Source of the DNA: a virus
Reading direction: 5' to 3' (one strand)
Length of the DNA stretch: 42,458 bases
Virus record (IMG/VR): IMGVR_UViG_3300042892_000761
Coordinates: 1 to 42,458 of that record
Part shown: positions 1-42,458 of the stretch, one piece after another
Position numbering within the stretch: the first letter of the stretch is position 1
Layout: each line of letters begins with the position of its first letter
Made by a program: the position numbers and the translations under genes
Notes under the pieces: generated by a model
Told to the model about the DNA's origin: nothing
What the model saw: the letters and a program-made list of their open reading frames with translations, nothing else
Databases searched by the model: none

Positions 1-1
1 T

Positions 2-2116
2 TTAGTCTGCTATGCCCTAGGAATTACAGATGTTGATCCAATTAAATATGACCTGTTGTTTTTCCGATTTATTAATCCAGAGCGTAATGACTTTCCAGAT
101 ATTGATACAGACTTTGAAGACCGTCGCCGTAAAGAAGTTAAAGAGTATTTAAAGAAGAGGTTTAAGCATGTAGCTTCAATTTCTACATATACTTATTTTA
201 AAGATAAGGGTGTAGTCCGTGATGCTGCTCGTGTATTTATGGTTCCACTCCAAGAAGTTAATCGTGCTTTAAAGCCAGTAGATACCTTTGAAGATTTTAT
301 GGAGTCACCAAATACTAAAGAATTTAGAATGAGATACCCAGAAGTTGTTTGGCTTGCCGAAAGATTGCGTGGCCGAATTCGTTCTGTTGGAGTACATGCC
401 GCAGGTGTTGTAGTTGCTAAAGATGATTTAAGAAAATATGCTCCAGTTGAATCTAGAGAAGATGCTCAAGATAAAGTTTCTGGTCGTATTCCAGTTGTCG
501 CATATGATATGGACACTGTGGCAGACATTGGATTAATTAAGTTAGATGCTTTAGGATTAAAAACTCTTTCTGTTATATCTGACACTCTATCTTCAATTAA
601 AGAGAGACATAAGAAAGAAATAAACCTTTCAGAATTGACACTGGATGATCCTAAAGTTTATAAGATGTTAAGTGAAGGATACACTAAGGGAGTATTTCAA
701 GCTGAAGCGACACCCTACACAAATCTGCTTATGAAGATGGGTGTAGATAAGTTTGAAGACTTAGTCGCATCTAATGCTTTAGTCCGTCCAGGCGCCATGA
801 ACACTGTTGGTGCTGCCTACATTGACCGTAAAAACGGAAGAGAAGCAGTAGATTACAGCCATGTATTAATGAAAGAGTTCACCGAAAACACATATGGTGT
901 TATTATATATCAAGAGCAAGTTATGCAAGCATGTGTTCACCTAGGAGGAATGTCTTGGTCAGAAGCGGATAAAGTTCGTAAGATCATTGGCAAAAAGAAA
1001 GATGCAAAAGAATTCGACCAGTTCAAAGATAAGTTTATTGAGGGCGCTTCTGGGCATATCTCAAAAAAGAAAGCGGAGCAGCTATGGCATGACTTTGAAG
1101 CTCATGCTGGTTATTCGTTTAACCGTTCTCATGCTGTTGCTTATTCCATGCTTTCTTATTATACAGCTTGGCTTAAAACTTATTACCCTTTGGAATTTAT
1201 GTTTTCAATTCTTAAAAATGAAAATGATAAAGATGCGAGAACCGAATATTTAATTGAAGCAAAACGACTTGGGTTACGCATCATGCTTCCTCATGTCAAT
1301 GAATCTGACATATACTTTTCATTACAGGATGGCGGAATTAGATTTGGACTTGCCGAAGTAAAGTTTATATCTGACAATATTGCTAATAAAATTATGGAGA
1401 AGCGCCCATTTAGAGACTACGCAGAACTAATTGATAAAGCTTCTAAAAAGGGTAGCGGTATTAATAGCCGAGCAATTGAAGCACTAAATGCAATTGGCGG
1501 TGCAGCGTTTGAAGATAATCCAAGAACTGGTAATGAAAAAGATAACTATTACGAATATTTAGGAATACCTACTTTTAACTTGGCTGGCATTCCTCCACGC
1601 ATTAAGGCGCAAGCTAGACCAATTGATGACTTTGATGATCTAGGATCTTTTGTTATGTTTGGAATGGTCAAAAGTATCAAGCGTGGAACTGGTTGGGCAA
1701 GAGTAGAGTTGGTAGATGAAACTGGAACTATTGGATTGTTCCATCATGAAGATACTCAGATAGAGCCAAACCAAATGTACTTTATTTTAGTCGGAGATAA
1801 TAGAATATCTAGATATATAAAGGTAAGCGAAATAGATCCTAGCGGATCAGATTTATTTGTAGATTACTTATATAGAAAAGAATATGATTTAGAAGAGGAT
1901 GAATATATTGTAGTAAGCTTTACTCCATATAAAACTAAGGCTGGCAAGATGATGAGTCACATAGTTTTATCTAATGCTGATAAACAATTAACTAGAGTTA
2001 TTGTATTCCCTACCCTATACAAGATATCACTTGCTAAAATGCGAGAAGGCATGAAATGTAAATTGGTATTATCTAAATTAGATGATGGCACACTTAACGT
2101 AAAGGAAATAAAATGA
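2..2116 (+). CDS. dnaE: DNA polymerase III alpha subunit (DnaE-like), 5' partial
   Basis: Replicative C-family DNA polymerase that copies the phage genome. The reading frame is open from base 2, so the N-terminal PHP domain and part of the palm lie outside the window; a TTG at 56 is internal. The palm motif PDIDTDF (about residues 32-38) carries two catalytic Asp, and IKLDALGL carries the third (family knowledge: E. coli D401, D403, D555). Fingers and helix-hairpin-helix regions follow, and the C-terminus (from about residue 570) has an OB-fold-like stretch GSFVMFGMVKSIK. The stop overlaps the next start (ATGA), so it leads the replication/recombination operon. Confidence 0.95.
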   Translation, partial: LVCYALGITDVDPIKYDLLFFRFINPERNDFPDIDTDFEDRRRKEVKEYLKKRFKHVASISTYTYFKDKGVVRDAARVFMVPLQEVNRALKPVDTFEDFMESPNTKEFRMRYPEVVWLAERLRGRIRSVGVHAAGVVVAKDDLRKYAPVESREDAQDKVSGRIPVVAYDMDTVADIGLIKLDALGLKTLSVISDTLSSIKERHKKEINLSELTLDDPKVYKMLSEGYTKGVFQAEATPYTNLLMKMGVDKFEDLVASNALVRPGAMNTVGAAYIDRKNGREAVDYSHVLMKEFTENTYGVIIYQEQVMQACVHLGGMSWSEADKVRKIIGKKKDAKEFDQFKDKFIEGASGHISKKKAEQLWHDFEAHAGYSFNRSHAVAYSMLSYYTAWLKTYYPLEFMFSILKNENDKDARTEYLIEAKRLGLRIMLPHVNESDIYFSLQDGGIRFGLAEVKFISDNIANKIMEKRPFRDYAELIDKASKKGSGINSRAIEALNAIGGAAFEDNPRTGNEKDNYYEYLGIPTFNLAGIPPRIKAQARPIDDFDDLGSFVMFGMVKSIKRGTGWARVELVDETGTIGLFHHEDTQIEPNQMYFILVGDNRISRYIKVSEIDPSGSDLFVDYLYRKEYDLEEDEYIVVSFTPYKTKAGKMMSHIVLSNADKQLTRVIVFPTLYKISLAKMREGMKCKLVLSKLDDGTLNVKEIK

Positions 2117-2328
2117 CAGAAATAGATCCACAGGATTTATTTAAAGAAATGAGTCTTAGTAAAATTTTAGTTGCTATGCTAGAAACTTTAGGAACAATTG
2201 ATATCCCCGCCCTAACATTTTTAGATGCTGCTAAAGAAGATAAACAATTACAGATTGATTATGATTCGGAAATCGAATCATTTACATTTAAATTAAAGGA
2301 GAACCATGAACAACCAGATAACAACTAA
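2113..2328 (+). CDS. Small acidic hypothetical protein, 71 aa
   Basis: I do not recognise this protein. It is acidic, has no membrane segment or Cys motif, and lies between dnaE and mazG with a 4-base overlap upstream (ATGA) and a 23-base overlap downstream, which implies translational coupling. AAAGGAAA precedes the start. A replication accessory role is only a guess from position. Confidence 0.7.
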   Translation: MTEIDPQDLFKEMSLSKILVAMLETLGTIDIPALTFLDAAKEDKQLQIDYDSEIESFTFKLKENHEQPDNN

Positions 2329-2695
2329 GTCTTTAAATAACCCAAATCACAGAGAGATTAATTTAGTAACAGATTATGGAATGGATGCGTTAGCAGCTGT
2401 TCTTCATGAAACTGCAATTGAAAAAGGTTTCTGGGAAGGAGAAATCGGATATGACAAGATCGGTAATAAGCTTGCTCTCGTACATTCAGAAGTTACTGAA
2501 GTACTGGAAGCTATCCGTAAGAATAAAGGGTCTGAAGAAGTTGTAGAAGAAATAGCAGATATTATTATTCGTACGCTAGATGTCTATGCTGCTATGAGAA
2601 ATACAGGAGATCTTACACATAGTTTAGATGAAGTTTTATTTAATAAAATGGAAAAGAATAAGGCACGACCAAAGCTTCACGGCAACCGTTTTTAA
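2306..2695 (+). CDS. mazG: MazG-like nucleotide pyrophosphohydrolase
   Basis: All-alpha NTP pyrophosphohydrolase of the MazG family, which hydrolyses (d)NTPs to NMP and PPi and is common in phages. Visible hallmarks are the metal-binding helices: SEVTEVLEAI (about residues 62-71) followed by EEVVEEIADIIIR (about 78-90), the ExxE...ExxD pattern. The start follows a good AAAGGAGAA Shine-Dalgarno. At 129 aa it fits a single-domain phage MazG. Substrate cannot be read from sequence; dNTP pool control or (p)ppGpp removal are the usual proposals. Confidence 0.85.
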   Translation: MNNQITTKSLNNPNHREINLVTDYGMDALAAVLHETAIEKGFWEGEIGYDKIGNKLALVHSEVTEVLEAIRKNKGSEEVVEEIADIIIRTLDVYAAMRNTGDLTHSLDEVLFNKMEKNKARPKLHGNRF

Positions 2696-2704
2696 TGCTA
2701 TAAT
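2696..2704 (+). promoter_or_regulatory. Extended -10 promoter before recA
   Basis: TGCTATAAT (TG-N-TATAAT) spans the end of mazG, just upstream of recA. The same TGCTATAAT/TGCTATACT core occurs before the genes at 24240 and 28442, so it looks like a recurring phage promoter that does not need a -35 box. Confidence 0.55.
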
Positions 2705-2726
2705 AATGAAAAAGAAAGAGTTAAAA

Positions 2727-3731
2727 ATGACAATATTGATAGACGATATACTATCAAAGCTTGACCCTAAAACAAGAGCAAGAGTTCAATCCGCACAGAA
2801 TATAGTTGTCGAAAAACAAAAAACTCCAAGTGCTGGATTAAATATGGCTCTTAGGGGTGGGCTTGGATATGGAAGACAGGTTTTAGTTTGGGGCAATAAG
2901 TCCGCAGGTAAATCTTCTTTTTGCTTACAGACAATTGCTTTAGCGCAGAAAGAAGGTAAAACCTGTGCATGGATTGATGCAGAAGCATCATATGATCAAG
3001 CATGGGCGGAGTCCTTGGGAGTAGATTCATCTTCTCTTATTTATTCTCCCGCAAAAACTGTAAATGATATGGTTGATGTTGCTACTAAGTTAATGGATGC
3101 AGGAGTAGATATAATTGTTGTTGATTCTATATCAGCACTACTGCCAGCCATTTATTTTGAAAAAGATGGCAATGAGATGAAAGATTTACAAGACACTAAA
3201 CAAATTGGTGCGGAAGCAAAGGACATGACACATGCAGTTAAAATGCTTAACTACGCAAACAAAAACACATTACTTATACTTATATCACAGCAAAGAAATC
3301 AGTTTGGAAGTATGCATGCTTCCCATATCCCAACAGGAGGAATGGCAGTCAAATTCTTTTCCTCAACAGTTGTCAAGCTTTGGTCTTCCGAAGCTGAAGC
3401 TAATGCTATTAAGTCTGGTATACAAGTCGGTGATAAAATCATTGAACAAAGGGTCGGCAGACCAGTTAACTGGATCATTGACTATAACAAACTCGGACCC
3501 CCAAACTTATCTGGACAGTACGACTTCTATTATCAAGGCTCACACCTTGGCGTAGATCGTGTTGGTGAAACTTTAGACGTAGCAGAAATGTGCGGAATAG
3601 TAGAAAAGGGTGGAGCATGGTATACAGTAAATGGAGAACGTTTTCAAGGACGTGCAAAGGCTGTGGCATATTTAAGAGAAAATCCAGATGTTGTAGACAA
3701 CTTAATTGGAGAAATAGATGCCAGATCTTAA
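2727..3731 (+). CDS. recA: RecA-like recombinase
   Basis: ATP-dependent strand-exchange protein of about 334 aa. The Walker A is GNKSAGKSS (about residues 52-60) and Walker B is DIIVVDSIS (about 126-134). The QQRNQFGSMHASHIPTGG region (about 190-207) matches the loop preceding the DNA-binding L2 segment. The start chosen is the ATG at 2727, six bases after AAAGAAAGAG; an in-frame ATG at 2706 would add seven Lys-rich residues. It likely acts with the RecB/Cas4-like nuclease and RuvC encoded nearby. The C-terminal acidic tail of cellular RecA is short here, which is usual in phage. Confidence 0.95.
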   Translation: MTILIDDILSKLDPKTRARVQSAQNIVVEKQKTPSAGLNMALRGGLGYGRQVLVWGNKSAGKSSFCLQTIALAQKEGKTCAWIDAEASYDQAWAESLGVDSSSLIYSPAKTVNDMVDVATKLMDAGVDIIVVDSISALLPAIYFEKDGNEMKDLQDTKQIGAEAKDMTHAVKMLNYANKNTLLILISQQRNQFGSMHASHIPTGGMAVKFFSSTVVKLWSSEAEANAIKSGIQVGDKIIEQRVGRPVNWIIDYNKLGPPNLSGQYDFYYQGSHLGVDRVGETLDVAEMCGIVEKGGAWYTVNGERFQGRAKAVAYLRENPDVVDNLIGEIDARS

Positions 3732-3915
3732 TCAGTTTCTTAATAAAAAGAAAGTAGATTTAAAATTAAATGATAGGGATCTAGAGCAGCTAAATGGAAT
3801 TCGTCCATGTTCACATTGCTCCGAAGATGTAGTTGGCGCATTATGGGATGCTATTGATTTGACCATGTATTGGAAATGCAGTAATGGTCATGAAAATTCT
3901 TTTAAGGTTAACTAA
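3718..3915 (+). CDS. Zinc-ribbon small protein, 65 aa
   Basis: It has one probable zinc site: CSHC (about residues 32-35) and C-x3-H (WKCSNGH, about 53-59). The Lys-rich N-terminus suggests nucleic-acid contact. It overlaps recA by 14 bases and abuts the next gene (TAATG). Function unknown; it belongs to the recombination operon by position. Confidence 0.75.
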   Translation: MPDLNQFLNKKKVDLKLNDRDLEQLNGIRPCSHCSEDVVGALWDAIDLTMYWKCSNGHENSFKVN

Positions 3916-4220
3916 TGTCTGAAAGATCAGAGGTTAAGCGTGATGGAGCCAAGGCTCAAAAGAATAGTGGTCGTGGAGATTACCAAAAGGGTGACGCTCA
4001 ATGGAAACAATTTTTAGTAGATTATAAAGAAGCTTCAAGATCGTTTGCGCTTAACAAAGAAGTCTGGGCAAAAATTTGCACAGACACCTTTAAAGTTAAT
4101 AGAGATATGTACCCAGCTCTTAAAATTATTTTAGGAACAGATTCAAAGGTTAGACTAGGTTTAATTGAATGGGCAGTTTTAGAAGAACTGATTACATTTT
4201 GGGAGGAGAATCATGGATAA
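3915..4220 (+). CDS. Putative PD-(D/E)XK nuclease-like protein, 101 aa
   Basis: The N-terminal half has the spacing of a Holliday-junction-resolvase/VRR-type nuclease core: SGRGDYQKGDA (Gly-Asp) followed by FLVDYKEA (D-x-K) about 11 residues later, then a helix. This is pattern inference; I cannot confirm the fold. It sits between recA and a RecB-like nuclease, which fits DNA repair. It overlaps the following small gene by eight bases. Confidence 0.5.
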   Translation: MSERSEVKRDGAKAQKNSGRGDYQKGDAQWKQFLVDYKEASRSFALNKEVWAKICTDTFKVNRDMYPALKIILGTDSKVRLGLIEWAVLEELITFWEENHG

Positions 4221-4323
4221 CCTTTCACTTGCGTTCTTAGTTGGATTTATAGCAGGTAATATATTTGGCAGTTGGGCTATTTCATATACAAAGAAAGAGG
4301 TTGAAAAACATGTTGGAAAATAA
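4213..4323 (+). CDS. Small single-pass membrane protein, 36 aa
   Basis: A very strong GGGAGGAG Shine-Dalgarno precedes the ATG. The product begins with a hydrophobic helix (about residues 5-24, LAFLVGFIAGNIFGSWAI) and ends with a charged KKEVEKHVGK tail. It overlaps the neighbours on both sides. Function unknown. Confidence 0.7.
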   Translation: MDNLSLAFLVGFIAGNIFGSWAISYTKKEVEKHVGK

Positions 4324-4660
4324 AGTTGAGTCTAAAAATACCTTAGAGATCATTAGTGATATCACTGAGTTTAATGATCTTCATGAGTTTATGCGGGATG
4401 AACATTTGGATAAAGCCCTTGGCATTGTGGTAAAATTATTAATGAACCCAGATGTTCCTTCGGCAAAAGCTCCACTTTTAATTATGGAGTTGCAGGCAAT
4501 GTCAACTAAGTTTGCAGTTCTTGCATCAGTGTATTCTACTATTGCAAAAGATAAAGCGGGCACAGAAAACAATAATAAAAAGAATATTTATTATTCAGTA
4601 AAGGAGTCTATAGACAAACTTGTAGATGCACTCAAGTATGTTGTTAGGTACAATTCATGA
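4310..4660 (+). CDS. Hypothetical helical protein, 116 aa
   Basis: The start is the ATG at 4310 after AAAGAAAGAGG; longer in-frame starts lie inside the previous gene. The product is soluble and predicted largely helical, with MNPDVPSAKAPLLIMELQAM in the middle. I do not recognise the family. The stop overlaps the next start (ATGA), keeping it in the replication operon. Confidence 0.7.
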   Translation: MLENKVESKNTLEIISDITEFNDLHEFMRDEHLDKALGIVVKLLMNPDVPSAKAPLLIMELQAMSTKFAVLASVYSTIAKDKAGTENNNKKNIYYSVKESIDKLVDALKYVVRYNS

Positions 4661-4899
4661 GAAAACCAGAATGGTTTGAGTTAATTGATAATGATCACGA
4701 TGATCCTTATGTAGGCAACAAACTTCCTTTTATTGTTTTGCTTGCTATTGTTATTGCAGTATCTGGATTTATATTTTTATTTCCTTTTAAAACAGAAGAT
4801 ACGATTCCTTCACCTACAATTGAGATTATACAGACCCCTATAGATCCAATACAAATGCCTGCTAAGGATAAAGATGATGAAGATGGGGATGATGATTAA
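4657..4899 (+). CDS. Single-TM protein with acidic tail, 80 aa
   Basis: A central hydrophobic helix (about residues 24-44, LPFIVLLAIVIAVSGFIFLF) separates a short acidic N-terminus from a Pro/Thr-rich segment and an Asp/Glu-rich tail (KDKDDEDGDDD). Probably a bitopic inner-membrane protein. Function unknown. It abuts the nuclease gene (TAATG). Confidence 0.7.
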   Translation: MRKPEWFELIDNDHDDPYVGNKLPFIVLLAIVIAVSGFIFLFPFKTEDTIPSPTIEIIQTPIDPIQMPAKDKDDEDGDDD

Positions 4900-5690
4900 T
4901 GGGTAGAGACATAGTAAAGAATCTTAAGTTCAAGAAGCATACTGGAAAGCACTTTGACCCAGAACTATTTGCACAACTATTAGATGAATCATATAGGAAT
5001 ACTAAACGTGCTGATGGAGAAATGACAAAGAAATCATTTAGCCCAAGCTCTTTAGGATACGGCCATGGAACATGTCCTAGATACTGGTACATGGCTTTTA
5101 GCGGTGCAATGTTTATTGATGATAACGATGCTGTTGCCGTAGCTAATATGGCTCAGGGAACTCAAGCTCACGAAAGGCTTCAAAAACTTATTGCGACTAT
5201 GCCACAATGGAAAGCGGAAGAAGAGGAAATCATTAATGAATACCCTCCTATTCGTGGCTTCATTGACTTGATTATGGAGTATGATGGACAAACTGTAATT
5301 GGTGAAATTAAAACGGCTAAGCAAGAAGTCTGGGATACTAGACGGTCTGAAATGAAATCTTCAGCCAATCATATGCTACAACTGCTTACCTATATGAAAC
5401 TAAAGAATGCTAAAGAAGGCTTTTTTCTTTATGAGAATAAAAACACTCAAGAGATACTTATAATCCCTATTTCTATGAATGAAAAGAATACTAAGATAAT
5501 TGAAGATACTTTTACTTGGATGTGTGAAGTTTGGGATAATTTTAAAGACGGAGATATTCCAATGAAGCCAGCTGGAGTAACTAAGTCTAAGATGCCCTGT
5601 ACTTATTGCCCAGTTAAAAAAGAATGCTACAGTAAAGATACTCCTACTGGTACAGTACAGATTGAGTTGTACGAGGTTCCTAAGATATGA
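4899..5690 (+). CDS. RecB/Cas4-like PD-(D/E)XK exonuclease with probable Fe-S cluster
   Basis: DNA exonuclease of the PD-(D/E)XK superfamily, 263 aa. Motifs in order: GTCPRYWYMAFSGA with a single Cys (about residue 60), HERLQKL (about 90), the core IRGFIDLIM (Asp) and IGEIKTA (E-x-K, about 130-136), a Q-containing helix, and a C-terminal CTYCPVKKEC. One N-terminal plus three C-terminal Cys is the Cas4/AddB 4Fe-4S arrangement. It likely resects DNA ends for the RecA encoded upstream. There is no CRISPR array or other cas gene here, so a CRISPR role is unlikely. Confidence 0.85.
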   Translation: MGRDIVKNLKFKKHTGKHFDPELFAQLLDESYRNTKRADGEMTKKSFSPSSLGYGHGTCPRYWYMAFSGAMFIDDNDAVAVANMAQGTQAHERLQKLIATMPQWKAEEEEIINEYPPIRGFIDLIMEYDGQTVIGEIKTAKQEVWDTRRSEMKSSANHMLQLLTYMKLKNAKEGFFLYENKNTQEILIIPISMNEKNTKIIEDTFTWMCEVWDNFKDGDIPMKPAGVTKSKMPCTYCPVKKECYSKDTPTGTVQIELYEVPKI

Positions 5691-5965
5691 TTTGTAGCAA
5701 TAAGGAATGCGCTAAAGACTTTGATGCTAAAACTCATAATCAAAAATATTGTTCTGATGAGTGCTGCAGAGTTGCAACCAATAAAAGAATTATGGAAAAG
5801 TATTACGAAAAAAAGGCCATTAAAAATGGAGCATTAAGAAAATGTAAAAAATGTTCTATTAGATTAAGTAGATATAATCAAAATGAAATATGCTCAAGTT
5901 GTGAAAAAAATATAAATTTAAAGAATAAAAATACATTATTAGGAATGCTAGATGAAATTAGCTGA
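5687..5965 (+). CDS. Double zinc-finger protein, 92 aa
   Basis: Two Cys clusters are visible: CSNKEC...YCSDEC (about residues 3-26) and CKKC...CSSC (about 53-73), joined by a basic helix. This suggests a nucleic-acid-binding or structural zinc protein. It overlaps the nuclease (ATGA) and RuvC (14 bases), which places it in the recombination operon. Confidence 0.75.
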   Translation: MICSNKECAKDFDAKTHNQKYCSDECCRVATNKRIMEKYYEKKAIKNGALRKCKKCSIRLSRYNQNEICSSCEKNINLKNKNTLLGMLDEIS

Positions 5966-6518
5966 CTTAGTAAAAACAAAAGCGGGTAGAGTTTTAGGTA
6001 TAGATGCCTCTACAAATTCAATTGCGTTTTGCCTAATGGAAAATAATAAACCATTAAAGTGGGGCAAGATAGAGTTGTCTGGATCAGATATTTATGAAAA
6101 GATATATGATGCTAAGGTAAAGATGTCTGTTATGTTAGATGAATTAAAGTCTGATTATATTGCTGTAGAAGGCGCTATCCTTGTCAGATCCCCTGATGCT
6201 GTGATAAAATTATCTTATGTTTATGGTGTTGTTATTGCTGAGCTTATGTCTACTGGAGCTAAGGTCATTACTATTTCTCCTACAGCTTGGCAGGCTTACA
6301 TTGGAAACAAAAATCCTACCAAAGATGAGAAGGCGGCTATAAGATTAAAACATCCAGGGTACGCTGATTCTTGGTATAAGAATCAAATAAGAAATATGCG
6401 TAAACAGAGAACAGTAGATTATTTTAATAATAAATATGGATTAAGCTTAGACGATTTTGATGTGGCAGATGCTTTTGGTATTGCCCATTATTCTAATGAG
6501 GAGTTGACTAAAAGATGA
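5952..6518 (+). CDS. ruvC: RuvC-like Holliday junction resolvase
   Basis: RNase H-fold junction resolvase of 188 aa. Acidic catalytic residues are visible as GIDAS (D18), YIAVEGA (Glu, about 75) and DDFDVADAFGIAH (two Asp near the C-terminus). SPTAWQAYIGNK matches the family's K-rich segment before the last motif. It would resolve recombination intermediates and branched DNA before packaging, and complements the RecA and RecB/Cas4-like genes upstream. Confidence 0.85.
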   Translation: MKLADLVKTKAGRVLGIDASTNSIAFCLMENNKPLKWGKIELSGSDIYEKIYDAKVKMSVMLDELKSDYIAVEGAILVRSPDAVIKLSYVYGVVIAELMSTGAKVITISPTAWQAYIGNKNPTKDEKAAIRLKHPGYADSWYKNQIRNMRKQRTVDYFNNKYGLSLDDFDVADAFGIAHYSNEELTKR

Positions 6519-6661
6519 AGTTGTATCAAAGCAAAGAATGGCTTCACAGGCGCTATCTTGTACAAAAAAAGACAGTTACAGAAATAGCAAAAGAAGCAGG
6601 AACTTCTGCAATGACTATTCAGAGGTATTTAGTACAGTTTGGATTAATTAAAAAAAGATGA
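6515..6661 (+). CDS. Small helix-turn-helix protein, 48 aa
   Basis: Almost the whole product is one HTH: KTVTEIAKEAGTSAMTIQRY (about residues 19-38), resembling homeodomain-like or resolvase C-terminal HTHs. It overlaps ruvC (ATGA) and the next gene (ATGA). A divergent paralogue lies at 24963, sharing KEW, VTEIA and the same length. Possible roles are a small repressor or DNA-binding accessory. Confidence 0.75.
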   Translation: MKLYQSKEWLHRRYLVQKKTVTEIAKEAGTSAMTIQRYLVQFGLIKKR

Positions 6662-7416
6662 GTATTGAAAAAAATATTTGGCAGACCTATGAAACATCTT
6701 ATGATGATCTACCGCAATATGCTAAAGAAAGTATAGGAACTTGGAAGCATATGAATCAAGACTGGAATCACGGCTATATGTCTGGTCCAGATAGAGAAAA
6801 CTTTTTTAAAGAAAACTTTTCAGAGGAGGTATACAATACATACGTAAACCTACCACTTGGAGTTATGAAAGCTGGCCTGTGGAGATTTGCAATTCTTTAT
6901 ATTCATGGTGGTGTTTACGCAGATATGGATACTCATTGTAAAGCACCAATTTCAGATTGGCTAAGCGATGATAACGATGCCCTTATGGACATTGAGAGGG
7001 ATACTCCGTGGCTTGCAACTCAAGTAATTGCGGCAAAAGCGGGAAGCCCAATAATGAAAGCAGCAATAGATCTATGCGTTGAAAGATGTTCAGACGGTAT
7101 TATTAAGCATAATCACATGGTACATTATTATACTGATGTGCAAATGTTTACAGACGCTATATACAAGCAATTAGGCGTAGAGCCTTATCACAAACATTTA
7201 AATGACTGGGCGTTAGAGCTCATGGAAATGGATTGGCTAAAAAATAATAATGTAAAAATATTAAATGGAGAAGAAGCAAGGCGTCTTCTAGATAAAGATG
7301 TTGTTCACCTATATTGGGGTGACGATAGAGAAGCTGGCTGGATAGCATGGAAAAAAGATCCAATGGTAAATGAATCATATCCAAATGGATTTAATCCTCA
7401 TGAGTGGGAAAAATAA
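6658..7416 (+). CDS. Glycosyltransferase with DXD motif (OCH1/Gly_transf_sug type)
   Basis: The N-terminal IWQTYET and the central RFAILYIHGGVYADMDTHCKAP (about residues 75-98) are hallmarks of the DXD sugar-binding glycosyltransferase family related to yeast Och1 and clostridial toxin catalytic domains. YADMD provides the metal-binding DXD. 252 aa, soluble. It is directly followed by a sugar nucleotidyltransferase gene, so the pair may make and transfer an activated sugar, to host envelope glycan, virion protein or modified DNA bases; the target is not readable. Confidence 0.85.
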   Translation: MSIEKNIWQTYETSYDDLPQYAKESIGTWKHMNQDWNHGYMSGPDRENFFKENFSEEVYNTYVNLPLGVMKAGLWRFAILYIHGGVYADMDTHCKAPISDWLSDDNDALMDIERDTPWLATQVIAAKAGSPIMKAAIDLCVERCSDGIIKHNHMVHYYTDVQMFTDAIYKQLGVEPYHKHLNDWALELMEMDWLKNNNVKILNGEEARRLLDKDVVHLYWGDDREAGWIAWKKDPMVNESYPNGFNPHEWEK

Positions 7417-8087
7417 TGTCTACAATAGGAGTTTTACCAGCATCGGGAAAGGCTTCCAGAATTGGGGGTATACCTAAATTTTGTTTACCAATTTCTGATC
7501 ATACATCTTTGATTCAATGGCATGTAGATCAAATGCTAGAAGTTTGTGATGAAGTTAGAATATCTACAAGAGCCGAATGGGTTCCAATTATTCAAAATAT
7601 GGATATGAATGTTAAATTAATTGTTCGTGAGCCATCTACTATGTCTGATGCAATAAATTTTATGGTGGGCAATTATAATGATACCGTATTGGTTGGAATG
7701 CCAGACACCTTTATACTAAATTCTCCAGTAAATATTTATAAAGAGATGATGAAGCACGATAACGCTGATTTAGTTCTAGGAGTTTGGCCTTGTCAAGATG
7801 ATTTGAAAGGCCGCGTTGGTCAAGTTCTTATAGATTCAAATAGTAAGGTAATCGCTTCGCAAGATAAAATTGATGATTGTGAATATAAAGATATGTGGGG
7901 TACTATGCTATTCAGAAAAAATATGATAAGATACCTAGATCCAGAAAAAGACCATCCAGGAAAGCAGATCCAAGACTGGATTGATGATGGTATGAATATT
8001 ATGGCAACAAGGCCAGGCGGGAAATATATGGATATAGGAACTTTAAGGGGACTTAAACAACTATACAGAGAGATTGATAATGCTTAA
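7416..8087 (+). CDS. Sugar-nucleotide/NTP transferase-like protein
   Basis: Rossmann-like nucleotidyltransferase of 223 aa. The N-terminal LPASGKASRIGGIPKFCLPI follows the GxGxRxxP...PK pattern of glucose-1-phosphate nucleotidyltransferases, and VLVGMPDTF (about residues 88-96) looks like the metal-binding Asp strand. The ATG at 7416 was chosen because it overlaps the upstream TAA; a GTG 12 bases earlier is possible. It likely supplies an NDP-sugar to the glycosyltransferase encoded immediately upstream. Confidence 0.75.
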   Translation: MSTIGVLPASGKASRIGGIPKFCLPISDHTSLIQWHVDQMLEVCDEVRISTRAEWVPIIQNMDMNVKLIVREPSTMSDAINFMVGNYNDTVLVGMPDTFILNSPVNIYKEMMKHDNADLVLGVWPCQDDLKGRVGQVLIDSNSKVIASQDKIDDCEYKDMWGTMLFRKNMIRYLDPEKDHPGKQIQDWIDDGMNIMATRPGGKYMDIGTLRGLKQLYREIDNA

Positions 8088-9102
8088 TATTGGTAACAGT
8101 GAGGCTCTATGTTTTGACGATATTCTTTTAGTTCCACAACAATCAGATGTAGCAAGCCGAAAAGAAGTTAACTTAAAGATGAATGGATATGATTTACCCA
8201 TCGTTTCAAGTCCTATGGATACAGTAACTGGTTGGGAAATGGCAGCACATATTGCCAATGCTGGCGGAATTGGAATAATTCATAGATACATGAGTTCTGC
8301 TGATAGAATATTGGAATGCCGTAAAGCAATAAAGGCTACAGAAAATTCAAATAATATTGGTATTGCTATATCAGCAATTGAAGCTTTAGATACTGAATTT
8401 ATTAAAGATTTGATTTTTGCTGAAGTTAAATGGATATGTATTGATACTGCTAATGGTCATGGAGAATCATGTGCTAGAGCAGTTAGAGTGCTAAAATCTA
8501 ATTTCCCAAAATTAAAAATTATGGCAGGCAATGTTTCCACAAAGCATGGTTACGGTAGATTATCTAGAATGGGTGCTGATGCAATTAGGGTAGGAATTGG
8601 TGGCGGAGCCACATGTACTACTAGAATTGTTTCTGGTCATGGAATGCCAACCCTTCAATCTATTATTGATTGTTATGAATTTAAAAAAGAAAATAATATA
8701 GAGGCTTTAATTATTGCAGACGGTGGAATTAGAAATACAGGAGACATGGTAAAAGCTTTTGCTGCAGGCGCAGATATGGTTATGCTTGGCTCTATGCTAG
8801 CAGGTACAGATGAAGCCCCTGGAGACCTAGATAACGGGTTTAAAAGATTTAGGGGTATGGCAAGTAAGGAAGCTCAATTACAATGGCGTGGAGAGTCTTC
8901 TGTGCCAGAAGGAGTGTCTACTATGATACCTTATAAAGGATTGGTGTCAAATGTTATTGAAGAAATTAAGGGTGGGCTAGGCAGTGGATGTTCTTATTCT
9001 GGAGTACATGCATTAGGAGATTTAGTTCATGAATCAAACTATGTTAAAGTTTCACCATTAAGTAAAGCAGAATCTATTCCCCATGCTAAAGGAGCAAATT
9101 AA
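8080..9102 (+). CDS. guaB: IMP dehydrogenase/GMP reductase family enzyme lacking CBS domains
   Basis: TIM-barrel enzyme of 340 aa. Motifs: SSPMDTV (about residues 43-49), [13 protein letters not shown] with the catalytic Cys at about 179, [14 protein letters not shown], and the flap [12 protein letters not shown] (about 286-297). The flap resembles IMPDH more than GMP reductase, while the length without CBS domains resembles GMP reductase, so the exact reaction is uncertain. It sits between a nucleotidyltransferase and a MazG-like gene, suggesting guanine nucleotide supply. Start at the ATG; eight bases overlap the upstream gene. Confidence 0.85.
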
Positions 9103-9416
9103 TGAATATTCAAAAGGATAAAGGTTATCAAACTTGGATTACCGATCTCCAGCTTTCAGCAATTGATGCTCCATCTGGGCATGAAATTTTAAGAGAGTGT
9201 TTAGAAATTGCGGAGATGTTAATTAAAAAGAATATATCTTATGGAAACTCTGCTTTAAATCCAGTTAGAGTATTTAGCAAGGCGGATCCAAAAGAACAAA
9301 TTATGGTTAGACTTGATGATAAATTAAGCAGAATTAAAAATGCTGAGTCATTCCCAGGAGACAATGATATAGAAGATATGATTGGCTATTTAGTTTTATA
9401 TAAACTATGTGATTGA
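9102..9416 (+). CDS. MazG-like helical protein, possibly DUF1599/Nmad1
   Basis: 104 aa. The C-terminal half (KKNISYGNSALNPVRVF...IMVRLDDKLSRIKN...DIEDMIGYLVLYKL) resembles the all-alpha DUF1599 family, renamed nucleotide modification associated domain 1, with conserved YG, RLDDKLSRI and ED-x2-GY. The assignment is from memory of the motif order. It abuts the IMPDH-like gene (TAATG) and ends the sugar/nucleotide block. Confidence 0.6.
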   Translation: MNIQKDKGYQTWITDLQLSAIDAPSGHEILRECLEIAEMLIKKNISYGNSALNPVRVFSKADPKEQIMVRLDDKLSRIKNAESFPGDNDIEDMIGYLVLYKLCD

Positions 9417-9441
9417 TTTTAGTCGACTAAGATGGTATACT
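9413..9441 (+). promoter_or_regulatory. Promoter of the terminase genes (leaderless type)
   Basis: TTGATT, 17 bases, TATACT. Only six bases separate the -10 box from the ATG at 9448 and there is no Shine-Dalgarno, so transcription should start at or next to the start codon. Confidence 0.75.
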
Positions 9442-9447
9442 AATTAA

Positions 9448-9984
9448 ATGTCAGAGATAGAATTATCGAGTCATTTTGACCGAATGAACAAAGTTGTAGA
9501 AGAATTACTTAAGGGTAATAATGCTACTGCTATTGCTACTATTACTGGGTTTCCCCGCAAAGATGTTGTTGAATTAATTGGCGAATGGAAATCCGTAGTC
9601 CACAATGATCAGAATGCTAAAGATCGTGCTAAAGAAGCAATATCTGGTGCCGATCAACACTATGCTATGTTAATTAAAGAAGCATGGAAAACTGTAGAAG
9701 ATGCGGATCAATCTGGACAGCTTGGCATTAAATCTGGTGCCTTAAAGTTAATTGCCGATATTGAGACAAAGCGTATAGGAATGCTTCAGCAAGTAGGATT
9801 ATTAGACAATGCTGAAATGGCAGATCAAATTGCTGAGACGGAACGCAAGCAGGAAATTTTAGTTAGAATTTTAAAAGAAGTAACTTCAAGCTGCGGTAAA
9901 TGTAAGATGGATGTTGCTAGAAGGCTATCTCAAATTACAGGAGTAGTTGAATCAATTGTAGTAGAGGATGTCAGTGGACTTTAA
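9448..9984 (+). CDS. Probable terminase small subunit
   Basis: 178 aa, immediately upstream of and overlapping (17 bases) the large terminase gene, the standard location for the DNA-recognition subunit. The N-terminus has a helix-turn-helix-like stretch (GNNATAIATITGFPRKDVVELIGEW, about residues 23-47), followed by long helices suited to oligomerisation and a CGKC pair near the C-terminus. Called from position and architecture rather than a clear family match. Confidence 0.65.
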   Translation: MSEIELSSHFDRMNKVVEELLKGNNATAIATITGFPRKDVVELIGEWKSVVHNDQNAKDRAKEAISGADQHYAMLIKEAWKTVEDADQSGQLGIKSGALKLIADIETKRIGMLQQVGLLDNAEMADQIAETERKQEILVRILKEVTSSCGKCKMDVARRLSQITGVVESIVVEDVSGL

Positions 9985-11773
9985 TTTTGATGATCTCATT
10001 GACATGCTGGATGGCGAAGAATTTGATGAACGCCCAGTTGATCTTCGCACGTTTGTAACAAGCCCTCAGTTTCTTGGCCTGCCTCCACTTTCTGAAGCAC
10101 AGTACACTTTAATTGAAAAAAGTTCTCAGATTTATAAAGAAGCTACGCTAAAGAAACTCTTTGGAGACGAAGAGGGCGCAAGAATGTATAAGCAGACGGC
10201 TACAGAAGTAATTGCTCAACTTGGTAAAGGTTCTGGTAAAGATTATTCATCGACCATTGCAGTTTCATATATAGTATATTTATTATTATGCTTAAAGGAT
10301 CCAGCCACATATTATGGCAAGCCTCCAGGAGATGCAATTGATATTTTAAATATTGCTATAAATGCTCAACAGGCAAATAACGTTTTCTTTAAAGGATTTA
10401 AGACACGCATTGAAAGATCACCTTGGTTTGTTGGAAAATATACAGACAAGGCTTCTGAAATGAAGTTTGATAAATCAGTTACAGTTCACTCAGGCCACTC
10501 AGAGCGTGAGGCGTGGGAAGGATATAACGTACTTGTAGTTATCCTAGACGAGATATCTGGTTTTGCTACAGATAATACAACTGGTCACGATCAAGCTAAA
10601 ACTGCTAATGCTATATACGACATGTATCGTGCCTCAGTTGATTCTCGTTTCCCAGACTTTGGTAAAGTAATTCTTCTTTCATTTCCACGTTTTAAAAATG
10701 ATCCTATTCAAAAGTTTTATGATTCTGTTATTGCTGAAAAAGAAACTATTATACGTACACATCATTTTAAGATGGACGAAGACCTTCCAGACGGAACCGA
10801 AGGAAATGAGTTTGAAGTTCAATGGGAAGAAGATCATATTAAATCCTATTTGATTCCGAAGGTATACGCATTAAAAAGACCTACTTGGGAAGTAAATCCA
10901 ACTAGAAGTATTGATGATTTTAAGACAGCATTTTATAAAAATAGTCTAGATGCCCTAGGACGTTTTGCCTGTATGCCACCAGAAATGGTTGATGCGTTCT
11001 TTAAGTCTCGTGAAAAGATTGAAAAAGCATTTAATAAAATGAATTTAGCGGTGGATAATTTTGGCAGAATAGAAGAGTGGTTTAAGCCAGAAGATGATAA
11101 AGATTATTTTATTCATGTTGACTTAGCTCAGAAGCATGACCATTGTGCTGTAGCTTTAGCGCATGTTGATAGGTGGGTTAATGTTAAAGTAACAAATGAA
11201 TACTCTCAACCAGCTCCAATTGTTAGCGTAGATGCTGTTAGATATTGGACTCCTACTCCAGACAAGTCAGTAGATTTTACTGAAGTAAAAGATTATATTT
11301 TATCTCTTAAGACTCGTGGATTTAACATACGTGCTTGTACATTTGACCGATGGAACTCACATGACATGATGCAGCAATTAAAGGCTTATGGAATTAATAC
11401 AGAACTATTGTCTGTTGCTAAAAAACATTATGACGATATGGCAATGGTTGTTATGGAAGAAAGATTATCTGGTCCAGCAATTAAACTACTTATTGATGAA
11501 TTGCTACAACTTAAAATTATGCGGGACAAAGTGGATCACCCTAGAAAAGGTTCTAAAGACTTAGCAGATGCTGTATGTGGAGCAGTATATAATTCTATTA
11601 GTAGAACTAGACCGAATATGGATAATGAAATAAAGATACATACATATGAGTCTATGAGTTTTGATAATGATTTTAATCCACGAGAAGAAAAAGATCAAGC
11701 ATATAATTTAATTAGAGCGCCAAGAATACCTGAAAACTTACAAGAAGCAATGGATAGGATGCAGATACTATGA
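9968..11773 (+). CDS. terL: Terminase large subunit (packaging ATPase-nuclease)
   Basis: Motor that cuts and pumps DNA into proheads, 601 aa. The ATPase Walker A is LGKGSGKD (about residues 95-102) and Walker B is VVILDEIS (about 189-196). The C-terminal RNase H-like nuclease shows YFIHVDLAQKHD (first Asp), ACTFDRWNS (second Asp) and GSKDLADAVCGA (third Asp pair). The neighbouring downstream genes are not portal or protease, so the usual order is broken here. Confidence 0.95.
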   Translation: MSVDFNFDDLIDMLDGEEFDERPVDLRTFVTSPQFLGLPPLSEAQYTLIEKSSQIYKEATLKKLFGDEEGARMYKQTATEVIAQLGKGSGKDYSSTIAVSYIVYLLLCLKDPATYYGKPPGDAIDILNIAINAQQANNVFFKGFKTRIERSPWFVGKYTDKASEMKFDKSVTVHSGHSEREAWEGYNVLVVILDEISGFATDNTTGHDQAKTANAIYDMYRASVDSRFPDFGKVILLSFPRFKNDPIQKFYDSVIAEKETIIRTHHFKMDEDLPDGTEGNEFEVQWEEDHIKSYLIPKVYALKRPTWEVNPTRSIDDFKTAFYKNSLDALGRFACMPPEMVDAFFKSREKIEKAFNKMNLAVDNFGRIEEWFKPEDDKDYFIHVDLAQKHDHCAVALAHVDRWVNVKVTNEYSQPAPIVSVDAVRYWTPTPDKSVDFTEVKDYILSLKTRGFNIRACTFDRWNSHDMMQQLKAYGINTELLSVAKKHYDDMAMVVMEERLSGPAIKLLIDELLQLKIMRDKVDHPRKGSKDLADAVCGAVYNSISRTRPNMDNEIKIHTYESMSFDNDFNPREEKDQAYNLIRAPRIPENLQEAMDRMQIL

Positions 11774-12018
11774 GTATATATCAAGAAAAAGCTAAAGAAT
11801 GCAAGTGCTGTGGAAAACATGTACCCCTTCCAACTATATTAAAAGAATACAACGAAGTCATGCTTTGTCCTACTACTTTCTCTAATGTAATTGAATATAA
11901 AAGACTATGGAAAGTATTGGGGACTAGGCCAAGCGGAAGCATTAGAAAGCATTTCTCAGAATATGTACAGCAACTTGTTGAGAGCACCATTGACAAAAAC
12001 GAAGACGGAACGTTATAA
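11770..12018 (+). CDS. Small zinc-ribbon protein, 82 aa
   Basis: Starts with CKCCGKHVPLP (CxxC, about residues 11-14) and has a further Cys at about 33 (MLCP); the rest is soluble with WKVLGTRPSGSIRKHF. It overlaps terL (ATGA). No recognised family. Its stop codon region is followed at once by the tRNA promoter. Confidence 0.65.
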   Translation: MSIYQEKAKECKCCGKHVPLPTILKEYNEVMLCPTTFSNVIEYKRLWKVLGTRPSGSIRKHFSEYVQQLVESTIDKNEDGTL

Positions 12019-12019
12019 T
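12014..12019 (+). promoter_or_regulatory. -10 box before tRNA (CAT)
   Basis: TATAAT overlaps the stop codon of the upstream gene and ends 10 bases before the tRNA, so the tRNA may have its own short primary transcript. No clear -35 box. Confidence 0.5.
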
Positions 12020-12029
12020 ATACACCTAA

Positions 12030-12103
12030 GCAACAGTAGCTTAGTTGGTTAAAGCCCCGAACTCATAATTCGGTAATCCTCGGTTCAAGTCCGAGCTGTT
12101 GCA
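12030..12103 (+). tRNA. tRNA with anticodon CAT (Met, or Ile2 if lysidylated)
   Basis: Cloverleaf of 74 nt: acceptor GCAACAG pairs with CTGTTGC, D stem GCTT/AAGC, anticodon stem CCGAA/TTCGG around loop CTCATAA, T stem CTCGG/CCGAG around TTCAAGT, discriminator A, no encoded CCA. The G1:C72 pair rules against an initiator tRNA. CAT could be elongator Met or, with lysidine, a tRNA-Ile reading ATA, a codon that is common in this AT-rich phage. Confidence 0.9.
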
Positions 12104-12113
12104 CGGAAAGGTA

Positions 12114-12119
12114 TATAAT
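12114..12119 (+). promoter_or_regulatory. -10 box of leaderless gene at 12126
   Basis: TATAAT, six bases before the ATG, no Shine-Dalgarno. The -35 position would fall inside the tRNA and shows no consensus. Confidence 0.5.
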
Positions 12120-12125
12120 TAATAT

Positions 12126-12425
12126 ATGGACGAAGACGAGAAGTTAGCCTTCTATTTAGAGATAGGCGCTATTGAAGTAATGGGTATAGAAGATGATGGA
12201 GAGTTTATCTTTAAAATAACCGATGCTGCTAAAGAGCTGGCTCCAGAATTATGGGAAGCTCATGAAGATCACGTCAACTCAACCTTGGTAGAATTATATG
12301 AAAAGGGATTAATTAACGTTTCATATGATGAATCTTTAGAGGCTATAATTGAAATTACTCCAGAAGGAATGGATATCATTAAAGCATCAGGACTTATTGA
12401 TATAAACGAAGAATTTAATATATAA
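12126..12425 (+). CDS. Acidic hypothetical protein, 99 aa
   Basis: Soluble and strongly acidic, flanked by the two tRNA genes. The second half (ELYEKGLINVSYDESLEAIIEITPEGMDIIK) looks like a winged-helix-type beta-hairpin, with TPEG reminiscent of PadR/MarR-like wings, but this is weak. Apparently leaderless. Its stop codon lies inside the -10 box of tRNA-Arg. Confidence 0.65.
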   Translation: MDEDEKLAFYLEIGAIEVMGIEDDGEFIFKITDAAKELAPELWEAHEDHVNSTLVELYEKGLINVSYDESLEAIIEITPEGMDIIKASGLIDINEEFNI

Positions 12426-12426
12426 T
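12421..12426 (+). promoter_or_regulatory. -10 box for tRNA-Arg
   Basis: TATAAT ends exactly six bases before the first base of the tRNA, so the primary transcript probably begins at or next to the mature 5' end. It overlaps the TAA stop of the 99-aa gene. Confidence 0.5.
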
Positions 12427-12432
12427 TAAATT

Positions 12433-12505
12433 GCCTTCGTAGCTCAGAGGACAGAGCATTCGGTTTCTACCCGACTGGCCGCAGGTTCGATCCCTGCCGA
12501 AGGCA
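12433..12505 (+). tRNA. tRNA-Arg (TCT)
   Basis: 73 nt cloverleaf: acceptor GCCTTCG pairs with CGAAGGC, D stem GCTC/GAGC, anticodon loop TTTCTAC (anticodon TCT), T stem GCAGG/CCTGC around TTCGATC, discriminator A, no encoded CCA. The anticodon stem has one mismatch at its top. It reads AGA, the dominant Arg codon in the phage genes here, so it probably compensates for host codon bias. Confidence 0.93.
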
Positions 12506-12509
12506 CTGG

Positions 12510-12539
12510 TTGATAAAAATACAGATAAAATGGTATAAT
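12510..12539 (+). promoter_or_regulatory. Promoter of the CHAP gene with +1 hairpin
   Basis: TTGATA, 18 bases, TATAAT. About 7 nt downstream of the -10 box is an A/T stem (ATTATT...AATAAT) at the expected 5' end of the mRNA, then AAAAGGAG before the start at 12596. Confidence 0.65.
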
Positions 12540-12595
12540 AAAAACAGAATTATTACTAAAATAATATGCAGCAATTAAAATAAAAGGAGAATAAA

Positions 12596-13201
12596 ATGTC
12601 AGCAGTACAAGGATCAGCAGCAAGGCTAGTAGAAGTAGCTTTAGGTGAAGTTGGATATATTGAAGGCCCAAAAGACAATGAAACAAAGTATGGAAAGTTT
12701 ACAAAGTCTAACTTTCAGCCTTGGTGCGGTTCATTTGTTATGTGGTGTGCAAACCAAGCTGGTGTAAAGGTTCCGAATACAGTTTATACCCCAGCAGGCG
12801 CAGCAGCTTTTGTAAAGGCTGGCACATGGCAAAAGGTTGAAGAAGCAGTACCAGCAATTGGAGATATTGTTTACTTTGATTTTCCAAATGATGGCGTAGA
12901 TAGAATTTCACATGTTGGAATTGTTGTTAAGGTAAATGAAGACGGCACAGTTGACGTAGTAGAAGGAAATACTAGCGGAGATAAAAAGGGAGATCAGCGC
13001 AATGGCGGAGAGGCTTGCCTTAAGAACCGTGCTTATAAGAAGAAAAATGGCTCTAAATTGCGTAAGTCTCAACCAGTTGCTATTGTCGGATTTGGTCGTC
13101 CAGCATTTGGTGAGCCAGTCAAGACTAAGACAGATAAGCCAGCAGCAAAAAAGAAGGCAGCACCAGCAGCTAAGCCTGCTGTAGAGTCAAAGAAAAAGTA
13201 G
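12596..13201 (+). CDS. CHAP-domain peptidoglycan hydrolase (probable endolysin)
   Basis: Cell-wall hydrolase of 201 aa. The CHAP triad is visible: PWCGSFVMWC (catalytic Cys44), ISHVGIV (His106) and VVEGNTSG (Glu123/Asn125). After residue 170 comes an Ala/Lys-rich tail (repeated AAKKKAAPAAK-type sequence), which could bind anionic wall polymers. No signal peptide, so release would need a holin such as the small membrane proteins at 17276 and 17461. It could instead be a virion-associated lysin. Confidence 0.85.
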   Translation: MSAVQGSAARLVEVALGEVGYIEGPKDNETKYGKFTKSNFQPWCGSFVMWCANQAGVKVPNTVYTPAGAAAFVKAGTWQKVEEAVPAIGDIVYFDFPNDGVDRISHVGIVVKVNEDGTVDVVEGNTSGDKKGDQRNGGEACLKNRAYKKKNGSKLRKSQPVAIVGFGRPAFGEPVKTKTDKPAAKKKAAPAAKPAVESKKK

Positions 13202-13259
13202 ACAACTAGCACAACATTTGTTATAATAATATACGGGTCGCTCAATTGAGGACCCGTAT
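13199..13259 (+). promoter_or_regulatory. Hsp20 promoter and 5'-terminal hairpin
   Basis: TAGACA, 17 bases, TATAAT (13222-13227). A perfect 9-bp stem ATACGGGTC (13231-13239) / GACCCGTAT (13251-13259) sits at the expected +1. The hairpin does not cover the Shine-Dalgarno, so it looks like a stability element more than a simple RNA thermometer. Confidence 0.7.
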
Positions 13260-13290
13260 ATTAAATACTCGCTTAAAAAAGGAGCACAAA

Positions 13291-13779
13291 ATGGTAAATA
13301 GTTTCACCCTGGATCTTTTCAATGATCCATTTTTTATTGGTTTTGATCGCCAATTCAAAGATCTAGAAAAAACAATGAAAAACTCTTCAAATTATCCTCC
13401 ACACAATATCTCAAAAGTTGGTGGGAGCGATGACATGTATGTTATTGAATTAGCTATTGCTGGATTCAGTAAAGATGACATTGAGGTAGAACAGGATAAA
13501 AATGTTCTTACAATTAAAGGTTCTGCAAAAGAAGACCCGCTAAAGCAATACATCTATAAGGGAATCGGTGGACGGTCTTTTGTAAAAACATTCCAATTGG
13601 CAGAATACGTTGAAGTAAATTCAGTAATTATTTCAAATGGAATTCTGATGATAGCACTCATGAAGATTGTTCCAGAAAATGAAAAACCGAAGAAGTTCGC
13701 TATTCATGATTTTGACGAAATCGAAGGTTTTGAGGACTTAAGAGAGTCGGAAGAATCTACAAAGAAGAAAAAGAAATAG
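13291..13779 (+). CDS. Hsp20/alpha-crystallin small heat-shock protein
   Basis: ATP-independent holdase of about 162 aa. The alpha-crystallin domain runs about residues 38-135: YVIELAIAGFSKDDIEVEQDKNVLTIKG is the classical beta-strand signature, followed by RSFVKTFQLAEYVEV and the SNGILMIAL strand (normally G-x-L). A Lys-rich C-terminal tail follows. The ATG at 13291 is used because AAAAAAGGAG lies just upstream. Hsp20 genes occur in cyanophages and other large phages and may aid virion assembly. Confidence 0.9.
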   Translation: MVNSFTLDLFNDPFFIGFDRQFKDLEKTMKNSSNYPPHNISKVGGSDDMYVIELAIAGFSKDDIEVEQDKNVLTIKGSAKEDPLKQYIYKGIGGRSFVKTFQLAEYVEVNSVIISNGILMIALMKIVPENEKPKKFAIHDFDEIEGFEDLRESEESTKKKKK

Positions 13780-13810
13780 TATAATAGAAGCCTATGGACG
13801 CTACCATAGG
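13780..13810 (+). promoter_or_regulatory. Promoter and +1 hairpin before the thermonuclease gene
   Basis: TATAAT (13780-13785) abuts the Hsp20 stop. CCTATGG (13791-13797) and CCATAGG (13804-13810) form a 7-bp stem starting at the expected +1. A perfect DnaA-box sequence, TGTGGATAA, lies at 13824-13832 in the same leader; AAGGGG precedes the start. Confidence 0.6.
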
Positions 13811-13860
13811 ATGCACCTGAGCATGTGGATAAACGGCTCTTTATAATTTAAGGGGATACC

Positions 13861-14268
13861 ATGTACGAATACCATGTAAAGAATCTTAGCAAAGTAGTAG
13901 ATGGAGATACTATAGACGTAGACATTGATCTAGGTTTTGATATTTCATTTAGCTCAAGAGTAAGGTTAGCTGGTATTGATACCCCAGAAAGTCGTACAAC
14001 TGATAAGGCGGAAAAGGCATTGGGCTTAGAAGCAAAAGAATATCTTAAGTATAAACTGAAAGATGCTAAGTCAATTGTGATTAAAACTGAAAAGATGGAC
14101 AGCTCAGAAAAGTATGGTCGTATCCTTGGTTGGATATTTATAGATGGACAAGAAGTTTCAGTTAATCAACAGATGATTAATGATGGATATGCGTGGGGTT
14201 ATCTTGGAGATACTAAGGTAAAAGACTTTGAATCTTTAGCAAAGATTAGAGCAAAGAAAGTAAAGTAA
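13861..14268 (+). CDS. Thermonuclease (SNase)-like protein
   Basis: OB-fold nuclease domain of 135 aa with the three SNase signatures in order: VDGDTIDV (about residues 13-20, Ca-binding Asp), RLAGIDTPES (about 37-46, Arg/Asp), and SEKYGRILGWI (about 81-91, Glu/Arg). No signal peptide is visible, so it may act in the cytoplasm, for example on host DNA. It abuts the FmdB-like gene (TAATG). Confidence 0.9.
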   Translation: MYEYHVKNLSKVVDGDTIDVDIDLGFDISFSSRVRLAGIDTPESRTTDKAEKALGLEAKEYLKYKLKDAKSIVIKTEKMDSSEKYGRILGWIFIDGQEVSVNQQMINDGYAWGYLGDTKVKDFESLAKIRAKKVK

Positions 14269-14456
14269 TGCCTGTTTATGAATACAGATGTGCAGATGAT
14301 GAAGCACATGCAATACTAGAGATAAATAGAGGAATCAATGATCCAGAAGATCAGTATTCCTGCATAGAGTGTGAGTCTAAAATGGTAAGACATTTCACCC
14401 CTTTTAGTATACAGTTTAAAGGTAATGGCTTCTATAAAACGGATAACCCTAAGTAA
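14268..14456 (+). CDS. FmdB-like zinc-ribbon protein, 62 aa
   Basis: The opening MPVYEYRCADDEAH is the FmdB/CxxC_CXXC_SSSS family signature, with the second Cys pair at CIEC (about residues 35-38) and an FKGNGFYKTD tail that is also typical. The second residue of the first Cys pair is replaced (CADDEAH), so zinc ligation may use His. Cellular homologues are poorly understood regulators. Confidence 0.75.
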   Translation: MPVYEYRCADDEAHAILEINRGINDPEDQYSCIECESKMVRHFTPFSIQFKGNGFYKTDNPK

Positions 14457-14474
14457 TTAAATAGTCAATCATGA

Positions 14475-14502
14475 TATAATTCTTATGTGATACAAAATTT
14501 GT
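14475..14502 (+). promoter_or_regulatory. Promoter and palindrome before the PA14 protein gene
   Basis: TATAAT (about 14475-14480) follows AGTCAATCATGA. The palindrome ATACAAAATTTGTAT lies just after the expected +1, then TAGGAGAA before the TTG start. Same layout as the CHAP, Hsp20, thermonuclease and 24240 promoters. Confidence 0.55.
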
Positions 14503-14522
14503 ATTCCTAGGAGAACCCCTAA

Positions 14523-17282
14523 TTGACTAGAAAGTTAAGAGTATTTACAGCCTTCCTGCTATCTGTAGGTTGGCTTTTTGCTGTTCCAACCGAAGCTCAT
14601 GCAGCAGAAGGTTTAACTGCTGAAGTCTATAGTGTTAATGGTCAAAACAATGCCCCATACATACCCCAAGGAGCCTCTCCAGTAAGGACAGTCAATGTTC
14701 CTAATGTAGACTTTCAGTGGGGTTCTGGATCAGTCCTTGGAGGCCCATCAGAGGACGTTATTGTAAGGTTTACTGGCTATATTCTTAGCAATACTACGCA
14801 AGATATATCATTTTTAGCAACAGCAGACGATGGAACTAGAATATATATTGATGGCATTTTAATAGCAGATGACTGGTTTGATAAAGGTGGTGGAGGAACT
14901 GTAAGTGCCCCAATATCTTTTACAGCAGGAGTTCCCAAAAACATAGAGCTAATGTACTATGAAAATGGCGGGGGAGCAAATGTATTTTTAAACTGGGATC
15001 AATCTGGATCAATGCAAATTATTCCAGCAGAAGCCTTTACTTCAGTGCCACCACCAATAGTAAAAACAATAGGTGCCCCAAGAAATCTTACAGTAACAGA
15101 TGGAGCAACCTCAACAACTTTAACCTGGGAATCTCCAAACACTGGCAATACTCAGCCTGAAAGATATGCTATTTCTTTTAGTGTTCCAGGAAATGGTTGG
15201 GGTATTGCAACTGGAAATGTTGGAGATACCAATGCCCTTAATACAACAATAGTCATTGATCATTCATTATTAGAACAGTTAAAGCCAAGTGGCACTGTCT
15301 GGTCATTTAATATTAGATCAGATAACGATACAGAAAGACTATACTCTGATATTTCAAATGTCGTTATACTTAAAATTGGATTAACCCAAGCAGAAAAAGA
15401 TGCTGCAGCAGCATTAGCTTTAGCAGCACAACAAGAATTAGATAGACAAGCAGCAGCAAATATTGCAGTTACTAATTATGAAAATCAAGAGATAAGAACT
15501 TTATCAGAAGTGTCTATTGCAGAAGATTTAAAATTATTAGCAGATACCGCAACAGCAACTGTCTTAAATCAAAATGTAAAAGCAACCTTGCAATCAAGAA
15601 TTGACGCAAAAACTTCTACAGTATCTACAGCAAAAACATTATTAATACAGGCAAGGCTTGAAGCAGAAGCTGCAGCAAGATTAGCAGCAGAATTAGAGGC
15701 TGCCAGAATAGCTGCTGAGCAAGAAGCAGCAAGGCAAGCAGCTATATTAGCAGAGGCAGCTAGAGTTGAAGCTGCTAGACAAGCAGCACTTGCTGAGGCT
15801 GCACGAGTTGAAACAGAAAGACAAGCAGCACTTGCTGAGGCTGCACGAGTTGAAACAGAAAGACAAGCAGCACTTGCTGAAGCAGCTAGGGTTGAAGCAG
15901 AAAGACAAGCTGCTATAGCAGAGGCTAATCGTATTGCTGCGGAACAAGAGGCTGCTAGACAGGCTGCTATTAGAGCGGAACAAGAAAGATTAGCTGAAAT
16001 TGCAAGACAAGAAGCAATTAAAGCAGAGGAAGAAAAAGCAAAAGCTGAAGAGGCTGCCAGAATAGCAGAAGAAGAAGCAAGAATTGCTGAAGAAAATGCT
16101 CGCATTGCCGAAGAAGAAAGGCTAAAGGCAGAAGAAGAAGCTCGGATAGCCGAAGAAGAGAGATTAAAAGCAGAAGAAGAAGCTCGGATAGCCGAAGAAG
16201 AGAGATTAAAAGCAGAAGAAGAAGCTCGGATAGCCGAAGAAGAAAGGCTAAAGGCAGAAGAAGAAGCTCGGATAGCCGAAGAAGAGAGATTAAAAGCTGA
16301 AGAAGAGGCACGTATTGCGGAAGAGGAAAAGGCCAAAGCAGAGGAAGAGGCACGTATTGCTGAGGAAGAAAGATTAAAAGCAGAGGAAGAGGCTAAAGCA
16401 GCAGAAGAGGCTCGTTTAAAAGCAGAAGCAGAAGCTAAGGCTGCTGAGGAGGAAAGATTAGAGGCAGAAGCGGAGGCAAAAGCTAAAGCCGAAGAGGATG
16501 CCAGACTAGAAGCAGAAAGAATTGCTGAAGAGAAAGAGGCCAAAGAAAAAGCTGAGGAAGATAGAATTGCTGAAGAAAAAAGATTGAAGGCAGAGGCTGA
16601 TGCCAAAGCAAAAGCTGAAGCAGATAGAATTGCTGCTGAAAAAGCAAATAGTGAAACAACTAAAGAAGAAGTAAAAGAAGCAGTAGCAGCAGTAATTACT
16701 GGCAATACAATTACTCAAGCACAAGCAGCAGAAGTTGTAAATACATTAATGGCTGATGGAAATGTTAGTAAAGCCGAGGTTACTAATCTTGTAGAGGCTT
16801 TAACTGCTGATGGTGGTAAGTTAAATGAATCAGAAAAATCTTTAGTAGCAGATGCATTAGTTGCTTCAGCAGATGGAGAAGCCTTAAGTTCTGAGCAAAT
16901 TAAAGATTCTGGGATTGAGTATAAAGATCTCCCAGCAGAAACACCTGTAGATGTTAGAACAGATGAACAAGGAAATGCAGTTGTTATTACTGCGGAAGTA
17001 GCAGCACAAGTTGAATTGCTACAAGATCCTGCAGCATTGTTGGCAGAAGCATTTTCAGATCCAGGAGCAGCGTTAGCAGCACTTGGAAGTATTGGTGCTG
17101 ACATGTCAACAGAAGAAAGAGAAGAAGCAACAGACATGGTTGTAGCAACAGTTGTAGCAGCGGGAGCAGCAATTAACGCAGCAGCAGTAGCTGCAGGTGG
17201 AACAACAGGTGGAGGCACAGGCGGCGGAAGTTCTGGTGGAGGATCAAATTCACCAGCATCAAGAGGAGGAAGAAGATGGTAA
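14523..17282 (+). CDS. Secreted PA14-FN3-coiled-coil repeat protein, 919 aa
   Basis: The N-terminal signal peptide (hydrophobic core about residues 7-22, cleavage after AHA/AA at about 28) is followed by a PA14-like carbohydrate-binding domain (about 29-170: [36 protein letters not shown]), a fibronectin-III-like domain (about 185-290), a very long Ala/Glu/Arg coiled coil (about 290-735) built on a 14-residue repeat, a helical acidic region, and a Gly/Ser-rich end with RGGRRW. TTG start after TAGGAG. It may be an adsorption fibre, or a protein displayed on the infected cell; signal peptides are unusual for virion proteins. Confidence 0.8.
15789..15872 (+). repeat. 42-bp tandem repeat (two copies) inside the PA14 gene
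   Basis: Two near-identical 42-base units beginning CTTGCTGAGGCTGCACGAG start at 15789 and 15831, encoding [14 protein letters not shown]. The identity at DNA level suggests recent duplication. Confidence 0.75.
16098..16307 (+). repeat. 42-bp tandem repeat array (about 5 copies) inside the PA14 gene
   Basis: Units beginning GCTCGGATAGCCGAAGAAG start at 16140, 16182, 16224 and 16266, with a diverged unit at 16098 and further decayed units to about 16400. Each encodes [14 protein letters not shown]. The arrays should expand and contract by slippage, changing coiled-coil length by two heptads at a time. Confidence 0.8.
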
Positions 17283-17458
17283 GAATAGTAAAAAATATCC
17301 TAAAAGATATGGTAGACCAGGCATGGACTCTCCTTGGAATGTTTATAGCCTGGGTAGTTTTGGACGGTAGTGCTAAGACAATTGTTGGATATGGAATCAT
17401 GGCAACAACAGCCCTATGGGTATTAACAAGCCCAATACGTAATAAAGAGGAGGAATAA
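17276..17458 (+). CDS. Small holin-like membrane protein, 60 aa
   Basis: Two hydrophobic helices (about residues 16-31 and 36-52) flanked by a basic N-terminus and an acidic KEEE end, the layout of a small class II holin. It overlaps the PA14 gene by seven bases and is followed by a second membrane protein. The holin role is inferred from size, topology and the CHAP lysin nearby. Confidence 0.55.
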
Positions 17459-17460
17459 CT

Positions 17461-17781
17461 ATGGAAAGTGTAAAAAATATTAAAAATATTATTATGCGTA
17501 TCGTAGCGGTATTTGCTGCGAATGGTTTAGCGGTTATTGGCGCTGGCGCAATTGCTGGTATTTCAACCGCTAAAGCAATTACAGTTGCTGGACTAACAGC
17601 AGTAGCCGCAGTTGTAGAAAAGCTAGCTCGTGCATTTATGGACGATGGAAAGCTAACAATAGATGAAATTAATTCTGCATTCTCTACAGTAGACAAGAGC
17701 GCTAAAACGGTAGCCGATGTTGAGGTAGAAGAGCGTCAATTATCAGAAAAGGTTAAGTCGGCTAAAGCCACAAAAGCCTAA
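17461..17781 (+). CDS. Holin-like membrane protein, 106 aa
   Basis: A hydrophobic N-terminal half (about residues 12-50, with Gly/Ala-rich VIGAGAIAGISTAKAITVAGLTAV) and a charged soluble C-terminal half (FMDDGKLTIDEINSAFS, Lys-rich end). This resembles actinophage holins that have one or two TMs and a cytoplasmic tail. GAGGAGGAA Shine-Dalgarno, two bases after the previous stop. Function is inferred. Confidence 0.55.
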   Translation: MESVKNIKNIIMRIVAVFAANGLAVIGAGAIAGISTAKAITVAGLTAVAAVVEKLARAFMDDGKLTIDEINSAFSTVDKSAKTVADVEVEERQLSEKVKSAKATKA

Positions 17782-17787
17782 AAATGG

Positions 17788-17793
17788 TATACT
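17788..17793 (+). promoter_or_regulatory. -10 box of leaderless gene at 17800
   Basis: TATACT preceded by TGG, six bases before the ATG; no Shine-Dalgarno and no clear -35. Confidence 0.5.
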
Positions 17794-17799
17794 AGTAAT

Positions 17800-17943
17800 A
17801 TGAACACTTATAAGGTCAAATTAAACGTAGAGGTCGAAGTAGAGGCCTTTAACGAAGAAGATGCCAGAGAATATATAGGCGATATATTTAATATAGATGA
17901 CGAAATTAAAAGTGTTAATATAACTAAAATTCAAGAAAACTAG
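17800..17943 (+). CDS. Hypothetical protein, 47 aa
   Basis: A short acidic protein starting MNTYKVKLNVEVEVEAFNEEDAREYI. The alternating hydrophobic strand followed by EEDA and a helix resembles small ferredoxin-like phage proteins; a similar strand-helix pattern is seen in the 48-aa product at 39462-39608 (LSVTVEADDFESAL). Function unknown. Confidence 0.65.
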   Translation: MNTYKVKLNVEVEVEAFNEEDAREYIGDIFNIDDEIKSVNITKIQEN

Positions 17944-17954
17944 CTTAAAATAGA

Positions 17955-17984
17955 TTGACACAGCCGTAGTACTTCCTGTATACT
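17955..17984 (+). promoter_or_regulatory. Strong consensus promoter before the 18073 gene and whiB
   Basis: TTGACA, 18 bases, TATACT. An inverted pair CCGTAG (17964-17969) / CTACGG (17999-18004) brackets the -10 and start region, so an operator or leader hairpin is possible. The leader also contains a six-codon ATG ORF (17996-18016). Confidence 0.7.
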
Positions 17985-18072
17985 TAATACTTGGGATGCT
18001 ACGGTTTAGTGTTTAGGAAACCAATGCTACATTTAAATCTGTTAGGTGCACAAATATTCATAGAGAGATCCA

Positions 18073-18254
18073 TGGCTAAAAACCAAAAGGCTTTTTGGAA
18101 TAACTATGATCTGGTAATTTGGAAAAAAGATTCTAGCGGATATACCAGAAAAGATGGCATGTTTTTAAAAGAGTGGGGAACGGCAGAAAAGATCTCCGTC
18201 GATAATAAAGGGATTTGGAAGTTACCCAAAAAATATGTCAAATATTTTAAATGA
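18073..18254 (+). CDS. Hypothetical protein, 60 aa
   Basis: Basic small protein with KAFWNNYDLVIWKKDSSGYTRKDGMF and LPKKYVKYF. The ATG at 18073 follows AGAGAG and begins the well-formed part of the protein. Two in-frame alternatives exist: ATG 18024 (after TAGGA) and TTG 17991, which lies exactly six bases after the -10 box as in the leaderless genes. It overlaps whiB by 20 bases. Family not identified. Confidence 0.55.
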
Positions 18255-18549
18255 TTTAGGTATTGATTCAGATGATTTAGATTGGTGGCACCTAGCAATA
18301 TGTAGGGGCATGGACACTAATCTATTTTATGAGAAGTATGAATCAGATGTAAATACCGCTAAGAGTATAGACGAAGCTTGCCTTATGTGTCCAGTATCAA
18401 AACTTTGTTTTAAGTCTGCTACAGAAAACAATGAGTCTGGAGTTTGGGGTGGAATTTATTTAAATTCTGGATCTATAGATAAAGCAAGAAATGTCCATAA
18501 AACTCAAGATGTGTGGAAGAAGATAAGGAAAAAAAATGACATTCATTGA
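18235..18549 (+). CDS. whiB: WhiB-family Fe-S transcription regulator
   Basis: Actinobacteria-specific 4Fe-4S regulator of 104 aa. The four cluster Cys are at 23 (AICRGMD), 49, 52 and 58 (CLMCPVSKLC), followed by the GVWGG turn (about residues 71-75) that contacts sigma-A region 4 in known WhiB proteins. A basic C-terminus (KKIRKKN) could contact DNA. Phage WhiBs such as that of TM4 can dominantly interfere with host WhiB function (established for TM4). It is the best single marker of an actinobacterial host here. Confidence 0.95.
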   Translation: MSNILNDLGIDSDDLDWWHLAICRGMDTNLFYEKYESDVNTAKSIDEACLMCPVSKLCFKSATENNESGVWGGIYLNSGSIDKARNVHKTQDVWKKIRKKNDIH

Positions 18550-18856
18550 TAGAGATAAAGATCACTTTAAGTATGGAATGAATCATTGGACTGGCGAACC
18601 CAATAAGCCAGTATTTTATAATAAAGAAATGGCTAGAAAGATTAGAGAGATCTATAAACCCTCAAAAGATTTAAAGATGGATATTGTAAAGTATCCTGAA
18701 TTCCTGGCAATTAGACTATATGAAAGCAATTTTAAATATTATGATGGATCACTCAAGGCGCAAGTTATTGAGTATATCGAGATGGTAAAAAATATAATAG
18801 AATCATATGGAGTAAGATGCGAGTTAGAAGGAGTTCCAGATGCAGGAGTACGATAG
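18536..18856 (+). CDS. Hypothetical protein, 106 aa
   Basis: Soluble protein with mixed helices; KYPEFLAIRLYESNFKYYDGSLKAQVIEYIEMVKNIIESYG (about residues 50-90) forms an amphipathic helical core. It overlaps whiB by 14 bases and the next gene by 17. I do not recognise it; possibly co-expressed with WhiB. Confidence 0.7.
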   Translation: MTFIDRDKDHFKYGMNHWTGEPNKPVFYNKEMARKIREIYKPSKDLKMDIVKYPEFLAIRLYESNFKYYDGSLKAQVIEYIEMVKNIIESYGVRCELEGVPDAGVR

Positions 18857-19034
18857 AGTAATTATAGTATATATACATGAAGAGAATGCTTTTGGAACTG
18901 CAGAACACTTGGGAGCTTTTGCTTCCCTTATTAAATACAAAAAGAATGGGTTTGAAGTGGAAGAATTAATTGAAAATGATGAGTTTGCTATAATGGAAGA
19001 AATCGTGTTTGAACATATTACGGAAGAGAACTAA
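18840..19034 (+). CDS. Hypothetical acidic protein, 64 aa
   Basis: Beta-strand start (DRVIIVYIHEENAFG) followed by helices and an acidic end. It overlaps its upstream neighbour by 17 bases and abuts the next gene (TAATG). No recognised family. Confidence 0.65.
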   Translation: MQEYDRVIIVYIHEENAFGTAEHLGAFASLIKYKKNGFEVEELIENDEFAIMEEIVFEHITEEN

Positions 19035-19270
19035 TGGAAAAAATATTATGCTATTGCTGCAATAAGCCAAAGAATAAATTAAATGTAAGAAAGTCTTCTT
19101 TATTGCCTATTAATCTATTAATGTGCGAAACTTGTATTACTTCAAAATTTGAACCACGCTGGGTAATTATCTTGGCAGGCAGACAAATAGGTTCTGATTC
19201 AGTAAAAGAATTCATACTAAAGAAAAGATACTGCGGAAACGATATATCTGCGTCTGAATTATTAGTTTAA
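19034..19270 (+). CDS. Zinc-ribbon protein, 78 aa
   Basis: Cys pairs at CYCC (about residues 6-9) and CETC (about 31-34) suggest one zinc site, followed by a helical WVIILAGRQIGSDSVKEFILKKRYCG stretch. One of many small Cys-pair proteins in this genome. Function unknown. Confidence 0.7.
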   Translation: MEKILCYCCNKPKNKLNVRKSSLLPINLLMCETCITSKFEPRWVIILAGRQIGSDSVKEFILKKRYCGNDISASELLV

Positions 19271-19284
19271 TTAACATTATAGGG

Positions 19285-19290
19285 TATAAT
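19285..19290 (+). promoter_or_regulatory. -10 box before the gene at 19300
   Basis: GGTATAAT, nine bases before the ATG; the leader would be at most a few nucleotides, with no Shine-Dalgarno. Confidence 0.5.
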
Positions 19291-19299
19291 TAGTACATA

Positions 19300-19602
19300 A
19301 TGGAATTTAATACCGTCTTATTTGGCATTCTGGCATCCTTAGTAAGCGGTGCGGGAACTGCTGTCATATCTTCAATCAGAGAGTCTAAAAGAGAAAAAAT
19401 TAGAAAATCTGAAAAAGAACAGGATATGCTAAAAATGGAATTAAAAGACCTTCAAATTAAACTGTACAAAATTGAGCGGGATTTAGATGAATGGAAAGAT
19501 AAATACTATGAAGCCATACAAGAATTAATTAATGTTAGAACAGAATTAGAAGAGACTTTAATTAAACTAACTCATGCTCAAATACATAATGATGAGGACT
19601 AG
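19300..19602 (+). CDS. Membrane-anchored coiled-coil protein, 100 aa
   Basis: An N-terminal hydrophobic helix (about residues 5-24, VLFGILASLVSGAGTAVISS), a basic stop-transfer segment (RESKREKIRK), then a long Glu/Lys/Leu coiled coil to the end. The layout recalls Rz-like proteins and other membrane-tethered coiled coils; a classical spanin would not be expected without an outer membrane. Function unknown. Confidence 0.65.
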   Translation: MEFNTVLFGILASLVSGAGTAVISSIRESKREKIRKSEKEQDMLKMELKDLQIKLYKIERDLDEWKDKYYEAIQELINVRTELEETLIKLTHAQIHNDED

Positions 19603-19622
19603 CGCTTCGAATTTATATTTAG

Positions 19623-19628
19623 TATACT
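19623..19628 (+). promoter_or_regulatory. -10 box of the leaderless Ntn-hydrolase gene
   Basis: AGTATACT, six bases before the ATG; no Shine-Dalgarno. Confidence 0.5.
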
Positions 19629-19634
19629 AAGGGT

Positions 19635-20189
19635 ATGACCTGTATTGTAGCAATAGCTCAGAATGATGTAGTCTATATGGCTGCCGACCACGCAGCTTCT
19701 GATGAAAAGTCTGGGTGGATACTTAGTCGAAAAGACCCCAAGGTATTTAAGGTTGGTCAGTATGGCATAGCATTTACTGATAGTTTTAGAATGGGTCAAA
19801 TTTTACAGTATTCTTGGACTCCTCCAAGATATACGCCAACTAAAACTAATAGCGGATTAGATAAGTTTATGAAGACCAAGTTCATTGATTCAGTTAAAGA
19901 ATCATTTAGAGGCGGTGGATACGGAAGTCAGGTATCTGGTCAAGAAGACGAGGGTGGAATTTTTATAGTAGGTATATGCGGAAGAATATTTACTATAGAT
20001 GAAGACTTTCATGTGGGAGAGAATATAGTTAATTATATGGCGGAAGGATCAGGTGGTATGTTTGCGCTAGGAGCCTTACATGCTACTAAGAACCAAAAGA
20101 ATCCTAAAATGAGGTTGAAATTAGCCTTAGAAGCAGCAGCAGAATTTTCAATGAGCGTAGCCCCACCATTTACATATATTCAAGTGTAG
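19635..20189 (+). CDS. Proteasome/HslV-like Ntn-hydrolase
   Basis: 184 aa resembling 20S proteasome beta subunits and HslV. After removal of Met1, Thr would be the N-terminal nucleophile (TCIVAIAQNDVVYMAADH). Counting from this Thr, Asp falls at 17, matching the proteasome catalytic Asp, and a Lys in DPKVFKVG falls at 35, near proteasome Lys33. The GSGGMFALGALHAT segment matches the family's GxG...A-x-G core strand. There is no propeptide and no ATPase partner nearby. Related unnamed proteins occur in actinophages; substrate unknown. Confidence 0.8.
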   Translation: MTCIVAIAQNDVVYMAADHAASDEKSGWILSRKDPKVFKVGQYGIAFTDSFRMGQILQYSWTPPRYTPTKTNSGLDKFMKTKFIDSVKESFRGGGYGSQVSGQEDEGGIFIVGICGRIFTIDEDFHVGENIVNYMAEGSGGMFALGALHATKNQKNPKMRLKLALEAAAEFSMSVAPPFTYIQV

Positions 20190-20191
20190 AG

Positions 20192-20197
20192 TATAAT
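20192..20197 (+). promoter_or_regulatory. -10 box of leaderless gene at 20205
   Basis: AGTATAAT, seven bases before the first of two tandem ATG codons; no Shine-Dalgarno. Confidence 0.5.
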
Positions 20198-20204
20198 AAT
20201 TATT

Positions 20205-20549
20205 ATGATGATATCTTTAATGATTCTGCCGATAATTGGATTAGCTTTGGCTATTCCATTGGCTAAAAGATATCTTCAAAGATACGACTTTGGTCTTTAC
20301 TATATAGACAAAGAAGAAGAACAAGAAATGGCGGAAGCAATGGATCTTAATTATATAGACTATAGTAATTCTATAGATCTAAGAGGAACACCAACTCACA
20401 TATGCGTATGTGGTAACGAAATATTTAATCTTAAAGTAGTATTTGATAACTTTGAAATAGCCACATATTTCTTAGATATGGAATGTGCAAAATGTGGAAG
20501 TTTGGCAACAGCCCCTACACCAATGGATAGAGAGATGAAGGAAGAATGA
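20205..20549 (+). CDS. Membrane-anchored zinc-ribbon protein, 114 aa
   Basis: N-terminal transmembrane helix (about residues 2-19, MISLMILPIIGLALAIPLA), a charged linker, then a probable zinc ribbon with CVCG (about 67-70) and CAKCG (about 94-98). The start could be either of the two adjacent ATGs. Function unknown. Confidence 0.7.
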   Translation: MMISLMILPIIGLALAIPLAKRYLQRYDFGLYYIDKEEEQEMAEAMDLNYIDYSNSIDLRGTPTHICVCGNEIFNLKVVFDNFEIATYFLDMECAKCGSLATAPTPMDREMKEE

Positions 20550-20701
20550 GAAAATCAGAACGCTTAAGAATGCTTGAAATGCAGGTTATTAGATTAGAAA
20601 TGCATGTTGAATTACTTACTGTATGTGTAAATAATCTAATGGAATCCCAAGGCATGGAAGATCCAGAACTTGATTCTGGCAAATGGTATAAAAAAGAATA
20701 A
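20546..20701 (+). CDS. Short coiled-coil protein, 51 aa
   Basis: Begins MRKSERLRMLEMQVIRLEMHVELL, a leucine/methionine heptad helix, then an acidic loop and SGKWYKKE. It overlaps the upstream gene (ATGA). Probably a small oligomeric accessory; no recognised family. Confidence 0.65.
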   Translation: MRKSERLRMLEMQVIRLEMHVELLTVCVNNLMESQGMEDPELDSGKWYKKE

Positions 20702-20705
20702 GCTA

Positions 20706-20733
20706 TTGACAAATCCTATTTATTTAGTAAGAT
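20706..20733 (+). promoter_or_regulatory. Leaderless promoter of the subtilase gene
   Basis: TTGACA, 16 bases, TAAGAT, then six bases to the ATG at 20740 without a Shine-Dalgarno. Confidence 0.65.
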
Positions 20734-20739
20734 GTACCT

Positions 20740-21672
20740 ATGAATAAAAAACTTATAGTGGCCCTTATAGCCACAGCAATTGCCATTCCTACAACGGCTC
20801 AAGCAGCCATGAAGTCAGAAATTTTAGTATCAGTACCTACACTAGCAATTTTAGATACCGCTCTTGACACATCATTACCAATTTTTCAAGGTAAGATTGC
20901 TCATGAAGTTTGTATTCTAGACTGGAATAGTTGCCCTAATGGAACTTCTTTCATGGAAGGCCCAGGATCTTCTGTTTTGCCACTCAGTATTCTTTCAACC
21001 TCTAAATTTAATCATGGCACTCAAATGGCTTCTGCTGCAATTACAGAAAATCCAAACATGAAAATTGTATTTGTTAGAATCATTGGAAATACTGCAAATG
21101 GCGGACGTCAGTTAACTGGACCTAAATCTGTGGCTAATGCCTTAAAATGGGTTTATGATAATAAGAGCAAATACAACATTCAAGCAGTATCTATGTCTCA
21201 AGGACATCATAATCTATTAAAATTATTTAGCTATTGCCCAACTAATGGAGCAGTCGATCTACAAATTAGAAACTTAAAATCAATAGATGTACCCTCCTTC
21301 TTTGCCGCTGGCAACGCATATGATTATAAAAGAGTTGACTGGCCTGCGTGTCAGCCATATGCAATTGCTGTAGGGGCAACTGATCAATACGGAGAAATTG
21401 AGTCTTACAGTAATGTAGATTTAAAACAAACTTCTTTTTACGCAAAAGGTTCTGCTAGAGTATTTTTACCAAGCGGAAGTGAAGGCAATGCTGCTGGAAC
21501 ATCTGTATCAACTCAGATAGCAGCAGCTCAGTGGATTGCATTAAAGTCTGCTAAACCACTCTTATCTTACCAAGAAATTTATAATCTATTAAAAAAGACT
21601 GGAACTCCAACAAAAAATGCTCACGTAAATTCTGGAATTCTAATTAATATAGGGGCAGCAATTAATGGCTAA
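20740..21672 (+). CDS. Secreted subtilisin-like serine protease (S8)
   Basis: 310 aa with a clear signal peptide (hydrophobic core about residues 5-19, cleavage near AQAA at 20-23). The S8 triad is visible: Asp39 in LAILDTALD, His92 in NHGTQMAS, and Ser255 in AAGTSVSTQ; the oxyanion Asn is in AAGNAYD (about 192). There is no long propeptide between signal and catalytic domain. It would act outside the membrane, on host surface or phage-secreted proteins. A secreted protease is uncommon cargo for a lytic phage. Confidence 0.92.
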   Translation: MNKKLIVALIATAIAIPTTAQAAMKSEILVSVPTLAILDTALDTSLPIFQGKIAHEVCILDWNSCPNGTSFMEGPGSSVLPLSILSTSKFNHGTQMASAAITENPNMKIVFVRIIGNTANGGRQLTGPKSVANALKWVYDNKSKYNIQAVSMSQGHHNLLKLFSYCPTNGAVDLQIRNLKSIDVPSFFAAGNAYDYKRVDWPACQPYAIAVGATDQYGEIESYSNVDLKQTSFYAKGSARVFLPSGSEGNAAGTSVSTQIAAAQWIALKSAKPLLSYQEIYNLLKKTGTPTKNAHVNSGILINIGAAING

Positions 21673-21874
21673 CATGACAGTCCTTGAAGAAATTATTAAG
21701 GAAATCGGTTCAGAGTTATATCAGAAATGGTATAACTCTGTTCCAGAGGATCAAAAAACTGAAGAGGCATCTAAAGCAATGGCAGATAATGCTAATGAAA
21801 CAGCAATCTTTGTTATTCAAGCGTTTATGTATAAATTTAATGAAGCGGCGGATGAACTAAAGGATTCAGAGTGA
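21665..21874 (+). CDS. Hypothetical helical protein, 69 aa
   Basis: Acidic and all-helical in appearance (VLEEIIKEIGSELYQKWYNSV...AIFVIQAFMYKFNEAADEL). It overlaps the subtilase gene by eight bases and thioredoxin by four. No recognised family. Confidence 0.65.
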   Translation: MANMTVLEEIIKEIGSELYQKWYNSVPEDQKTEEASKAMADNANETAIFVIQAFMYKFNEAADELKDSE

Positions 21875-22176
21875 TTTTAGTAACTGATGCATCCTTTGAT
21901 ACTACAGTTACTCAAAATAATTTGATCTTGATAGATTTTTGGGCCGAATGGTGCGGACCTTGTAAAAGGATGCTTCCAATACTACAAGAACTATCGGATG
22001 AAGGGGCAGTACTCATTGGTAAGTTAAATGTTGATGAGAATCCCAAAAAAACCTTAGAATACTCTATATCTTCAATACCATCTATGGTATTATTTAAGGG
22101 TGGTAAACCTGTAAAGACCATTCAAGGCGCAAAGCCTAAACATGCTCTGCTTAAGGAGTTAGAAGAATGGATTTAG
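21871..22176 (+). CDS. trxA: Thioredoxin
   Basis: 101 aa thioredoxin fold with the WCGPCK active site (Cys28, Cys31), the SISSIPSMVLFKGG cis-Pro segment (about residues 66-79) and KLNVDENP. GTG start overlapping the previous stop (GTGA). Phage thioredoxins can feed ribonucleotide reductase or act as polymerase processivity factors; neither partner is evident here. Its position next to two secreted proteins may instead reflect redox handling. Confidence 0.92.
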   Translation: MILVTDASFDTTVTQNNLILIDFWAEWCGPCKRMLPILQELSDEGAVLIGKLNVDENPKKTLEYSISSIPSMVLFKGGKPVKTIQGAKPKHALLKELEEWI

Positions 22177-22337
22177 AGTTTAAAATTTGGTTCCAGAATG
22201 GAATCGAAAAGGGGTGGATATCAGATGTATTTTGCGATACACATGAAGGTCCACCACTCACAGAAGAAGAAGCACAAGAATGGGATGAAGGCGGAGATCC
22301 GTGTTCTTTCCATGTTAAAATAAACGAACTAAATTAA
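22167..22337 (+). CDS. Acidic hypothetical protein, 56 aa
   Basis: Strongly acidic with two Cys and several Trp (KIWFQNGIEKGWISDVFCDTHEG, TEEEAQEWDEGGDPC). WDEGGDPC is a recurrent actinophage small-protein ending, from memory. It overlaps thioredoxin by ten bases. Function unknown. Confidence 0.65.
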   Translation: MDLEFKIWFQNGIEKGWISDVFCDTHEGPPLTEEEAQEWDEGGDPCSFHVKINELN

Positions 22338-22352
22338 AAGGAGAAATAAAGA

Positions 22353-23615
22353 ATGAATTCATTAAAGAAAATCTCAATTGCTACTGCTGCAGCCCTAGCA
22401 ATTATGAGCGTTTCTGCAATTTCAGCTACTGCTGCACCGCTTGCGGTCACAGTTGCTACAGTTGCTAACGCTACTACATCTGCAGCACCTGCATCAATTG
22501 CGGTGCCATCGACAAATGTAATTAACGCAGCAAACGCTGTCGCAATTACAGCAACAGCAGATGCAACTACATCTGTTACATTTACAGCATCATCAACAGT
22601 TAAATTAATTTCTGCTCTTCACACAGCAGATGCCCCAAAGAATGTTAATAGTGGTGTTTCAGCACTTACTGGCGTTTCAACAGGTGCAGCAATTACCGTT
22701 TACGCATATACAACATCAACAACAGTTGGTTCCGTTATCGTTACAAATGGTGCGTATTCAACAATTATTTATGTTAAAGGTGTAGCAGGACCTGCTTACA
22801 ATTTAGCAGTTACAGTTCCTTCTGCAGCAGCAGTTGGAACAGTTCCAGCAATCTCAGTTTCAACAACTGATATTTTTGGTAACGCATCTTCAGATACAGT
22901 AACAGCAACAATCGTCGGCTCAACTTTTGCTGATGGTTCATCTGTTAAAGCATTGTCTCCAGAAGTTGCCTCATACTCACTTGCAGTTGGTGTAGCAGGA
23001 GAAGTTACAATAATTGTAACTGGCCTAACTCTAGTTGCTCCAGTAACAGGATTTGCGGCACCAGTAAAGTCAGCCATTGCTAAATTTGCTATTGCCGATC
23101 TGGGTGCTGATATTGCAGCATTGAAGGCTTCAATTGCTTTAGAAAAGTCTGGACGTTTATCAGATGCAGCATTAGCAGCAGAAGCTGCAAAGGTTGCTAA
23201 AGCAGCAGCAGACAAGGCTCTAGCCGATGCTAAAGCAGCAGCAGACAAGGCTCTAGCCGATGCTAAGGTTGCCTCAGACATGGCTCTAGCCGATGCTAAA
23301 GCCATGGCAAAGATTGAAGCAGATACAGCAAAGGCTACTGCCGATGCAGCACTTACTAACGCAAAAGCAGAAGCAGTAACAGCTAAGACTGCAGCAGATA
23401 AGGCTTTGGCAGACGCTCTAGCAGCATCCAAGGTTGCTTCAGATAAGGCTTTAGCAGACGCTAAAGCGGCTTCCGATTTAGCTCTTGCTTTTTCAAAGTC
23501 AGCATACGATGTTGCAGCAGCAGCTGCTAAGGCAACTTATAAGAATGAATATAATAAGTTGGCTACCAAGTGGAACAAGGCTAATCCAAAGGCTAAGGTT
23601 GCACTAAAGAAGTAA
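22353..23615 (+). CDS. Secreted Ig-like protein with hendecad repeat stalk, 420 aa
   Basis: Signal peptide (about residues 1-27, ending ATAAP) followed by Thr/Ser/Val-rich beta-sheet domains (about 30-245; VTVPSAAAVGTVPAISVSTTDIFGN resembles bacterial Ig-like/invasin repeats) and an Ala-rich helical stalk (about 265-395) built on an 11-residue repeat (AKAAADKALAD). The end is Lys-rich. Strong AAAAGGAGAAA Shine-Dalgarno, and a strong terminator follows. It looks like a cell-surface or extracellular protein, similar in style to host surface proteins; acquisition from a host is plausible. Confidence 0.75.
   Translation: MNSLKKISIATAAALAIMSVSAISATAAPLAVTVATVANATTSAAPASIAVPSTNVINAANAVAITATADATTSVTFTASSTVKLISALHTADAPKNVNSGVSALTGVSTGAAITVYAYTTSTTVGSVIVTNGAYSTIIYVKGVAGPAYNLAVTVPSAAAVGTVPAISVSTTDIFGNASSDTVTATIVGSTFADGSSVKALSPEVASYSLAVGVAGEVTIIVTGLTLVAPVTGFAAPVKSAIAKFAIADLGADIAALKASIALEKSGRLSDAALAAEAAKVAKAAADKALADAKAAADKALADAKVASDMALADAKAMAKIEADTAKATADAALTNAKAEAVTAKTAADKALADALAASKVASDKALADAKAASDLALAFSKSAYDVAAAAAKATYKNEYNKLATKWNKANPKAKVALKK
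23197..23274 (+). repeat. 33-bp tandem repeat in the stalk region
   Basis: A 33-base unit beginning GCTAAAGCAGCAGCAGACAA occurs twice almost perfectly (AKAAADKALAD) and continues with diverged copies downstream. Confidence 0.7.
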
Positions 23616-23620
23616 TTATA

Positions 23621-23656
23621 AATAGGGCGGGATTAAATTCCCGCCCTATTTTATTC
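23621..23656 (+). terminator. Strong rho-independent terminator
   Basis: A 12-bp perfect stem (AATAGGGCGGGA / TCCCGCCCTATT) with a 6-nt loop, then TTTTATT. It closes the transcript of the 420-aa surface protein. The following leaderless promoter has its -10 box about 20 bases downstream. Confidence 0.92.
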
Positions 23657-23671
23657 ACCTAACAGAAAGAG

Positions 23672-23677
23672 TATAAT
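23672..23677 (+). promoter_or_regulatory. -10 box of leaderless gene at 23684
   Basis: AGTATAAT, six bases before the ATG, no Shine-Dalgarno. Confidence 0.5.
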
Positions 23678-23683
23678 AGTATT

Positions 23684-23902
23684 ATGGAATCAAATAAAAG
23701 AAGTTTATATAAATCAATTACATGGCCAGCAGTTCATATTGGGTTTGTTGGCACACTAGTCTATTTCTTTGAAATGGCCATTACTGGCGAAGCACATTGG
23801 GAATATGCTGGCACATTTGCAATCATATATACAGCGTGTGAGGCCCTAGGATTCTTTTTGCATGAGAGAGCTTGGAATAAATTTGGCGGGAAATTAAGAT
23901 AA
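23684..23902 (+). CDS. DUF2061-like two-TM membrane protein, 72 aa
   Basis: KSITWPAVHIGFVGTLVYFF and a C-terminal ALGFFLHERAW match the DUF2061 pattern (K-x-I-T-W ... HERAW) of small predicted membrane proteins. Two hydrophobic helices (about residues 13-30 and 42-60). Role unknown; homologues occur in bacteria and phages. Confidence 0.75.
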   Translation: MESNKRSLYKSITWPAVHIGFVGTLVYFFEMAITGEAHWEYAGTFAIIYTACEALGFFLHERAWNKFGGKLR

Positions 23903-24042
23903 TGGGAAAACACTTAGATAAAATGCAACGTGCTCTAGCACAAAGACAGGCAGCAACCTACACCAGTGGTCAAAAAAAGCCTGGATCAATGAATATTAAA
24001 AAGACTGGTTATCGTGGCCAGAAAGCTAAGGGATCTAAGTAG
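23902..24042 (+). CDS. Basic small protein, 46 aa
   Basis: Lys/Arg/Gln-rich (MGKHLDKMQRALAQRQAA, then SGQKKPGSM, KKTGYRGQKAKGSK). Abuts its neighbours (TAATG upstream, TAGTG downstream). Possibly nucleic-acid binding or a minor virion protein; not recognised. Confidence 0.6.
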   Translation: MGKHLDKMQRALAQRQAATYTSGQKKPGSMNIKKTGYRGQKAKGSK

Positions 24043-24164
24043 TGTCCTTAGAAAACACGTGTGAAATGCCTAATTGTAATAATAAGGCTAAAAGATTGAC
24101 CTCAACAGAAACTAAAATAATAGAAATTTGTGACGACTGTTGGCATAAAAAGTATAGATCTTAA
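24042..24164 (+). CDS. Zinc-ribbon microprotein, 40 aa
   Basis: GTG start overlapping the upstream TAG. Four Cys in two pairs: CEMPNC (CxxxxC) and CDDC, enough for one zinc knuckle. Function unknown. Confidence 0.6.
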   Translation: MSLENTCEMPNCNNKAKRLTSTETKIIEICDDCWHKKYRS

Positions 24165-24174
24165 TCAACTAAAT

Positions 24175-24213
24175 GCTATAATAGAGGGATAGATGGCATT
24201 CTAGACCCATCTA
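24175..24213 (+). promoter_or_regulatory. Extended -10 promoter with +1 hairpin before the 24240 gene
   Basis: TGCTATAAT at 24174-24182; TAGATGG (24190-24196) and CCATCTA (24207-24213) form a 7-bp stem at the expected +1; TATAGGAGAAA follows as Shine-Dalgarno. This layout suggests strong expression. Confidence 0.65.
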
Positions 24214-24239
24214 AATTAACAACCTATAGGAGAAATAAA

Positions 24240-24437
24240 ATGACAGACGGTATTAACACCACAGGATTTACAGATCCAAAGATTACTCCAACCTCACCTT
24301 GGGGTACAGAATCTTATACAGAAGCACCAGCAGCAGCATTTCCTGCAGCAGACAAGTCTTCACAAGGTCCAGCAGGAACCACTAATAAAATGGTTCACAC
24401 TGCAGCAGAAACATCAGCATTCGGTACAGGTAACTAA
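24240..24437 (+). CDS. Low-complexity hypothetical protein, 65 aa
   Basis: Rich in Thr, Ala, Pro and Gly (TDPKITPTSPWGTESYTEAPAAAF), probably largely disordered. It has one of the best-organised promoters and Shine-Dalgarnos in the window, so an abundant, possibly virion-associated product is plausible. It heads a three-gene cluster. Confidence 0.65.
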   Translation: MTDGINTTGFTDPKITPTSPWGTESYTEAPAAAFPAADKSSQGPAGTTNKMVHTAAETSAFGTGN

Positions 24438-24438
24438 C

Positions 24439-24624
24439 ATGTGCGAAATGTGTGGTTGCGGTTCGCAAGCATTCATGGGTGCAGAAATGCCTAACCAAAA
24501 TGTTTATGATGTAGGGCCAGGACAATTAAACTCACCAGACATGTTCGAAACAGATTCTCAAGACACCCTTGGAACTGCAACAGAACTTCCACTTACAAGT
24601 GCACCTCAAGTAAGGATGGATTAA
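24439..24624 (+). CDS. Cys-rich N-terminus hypothetical protein, 61 aa
   Basis: Opens MCEMCGCGSQ, a compact CxxCxC cluster, followed by a low-complexity Asn/Asp/Pro-rich tail. It overlaps the next gene (TAATG). Unknown function, perhaps a small metal-binding virion or assembly protein. Confidence 0.6.
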   Translation: MCEMCGCGSQAFMGAEMPNQNVYDVGPGQLNSPDMFETDSQDTLGTATELPLTSAPQVRMD

Positions 24625-24815
24625 TGTCCGAAGACGGTACAGGCATGACTCCACCTCCAGCAGCAGGATCTGCATCTGGAGCTGTAACAAGTCGTGAGGC
24701 AACTAAGAAACATCCACGTCAAGGCTTAGTGGTAGATCGTAATAGACATGGTATTCGTAGAGAAACCAGTCTAACGCCAAAACCACCAAAGAAAACTGGA
24801 CGTAAGAAAGTATAA
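24624..24815 (+). CDS. Basic low-complexity protein, 63 aa
   Basis: Starts acidic and Pro/Gly-rich, ends strongly basic (RNRHGIRRETSLTPKPPKKTGRKKV). Third gene of the 24240 cluster, closed by a terminator. Function unknown; the tail could bind DNA. Confidence 0.6.
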   Translation: MSEDGTGMTPPPAAGSASGAVTSREATKKHPRQGLVVDRNRHGIRRETSLTPKPPKKTGRKKV

Positions 24816-24832
24816 TTAAATAGTGATGATTT

Positions 24833-24869
24833 GTCCCGCTAATTCTTTTGGCGGGGCATTTCATTTTAG
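24833..24869 (+). terminator. Probable rho-independent terminator
   Basis: GTCCCGC (24833-24839) pairs with GCGGGGC (24851-24857), one G-T pair, followed by ATTTCATTTT. Ends the 24240 cluster. Confidence 0.7.
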
Positions 24870-24877
24870 GGGCATTT

Positions 24878-24976
24878 ATGTGTAAAAGAATAATAGATGA
24901 TGTGTTTAGAACAGACATTCATAAAGACATAGATGATGCGGTAGATAAAATACTGGAACTAGATGCCTTTATCTAA
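24878..24976 (+). CDS. Acidic microprotein, 32 aa
   Basis: MCKRIIDDVFRTD then an amphipathic helix DIDDAVDKILEL. Start follows TTTTAGGGG. It overlaps the HTH gene by 14 bases. Function unknown. Confidence 0.5.
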   Translation: MCKRIIDDVFRTDIHKDIDDAVDKILELDAFI

Positions 24977-25130
24977 TCATACAAATAAAGAATGGTTATA
25001 CGATCAGTATGTAATTAAAGAAAAATCGGTTACAGAGATAGCAGAACATTGTAAGGTAACTAGAGAATCTGTTATATTCTCATTAGATAAGTTTGAGATA
25101 TATCGCAATTGGAAAAGGCCTAGAAAATAG
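24963..25130 (+). CDS. Small helix-turn-helix protein, 55 aa (paralogue of 6515 gene)
   Basis: HTH at KSVTEIAEHCKVTRESVIFSL (about residues 21-41), preceded by NKEWLYDQYVIK. Compared with the 48-aa product at 6515 it shares KEW, a Y at the same spacing, VTEIA, and the same overall frame, so the two are diverged paralogues. A basic tail (RNWKRPRK) follows. Possibly a regulator of the adjacent groES promoter. Confidence 0.7.
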   Translation: MPLSNHTNKEWLYDQYVIKEKSVTEIAEHCKVTRESVIFSLDKFEIYRNWKRPRK

Positions 25131-25159
25131 TTGACGAAAACTATTCTATTTAGTAGAAT
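25131..25159 (+). promoter_or_regulatory. Promoter of groES
   Basis: TTGACG, 17 bases, TAGAAT, beginning right after the HTH gene stop. AGAAAAGAG serves as Shine-Dalgarno for the start at 25186. Confidence 0.7.
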
Positions 25160-25185
25160 ATAATACTATACAGAAAAGAGATGAT

Positions 25186-25482
25186 ATGATTAAGCCATTA
25201 GGAAATATGCTTTTAATTACAAAAATAGATTCTGGAGAAAAAACTACAAAAGGTGGTCTAGTTATATCTTCAGTTATTTCTGATACTGGACCAAAGACAG
25301 GGATAGTAGTGTCTAAGGGTGAAGGGGAATCTAACTATAAAGGTGAAATTATTCCTATTAATAATATAAATGTTGGCGATACAGTTTATTATCCAGAACA
25401 TAGTGGAACGGATATGGAAGATGAAGAAGGAAACAAATACCTTCTGATTAACTGTAAAAACATATTAGCTTTAAAGGAATAA
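25186..25482 (+). CDS. groES: GroES-like co-chaperonin
   Basis: 98 aa co-chaperonin 10. It begins IKPLGNMLLITKID (the normal I-x-PLxDRVLVK strand), has the mobile loop EKTTKGGLVISS (about residues 18-29) and ends DEEGNKYLLINCKNILALKE, the usual Y-x-I-x-x-x-x-ILA ending. No GroEL is encoded here, so it should pair with the host GroEL, as T4 gp31 does (established for T4), perhaps to fold the capsid protein. Confidence 0.9.
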   Translation: MIKPLGNMLLITKIDSGEKTTKGGLVISSVISDTGPKTGIVVSKGEGESNYKGEIIPINNINVGDTVYYPEHSGTDMEDEEGNKYLLINCKNILALKE

Positions 25483-25487
25483 TATAA

Positions 25488-25664
25488 ATGACTACACATG
25501 TTGCTAATAAAAAGATTAAGTTGGCTTCGTTTGACTTCTTTGCTGAAGAGTGGAGTGGCAATTGTGGTGCCTGCTACAAGGACTTCTATGCCCCTACAAA
25601 GGGCGCATACACGGTACAGAGACAAATGCATACCCATTCAAATGAATGCTTGGGAGGCTGGTAA
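25488..25664 (+). CDS. Putative zinc-binding protein, 58 aa
   Basis: GNCGACYKDFYAP gives a CxxC and THSNEC adds His/Cys ligands about 22 residues later. Five bases after groES with AAAGGAAT Shine-Dalgarno, so probably co-transcribed with it. Overlaps the next start (TAATG). Unknown function. Confidence 0.65.
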   Translation: MTTHVANKKIKLASFDFFAEEWSGNCGACYKDFYAPTKGAYTVQRQMHTHSNECLGGW

Positions 25665-25876
25665 TGGCATGGTCATGGATACTAGCGGCAATAGGTGTTA
25701 CAGGCATCTACTTTGTAGGTCGTAAAAATAGGTGGGCATGGTTATGGCTCATATTCAACGAATGCTTATGGATTATTTACGCAGTGGCTACTAATCAATA
25801 CGGTTTTATATTTGCCGCTGTTGCGTATACCGCCGTTTACATCAAATCCTTTTTACATTGGAGAAAAGATGCTTAG
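25664..25876 (+). CDS. Small polytopic membrane protein, 70 aa
   Basis: Three hydrophobic stretches (about residues 2-15, 24-40, 46-63) rich in Trp, with NRWAWLWLIFNECLWIIYAVATNQYGFIF; this resembles the repeat unit of PnuC/SemiSWEET-sized transporters, but the match is loose. The ATG at 25664 overlaps the upstream TAA. Confidence 0.65.
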   Translation: MAWSWILAAIGVTGIYFVGRKNRWAWLWLIFNECLWIIYAVATNQYGFIFAAVAYTAVYIKSFLHWRKDA

Positions 25877-26108
25877 GCAAAAAGCTACTGCTCGTAATGA
25901 TAGAAATGAACCAAGCTTATTCGGTGTAGGTAAAACTATGGGCAAAAAAATAAAAGGTAAACGAAAGCCGATCAAAGCAAATGTTGTAATGCGTGTGGGA
26001 GGCAGAAAAGTATCCGCATCACCTAAGAATAGAACTAAATATAAATTTCCAGTAATTGTGACCACAATTAGTGAAGCGAAAAGTGCGGCGGGAGAGACAA
26101 CTCATTAA
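25869..26108 (+). CDS. Basic hypothetical protein, 79 aa
   Basis: Lys/Arg-rich N-terminal two-thirds (GKKIKGKRKPIKANVVMRVGGRKV), likely nucleic-acid binding or ribosomal-like. ATG after GGAGAAAAG, overlapping the membrane protein gene by eight bases. Family not recognised. Confidence 0.6.
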   Translation: MLRQKATARNDRNEPSLFGVGKTMGKKIKGKRKPIKANVVMRVGGRKVSASPKNRTKYKFPVIVTTISEAKSAAGETTH

Positions 26109-26262
26109 CTCTGATGAATTTGATCGTGAATTTGATCTAGATGTAATGCTAGAAGCATGGAGGGTAGATCCTAAAACTCAGGAACTACTTAGTAGATTAG
26201 GATCGGATTATGATGAAAACGGCATCCCATATTGGGAACTTAATGAAGGTGGGAAAAAATGA
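26071..26262 (+). CDS. Hypothetical protein, 63 aa
   Basis: GTG start inside the previous gene; basic N-terminus (KRKVRRERQ) then an acidic body with FDREFDLDVMLEAWRVDPKTQELLSRLG. It overlaps the next gene (ATGA). Start choice is uncertain. Function unknown. Confidence 0.55.
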   Translation: MKRKVRRERQLINSDEFDREFDLDVMLEAWRVDPKTQELLSRLGSDYDENGIPYWELNEGGKK

Positions 26263-26480
26263 TAGATAGATTGGTTAGATTCCTTCTTGGATGGGGAACT
26301 TTAAGAGTAGCTTTATTTGATGAAGTACACATGTATGATCTAATTGCTGAAAGATTAAAAGAAGACGCAGTGTATAATGTTTGGCGGGATTCAGATGGCT
26401 GGCGTTCCTGGGAATATGATGAAGATCTAAATAGATACATATTTAATGATGTTCCCAGAGATACTATGTTGGAGATATAA
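26259..26480 (+). CDS. Hypothetical Trp-rich protein, 73 aa
   Basis: Soluble, with WRDSDGWRSWEYDEDLNRYIF near the C-terminus. GGTGGGAA precedes the start. Overlaps both neighbours. Family not recognised. Confidence 0.6.
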   Translation: MIDRLVRFLLGWGTLRVALFDEVHMYDLIAERLKEDAVYNVWRDSDGWRSWEYDEDLNRYIFNDVPRDTMLEI

Positions 26481-26623
26481 TGTCTCAATATATGAGATGT
26501 AAAATATGTGGTGAAGTTAACACCCTATATCTATATGTTAATTCATTTAAAGATATATATAGTCTATGTACTAAATGCAATGAGATAGCCCACCACATAG
26601 ATCAAAGAACGGAAATGGTATAA
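26480..26623 (+). CDS. Zinc-ribbon microprotein, 47 aa
   Basis: Two Cys pairs, CKIC (about residues 7-10) and CTKC (about 30-33), followed by AHH. The stop codon TAA is part of the next gene's -10 box. Confidence 0.65.
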   Translation: MSQYMRCKICGEVNTLYLYVNSFKDIYSLCTKCNEIAHHIDQRTEMV

Positions 26624-26624
26624 T
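26619..26624 (+). promoter_or_regulatory. -10 box of leaderless GTG gene at 26631
   Basis: GGTATAAT, six bases before GTG, no Shine-Dalgarno; shares bases with the upstream stop codon. Confidence 0.5.
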
Positions 26625-26630
26625 AGTTCT

Positions 26631-27308
26631 GTGAGCGAAAAAACAGGATATAAGCCAACTTCAGGAATGCAGTCTGCTGCACGTAGAGCAATTAAGCTAA
26701 AAGAGCAGGGTAAAGCTAAAGGTGCAGGAACTGCTGTAGGATGGACTAGAGCTGGTCAATTGGCTAGAGGCGAAACTTTAAGCCTATCTACTGTTAAAAG
26801 AATGTATTCTTATTTTTCTCGTCATGAAGTAGATAAGCAAGGTAAAGATTGGGATAACGCAGAGAGTCCTTCAAATGGCAAGATCATGTGGCTTGCTTGG
26901 GGCGGGGATGCAGGATTTTCTTGGTCTAAAAAAATAGTTAATAGGGAGAAAACAATGAAAAAGAATTTAGAATTAAACGAGATTGTAGAAGAGATTAAAG
27001 ATATGTTAGACGATGTAGTCAACCCTATCACTAAATCAATTGAAATTGAAGACGATGTAGAAAAAGCTGAGCATATGGAAGACACTGAAGAACTTTCAGA
27101 TGAAGACGTATCTAAAAACTATATCTCAGATGATGAGCACTTAGATAAGTGGAACAATATGGAAAAGGCTTGCTGGAGTGGATATAAGCAGGTAGGCATG
27201 AAAGATAAGAATGGCAAGCAAGTACCTAATTGCGTACCTGTAAATAAATCAACTGGTGAACCAGAAGAACCAAAGCCATCATGGGGATTTTTCAGCGGGA
27301 ATAAGTAG
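26631..27308 (+). CDS. Conserved phage protein, 225 aa (possible head-assembly relative)
   Basis: Residues about 10-95 (AARRAIKLKEQGKAKGAGTAVGWTRAGQLA ... LSLSTVKRMYSYFSRHEVD ... GKIMWLAWGGDAG) match a module I recall from many tailed phages, often fused to prohead protease or structural proteins. The middle is an acidic coiled coil. Near the C-terminus, CWSGYKQVGMKDKNGKQVPNCVP is a second recurrent phage motif. Exact role not established. Leaderless GTG start. Confidence 0.65.
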   Translation: MSEKTGYKPTSGMQSAARRAIKLKEQGKAKGAGTAVGWTRAGQLARGETLSLSTVKRMYSYFSRHEVDKQGKDWDNAESPSNGKIMWLAWGGDAGFSWSKKIVNREKTMKKNLELNEIVEEIKDMLDDVVNPITKSIEIEDDVEKAEHMEDTEELSDEDVSKNYISDDEHLDKWNNMEKACWSGYKQVGMKDKNGKQVPNCVPVNKSTGEPEEPKPSWGFFSGNK

Positions 27309-27309
27309 T

Positions 27310-27405
27310 ATGGGTATTCTAGATAACCTTGAAGCCTATCTATCAATAGAGCTAGACAATATAGATCTACAAGAAAATATCGATAAAGAAGATATAGCAG
27401 AATAA
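27310..27405 (+). CDS. Acidic microprotein, 31 aa
   Basis: MGILDNLEAYLSIELDNID then an acidic tail, one amphipathic helix. It overlaps the previous gene's stop region (TAGTATG). Real expression is uncertain. Confidence 0.45.
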   Translation: MGILDNLEAYLSIELDNIDLQENIDKEDIAE

Positions 27406-27412
27406 TCATAAA

Positions 27413-28081
27413 TTGATACCTTTACTTGCCATACCAGTGTTGAATAGATATGACTTGCTGGATAAAAATTTAGAATTAATAGACTTCCCTATTAAGGAAA
27501 TTTTAATAATTAACAACGGCCCAGAAGCATATACGCCTAAAAGAAAAGATTTAAATATTAGGGTATTAAACCTGCCATCAAACCTAGGTATGTCTGGCTC
27601 CTGGAATTTAACCATTAAACTATATCCTCATGAAAAGTATTGGCTATTTTCTTCTGCGGATACACACTGGACTCCTGGTTCACTAAAGAAGTTTTATGAT
27701 AATAGCGGTGAATCTAAAATGATATCATCAACTGAAGGATTTAGCTGCTTTTCCCTTGGTGAAAATGTTGTAAGAAAAATCGGACTTTTTGATGAAAAAT
27801 TTTACCCTTATGTACATGAAGATGATGATTATCGTGAAAGATTACAACGTTTAATTAAAAGAGATGGCTCTACAGGATTGGAATATCATCATAATTTTGT
27901 AGAAGTTATAACTCCATCTGGACGGGCACAAACCATAGAAAGTGACGAAAATCTTAAAAATAGATATTCTATGACACTAAAAAAAAATAAAGAATACTAT
28001 TTACTTAAAGAGTCTGAAGATTTTTTAAATATGGGCTACTGGGATATAGATGTTAGAAGATCACAGGAATGGCTAATATAA
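27413..28081 (+). CDS. GT2-like glycosyltransferase
   Basis: 222 aa GT-A fold transferase. Visible: PVLNRYDLLDKNL (nucleotide-binding start), ILIINNGP, LNLPSNLGMSGSWN, LFSSADTHW in the DXD position (degenerate SAD), and PYVHEDDDYRERL (about residues 139-152) as catalytic acid region. TTG start; no better ATG nearby keeps the first strand. It is separate from the glycosyltransferase at 6658 and may decorate virion or cell-surface components. Confidence 0.8.
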   Translation: MIPLLAIPVLNRYDLLDKNLELIDFPIKEILIINNGPEAYTPKRKDLNIRVLNLPSNLGMSGSWNLTIKLYPHEKYWLFSSADTHWTPGSLKKFYDNSGESKMISSTEGFSCFSLGENVVRKIGLFDEKFYPYVHEDDDYRERLQRLIKRDGSTGLEYHHNFVEVITPSGRAQTIESDENLKNRYSMTLKKNKEYYLLKESEDFLNMGYWDIDVRRSQEWLI

Positions 28082-28128
28082 TACATATTGATCGCAATTA
28101 GTGAAATCGCCGAGTAGAAGACATTTGG

Positions 28129-28158
28129 TTGACTAGAATGATACTAATATAGTAGAAT
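28129..28158 (+). promoter_or_regulatory. Leaderless promoter of gene at 28165
   Basis: TTGACT, 18 bases, TAGAAT, then six bases to the ATG; no Shine-Dalgarno. Confidence 0.65.
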
Positions 28159-28164
28159 ATAGAC

Positions 28165-28386
28165 ATGATGCTATTTCATGATATAGAGGAATATGTTCCT
28201 AAATTTAAAGCGGGACCTAATAATGGTAGAAACTCTAAGAGACTTGAAACAAACTTTAGATTTGATCCTATGCCTTTTAAATGGACCATATATAGCGATG
28301 GTGAGATAATCACATATGGCTATTGTCATAGCAGACTGCAAGCAGAAGAAACTCTCACAAAAGAGCTAAGAGTTAGGTCAAAATAA
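28165..28386 (+). CDS. Hypothetical protein, 73 aa
   Basis: Small soluble protein; the C-terminal WTIYSDGEIITYGYCHSRLQAEETLTKEL looks like a strand-strand-helix unit. Tandem ATG start. No recognised family. Confidence 0.6.
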   Translation: MMLFHDIEEYVPKFKAGPNNGRNSKRLETNFRFDPMPFKWTIYSDGEIITYGYCHSRLQAEETLTKELRVRSK

Positions 28387-28405
28387 AACGGGGTAATCCA
28401 ATAAA

Positions 28406-28414
28406 TGCTATACT
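28406..28414 (+). promoter_or_regulatory. Extended -10 promoter before gene at 28442
   Basis: TGCTATACT, third example of the AATGCTATA(A/C)T core; AAAGGAA lies upstream of the start. Confidence 0.55.
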
Positions 28415-28441
28415 ATACATATAGTAGATAAAGGAATCTGT

Positions 28442-28624
28442 ATGACAAGACCAATGTGTAGTAAATGCTCAATAGAAACAAATAAAGCTCAATGGGCTAA
28501 TTACCCTCATATGATGGATATGTGCAAGATGTGCAAATCCTTCCAAGATGCCATATATAAGACAATAGAAGATCATACTAAGCTCTTGGATAATGCTGCA
28601 CAAATTGGCAAAGATACACCCTAA
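28442..28624 (+). CDS. Zinc-ribbon protein, 60 aa
   Basis: CSKC (about residues 6-9) and CKMC (about 28-31) form a probable zinc knuckle, followed by a helix. Last + strand gene of the left arm. Confidence 0.65.
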   Translation: MTRPMCSKCSIETNKAQWANYPHMMDMCKMCKSFQDAIYKTIEDHTKLLDNAAQIGKDTP

Positions 28625-28658
28625 CTCCTATATCCCCCCGATATTAAACATGTCTCAG

Positions 28659-28680
28659 AAGGCCTCTGAAGGCCTTATTT
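28659..28680 (+). terminator. Hairpin terminator at the end of the left arm
   Basis: AAGGCCT-CTGA-AGGCCTT, a perfect 7-bp stem with a 4-nt loop, followed by ATTT. Symmetric enough to work in both directions. Confidence 0.6.
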
Positions 28681-29057
28681 GACCTATTCTATAGAGAATC
28701 ATAAAAGAATATTACTATCGATACTAGGCTAATTACTATAGATATATCGACAAATACATATATGTATTATTGAGCGTATCCCCGAATGTAACGTAATGTT
28801 ATAATCCATATGGCCTATCTACTATATTTTCAGGGATTTGTCAATAGCTCTCGTAAATGGCATATTTGGCCCATATTGTCAATAGACATTTGGCATAAAA
28901 ATGTCCAATTATTCTGACATATTTTGGCTATATTATGCTAGATTTAATATACATTCTATATAGAAACATATAGATTTGTCGACATTTATATAGATATTTC
29001 AGGGATTTTTTTAGCTTGGTCGTAAATAGAAAAAATGGCCCTTAAGCCCACACAAAA

Positions 29058-29089
29058 ATATCCACAGGCTGTGGATAACCTGTGGATAT
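29058..29089 (+). repeat. DnaA-box cluster in an inverted repeat
   Basis: ATATCCACAGG (29058-29068) and CCTGTGGATAT (29079-29089) are inverted arms around a central TGTGGATAA (29070-29078), the exact complement of the DnaA box TTATCCACA. Three boxes in 32 bases next to AT-rich DNA resemble a DnaA-dependent origin. Confidence 0.65.
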
Positions 29090-29155
29090 CTAGGGCTATA
29101 TATCTAGAGTGATACTTAGATCTATTTGATCTGTTCGGTCTGATATATAATTAAT

Positions 29156-29464
29156 CTAATTGATGAATCCAAATGGGATACTCATCTGTGTTTCTGCTAT
29201 AGGGTTTTTATGGACTGCTATTACTTCCGCCAAATGTGAACTTAGTAATAAACCTTCTGAGGTTTTATTTAAGTCCCACTCGATTTTGAATCTCGTATCT
29301 TGATACTCGATTATGTGAGTCATTAACTCAACTAATCTGTCTTGTGTGTATAATGATTGTTCATTTACTATTAGATTAGCAAAGACAGCAGGATTGAAAT
29401 TGTGATTGTTCATTAGTTCCGCCAACTGTTCTGCTATTTTTTGTTCAGGTACTTTTCTAGCCAT
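29156..29464 (-). CDS. Hypothetical helical protein, 102 aa
   Basis: Basic start (MARKVPEQKIAEQLAELM) and a mostly helical body ending MSIPFGFIN. Last transcribed gene of the right arm, next to the candidate origin. No recognised family. Confidence 0.7.
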   Translation of the reverse strand: MARKVPEQKIAEQLAELMNNHNFNPAVFANLIVNEQSLYTQDRLVELMTHIIEYQDTRFKIEWDLNKTSEGLLLSSHLAEVIAVHKNPIAETQMSIPFGFIN

Positions 29465-29490
29465 TTTTATCTCCGCCTCTTTAACTGTTG

Positions 29491-29519
29491 ATTATACCAA
29501 AATATGTGAGGAGAGTCAA
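29491..29519 (-). promoter_or_regulatory. Consensus promoter of the gene ending at 29156
   Basis: TTGACT, 17 bases, TATAAT read on the minus strand. It lacks the TGTCAG element used by most right-arm promoters. Confidence 0.75.
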
Positions 29520-29552
29520 TACTTCCCAGTTCTCGACTCTCCTCAACCCTAT

Positions 29553-29702
29553 TTACTTGGCCTTTTTAACAGGCTGCTCTGCGGTGAATGTGAGACCCTT
29601 TTGTTCCGCCTCTAGTAGTGCTACCTTGGCCGCTCCAGAGAATCGACCACGAACGCCTACGGTAATGCCCTGAGCTTTTAGATATTCACGCTTTGTTGTC
29701 AT
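29553..29702 (-). CDS. Lsr2 C-terminal-domain-like mini-protein, 49 aa
   Basis: MTTKREYLKAQGITVGVRGRFSGAAKVAL resembles the C-terminal DNA-binding domain of Lsr2, the actinobacterial H-NS analogue: helix, then the RGR AT-hook-like motif (about residues 18-20), then helix. It lacks the Lsr2 oligomerisation domain, so it might compete with host Lsr2 on AT-rich phage DNA. Assignment is by motif. Confidence 0.55.
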   Translation of the reverse strand: MTTKREYLKAQGITVGVRGRFSGAAKVALLEAEQKGLTFTAEQPVKKAK

Positions 29703-29729
29703 TTTTGTCCCCTTTCAAGAGATCTATTT

Positions 29730-29758
29730 ATTATATAACATTTACAAGAATTTGTAAA
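29730..29758 (-). promoter_or_regulatory. Promoter of the Lsr2-like gene
   Basis: TTTACA, 17 bases, TATAAT on the minus strand. The palindrome TTTACAAGAATTTGTAAA covers the -35 region and may be an operator. Confidence 0.7.
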
Positions 29759-29764
29759 TGGGTC

Positions 29765-30070
29765 CTACTCTTCTTCTTCATCTTCCTCAACCAAAGGATC
29801 TGAAATGTATCCCCGATTAGCCATCCATTCTAAAACATCTTCTTGGTGTTGCTCAGCGCCATACTCTAATGAGAAGCCTGCTCCATTGCTAACGGCATCG
29901 CAGAGGTATAGCCACATGTCATCCTGGGTCACTGTAGCCTTCCAGTCAGGGTCGTCTAGGATGTTATTAATAGTACTCCATGTCCATAGCCATACCAAGG
30001 ATAGACCAAGGTCGGTGGAATCAAGAATAGATAAGCATTCATTTAGTTTGTCTTTATCATCTAGTTTCAT
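29765..30070 (-). CDS. Hypothetical acidic protein, 101 aa
   Basis: Trp-rich and acidic (LVWLWTWSTINNILDDPDW, ending DEEEE). It overlaps the upstream gene by four bases. The WMANRGYI segment suggests a helical fold. Unknown function. Confidence 0.7.
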   Translation of the reverse strand: MKLDDKDKLNECLSILDSTDLGLSLVWLWTWSTINNILDDPDWKATVTQDDMWLYLCDAVSNGAGFSLEYGAEQHQEDVLEWMANRGYISDPLVEEDEEEE

Positions 30071-30411
30071 ACTTCTCCTCCATAGGCATTAATAAACGGT
30101 TCAAATTTAACTGGATGTATGTCTGTAACTGTTTGATTAGTAAAGTCGACAATTACTGTTTGTTCACCTAAATCATAATTATTACCATTGATAGCATATA
30201 TTCCAAAGCCATGTTCGTCTAAGATGTTATCTTGGATTAAATGACTAATCATCATACGAGTTCCATATGATGAATCTTGCCAACGTGCCTTAGCATGTCT
30301 TAGGGCATATGCGATTTCAGGTTGCCAGTATGTTTGTCCCCAATGACTGTATAAGACTACACTTGGTCCGTCCTCTGAATCTTTAAATACAAAGTTAATC
30401 CGTGCTCCCAT
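30067..30411 (-). CDS. Hypothetical protein, 114 aa
   Basis: Starts MGARINFVFKDSEDGPSVVLYSHWGQTYW, a beta-rich sequence that recurs in actinophage proteins of unknown function (from memory), then RMMISHLIQDNILDEHGFGIYAI. Overlaps both neighbours, so it is in the operon driven from 30714 or further upstream. Confidence 0.7.
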   Translation of the reverse strand: MGARINFVFKDSEDGPSVVLYSHWGQTYWQPEIAYALRHAKARWQDSSYGTRMMISHLIQDNILDEHGFGIYAINGNNYDLGEQTVIVDFTNQTVTDIHPVKFEPFINAYGGEV

Positions 30412-30665
30412 TATTTGTCTCCTATCGCAAATGATAAAGCATATGTCAATTGATATACAGTTGTCAAAGCGTCTAAATAACCCATGTGATAATCATCTGA
30501 TTCATCATACTCATCTTCTCCTAATGGTTCACCGTTTTTAGCCGCTTCCCAATTTTGCTCTGCTTCGAGCATTAATGTTTTAAGATGACCGTGCATTATG
30601 TTTAGACCTGATTCGCCAGCATATACTAAATTTTGTAAATACGGCGGTAGCGATAAATCATTCAT
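30411..30665 (-). CDS. Hypothetical protein, 84 aa
   Basis: Helical and acidic; HGHLKTLMLEAEQNWEAAK and a DEYDESDDYHMGYLDAL stretch. Its start directly follows the CAACGAAAGG leader motif, which itself encodes the end of the gene upstream. Unknown function. Confidence 0.7.
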   Translation of the reverse strand: MNDLSLPPYLQNLVYAGESGLNIMHGHLKTLMLEAEQNWEAAKNGEPLGEDEYDESDDYHMGYLDALTTVYQLTYALSFAIGDK

Positions 30666-30865
30666 ACTAGTTCCCTTTCGTTGTAGGAGTTCATTATATC
30701 AGTAGCCACTGACAATAAATGTTCGGTTGCTTCAATTGCTCCTTGAAGATATTCTTTTGTATATCCCTCATGTGTTACTTCATGTTCCTCAATTGCTCCC
30801 ATATCTTGGATTAAAGATAACTTGTGTAATTTCATATACTCTATAAATGTACTAGATCTAGTCAT
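30662..30865 (-). CDS. Hypothetical protein, 67 aa
   Basis: Helical; the last 17 residues (SVATDIMNSYNERELV region) are encoded by the complete promoter cassette of the next gene, so coding and regulatory constraints coincide. The ATG at 30865 is preferred over a TTG two codons upstream. Confidence 0.65.
   Translation of the reverse strand: MTRSSTFIEYMKLHKLSLIQDMGAIEEHEVTHEGYTKEYLQGAIEATEHLLSVATDIMNSYNERELV
30674..30714 (-). promoter_or_regulatory. Right-arm promoter cassette (embedded in a gene)
   Basis: On the minus strand: TGTCAG, 10 bases, TATAAT, then leader CAACGAAAGG at 30674-30683. Entirely within the coding sequence of the 67-aa protein. Confidence 0.75.
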
Positions 30866-31037
30866 TATCAAAGTGCCCTTCTGCTACTAGACCTAATAAG
30901 AAACTAACAGCCTCTTCCAGGTCTTTCTTCAAAGGTTCTTTATCAATTAAATCGGACGGGGTTCTAAGATAGAACAATTTAGCATCATGAATAGCATCTG
31001 TCATTCTATCTATATCATCTTTAGAATAGCCTAACAT
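30858..31037 (-). CDS. Hypothetical protein, 59 aa
   Basis: Helical acidic protein (GYSKDDIDRMTDAIHDAK ... LKKDLEEAVSFLLGL). Good GAGGTGAA Shine-Dalgarno; overlaps its upstream neighbour by one base and its downstream neighbour by eight. Confidence 0.65.
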   Translation of the reverse strand: MLGYSKDDIDRMTDAIHDAKLFYLRTPSDLIDKEPLKKDLEEAVSFLLGLVAEGHFDND

Positions 31038-31258
31038 TAGTTCACCTCACTATGATATGAAGCAAAGATTGATCCTGCTATTTTAGTCTCCCGCAATTTA
31101 ATGATCGCCTGGTGTGGACAAGGGCAGGCGGGAACAGGAACAAACTCCTCTTTCCAATAAGTAGTAAACTCCATTAAGGTATCACATTCACTACATAGAT
31201 AATCATACTTGACCCAAGTATCAGATGAATACTCTTTCCAAGGTTCTTCTAAATTCAT
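31037..31258 (-). CDS. Zinc-ribbon protein, 73 aa
   Basis: CSECD (about residues 22-26) and CPCPH (about 45-49) suggest a zinc ribbon; WKEYSSDTWVKYDYLC precedes it. First gene of the operon driven by the cassette at 31287. Unknown function. Confidence 0.7.
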   Translation of the reverse strand: MNLEEPWKEYSSDTWVKYDYLCSECDTLMEFTTYWKEEFVPVPACPCPHQAIIKLRETKIAGSIFASYHSEVN

Positions 31259-31286
31259 ATATATCCTCTCGTTTGGTTGTAGGATA

Positions 31287-31308
31287 ATTATATACTAGGG
31301 GTCTGACA
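31287..31308 (-). promoter_or_regulatory. Right-arm promoter cassette
   Basis: TGTCAG, 10 bases, TATAAT on the minus strand, with leader CAACCAAACGAGAGG. A near CRP-type palindrome TGTGA-TACTAG-CCACA lies at 31327-31342. Confidence 0.8.
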
Positions 31309-31522
31309 TTTGGAATACATTTTATGTGTGATACTAGCCACATTGTGGCAAAGCTCACAGAATTTCAGGGGATTTTATATTGACGTCGTAACAAGAATTT
31401 GCTACCCTTACTCTTTGTGGGAGCCGAATTTGTATTCAAGGCTGCTAGGGTCCAACGAAAGGAAAACCCTTGCTTTACTTAGCGACTTGGCGAATGCCTG
31501 CTAGCCGCACCTTAGAATAATA
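31309..31522 (-). other. Unexplained intergenic region with motif remnants
   Basis: About 215 bases without a convincing gene. It contains the near CRP-type palindrome, a TTTCAGGGGATTTT plus CGTAA motif as in the right-arm modules, and GTCCAACGAAAGG in the plus orientation (opposite to all other leaders). A minus-strand TATAAT at 31522-31527 overlaps the upstream stop and could drive a short RNA across it. No tRNA fold was found. Confidence 0.4.
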
Positions 31523-31732
31523 TTATACCATATCTTGATTGACTAGGATTTCCTCTTCAACCTTATTTAGTTCTATCATTTCATATGAGACCTTTTCTAG
31601 GGCCCCTTGAAATTTATTCTTATGGTGGCCACAGAAATATAGTTCCCCATCCACCATTTTAATTAACCAACGTGCCTGTGCTGAGTCTCCGCATTTGTCA
31701 CAAGCAATCCAACGATCTAGATCTTCTGTCAT
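31523..31732 (-). CDS. DUF7455-like zinc-ribbon protein, 69 aa
   Basis: WIACDKCGDSAQARWLIKMVDGELYFCGHHKNKF matches the actinobacterial/actinophage small zinc-ribbon family (CxxC ... CxHH) that I associate with DUF7455. The C-terminus is an acidic helix. Overlaps the upstream gene by four bases. Confidence 0.75.
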   Translation of the reverse strand: MTEDLDRWIACDKCGDSAQARWLIKMVDGELYFCGHHKNKFQGALEKVSYEMIELNKVEEEILVNQDMV

Positions 31733-31875
31733 ATTTTCCCACCTTCTATCATGTCTGCCAAGCGATCAAGGAGCCAAGTATCGATATCATTAATATCAAT
31801 CTCTCTTAGCTTTTCTATGATTTCCTCACGGCCAAACTTATAACCGTCTTGAAATCCTTCCTTATAGTCTGACAA
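31729..31875 (-). CDS. Hypothetical protein, 48 aa
   Basis: TTG start after a strong GAGGAG. Sequence SDYKEGFQDGYKFGREEIIEKL has the YxxGFxxGYxxG pattern common in small phage proteins. Function unknown. Confidence 0.65.
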   Translation of the reverse strand: MSDYKEGFQDGYKFGREEIIEKLREIDINDIDTWLLDRLADMIEGGKI

Positions 31876-31876
31876 T

Positions 31877-32092
31877 TTAACTCCTCATATATCCTGTAGG
31901 TTCATAGTCTGATTCAATTAGAACAGATAATCTGTGCTTATCTCTAAGCCTTGATACTTTCTCAATACTACCAGTTCCTAAATCGAATGTCAACGTCTTC
32001 ATATCGTATTCAGGATCTAATCCACTAGTCATTGCTTCCCATACCGCCAGTTTAAAACTGGCGGTAGTAGGAGCCTTAAGTTTATAATACAT
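31877..32092 (-). CDS. Hypothetical protein, 71 aa
   Basis: Begins MYYKLKAPTTASFKLAVWEAM; beta-rich second half. The ATG overlaps the upstream TAA (TAATG), which is why it is preferred to a GTG two codons earlier. Unknown function. Confidence 0.65.
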   Translation of the reverse strand: MYYKLKAPTTASFKLAVWEAMTSGLDPEYDMKTLTFDLGTGSIEKVSRLRDKHRLSVLIESDYEPTGYMRS

Positions 32093-32553
32093 TACCACTC
32101 CACATCTGCGTCATCAACGTTCCATGACTCAATTTCAATGACGTGAGTATTAGATGTAATAACTAATTCATCATTTAACATATAACGGGCGTCAAAGTCT
32201 TTGACATCTTTCATTGGAACTTCAACATCTAGAGTATAGGATATAGTACCAGTAACTCGCAAAGTTTTAATTGGTTCAATATCTAGGATGTTGGCAATTG
32301 CCTCAAGAACTTCTTCTTTATCATAATTGGAATCATACCAGTCGCTCATCAATTCTTGGACTTCTTCAATCTTAGAATTAAGAGCAAAGAAGGTGCGACG
32401 ATATTCTCGTCCATTATGTAATTCCCATTCAAGATCCGCCACATCAGTCATGATGTATTCAGGCGCTTCGGGAGCAGCATATGTTCCTGGCACTTTCTTA
32501 TATGTAACTAATTGATTAGGGTTATACGTTTCTACTGTTGCTGCTAGTTCCAT
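32092..32553 (-). CDS. Hypothetical protein, 153 aa
   Basis: The middle (EVQELMSDWYDSNYDKEEVLEAIANILDIEPIKTLRVTGTISYTLDVEVPM) combines a helical part with a strand-rich C-terminus; I recall similar ESWN/VDDA endings in actinophage proteins of unknown function. Start at the ATG after GGAAGAGG. Confidence 0.65.
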   Translation of the reverse strand: MELAATVETYNPNQLVTYKKVPGTYAAPEAPEYIMTDVADLEWELHNGREYRRTFFALNSKIEEVQELMSDWYDSNYDKEEVLEAIANILDIEPIKTLRVTGTISYTLDVEVPMKDVKDFDARYMLNDELVITSNTHVIEIESWNVDDADVEW

Positions 32554-32555
32554 TT

Positions 32556-33266
32556 TTATACCTCTTCCGTTGTTGTTGTAGGTTCTGATTGTACACCATG
32601 GGTCTGACATCTATCATTTAGGTGGTTATTACTATTACATTCAGGGCAGACTATTTCTTCACAGTCTTCACAGAAATTATCTAAAGGGTCATTTAGTTCA
32701 CAGTAATCACACTCCATACATTTCCAATTCCATTCTGATTCAATTGTACGCAGCACACCAAAATCATTAATTTGATAGGTAGTACGTCCGCCCCAACCAG
32801 TTTCTTCCTCGAATTCTAAATCTAACATTACTTTAGGATACTGTTCTGCTAATGCCATAATAGCCTCTTCGGGAATTCCCCAAGCAGTATTAAAACGGTA
32901 GCACAAAGAATACTCATCCTCGTCTTGTAAATCAGTATCAGAATACTTCTCGTCATTATGTACAGCAACGTCCCACTTGGTTCCCCAATTACGTAGGTTC
33001 CAAGAATACCAATCATCTCCACCAAATAGACCGTCGGCATTTGGGTCACGTTGAAGGTGATACGTTACAAGGTCGGTAGGAGCAATGATATTCCAGAATG
33101 AAAATATAGGTTCACTATATTTAGTAAGGACCTGCTCGTGTTGATGTGTTTCTGTATTCCAGTTGTCATGTAGCATTTCAAATGGTTTATTTAATTGCGC
33201 TTTAATGGCAGCAATGTCTTCTTTAGGTCCTGTAATCTGTAGATTATTATGTACCCAATTTGGCAT
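32556..33266 (-). CDS. Api92-like protein with C-terminal zinc ribbons, 236 aa
   Basis: MPNWVHNNLQITGPKEDI is the signature start of the phage/ICE Api92-like family (usually MPNWCxNxLxIxG). The C-terminus adds two Cys clusters: CMECDYC...CEDC (about residues 180-200) and CPECN...C. Its last residues are encoded by the promoter cassette of the next gene. Function unknown. Confidence 0.75.
   Translation of the reverse strand: MPNWVHNNLQITGPKEDIAAIKAQLNKPFEMLHDNWNTETHQHEQVLTKYSEPIFSFWNIIAPTDLVTYHLQRDPNADGLFGGDDWYSWNLRNWGTKWDVAVHNDEKYSDTDLQDEDEYSLCYRFNTAWGIPEEAIMALAEQYPKVMLDLEFEEETGWGGRTTYQINDFGVLRTIESEWNWKCMECDYCELNDPLDNFCEDCEEIVCPECNSNNHLNDRCQTHGVQSEPTTTTEEV
32588..32609 (-). promoter_or_regulatory. 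Right-arm promoter cassette (embedded in a gene)
   Basis: TGTCAG, 10 bases, TACAAT on the minus strand; encodes CQTHGVQS of the upstream Api92-like protein. Leader CAACAACGGAAGAGG follows. Confidence 0.75.
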
Positions 33267-33293
33267 TTGATATCCTTTCGTTGATATGTGAGA

Positions 33294-33315
33294 ATTATAG
33301 CAGAGTCCACTGACA
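33294..33315 (-). promoter_or_regulatory. Right-arm promoter cassette
   Basis: TGTCAG, 10 bases, TATAAT on the minus strand; leader ATCAACGAAAGG before the ATG at 33266. Confidence 0.8.
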
Positions 33316-33324
33316 TTATCTATA

Positions 33325-33455
33325 ATTCCTGGGATTTTTTTATATGCTCCGTATGATGTTAATCACACCCTCAATGTTGTGGGGGTAAGCTGCTGCAATT
33401 GTCAAGCCGACACGCCGTAGCGTGAGCAGTTTTGAATCATGCTCAGGATTTTTAT
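33325..33455 (-). repeat. Intergenic regulatory module R1
   Basis: Degenerate CRP-type site TATGA-TGTTAA-TCACA (33352-33367), a C/G hairpin region (ACCCTC...GTGGGGGT), TTGTCAAGCCGACACGCCG (33399-33417), and a hairpin TGAGCA...TGCTCA (33422-33445 region) just after the DUF932 stop. No gene. Confidence 0.6.
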
Positions 33456-33456
33456 T

Positions 33457-34461
33457 TTAGAAAGCCGAGATCAATTTCTTAATTCGGTTTTTTTCTGCGG
33501 TAAGAACTGGGTCGAATCCGCTTGCGCCAGCCATTAGCGTTTCAGAATTACCGCGACCTGTGCGGTAATAATCTAGGCGTTCTGTGATTGCGTTGAATGC
33601 GCCCCACTTAGTGCCATGGATATTTGTATTTGTAGGTGAGTTAAAATATAGATCGTCAAGCATGACAACCTTATTCTCCCACTTCTTTAGCGCACCCTTT
33701 GAATCTTTAACAGGCTTAGGGTAGATTGTTTGAATTAGTTTAGCAAACTCTGCGTTAGTAATTTCCTGCTCGAACATGGCTTTTGCTTCCGCTTCAAACT
33801 CATCAAAGTAACCAAGCGCAAGCCCAAGAGTTTCACGAGCAACAGCAATACGACCCTCAACAGTTTGAGTATGACGGATTTTGAAAGATTGCTTTGCTTC
33901 ACGCATAGCAAGGTTAAGAGTATTTTGGCAAACTACACGAACAGGGGTAACGGCTGCTTGAACAGCAACTGAGCCGTCGTGAGATGTCCAAACGATTAAG
34001 TATAGTTTTGTTTCATCATTAGCACCTTGTGGGTCAAGAACCATGGTGCGTGGAATATCAACAGAACCAAATACAACTTTGCCTTTCTTTAATGAACCAG
34101 CAGACTCCCAACGACAGTTAGGGTCGGCGTCGTGAATAGCGTCGGCAAATTGAAACAGTTCCTCATTTTGAACTGGAACATAACGCTTTCCAACAGTAGC
34201 AAGAACATCAGTTCCACCATTGAAGGGATTGTCACGAATGACAAGAGAGGCGGTAGAAACATCATTCCAAGATTCTGGAATGTGTTCGGTGATTGGAGAT
34301 AGTCGAACATTCCAATTAGATAGTTTTGCTTCATCAAGCATTGTTTGAGTAGTTACAACCTCATCTTTAGCAAAGACACGATTAGCAAGGTTATGCCAAG
34401 CAGGTGCGCCACGCAAGGCGAAAGCAACTTCGCCGTTTTCGGTTTCGAGATTATGAGCCAT
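33457..34461 (-). CDS. DUF932 phage/plasmid-like protein
   Basis: 334 aa, beginning MAHNLETENGEVAFALRGAPAWHNLANRVF, the typical start of DUF932/TIGR03299 proteins (G-x-PAWH). VRVVCQNTLNLAM (about residues 178-190) is the other conserved block. Found on phages and plasmids; function unknown, suspected in replication or recombination. Confidence 0.9.
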   Translation of the reverse strand: MAHNLETENGEVAFALRGAPAWHNLANRVFAKDEVVTTQTMLDEAKLSNWNVRLSPITEHIPESWNDVSTASLVIRDNPFNGGTDVLATVGKRYVPVQNEELFQFADAIHDADPNCRWESAGSLKKGKVVFGSVDIPRTMVLDPQGANDETKLYLIVWTSHDGSVAVQAAVTPVRVVCQNTLNLAMREAKQSFKIRHTQTVEGRIAVARETLGLALGYFDEFEAEAKAMFEQEITNAEFAKLIQTIYPKPVKDSKGALKKWENKVVMLDDLYFNSPTNTNIHGTKWGAFNAITERLDYYRTGRGNSETLMAGASGFDPVLTAEKNRIKKLISAF

Positions 34462-34490
34462 TTTTTCCTTTCGATTGGTTAAGTAGGATC

Positions 34491-34512
34491 ATTCTAACAT
34501 ATGCCACTGACA
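34491..34512 (-). promoter_or_regulatory. Right-arm promoter cassette of DUF932
   Basis: TGTCAG, 10 bases, TAGAAT; leader AACCAATCGAAAGG. Confidence 0.8.
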
Positions 34513-34549
34513 TTTACTAGACTGGGGAATCATTTACTTATGGCTGAGC

Positions 34550-34640
34550 TGTGAGTAATCTCACATTTTCCAGGGGTTTTCCACAGGCAGCCGTAAGGCT
34601 GTGGATAACCCCTCACGTCTGTGGGGGATTTTAAAAAAAA
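34550..34640 (-). repeat. Intergenic regulatory module R2
   Basis: Perfect CRP-type palindrome TGTGAGTAATCTCACA (34550-34565), then a long imperfect hairpin GGGGTTTTCCACAGGC / GCTGTGGATAACCCC (about 34573-34612) with a perfect DnaA box at 34600-34608, then CACGTCTGTGGGGG. Confidence 0.75.
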
Positions 34641-34653
34641 ATAAAGCTGGGGC

Positions 34654-34914
34654 TTATAGCCCCAACTCCATTTTCTTTATTCCATTAGTTTTAGATTTCG
34701 CATAACTTACAATTTCCTCATTAAGAAACATTGCGGCTACTTTCTTTTTTGTTTTAACATCTACGGCATAGGCACGAACTTTGCCAGAGAATTGTCTGAT
34801 GTTAGAATAAACCATATAAGATAAATCCTCACGATCAACATTTGTTTCCGAATAAAGTGTTAAGTCATGCGACTTAACATCATCATATATTTCTATTCGA
34901 TATTTACCGAACAT
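34654..34914 (-). CDS. Hypothetical protein, 86 aa
   Basis: Alternating strands (YRIEIYDDVKSHDLTLYSET, VRAYAVDVKTKKKV) suggest a small beta-rich domain. AAAGGAAAT Shine-Dalgarno. Unknown function. Confidence 0.7.
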   Translation of the reverse strand: MFGKYRIEIYDDVKSHDLTLYSETNVDREDLSYMVYSNIRQFSGKVRAYAVDVKTKKKVAAMFLNEEIVSYAKSKTNGIKKMELGL

Positions 34915-34929
34915 TTTATTTCCTTTGTT

Positions 34930-34970
34930 AGTAGGGGTGTGAGCAGTTTAGCCTGTCATGCTCAGGACAT
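34930..34970 (-). repeat. TGAGCA/TGCTCA hairpin downstream of the 34982 gene
   Basis: On the minus strand CCTGAGCATGA...AAACTGCTCAC, a 6-bp stem with about 13-nt loop. The same arms recur after the DUF932 gene (33422-33445 region), so this is a repeated post-gene element, perhaps a terminator or RNA-processing signal. Confidence 0.5.
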
Positions 34971-34981
34971 TATTTAATTAT

Positions 34982-35404
34982 TTATAGGTATTCAGCAACC
35001 GCATTGTAAGTGCTTGTGCTAACTACTTCCTCATCTGTCATCTTTAGAATACGAATTGCGTTTGACAATTCTTTCTTTGACTCACGATAAGTGCTAGGGT
35101 GAATAACCTCGAAATCCTTTTCAGGTTCTACTGGGAAAGAACTTTCCTCTGTGATGATGTCGAAATCAACATTGAGAGTTTTGTTCCAAGAGCGATAACT
35201 TGTGCGAAGGTTCTCGGACTTTGAGAAATTAGCAATAGCCCACTTGCCGATTTCTTTTTGCCAAGCCTTGTAAGCCTTCTGATACTTTGCTTCGTTTGCT
35301 TCTTGCGCCAAGTAGTCTTTTTCTAGTTTAGCGAGTGAAGCCTCTAGTGCTTTAATTACTTTAACTGTTTGGATTTTTACATTTATTGCTTTGCTTCTAG
35401 CCAT
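34982..35404 (-). CDS. Hypothetical coiled-coil protein, 140 aa
   Basis: N-terminal Lys/Glu coiled coil (KVIKALEASLAKLEKDYLAQEANEAKYQKAYKAWQKEIGKW) followed by a charged tail with LRTSYRSWNKT and a helical end. No recognised family. Confidence 0.7.
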   Translation of the reverse strand: MARSKAINVKIQTVKVIKALEASLAKLEKDYLAQEANEAKYQKAYKAWQKEIGKWAIANFSKSENLRTSYRSWNKTLNVDFDIITEESSFPVEPEKDFEVIHPSTYRESKKELSNAIRILKMTDEEVVSTSTYNAVAEYL

Positions 35405-35438
35405 TTATTTCCTCTTTCGTTAGGTTGGTTGGTTAGTT

Positions 35439-35478
35439 AGTATAGCAGGGGCTACTGACATTTATCGGTAGCCCCTGC
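35439..35478 (-). promoter_or_regulatory. Right-arm promoter cassette inside a hairpin
   Basis: TGTCAG, 10 bases, TATACT on the minus strand. GCAGGGGCTAC (35445-35455) and GTAGCCCCTGC (35468-35478) form a perfect 11-bp inverted repeat around the TGTCAG element, probably the terminator of the upstream gene sharing bases with the promoter. Confidence 0.7.
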
Positions 35479-35488
35479 CCTCTGCTCT

Positions 35489-35656
35489 TTACTTATCGAG
35501 AACTACTGTTGTCCAGCGATCACCGCTGTCGGTTTCTAATAGAACTCTCACCGAGCCAGATGAGTTAGGGTTAATCTCTTTGATTACTCCTGTGACATTG
35601 GACTTTAAGGTAGTGAATAAATCTCCTACTTGATAAGTCTTATTTTTTACTGTCAT
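35489..35656 (-). CDS. Small beta-barrel-like protein, 55 aa
   Basis: YQVGDLFTTLKSNVTGVIKEINPNSSGSVRVLLETDSGDRWTTV has the strand pattern of an SH3/KOW-like barrel (VGD...G-x-I...). Common small phage fold; function unknown. Confidence 0.65.
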   Translation of the reverse strand: MTVKNKTYQVGDLFTTLKSNVTGVIKEINPNSSGSVRVLLETDSGDRWTTVVLDK

Positions 35657-35682
35657 TTTGCTTCCTTTCTTGTTAGTGGATT

Positions 35683-35704
35683 ATTGTACCACTCCCTACT
35701 GACA
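35683..35704 (-). promoter_or_regulatory. Right-arm promoter cassette
   Basis: TGTCAG, 10 bases, TACAAT; leader CTAACAAGAAAGG. Confidence 0.8.
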
Positions 35705-35720
35705 TTTTCAGCAGGTAATT

Positions 35721-35999
35721 TTATTCGCCTAGTTCATCATAGACGGATTCAGCCATTTCATCAAACTCTGCTAACTCTGCCAGCATGTCTTTTAGATCTG
35801 ACTCTGATAGTAGAATATGGGTAACTTGATCTGCTACTTTACTCGCAAGGTGAGAACTATACATAAATAAGAACTTAGCATAAGTATCATCATCTAATTC
35901 ATGTCGGCGTTCATGGAGTTCGCCAGCAAGCCCCATAATTTCAGGGTCAAACATGCTCTCTTTAGTTGCCTCTAGGATTTCCATAGCAGTAATAATCAT
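35721..35999 (-). CDS. Hypothetical helical protein, 92 aa
   Basis: Acidic all-helical protein (MGLAGELHERRHELDDDTYAKFLFMYSSHLASKVADQVTHILL). No Shine-Dalgarno; two bases after the upstream stop, so it probably relies on coupling. Confidence 0.65.
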   Translation of the reverse strand: MIITAMEILEATKESMFDPEIMGLAGELHERRHELDDDTYAKFLFMYSSHLASKVADQVTHILLSESDLKDMLAELAEFDEMAESVYDELGE

Positions 36000-36001
36000 T
36001 T

Positions 36002-36211
36002 TTATTTAGCCACCTTTAAAGTTGCGAAAGAATTATGCTCATTTAATTCATCCAAGATTGGTTGTAGTCGTGGTGCTAATAAACTCTTTAGCATACCCTC
36101 TAACATTTCACGCTGTAAAAAATCGGGCATTGATAATAGTTGTTGAGCGGTTTCATTATTTTCATCTAGTTCTGTAACGAACTCTAGATTATGCTTGATT
36201 GATATTGTCAT
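36002..36211 (-). CDS. Hypothetical protein, 69 aa
   Basis: Helical (NETAQQLLSMPDFLQREMLEGMLKSLLAPRLQPILDEL). First gene of a two-gene operon behind the cassette at 36241. Unknown function. Confidence 0.65.
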   Translation of the reverse strand: MTISIKHNLEFVTELDENNETAQQLLSMPDFLQREMLEGMLKSLLAPRLQPILDELNEHNSFATLKVAK

Positions 36212-36240
36212 TTGTTACCTTTCGTTGGTTGAGTAGTAGA

Positions 36241-36262
36241 ATTATAACATGGGGGTCTGACA
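36241..36262 (-). promoter_or_regulatory. Right-arm promoter cassette
   Basis: TGTCAG, 10 bases, TATAAT; leader CAACCAACGAAAGG. Confidence 0.8.
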
Positions 36263-36299
36263 TTTATCTAAATATGCCAAGCTTTATTTAATTTGTTTG

Positions 36300-36412
36300 T
36301 GTGTTTAATCTCACATTTTCAGGCGCTTATTAAAACTTGACGTAAGCCAAGTTTTGCCCCCATATAACTGGGGGGAAGCTGAAGGATTTGTCAAGTCATA
36401 TGTCGGCGTGTC
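36300..36412 (-). repeat. Intergenic regulatory module R3
   Basis: CRP-type site TGTGT-TTAATC-TCACA (36300-36315, one mismatch), TTTCAGGCGC with CGTAAG, hairpin CCCCCATATAACTGGGGGG, TTGTCAAG and GGCGTGTC. It overlaps the 3' end of the 43-aa gene. No perfect DnaA box. Confidence 0.6.
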
Positions 36413-36527
36413 CATCGTGATCTACATCAATTTTATTAGCGCCTAACATATATATTGCTAGCGCTAACGGAGACAATAGAACTAACATTAAGAATGCTCC
36501 AATAATATTCCCTAACGTGGCCACCAT
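36396..36527 (-). CDS. Small membrane protein, 43 aa
   Basis: One transmembrane helix (about residues 8-28, IIGAFLMLVLLSPLALAIYML) then a hydrophilic end DVDHDGHADI that resembles a Ca-binding DxDxDG loop; this end is encoded by module sequence. Overlaps the upstream gene (TAATG). Confidence 0.65.
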   Translation of the reverse strand: MVATLGNIIGAFLMLVLLSPLALAIYMLGANKIDVDHDGHADI

Positions 36528-36637
36528 TATTTAGGACCAGGGCAGTCCATATGGAAATACATTATTAACATATGATCAGGATCTGTTGTTGTTGCTCCAC
36601 ATGCGTGGCATGACCATGAAGGTTTTTTCTTAGGCAT
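36527..36637 (-). CDS. Zinc-binding microprotein, 36 aa
   Basis: CHACG (about residues 10-14), His residues and a final DCPGPK. Good GGGAGAA Shine-Dalgarno. Function unknown. Confidence 0.6.
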   Translation of the reverse strand: MPKKKPSWSCHACGATTTDPDHMLIMYFHMDCPGPK

Positions 36638-36647
36638 TTTATTCTCC

Positions 36648-37397
36648 CTATTTTTTAGTTGCGCTAAACCGAATGTCGGCTTTGCCATAAACACATAACC
36701 CGCATGATACGCATGCGGAACCAGCGGCAGAAATAAGTGGAATAGATTTCATATTCTCAGGACACTTAGCGCCTACCTTACCAGTAATTTCTTTCATCTT
36801 GCTTTCAGTTAACGCAAAAGTCTTGCCGAGATAAGCAAGGCGAATTCCGTCATTCTGTTTTAGATCTGTAGCAATGGGTAAATTCTCATCATCGGTTGAA
36901 TAATACAATGATAGATTAGATACATCCTTAAGAATTAATGCGGCGGCTTTAACACGTGTATAAACCCAGAATTGAACATCGGGCTGCTCTTCAATTACCA
37001 TGCGCCATGCGTTAGTATAATCATCATTAAAAAAGTCGCCGTCCCAATGAATGCGAAATAACATAGGCGCAGATTTCTTAACGCAATCAGTTTTAAATTC
37101 TGCGATCATCTCAGAAAGTAAAGTGTACATAGTTTGAATGTCGGCATTCTTAAGTAATTCCCAATTGTGTAATAGATTAACTTTAACGCTAGGAAAGACT
37201 TTCTCTAACTTACCCGCATAGCACACGCTTTCGCATATGCTAGTAGCCCCAGGGCATGAGTATGCCTTGCCAGCAGGCAGGCCAAAAGTATTAGCAATGG
37301 CAGCCTGCTTACCATTCTTAGTTACAAGGTTGGCGACTTTACGGTCATTTGAGCGTTTTAATTTCATAGGCACGATTATATCAATGACGTCTGACAT
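36648..37397 (-). CDS. gp88-family Cys-rich protein
   Basis: 249 aa. CPGATSICESVCYAGKL (about residues 48-64) and CVSCGLCVYG (about 229-238) match the mycobacteriophage gene product 88 family, where the clustered Cys probably hold an Fe-S centre. FRIHWDGDFFNDDYTNAW (about 113-130) is a further conserved block. Biochemical role unknown. Confidence 0.85.
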   Translation of the reverse strand: MSDVIDIIVPMKLKRSNDRKVANLVTKNGKQAAIANTFGLPAGKAYSCPGATSICESVCYAGKLEKVFPSVKVNLLHNWELLKNADIQTMYTLLSEMIAEFKTDCVKKSAPMLFRIHWDGDFFNDDYTNAWRMVIEEQPDVQFWVYTRVKAAALILKDVSNLSLYYSTDDENLPIATDLKQNDGIRLAYLGKTFALTESKMKEITGKVGAKCPENMKSIPLISAAGSACVSCGLCVYGKADIRFSATKK

Positions 37398-37607
37398 TTA
37401 GTAATCCTCATCCATTCCATGGCCAGCAGACGCTAATGCGTCGGAATCGGCCCAGCCAATAGTTTCAAAGAATGACATTTCATCAGACGCATAACACTCA
37501 GCGCAAATATAATCATCGCCATAGATTTCATATTCTGACTCATCATAAAAAGTTTCTTGAGCACCACAAATTTCATAGTTCAAGCAAGCGACGGTAAAAG
37601 TTGACAT
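37398..37607 (-). CDS. Zinc-ribbon protein, 69 aa
   Basis: Cys at about residues 8, 14 and a CAEC pair (about 35-38), acidic overall. Immediately followed (TAAATG) by the gp88-like gene, so they form one operon from the cassette at 37635. Confidence 0.7.
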   Translation of the reverse strand: MSTFTVACLNYEICGAQETFYDESEYEIYGDDYICAECYASDEMSFFETIGWADSDALASAGHGMDEDY

Positions 37608-37634
37608 GGAACGCCTTTCGTTAGGAATAAAAGA

Positions 37635-37656
37635 ATAATACCATTAGCCACTGACA
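37635..37656 (-). promoter_or_regulatory. Right-arm promoter cassette
   Basis: TGTCAG, 10 bases, TATTAT; leader CTAACGAAAGG. Confidence 0.8.
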
Positions 37657-37683
37657 TTTTCTGCAACACGCCCTAGCTTTCAG

Positions 37684-37768
37684 GGTGTTTAATGTCACAC
37701 TCTTAAGGACACGCCCGACCCCGCACGTCTGTGGGGGATTTTTAGTCGTTTGTCAAGTCGACACGCCG
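37684..37768 (-). repeat. Intergenic regulatory module R4
   Basis: Degenerate CRP-type site GGTGT-TTAATG-TCACA (37684-37699), GACACGCC, hairpin CCCCGCAC-GTCT-GTGGGGG plus ATTTTT, and TTGTCAAGTCGACACGCCG (37750-37768). Confidence 0.6.
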
Positions 37769-37769
37769 C

Positions 37770-37871
37770 TTAGTCTAAACAAATATCGCAAGCATTTTCA
37801 GCGCACACGATACTTTCAACCGAGCACCATTCGCACCAGTTATTTTTTAGATCACAATTTTTATTCGTCAT
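37770..37871 (-). CDS. Cys-rich microprotein, 33 aa
   Basis: Six Cys in 33 residues (NCDLKNNWCEWC, VCAENACDIC), dense enough for two zinc sites or a disulfide knot. Overlaps the upstream gene by 11 bases. Not recognised. Confidence 0.55.
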   Translation of the reverse strand: MTNKNCDLKNNWCEWCSVESIVCAENACDICLD

Positions 37872-37983
37872 TTTTATTTTTGTGTTTTAGTTTTCTGAAA
37901 TATTTTTTCTTATTGCGAACAGGTTGCGCCGCATTACTGCGGCGCAATTCCTGTATGCGTTGAACTTTAGTTTTAATACTCAT
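37861..37983 (-). CDS. Basic microprotein, 40 aa
   Basis: MSIKTKVQRIQELRRSNAAQPVRNKKKYFRKLKHK, very basic, probably nucleic-acid binding. Starts inside the upstream gene (11-base overlap). Weak Shine-Dalgarno, so moderate certainty. Confidence 0.5.
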   Translation of the reverse strand: MSIKTKVQRIQELRRSNAAQPVRNKKKYFRKLKHKNKNDE

Positions 37984-38254
37984 CTGAGTAGCACCACGCT
38001 TCCAAGTGGTGTCCTTCAATAATCGCATGAGCAGGCGCGCCAACGCTTCCTCGCCAAAGTATGCCGTCGGGTAGCATAATTGTGCGGTTCAAATCATCCT
38101 CATGATATGCGTCGATAGCATCAATACAGGGTTGAACCATAGAAAGCGGAACGGGTGGATAATGGTTACCTTGTAAGTGATAACCGATAGCAGTTTCTAA
38201 ATCTAAATCAAATAAATCGTTATTCGCTAGATCCATTGCTGTATTACTTCCCAT
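37973..38254 (-). CDS. Conserved actinophage hypothetical protein, 93 aa
   Basis: GNHYPPVPLSMVQPCIDAIDAYHEDD and IMLPDGILWRGSVGAPAHAIIEGHHLEAW form a pattern I recall from many actinophage genomes, without known function. AAAGGAGA Shine-Dalgarno; overlaps both neighbours by 11 bases. Confidence 0.75.
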   Translation of the reverse strand: MGSNTAMDLANNDLFDLDLETAIGYHLQGNHYPPVPLSMVQPCIDAIDAYHEDDLNRTIMLPDGILWRGSVGAPAHAIIEGHHLEAWCYSDEY

Positions 38255-38435
38255 GACTGATCTCCTTTACCTTGTAGTTGCTTGCTGAGTGGAATTTATT
38301 TATATCAAACTTAGTATTATCTTTCGCATAAATAAGTGCGAAGTCATTAACTACTTTAGAAAATACGGCGGGGTGAACTTTATCCGACATAAATTTAAGA
38401 ATTTCTGCGGTTGCTTCATAGTCCTTGCGTGTCAT
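38244..38435 (-). CDS. Hypothetical protein, 63 aa
   Basis: Helical MTRKDYEATAEILKFMSDKVHPAVFSKVVNDFALIYAKDN; MTRKDYxxxA is a frequent start among small actinophage proteins. Function unknown. Confidence 0.65.
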   Translation of the reverse strand: MTRKDYEATAEILKFMSDKVHPAVFSKVVNDFALIYAKDNTKFDINKFHSASNYKVKEISHGK

Positions 38436-38644
38436 TTTTTAATGATCCTTCCATCTCGGTAGATTACTTTAGTGTACATTTTACCACTAGGTAGTGACAA
38501 ATTTACAGTTGAGTAGTCCATAGCAAAACCATGATCTACAAATTTAAGATAGTTATCAAACGCTTCTAAAGCGTCGGCATATATCCAAGTATTAGTTTGG
38601 TGTGCTTGTCCGTCATAGGTACAAGTTAAAGTGTAACGCTCCAT
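38432..38644 (-). CDS. Hypothetical protein, 70 aa
   Basis: Starts MERYTLTCTYDGQAHQT; strand-helix-strand pattern with ALEAFDNYLKFVDHGFA. The ATG at 38644 overlaps the upstream TAA and follows GGAAAGGAAA. Function unknown. Confidence 0.65.
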   Translation of the reverse strand: MERYTLTCTYDGQAHQTNTWIYADALEAFDNYLKFVDHGFAMDYSTVNLSLPSGKMYTKVIYRDGRIIKK

Positions 38645-38769
38645 TATTTTATTTCCTTTCCAATAGGACACTCGCAAGTTTCGACATCATAGTCATCACC
38701 ATTTCCCCAAAAAATTAAACCTTCACCACCACACTCATCACACTCAAAAACCTGAACTGAGTTAACCAT
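38644..38769 (-). CDS. Zinc-ribbon microprotein, 41 aa
   Basis: CDECGGEG (about residues 10-17) and CEC (about 32-34) form one likely zinc site. The Shine-Dalgarno of the next gene (GGAAAGGAAA) encodes its last residues GKEIK. Confidence 0.6.
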   Translation of the reverse strand: MVNSVQVFECDECGGEGLIFWGNGDDYDVETCECPIGKEIK

Positions 38770-38799
38770 TTTTATTTCCTTTCGCTTATTTATTTAGAC

Positions 38800-38821
38800 A
38801 TTGTAGCAGTTAGCACTGACA
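38800..38821 (-). promoter_or_regulatory. Right-arm promoter cassette
   Basis: TGTCAG, 10 bases, TACAAT; leader AAGCGAAAGG. The upstream 38822-38894 stretch has an imperfect GAGAGTTCT/AGAACACTCTC hairpin and no CRP-type site. Confidence 0.75.
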
Positions 38822-38894
38822 AAATTGGTGAGAGTTCTTACTTACGACATTAGGCGAGAACACTCTCTAAACTGCCTCTGTTTCGTTTATTTAT

Positions 38895-39104
38895 TTAATC
38901 AGATACCTTGACAGCGACAGTTGCCCAAAAGTTGGGTGTTCCCCATGGTGGGCGAACCTCAATAGCATACGCCTCAAACTCTGAGCCGTACCAAACTGAG
39001 TCACGCTTCTCTGCGTGGATAATAACTCCCTCATTATTGCGAGAGTGTGAGCGATAGTTTTTTCCTTCTAAGAGGCTGATTATTGTGTATGGTTTTGCTG
39101 ACAT
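38895..39104 (-). CDS. Hypothetical protein, 69 aa
   Basis: Beta-rich (YTIISLLEGKNYRSHSRNNEGVIIHAEKRDSVWYGSEFEAYAIEVRPPW). The ATG at 39104 lies downstream of the conserved leader, so the longer in-frame extension to 39188, which would contain the promoter, is rejected. Confidence 0.65.
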   Translation of the reverse strand: MSAKPYTIISLLEGKNYRSHSRNNEGVIIHAEKRDSVWYGSEFEAYAIEVRPPWGTPNFWATVAVKVSD

Positions 39105-39137
39105 GGTGTCTGCCTTTCGTTGTTGTTGATAGTGGCA

Positions 39138-39159
39138 ATTATAGTCTATGGCACTGACA
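39138..39159 (-). promoter_or_regulatory. Right-arm promoter cassette
   Basis: TGTCAG, 10 bases, TATAAT; leader CAACAACGAAAGG. Confidence 0.8.
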
Positions 39160-39198
39160 TTTTTCAAATTAGAATTGTTTTTTCTCAAATAGTAAGAC

Positions 39199-39318
39199 GG
39201 CGTGTCGTGTGAGTAATCTCACATTTTTTCGGGGGTTTTCCACAGGCTCCCTTAAAGCTGTGGATAAGCCGCCACGTCTGTGGGGGGTCGGCCTGACATT
39301 TGTCAAGCCGACACGCCG
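39199..39318 (-). repeat. Intergenic regulatory module R5
   Basis: GGCGTGTC, perfect CRP-type palindrome TGTGAGTAATCTCACA (39208-39223), hairpin with TTTTCCACAGGCT / AGCTGTGGATAAG containing a DnaA box (39259-39267), CACGTCTGTGGGGGG, palindrome TGACATTTGTCA (39294-39305), and TTGTCAAGCCGACACGCCG. Confidence 0.75.
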
Positions 39319-39322
39319 CTAT

Positions 39323-39469
39323 CTATAAATAAATATCCTCGCGGGAGCGATCCAAATCATTATAGATTTTCTCCTCTTGCCATTCAAAGAAATGAGAATC
39401 GCACATAGCAGAAGGAACGGCGGAATAAGAAGCAAAACCACTTTCTTGAGAGTAGCAGACATTACACAT
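39323..39469 (-). CDS. Zinc-binding microprotein, 48 aa
   Basis: CNVC at the start and CDSH (about residues 23-26), then a charged helix (FFEWQEEKIYNDLDRSRED). Shine-Dalgarno GGAG. Overlaps the upstream gene by eight bases. Confidence 0.6.
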   Translation of the reverse strand: MCNVCYSQESGFASYSAVPSAMCDSHFFEWQEEKIYNDLDRSREDIYL

Positions 39470-39608
39470 TATTAATCTCCAATTCTGTATAATCAACAAT
39501 CATGAAATCAATTTGATTTTCTAGCGGTGAAACTTTTAACCATGAAAGCGCAGACTCAAAATCATCTGCCTCGACAGTAACCGATAAATCAAAATTAAAA
39601 ATAGCCAT
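39462..39608 (-). CDS. Hypothetical protein, 48 aa
   Basis: MAIFNFDLSVTVEADDFESALSWLKV then a second strand, a small ferredoxin-like pattern shared with the 47-aa product at 17800. Acidic. Function unknown. Confidence 0.6.
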   Translation of the reverse strand: MAIFNFDLSVTVEADDFESALSWLKVSPLENQIDFMIVDYTELEINNV

Positions 39609-39766
39609 TATTTAATCTCCATTTCTAGAATTGTCCAGCCATTATTAACAGCATAATCTAAACGATCATTAGCATCAAATTCATCTGATACTGGTAATGC
39701 TAACATTGTTTGGCGTTCTAATGAACCAAAGCGATCAATTCGCTCAGCCTTAAAAGTTAAAATCAT
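39608..39766 (-). CDS. Hypothetical protein, 52 aa
   Basis: MILTFKAERIDRFGSLERQTMLALPVSDEFDANDRLDYAVNNGW. TAATG overlap downstream and an adjoining stop/start (TAAATG) upstream. Function unknown. Confidence 0.6.
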   Translation of the reverse strand: MILTFKAERIDRFGSLERQTMLALPVSDEFDANDRLDYAVNNGWTILEMEIK

Positions 39767-39916
39767 TTATTTATTCTCCATTACTTTTACAATAATTTGT
39801 AAATCTTTAACTGAAAGCAATACAGAAGCAGCGCCCCAAAGCGCAGCATACTTATCTTTTCCATGATTTTCTTTAGCAAGAGATTCTGCTAATTCTCTAA
39901 GTTCATAATTGGTCAT
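39767..39916 (-). CDS. Hypothetical protein, 49 aa (paralogue of 40441 gene)
   Basis: The C-terminal half (ALWGAASVLLSVKDLQIIVKVMENK) aligns with that of the 49-aa product at 40441-40590 (VLWGSSRVLLSDKDLNIIISVLEKK). Both follow a TGTCAG cassette directly, so gene plus promoter seem to have duplicated. Function unknown. Confidence 0.7.
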   Translation of the reverse strand: MTNYELRELAESLAKENHGKDKYAALWGAASVLLSVKDLQIIVKVMENK

Positions 39917-39944
39917 TTTGAGCCTTTCGTTAATTGATAATGGA

Positions 39945-39966
39945 ATAATACCACGGCTGGCTGACA
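39945..39966 (-). promoter_or_regulatory. Right-arm promoter cassette
   Basis: TGTCAG, 10 bases, TATTAT; leader TTAACGAAAGG. Confidence 0.8.
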
Positions 39967-39983
39967 TTTTGGCTCATTTGCTT

Positions 39984-40110
39984 GGGCGTGTCGGGAAATT
40001 CTTTTTGTGAGTAATCTCACAAAATTTCAGGGGTTTTCCACAAGTGTTCTTAAGTTATCCACAGCCCCCGCAGCTCTGTGGGGGGTCAGGCTGACATTTG
40101 TCAACCCGAC
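39984..40110 (-). repeat. Intergenic regulatory module R6
   Basis: GGCGTGTC, perfect CRP-type palindrome TGTGAGTAATCTCACA (40006-40021), TTTCAGGGGTTTTCCACA, DnaA box TTATCCACA (40055-40063), C/G hairpin CCCCCGCAG...CTGTGGGGGG, palindrome TGACATTTGTCA (40092-40103). Confidence 0.75.
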
Positions 40111-40127
40111 TCACCTTTATTTTTTAT

Positions 40128-40244
40128 TTATTCATAGTCATCAAATATTTTTTCTAATTGTAAAATTTGTTCATCTGTTAAATGATCAATATTAATTACA
40201 TTAGCAAAACCAAAAATATCATAATCTAAATTATTTTTATTCAT
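40128..40244 (-). CDS. Acidic microprotein, 38 aa
   Basis: MNKNNLDYDIFGFANVINIDHLTDEQILQLEKIFDD; the HLTDEQILQLEKI helix is the core. AAAGGGCGG Shine-Dalgarno. Overlap of one codon region with the upstream stop. Unknown function. Confidence 0.55.
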   Translation of the reverse strand: MNKNNLDYDIFGFANVINIDHLTDEQILQLEKIFDDYE

Positions 40245-40245
40245 T

Positions 40246-40440
40246 TTATTCCGCCCTTTCGTTTTCAATAATTGTGTCCTCGAAATCCAAAAGCGATTGG
40301 CGATAAGCAATCGGGTCACACTCTCGCAAAATTTGCGAGGCGGTAAAAGTTAAATTTCCAATTTCAAAAACTGGATACGATTCGTCTAGCATGTCATCAA
40401 ACCAAGTTTTAATTTCGAAGGCAACATCAAAATCTAACAT
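40246..40440 (-). CDS. Hypothetical protein, 64 aa
   Basis: MLDFDVAFEIKTWFDDMLDESYPVFEIGNLTFTASQILRECDPIAYRQSLLDF is a pattern recalled from small phage proteins; function unknown. Its last codons (ENERAE) are formed by AACGAAAGG, the leader motif for the next gene. Confidence 0.65.
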   Translation of the reverse strand: MLDFDVAFEIKTWFDDMLDESYPVFEIGNLTFTASQILRECDPIAYRQSLLDFEDTIIENERAE

Positions 40441-40590
40441 TTATTTTTTCTCCAATACGCTAATAATAATATTTAAATCTTTGTCTGATAATAAAACGCG
40501 AGATGATCCCCATAATACGGCTAACCAATTATCGCCATATTCTTTTTTCGCCATTTCGGTGATCTTGGCGATCTTTTCGTCTTTAGTCAT
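40441..40590 (-). CDS. Hypothetical protein, 49 aa (paralogue of 39767 gene)
   Basis: MTKDEKIAKITEMAKKEYGDNWLAVLWGSSRVLLSD aligns over its length with the 39767-39916 product with one gap. Each copy is followed by a different small gene. Function unknown. Confidence 0.7.
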   Translation of the reverse strand: MTKDEKIAKITEMAKKEYGDNWLAVLWGSSRVLLSDKDLNIIISVLEKK

Positions 40591-40708
40591 TTGAGCCTTC
40601 TTTCGTTGTTGTTATATTGGAGATTGTAGCAGATAGCACTGACATTGCTTGATCTGCGCTAGCCTTGCGTGTAGCAAGGACATGCGCCTTATATTCATCT
40701 AGATTCAT
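40583..40708 (-). CDS. Hypothetical protein, 41 aa
   Basis: MNLDEYKAHVLATRKASADQ; its second half (AMSVLSATISNITTTKE) is encoded by the complete promoter cassette and leader of the following gene. GAAAAGGTG Shine-Dalgarno supports real translation. Confidence 0.6.
   Translation of the reverse strand: MNLDEYKAHVLATRKASADQAMSVLSATISNITTTKEGSND
40623..40644 (-). promoter_or_regulatory. Right-arm promoter cassette (embedded in a gene)
   Basis: TGTCAG, 10 bases, TACAAT, leader CAACAACGAAAGAAGG; inside the 41-aa gene. Confidence 0.75.
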
Positions 40709-40935
40709 TTAAACACCTTTTCGAATTCGGAATATGGGAGTTCTACATTAAGCAGACTATTGCCATTGGTATATACATTAGCGCCTGCGCCTATTGTGTA
40801 ACGCTGTAATACGACATGAGCCATACGGCGATCATCATCTATTGCGATTACATTTACGATCTTATGATTGACATAAGCAGAATCGCCGTTAAAAAACTTA
40901 CCGATAAAAACGCCGTTAAGTAGAGATAGAGTCAT
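40705..40935 (-). CDS. Hypothetical protein, 76 aa
   Basis: Beta-rich (LLNGVFIGKFFNGDSAYVNHKIVNVIAIDDDRRMAHVVLQRY). The ATG at 40935 lies after the conserved leader. Overlaps the next gene (TAAATG sharing). Function unknown. Confidence 0.65.
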   Translation of the reverse strand: MTLSLLNGVFIGKFFNGDSAYVNHKIVNVIAIDDDRRMAHVVLQRYTIGAGANVYTNGNSLLNVELPYSEFEKVFK

Positions 40936-40963
40936 GGTGACACCTTTCGATTGAGATAATGGA

Positions 40964-40985
40964 ATAATACCATTAGCGACTGACA
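40964..40985 (-). promoter_or_regulatory. Right-arm promoter cassette
   Basis: TGTCAG, 10 bases, TATTAT; leader TCAATCGAAAGG. Confidence 0.8.
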
Positions 40986-41012
40986 ATTTATGGGATATGG
41001 GTCGGCGTGTCT

Positions 41013-41156
41013 AAATATTCTTTTTGTGTTTAATATCACATGGATCTCGGGCGTGTCGCAAAATCCAGGGTGTTTATCCACAGCCCCTTAATCACCCTGT
41101 GGATAACCCCCACGTCTGTGGGGGGTCAAGCTGACATATGTCAACTCGACACGCCG
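41013..41156 (-). repeat. Intergenic regulatory module R7
   Basis: GGCGTGTC twice, CRP-type site TGTGT-TTAATA-TCACA (41025-41040), two perfect inverted DnaA boxes (41074-41082 and 41098-41106) forming a hairpin, hairpin CCCCCAC-GTCT-GTGGGGG, palindrome TGACATATGTCA (41132-41143), GACACGCCG. Confidence 0.75.
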
Positions 41157-41164
41157 TTAGGCTA

Positions 41165-41323
41165 CTATGATTTACGCCACAATTTCTCACGCTTGTTATA
41201 AGCCTTATAAGACTTATACGCGACTATAGATGTGAACACTAGCGCAAGCATCTGCCATGATAGCGAGATGTAGCACAATTCTGAATCAAACATGAATCCG
41301 TATCGGTCTAGTTCGATAGTCAT
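41165..41323 (-). CDS. Small membrane protein, 52 aa
   Basis: One hydrophobic helix (about residues 18-36, ISLSWQMLALVFTSIVAY) followed by a basic tail (KSYKAYNKREKLWRKS). Overlaps the upstream gene by one base. Confidence 0.6.
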   Translation of the reverse strand: MTIELDRYGFMFDSELCYISLSWQMLALVFTSIVAYKSYKAYNKREKLWRKS

Positions 41324-41475
41324 TAGTTAACCTCTACCTCTCTGATTACATAGTGAAAGCCTTCACCTAGTTTAGTTAATTCGGTGATAAGCGATAAGAT
41401 ATCTTGTGCGTTGCTTGCCTTATTGCCGACGCTTAGTAATTGGCTACCTTGCCAAAGTGAGTATGTGATAGTCAT
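41323..41475 (-). CDS. Hypothetical protein, 50 aa
   Basis: MTITYSLWQGSQLLSVGNKASNAQDILSLITELTKLGEG; strand then helix, similar in style to other 50-aa right-arm proteins. Coupled to both neighbours by TAATG. Confidence 0.6.
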   Translation of the reverse strand: MTITYSLWQGSQLLSVGNKASNAQDILSLITELTKLGEGFHYVIREVEVN

Positions 41476-41654
41476 TAGATTGCCTCGCTCATTAGTAGGG
41501 ATACTTGCTCATCTGTTAATTGCTCATCACCTAGCGGGTCAAACAAGGCAATAGCCTCTGACTCATCTAGATAATAATACTGATCCGCAACGGCGGATTG
41601 GATAGACTCGTACTTATTAACGCTATTAGTAGCGTATGAATAAACATATGACAT
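41475..41654 (-). CDS. Hypothetical acidic protein, 59 aa
   Basis: MSYVYSYATNSVNKYESIQSAVADQYYYLDESEAIALFDPLGDEQLTDEQVSLL; LTDEQ helix as in the 40128 product. First gene of a three-gene operon. Confidence 0.6.
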   Translation of the reverse strand: MSYVYSYATNSVNKYESIQSAVADQYYYLDESEAIALFDPLGDEQLTDEQVSLLMSEAI

Positions 41655-41688
41655 TTTTTATTCGCTTTCGTTAGTAGTTATAGTTGGA

Positions 41689-41710
41689 ATTGTAGCGCAT
41701 GGTACTGACA
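41689..41710 (-). promoter_or_regulatory. Right-arm promoter cassette
   Basis: TGTCAG, 10 bases, TACAAT; leader CTAACGAAAGCG. Confidence 0.8.
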
Positions 41711-41714
41711 TTTA

Positions 41715-41831
41715 TTAAGCATTTATAACGCATAGGGCGATTGAGATTGCTACGCCGATGAAGGCGCCGACTGGTGCCATGAAGTCGGCGTTATCGTCTA
41801 GCCAGTCGATTGCGTATGTGAAAGGGTTCAT
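41715..41831 (-). CDS. Small membrane protein, 38 aa
   Basis: Short acidic N-terminus (TYAIDWLDDNADF) and one transmembrane helix (about residues 18-36, MAPVGAFIGVAISIALCVI). Function unknown. Confidence 0.6.
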   Translation of the reverse strand: MNPFTYAIDWLDDNADFMAPVGAFIGVAISIALCVINA

Positions 41832-41953
41832 TAGTAGGTATCCTCCACGCCTAGTTCATAGGCTTTTGTTAGTAGTTCGATTAAGTTTTGTGTAACTGGT
41901 ACATCATAGACGATTGCTAAACCTTTTAATACATTTTCTGGATACATTTCCAT
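41831..41953 (-). CDS. Hypothetical protein, 40 aa
   Basis: MEMYPENVLKGLAIVYDVPVTQNLIELLTKAYELG, helical. Start preceded by the conserved leader; TAATG overlap with the membrane protein gene. Confidence 0.6.
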   Translation of the reverse strand: MEMYPENVLKGLAIVYDVPVTQNLIELLTKAYELGVEDTY

Positions 41954-41983
41954 TTTCTTGCCTTTCGTTTGGTTAATAAGAGA

Positions 41984-42005
41984 ATTAAATCATGGACTAC
42001 TGACA
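41984..42005 (-). promoter_or_regulatory. Right-arm promoter cassette
   Basis: TGTCAG, 10 bases, TTTAAT; leader CCAAACGAAAGG. CRP-type site TGTGT-TGTTAG-TCACA at 42034-42049 and GACACGCC near 42015. Confidence 0.75.
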
Positions 42006-42040
42006 TTTAGTAGCGACACGCCCTAGGGCTTAGTGTGTTG

Positions 42041-42268
42041 TTAGTCACAGTAGCAATATTCATTATCGCAATCGCATGAGCGTGTAAGCGGTGGCAAAGA
42101 AACTAGGTCGAATAAGTCTTTACACTTATTAGGATTCTCCCACCATGGGAAACCTGCGTGATATTGAGCAGGTGCTAAGACTACCTGTCCGCAAGGGCAA
42201 AGGTTCATTAAACCTTTAGGATAATCGCTAACCTTAGCGAAACCCTGTCCAAAAATTGAGTTAGTCAT
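42041..42268 (-). CDS. Cys-rich hypothetical protein, 75 aa
   Basis: CPCGQVVLAPAQYHAGFPWWENPNKCKDLFD and a C-terminal CDCDNEYCYCD give about eight Cys, suggesting metal binding. GAAGGGAG Shine-Dalgarno supports the ATG at 42268 over the longer frame. Confidence 0.65.
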   Translation of the reverse strand: MTNSIFGQGFAKVSDYPKGLMNLCPCGQVVLAPAQYHAGFPWWENPNKCKDLFDLVSLPPLTRSCDCDNEYCYCD

Positions 42269-42315
42269 CTGACTAATCTCCCTTCTGTTAATCACCTTGA
42301 TTAACTTATGTCTTA

Positions 42316-42337
42316 AGACTATATGAAGCCACTGACA
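42316..42337 (-). promoter_or_regulatory. Right-arm promoter cassette (weak -10)
   Basis: TGTCAG, 10 bases, TAGTCT. The leader lacks the CAACGAAAGG motif. Confidence 0.6.
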
Positions 42338-42385
42338 AAATCGAATCCAAAACCCACACAAAACGGACATCGACCAAAATACTTG

Positions 42386-42401
42386 TGTGATAGTGATCAC
42401 A
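42386..42401 (-). promoter_or_regulatory. Perfect CRP-type palindrome
   Basis: TGTGA-TAGTGA-TCACA, upstream of the 42316 cassette. 42402-42458 shows no gene. Confidence 0.7.
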
Positions 42402-42458
42402 ATTGTGGTCAATATGTGCGGTCTATCCGAAATGTCCGAATTTGTTTTTATACTGTAT

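Follow-up and report, generated by a model that had tools for sequence, protein, structure and literature searches.

A phage-encoded PA14 protein with a repeat-variable stalk and a putative membrane anchor as a candidate periscope-like adhesin of infected cells

What might a phage gain from a long protein with an export-type leader and a PA14-like head on a repeat-rich rod? The question is raised by an open reading frame on the plus strand of the window, i.e., the whole stretch of 42,458 nucleotides analysed here (IMG/VR record IMGVR_UViG_3300042892_000761). The gene (14523-17282, stop codon at 17280-17282) encodes 919 residues, and a preliminary description made from the sequence alone had its coordinates right. 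The TTG start is at 14523 and the Shine-Dalgarno sequence at 14509-14513 (Table 1). That description called the protein a giant; the term fits its 919 residues but is only relative, as relatives range from 540 to 996 residues (median 794). We suggest that the giant is best explained as a periscope-like adhesin displayed late on the surface of the infected cell, and we put the probability of this reading at about 0.6.

Table 1. Features of the giant gene and its flanks, in positions of the window
Feature	Position	Strand	Basis or remark
Extended -10 promoter element TGATATAAT	14472..14480	+	TGNTATAAT or near variant in most relatives
5'-leader hairpin GATACAAAATTTGTATT	14489..14505	+	Directly 5' of the Shine-Dalgarno sequence; predicted
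Shine-Dalgarno AGGAG	14509..14513	+	Sequence
TTG start codon	14523..14525	+	Inferred start codons of the family mostly ATT/TTG/CTG
Signal peptide, 27 residues	14523..14603	+	n/h/c layout, rule-based
PA14 domain	14661..15017	+	Pfam PF07691 E 2.6e-6; AF2 pLDDT 90; PDB profile matches
FN3-like domain	15075..15380	+	Pfam fn3 E 0.003, sub-threshold; AF2 beta sandwich
A/E/K/R-rich stalk, 439 residues (287-725)	15381..16697	+	No Pro/Gly, 7-residue periodicity
42-bp repeat array 1, 14-residue unit	15763..15910	+	TRF 3.5 copies, 90%; exact 62-bp repeat
42-bp repeat array 2, 14-residue unit	16062..16394	+	TRF 7.9 copies, 81%; exact 74-bp repeat
Conserved C-terminal (membrane-proximal) domain, ~145 residues	16698..17132	+	IMG/VR loci; alignments; AF2 72
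Hydrophobic helix, 22 residues, putative TM	17133..17198	+	Hydropathy 2.05; one helix in model
Gly/Ser linker and basic tail SRGGRRW	17199..17279	+	R/K-rich ends in relatives
Two-TM partner, 60 aa	17276..17458	+	Overlaps the giant's stop (ATGGTAA)
Holin-like membrane ORF	17461..17781	+	PHROG holin E 0.003; near the giant in 34/~49 relatives

Start signals, leader and head

The giant hardly ever appears to start with AUG. Among 53 distinct cases in which the start is backed by a Shine-Dalgarno sequence and a leader, the codon is ATT (29), TTG (17), CTG (5), ATG (1) or GTG (1), so that ATT, TTG or CTG is the inferred start in 51 of 53. Neighbouring genes scored alike mostly use ATG (HSP20, 24/24; a secreted Ala-rich protein, 22/22; subtilase, 16/17; endolysin, 46/55), TerL with its many TTG starts being the exception. 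Several relatives (L040, L043, L050 and L064) have no ATG, GTG or TTG in frame ahead of the leader, and half of the relatives failed a signal-peptide screen limited to these three starts, which exposed the ATT starts. In Escherichia coli, only two genes start with AUU, and there it limits translation (PMC9410913). Because its start codons are weak, the giant is probably a low-copy product. If confirmed, the near-absence of AUG would amount to a natural collection of AUU-initiated genes.

A TGNTATAAT-like box precedes the giant at a comparable position in most relatives, and a 5'-leader hairpin of differing sequence is predicted in most of them. In the window, extended -10 boxes followed by a short hairpin at the presumed transcript start lie at 14472-14505, 13219 and 24174; between phages, the pairing is kept while the sequence differs. 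Because it is also found at these other promoters, the hairpin is not specific to the giant. Its z-scores are modest (median -1.1), and we do not claim a gene-specific riboregulator.

The leader has the n/h/c layout of a Sec signal peptide (a rule-based call) and is conserved in relatives that carry different heads, which bears out the signal peptide proposed earlier. The head held up as well: the PA14 match (27.7 bits) lies above the curated Pfam cut-off of 24, AF2 models the head with high confidence, and the second domain is modelled as a beta sandwich with pLDDT >90, which upholds the FN3 call despite its sub-threshold Pfam match. By profile, the closest solved PA14 domains are those of RsgI3 (E 7e-32) and the biofilm adhesin Lap (1.5e-11); matches by fold also include the sugar-bound PA14 domain of MpIBP and the Epa1 adhesins. 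By fold family, the head is of a sugar-binding type, and we consider it a putative carbohydrate-binding module.

Stalk repeats and exchange of heads

The coiled coil of roughly 440 residues in the preliminary description corresponds to residues 287 to 725, which contain 0 Pro and 0 Gly and have a hydrophobic period of 7; as one continuous helix, this stalk would be ~66 nm long. Three observations bear on the near-identical 42-bp repeats and their variable number, both claimed earlier. First, within the tandem arrays, stretches of 74 bp (16128/16170) and of 62 bp (15777/15819) recur exactly at 42-bp spacing. With the peptide fixed and codons drawn as the gene uses them, each has p ~2e-7; repeats this improbable point to recent DNA duplications. 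Second, codon identity over the whole arrays is weakly above expectation, with 124/2000 and 197/2000 simulations as high. Third, five pairs of near-identical relatives differ by 10, 24, 40, 65 and 65 residues; every difference lies in the stalk and is a whole multiple of the local unit (24=4x6, 40=8x5, 65=13x5 twice; also 10), although most of these variants come from short-read assemblies and assembly could create some. Both claims are borne out, the second with this caveat. Across the relatives, the repeat units have 5-14 residues and form two types of stalk, helical or Pro-rich. Matches of the stalk to TolA and Extensin profiles were set aside as low complexity.

A stalk akin in composition to TolA domain II (NCBIfam E 8e-7, low complexity) and lysis-type neighbours would suit an envelope-spanning effector, a rod of the spanin or TolA kind by which the wall or surface layer is disrupted when the cell lyses. 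Such a rod would have to match a fixed envelope thickness, to which neither a folded lectin-type head at its far end nor its wide length variation is suited, and in relatives the helical rod is replaced by Pro-rich stalks. We regard this explanation as very improbable.

Candidate stretches in IMG/VR encode relatives of the N-terminal part (171) and of the C-terminal part (296). PA14-FN3 heads stand on helical stalks and the other heads mostly on Pro-rich ones; these alternative heads are beta modules with a "VYVxTNGxIxFG"-like motif or a variant PA14, the latter being the only one of the four with a Pfam identity. Heads and stalks have been exchanged between phages on the same anchors: both head types occur on both types of anchor and two-TM pair (30, 16, 12 and 17 distinct cases), and the tree of anchors forces at least three head changes (starred branches), with ~6 as the best estimate. 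Beneath these varying heads, the C-terminal domain, TM helix and two-TM partner hardly change.

Head exchange is also expected under phage-phage competition and, with surface display, counts for superinfection exclusion. An anchored lectin-like head would then mask the glycan receptor of related phages, which would shield the infected cell and prevent progeny from sticking to debris; the exclusion mechanism described most often is receptor inactivation (PMC11436027). However, the head modules found no credible match in the other ORFs, tail proteins included, of the near-complete relatives G001, G003 and G007. Masking would, moreover, favour a high copy number, whereas the start codons are weak, and a long stalk shifts the head away from the cell surface. 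Exclusion is, in our view, an unlikely function. Receptor mimicry, i.e., a head common to tail fibres, was rejected, as no other ORF of these three genomes gave a credible match.

C-terminal anchor and two-TM partner

The preliminary description took the giant to be secreted. The secreted-type leader stands, but a probable anchor consisting of the C-terminal domain, a hydrophobic helix, an Arg tail and a two-TM gene had been overlooked. The C-terminal domain has no fold match for its AF2 model (best E 0.85) and no real match in 395 + 151 actinobacterial genomes; a host origin for it was dropped, as its sole weak match among cellular genomes is an HflX-type GTPase. The Ala- and Gly-rich putative TM helix has the highest hydropathy of the protein (TM segments were called by hydropathy, leaders by rule), and at least two R/K lie within the last 8 residues in 103/103 relatives. 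An LPxTG sorting signal was found in 0/103 relatives, and sortase anchoring was rejected.

The two-TM ORF, with its two hydrophobic segments, follows the giant in nearly all relatives with an overlap of 4 or 7 bases. Its product is encoded in at least 595 contigs, and among the matches listed, the giant's C-terminal domain lies directly upstream in 77/77 contigs long enough to tell. Over its 27-codon core, 99 DNA versions, with variable third positions at 24/27 codons, give only 8 peptides, and it is therefore a real, tightly constrained gene. Set beside class II holins, which are small and have two TM segments in an N-in/C-in topology, the ORF has two hydrophobic segments and matches no holin family. 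No relatives of it were found in deposited phages. In a distant lineage, phage DSL-LC01 and contig L191, an analogous giant ends in a fused two-TM-like segment, with PHROG 29041 among the support; the DSL-LC01 tail has a profile score of 12.4, whereas 1000 shuffles reached 6.6 at best, and its homology to the ORF of the window is modest. Such a fusion is a hint that the two proteins cooperate at the membrane. Because of the C-terminal domain, the hydrophobic helix, the Arg tail and the two-TM partner with its fusion, we propose that the giant is probably membrane anchored and surface displayed rather than freely secreted.

Genome setting, function and comparison with known systems

In the near-complete 111-kb genome G003, the giant adjoins the terminase at 35.3-37.4 kb. 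The genes for minor tail, tape measure, head and portal are found at 60-83 kb, a distance of at least 23 kb. The giant is also outside the structural module in G001 and in G007, a contractile-tailed phage that is unrelated yet has the cassette in common; the backbones of the carriers differ. PA14 and FN3 domains and coiled coils occur in phage fibres, and there is a weak PHROG match to head "attachment protein" in the Gly-rich tail only, both of which would fit a fibre or minor tail protein with an N-terminus that is hydrophobic but no export signal. Against such a virion component stand the distance from the structural genes, a leader kept through head changes, and the TM helix, basic tail and two-TM partner. 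We consider it highly unlikely, in line with the earlier argument against a simple virion fibre; the surface display proposed alongside it, with a head of adhesive type, is supported as well.

The most constant neighbours of the giant are genes for a CHAP endolysin, an HslV-like protease, a holin-like ORF and TerL, and the constant nearness of the endolysin and holin-like genes also fits a role in lysis. The ectodomain might, for instance, detect an outside cue (a glycan, a superinfecting phage or crowding) and, via the TM helix, pass a signal to the two-TM partner and the holin-like protein that delays or triggers lysis, much as T4 RI acts on its holin. A near-invariant membrane part under a varying head, the lysis-type neighbours, start codons weak enough for a regulator and a closest solved PA14 domain from the sensor RsgI3 agree with such a lysis-timing sensor. 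By contrast, a ~66-nm repeat-variable stalk is unneeded for sensing and would transmit poorly, homology to known antiholins is lacking, and the two-TM ORF resembles no holin family. We judge a timing sensor to be unlikely, and still less likely its specific form in which a widespread two-gene cassette, with a swappable head on the ectodomain and an invariant two-TM partner, is translated at few copies from AUU, UUG or CUG and is an external periscope-like sensor coupled to the holin that sets lysis time.

Several neighbouring genes deserve mention. The holin-like ORF ends in DDGKLTIDEI, akin to the DGKLTxxE motifs of the giant's C-terminal domain, and its label "nuclease" (PHROG 26427) looks misnamed. 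The HslV/proteasome-like protease (19635-20189), a constant neighbour, has Thr right after Met. A subtilase with a signal peptide (mycosin-like; 20740-21672) could process a surface protein. A second secreted Ala-rich helical protein (22353-23615) has 33-bp repeats; in 22 relatives, a homologue is found close to the giant, in most of them immediately upstream. The window also contains tRNA-Met(cat) (12030-12104) and tRNA-Arg(tct) (12433-12506) between terminase and endolysin and, by eye, glycosyltransferase-like (6658-7416), nucleotidyltransferase-like (7404-8087) and IMP-dehydrogenase-like (8074-9102) genes. The gene that adjoins TerL close to the giant in G001 (L162:15906-18506, L181:1306-3990) specifies a secreted Ig-like protein of 866 aa. 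One cellular actinobacterial genome contains a homologue along its full length (30%, E 2e-15), and the phage gene may have been copied from that of a host surface protein.

The head has cellular relatives among actinobacterial proteins that are secreted or wall anchored. A Rhodoluna PA14 protein ends in LADTG-TM-RKTKRS beside a sortase-like gene, and PA14 proteins with signal peptides matched in 11/151 genomes of a small-genome actinobacterial order, probably Nanopelagicales. Based on these relatives, a WhiB gene and the HslV-like gene, we infer that the host is a freshwater actinobacterium. In fresh water, such actinobacteria rank among the most abundant bacteria.

Altogether, the preliminary picture of leader, head and stalk stands, while the swapping of heads and stalks, the lysis neighbourhood and the non-AUG starts had been missed. 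Returning to the periscope-like adhesin, we suggest the following scenario. The giant would be exported via its signal peptide and held at the membrane by its C-terminal helix, basic tail and translationally coupled two-TM partner; the topology, the overlap, the complete co-occurrence and the fusion are the reasons for assigning the partner this role. The rigid stalk of variable length would hold the sugar-binding-type head well beyond the wall. Expression would be late, alongside the lysis-type genes, with weak start codons probably keeping the copy number low. By late adhesion, the infected cell would be tethered to glycans on other cells or on particles, so that progeny would come free close to new hosts. 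The anchored, surface-displayed anatomy is rather probable; that adhesion itself is the function we propose tentatively, with exclusion and lysis sensing as its live rivals.

RsgI is anchored near its N-terminus and has a cytoplasmic anti-sigma domain. The RsgI-type anti-sigma factors (PDB 6qe7, 6qdi), closest to the giant in PA14 profile, are membrane proteins with the PA14 domain outside; unlike them, the giant has an N-terminal signal peptide, a C-terminal TM helix and no detected anti-sigma domain. In the RTX adhesins MpIBP and Lap (6x8a, 6m8m) and the Epa1 flocculins (4af9), a PA14 fold likewise sits on a long cell-surface adhesin; their anchors and stalks differ from those of the giant, a putative glycan binder. 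Like fibrillar adhesins (PMC9210967, PMC8286594), the giant combines an adhesive-type domain, a stalk and a surface anchor; unlike them, it has no LPxTG motif, is encoded by a phage and has a novel C-terminal domain. The nearest phage counterpart that we describe, WJZ48438 of Actinomycetia phage DSL-LC01, a metagenome-assembled genome rather than an isolate (PMC10611076), is annotated as hypothetical. It shares the leader, the FN3-like domain (47% identity), a low-complexity stalk and a hydrophobic segment, but differs in its upstream head, its Ser/Thr/Pro stalk and the fusion of the two-TM part into one polypeptide. Such a protein is not mentioned in the two papers searched on phages of these freshwater actinobacteria.

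The closest parallel in design is with the periscope proteins (SasG, Rib, Sgo_0707; PMC8201768), in which an exported head sits on a rod whose length varies through DNA repeats. For the giant, a leader, a PA14 head at the N-terminal end and a TM helix are predicted, and repeat number varies between near-identical genes (five pairs, with the short-read caveat). Periscope proteins come from bacteria and have rods built of tandem, highly similar folded domains, with wall anchoring in the Gram-positive examples (PMC8201768), whereas the giant is phage-borne, has helical or Pro-rich units of 5-14 residues and would be anchored by a TM helix and a two-TM partner. Because its stalk is without folded domains, we describe the giant as working like a periscope protein and do not file it as a member. 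If this reading is true, many phages of these bacteria (the anchor partner is encoded in at least 595 contigs) alter the surface of infected cells that are still alive, by means of a modular protein that can be extended. How phages control host adhesion, exclusion or lysis timing could then be tested in this system. Compared to bacterial periscope adhesins, the proposed type of anchor is new, and a principle known from those adhesins would be carried to phages.
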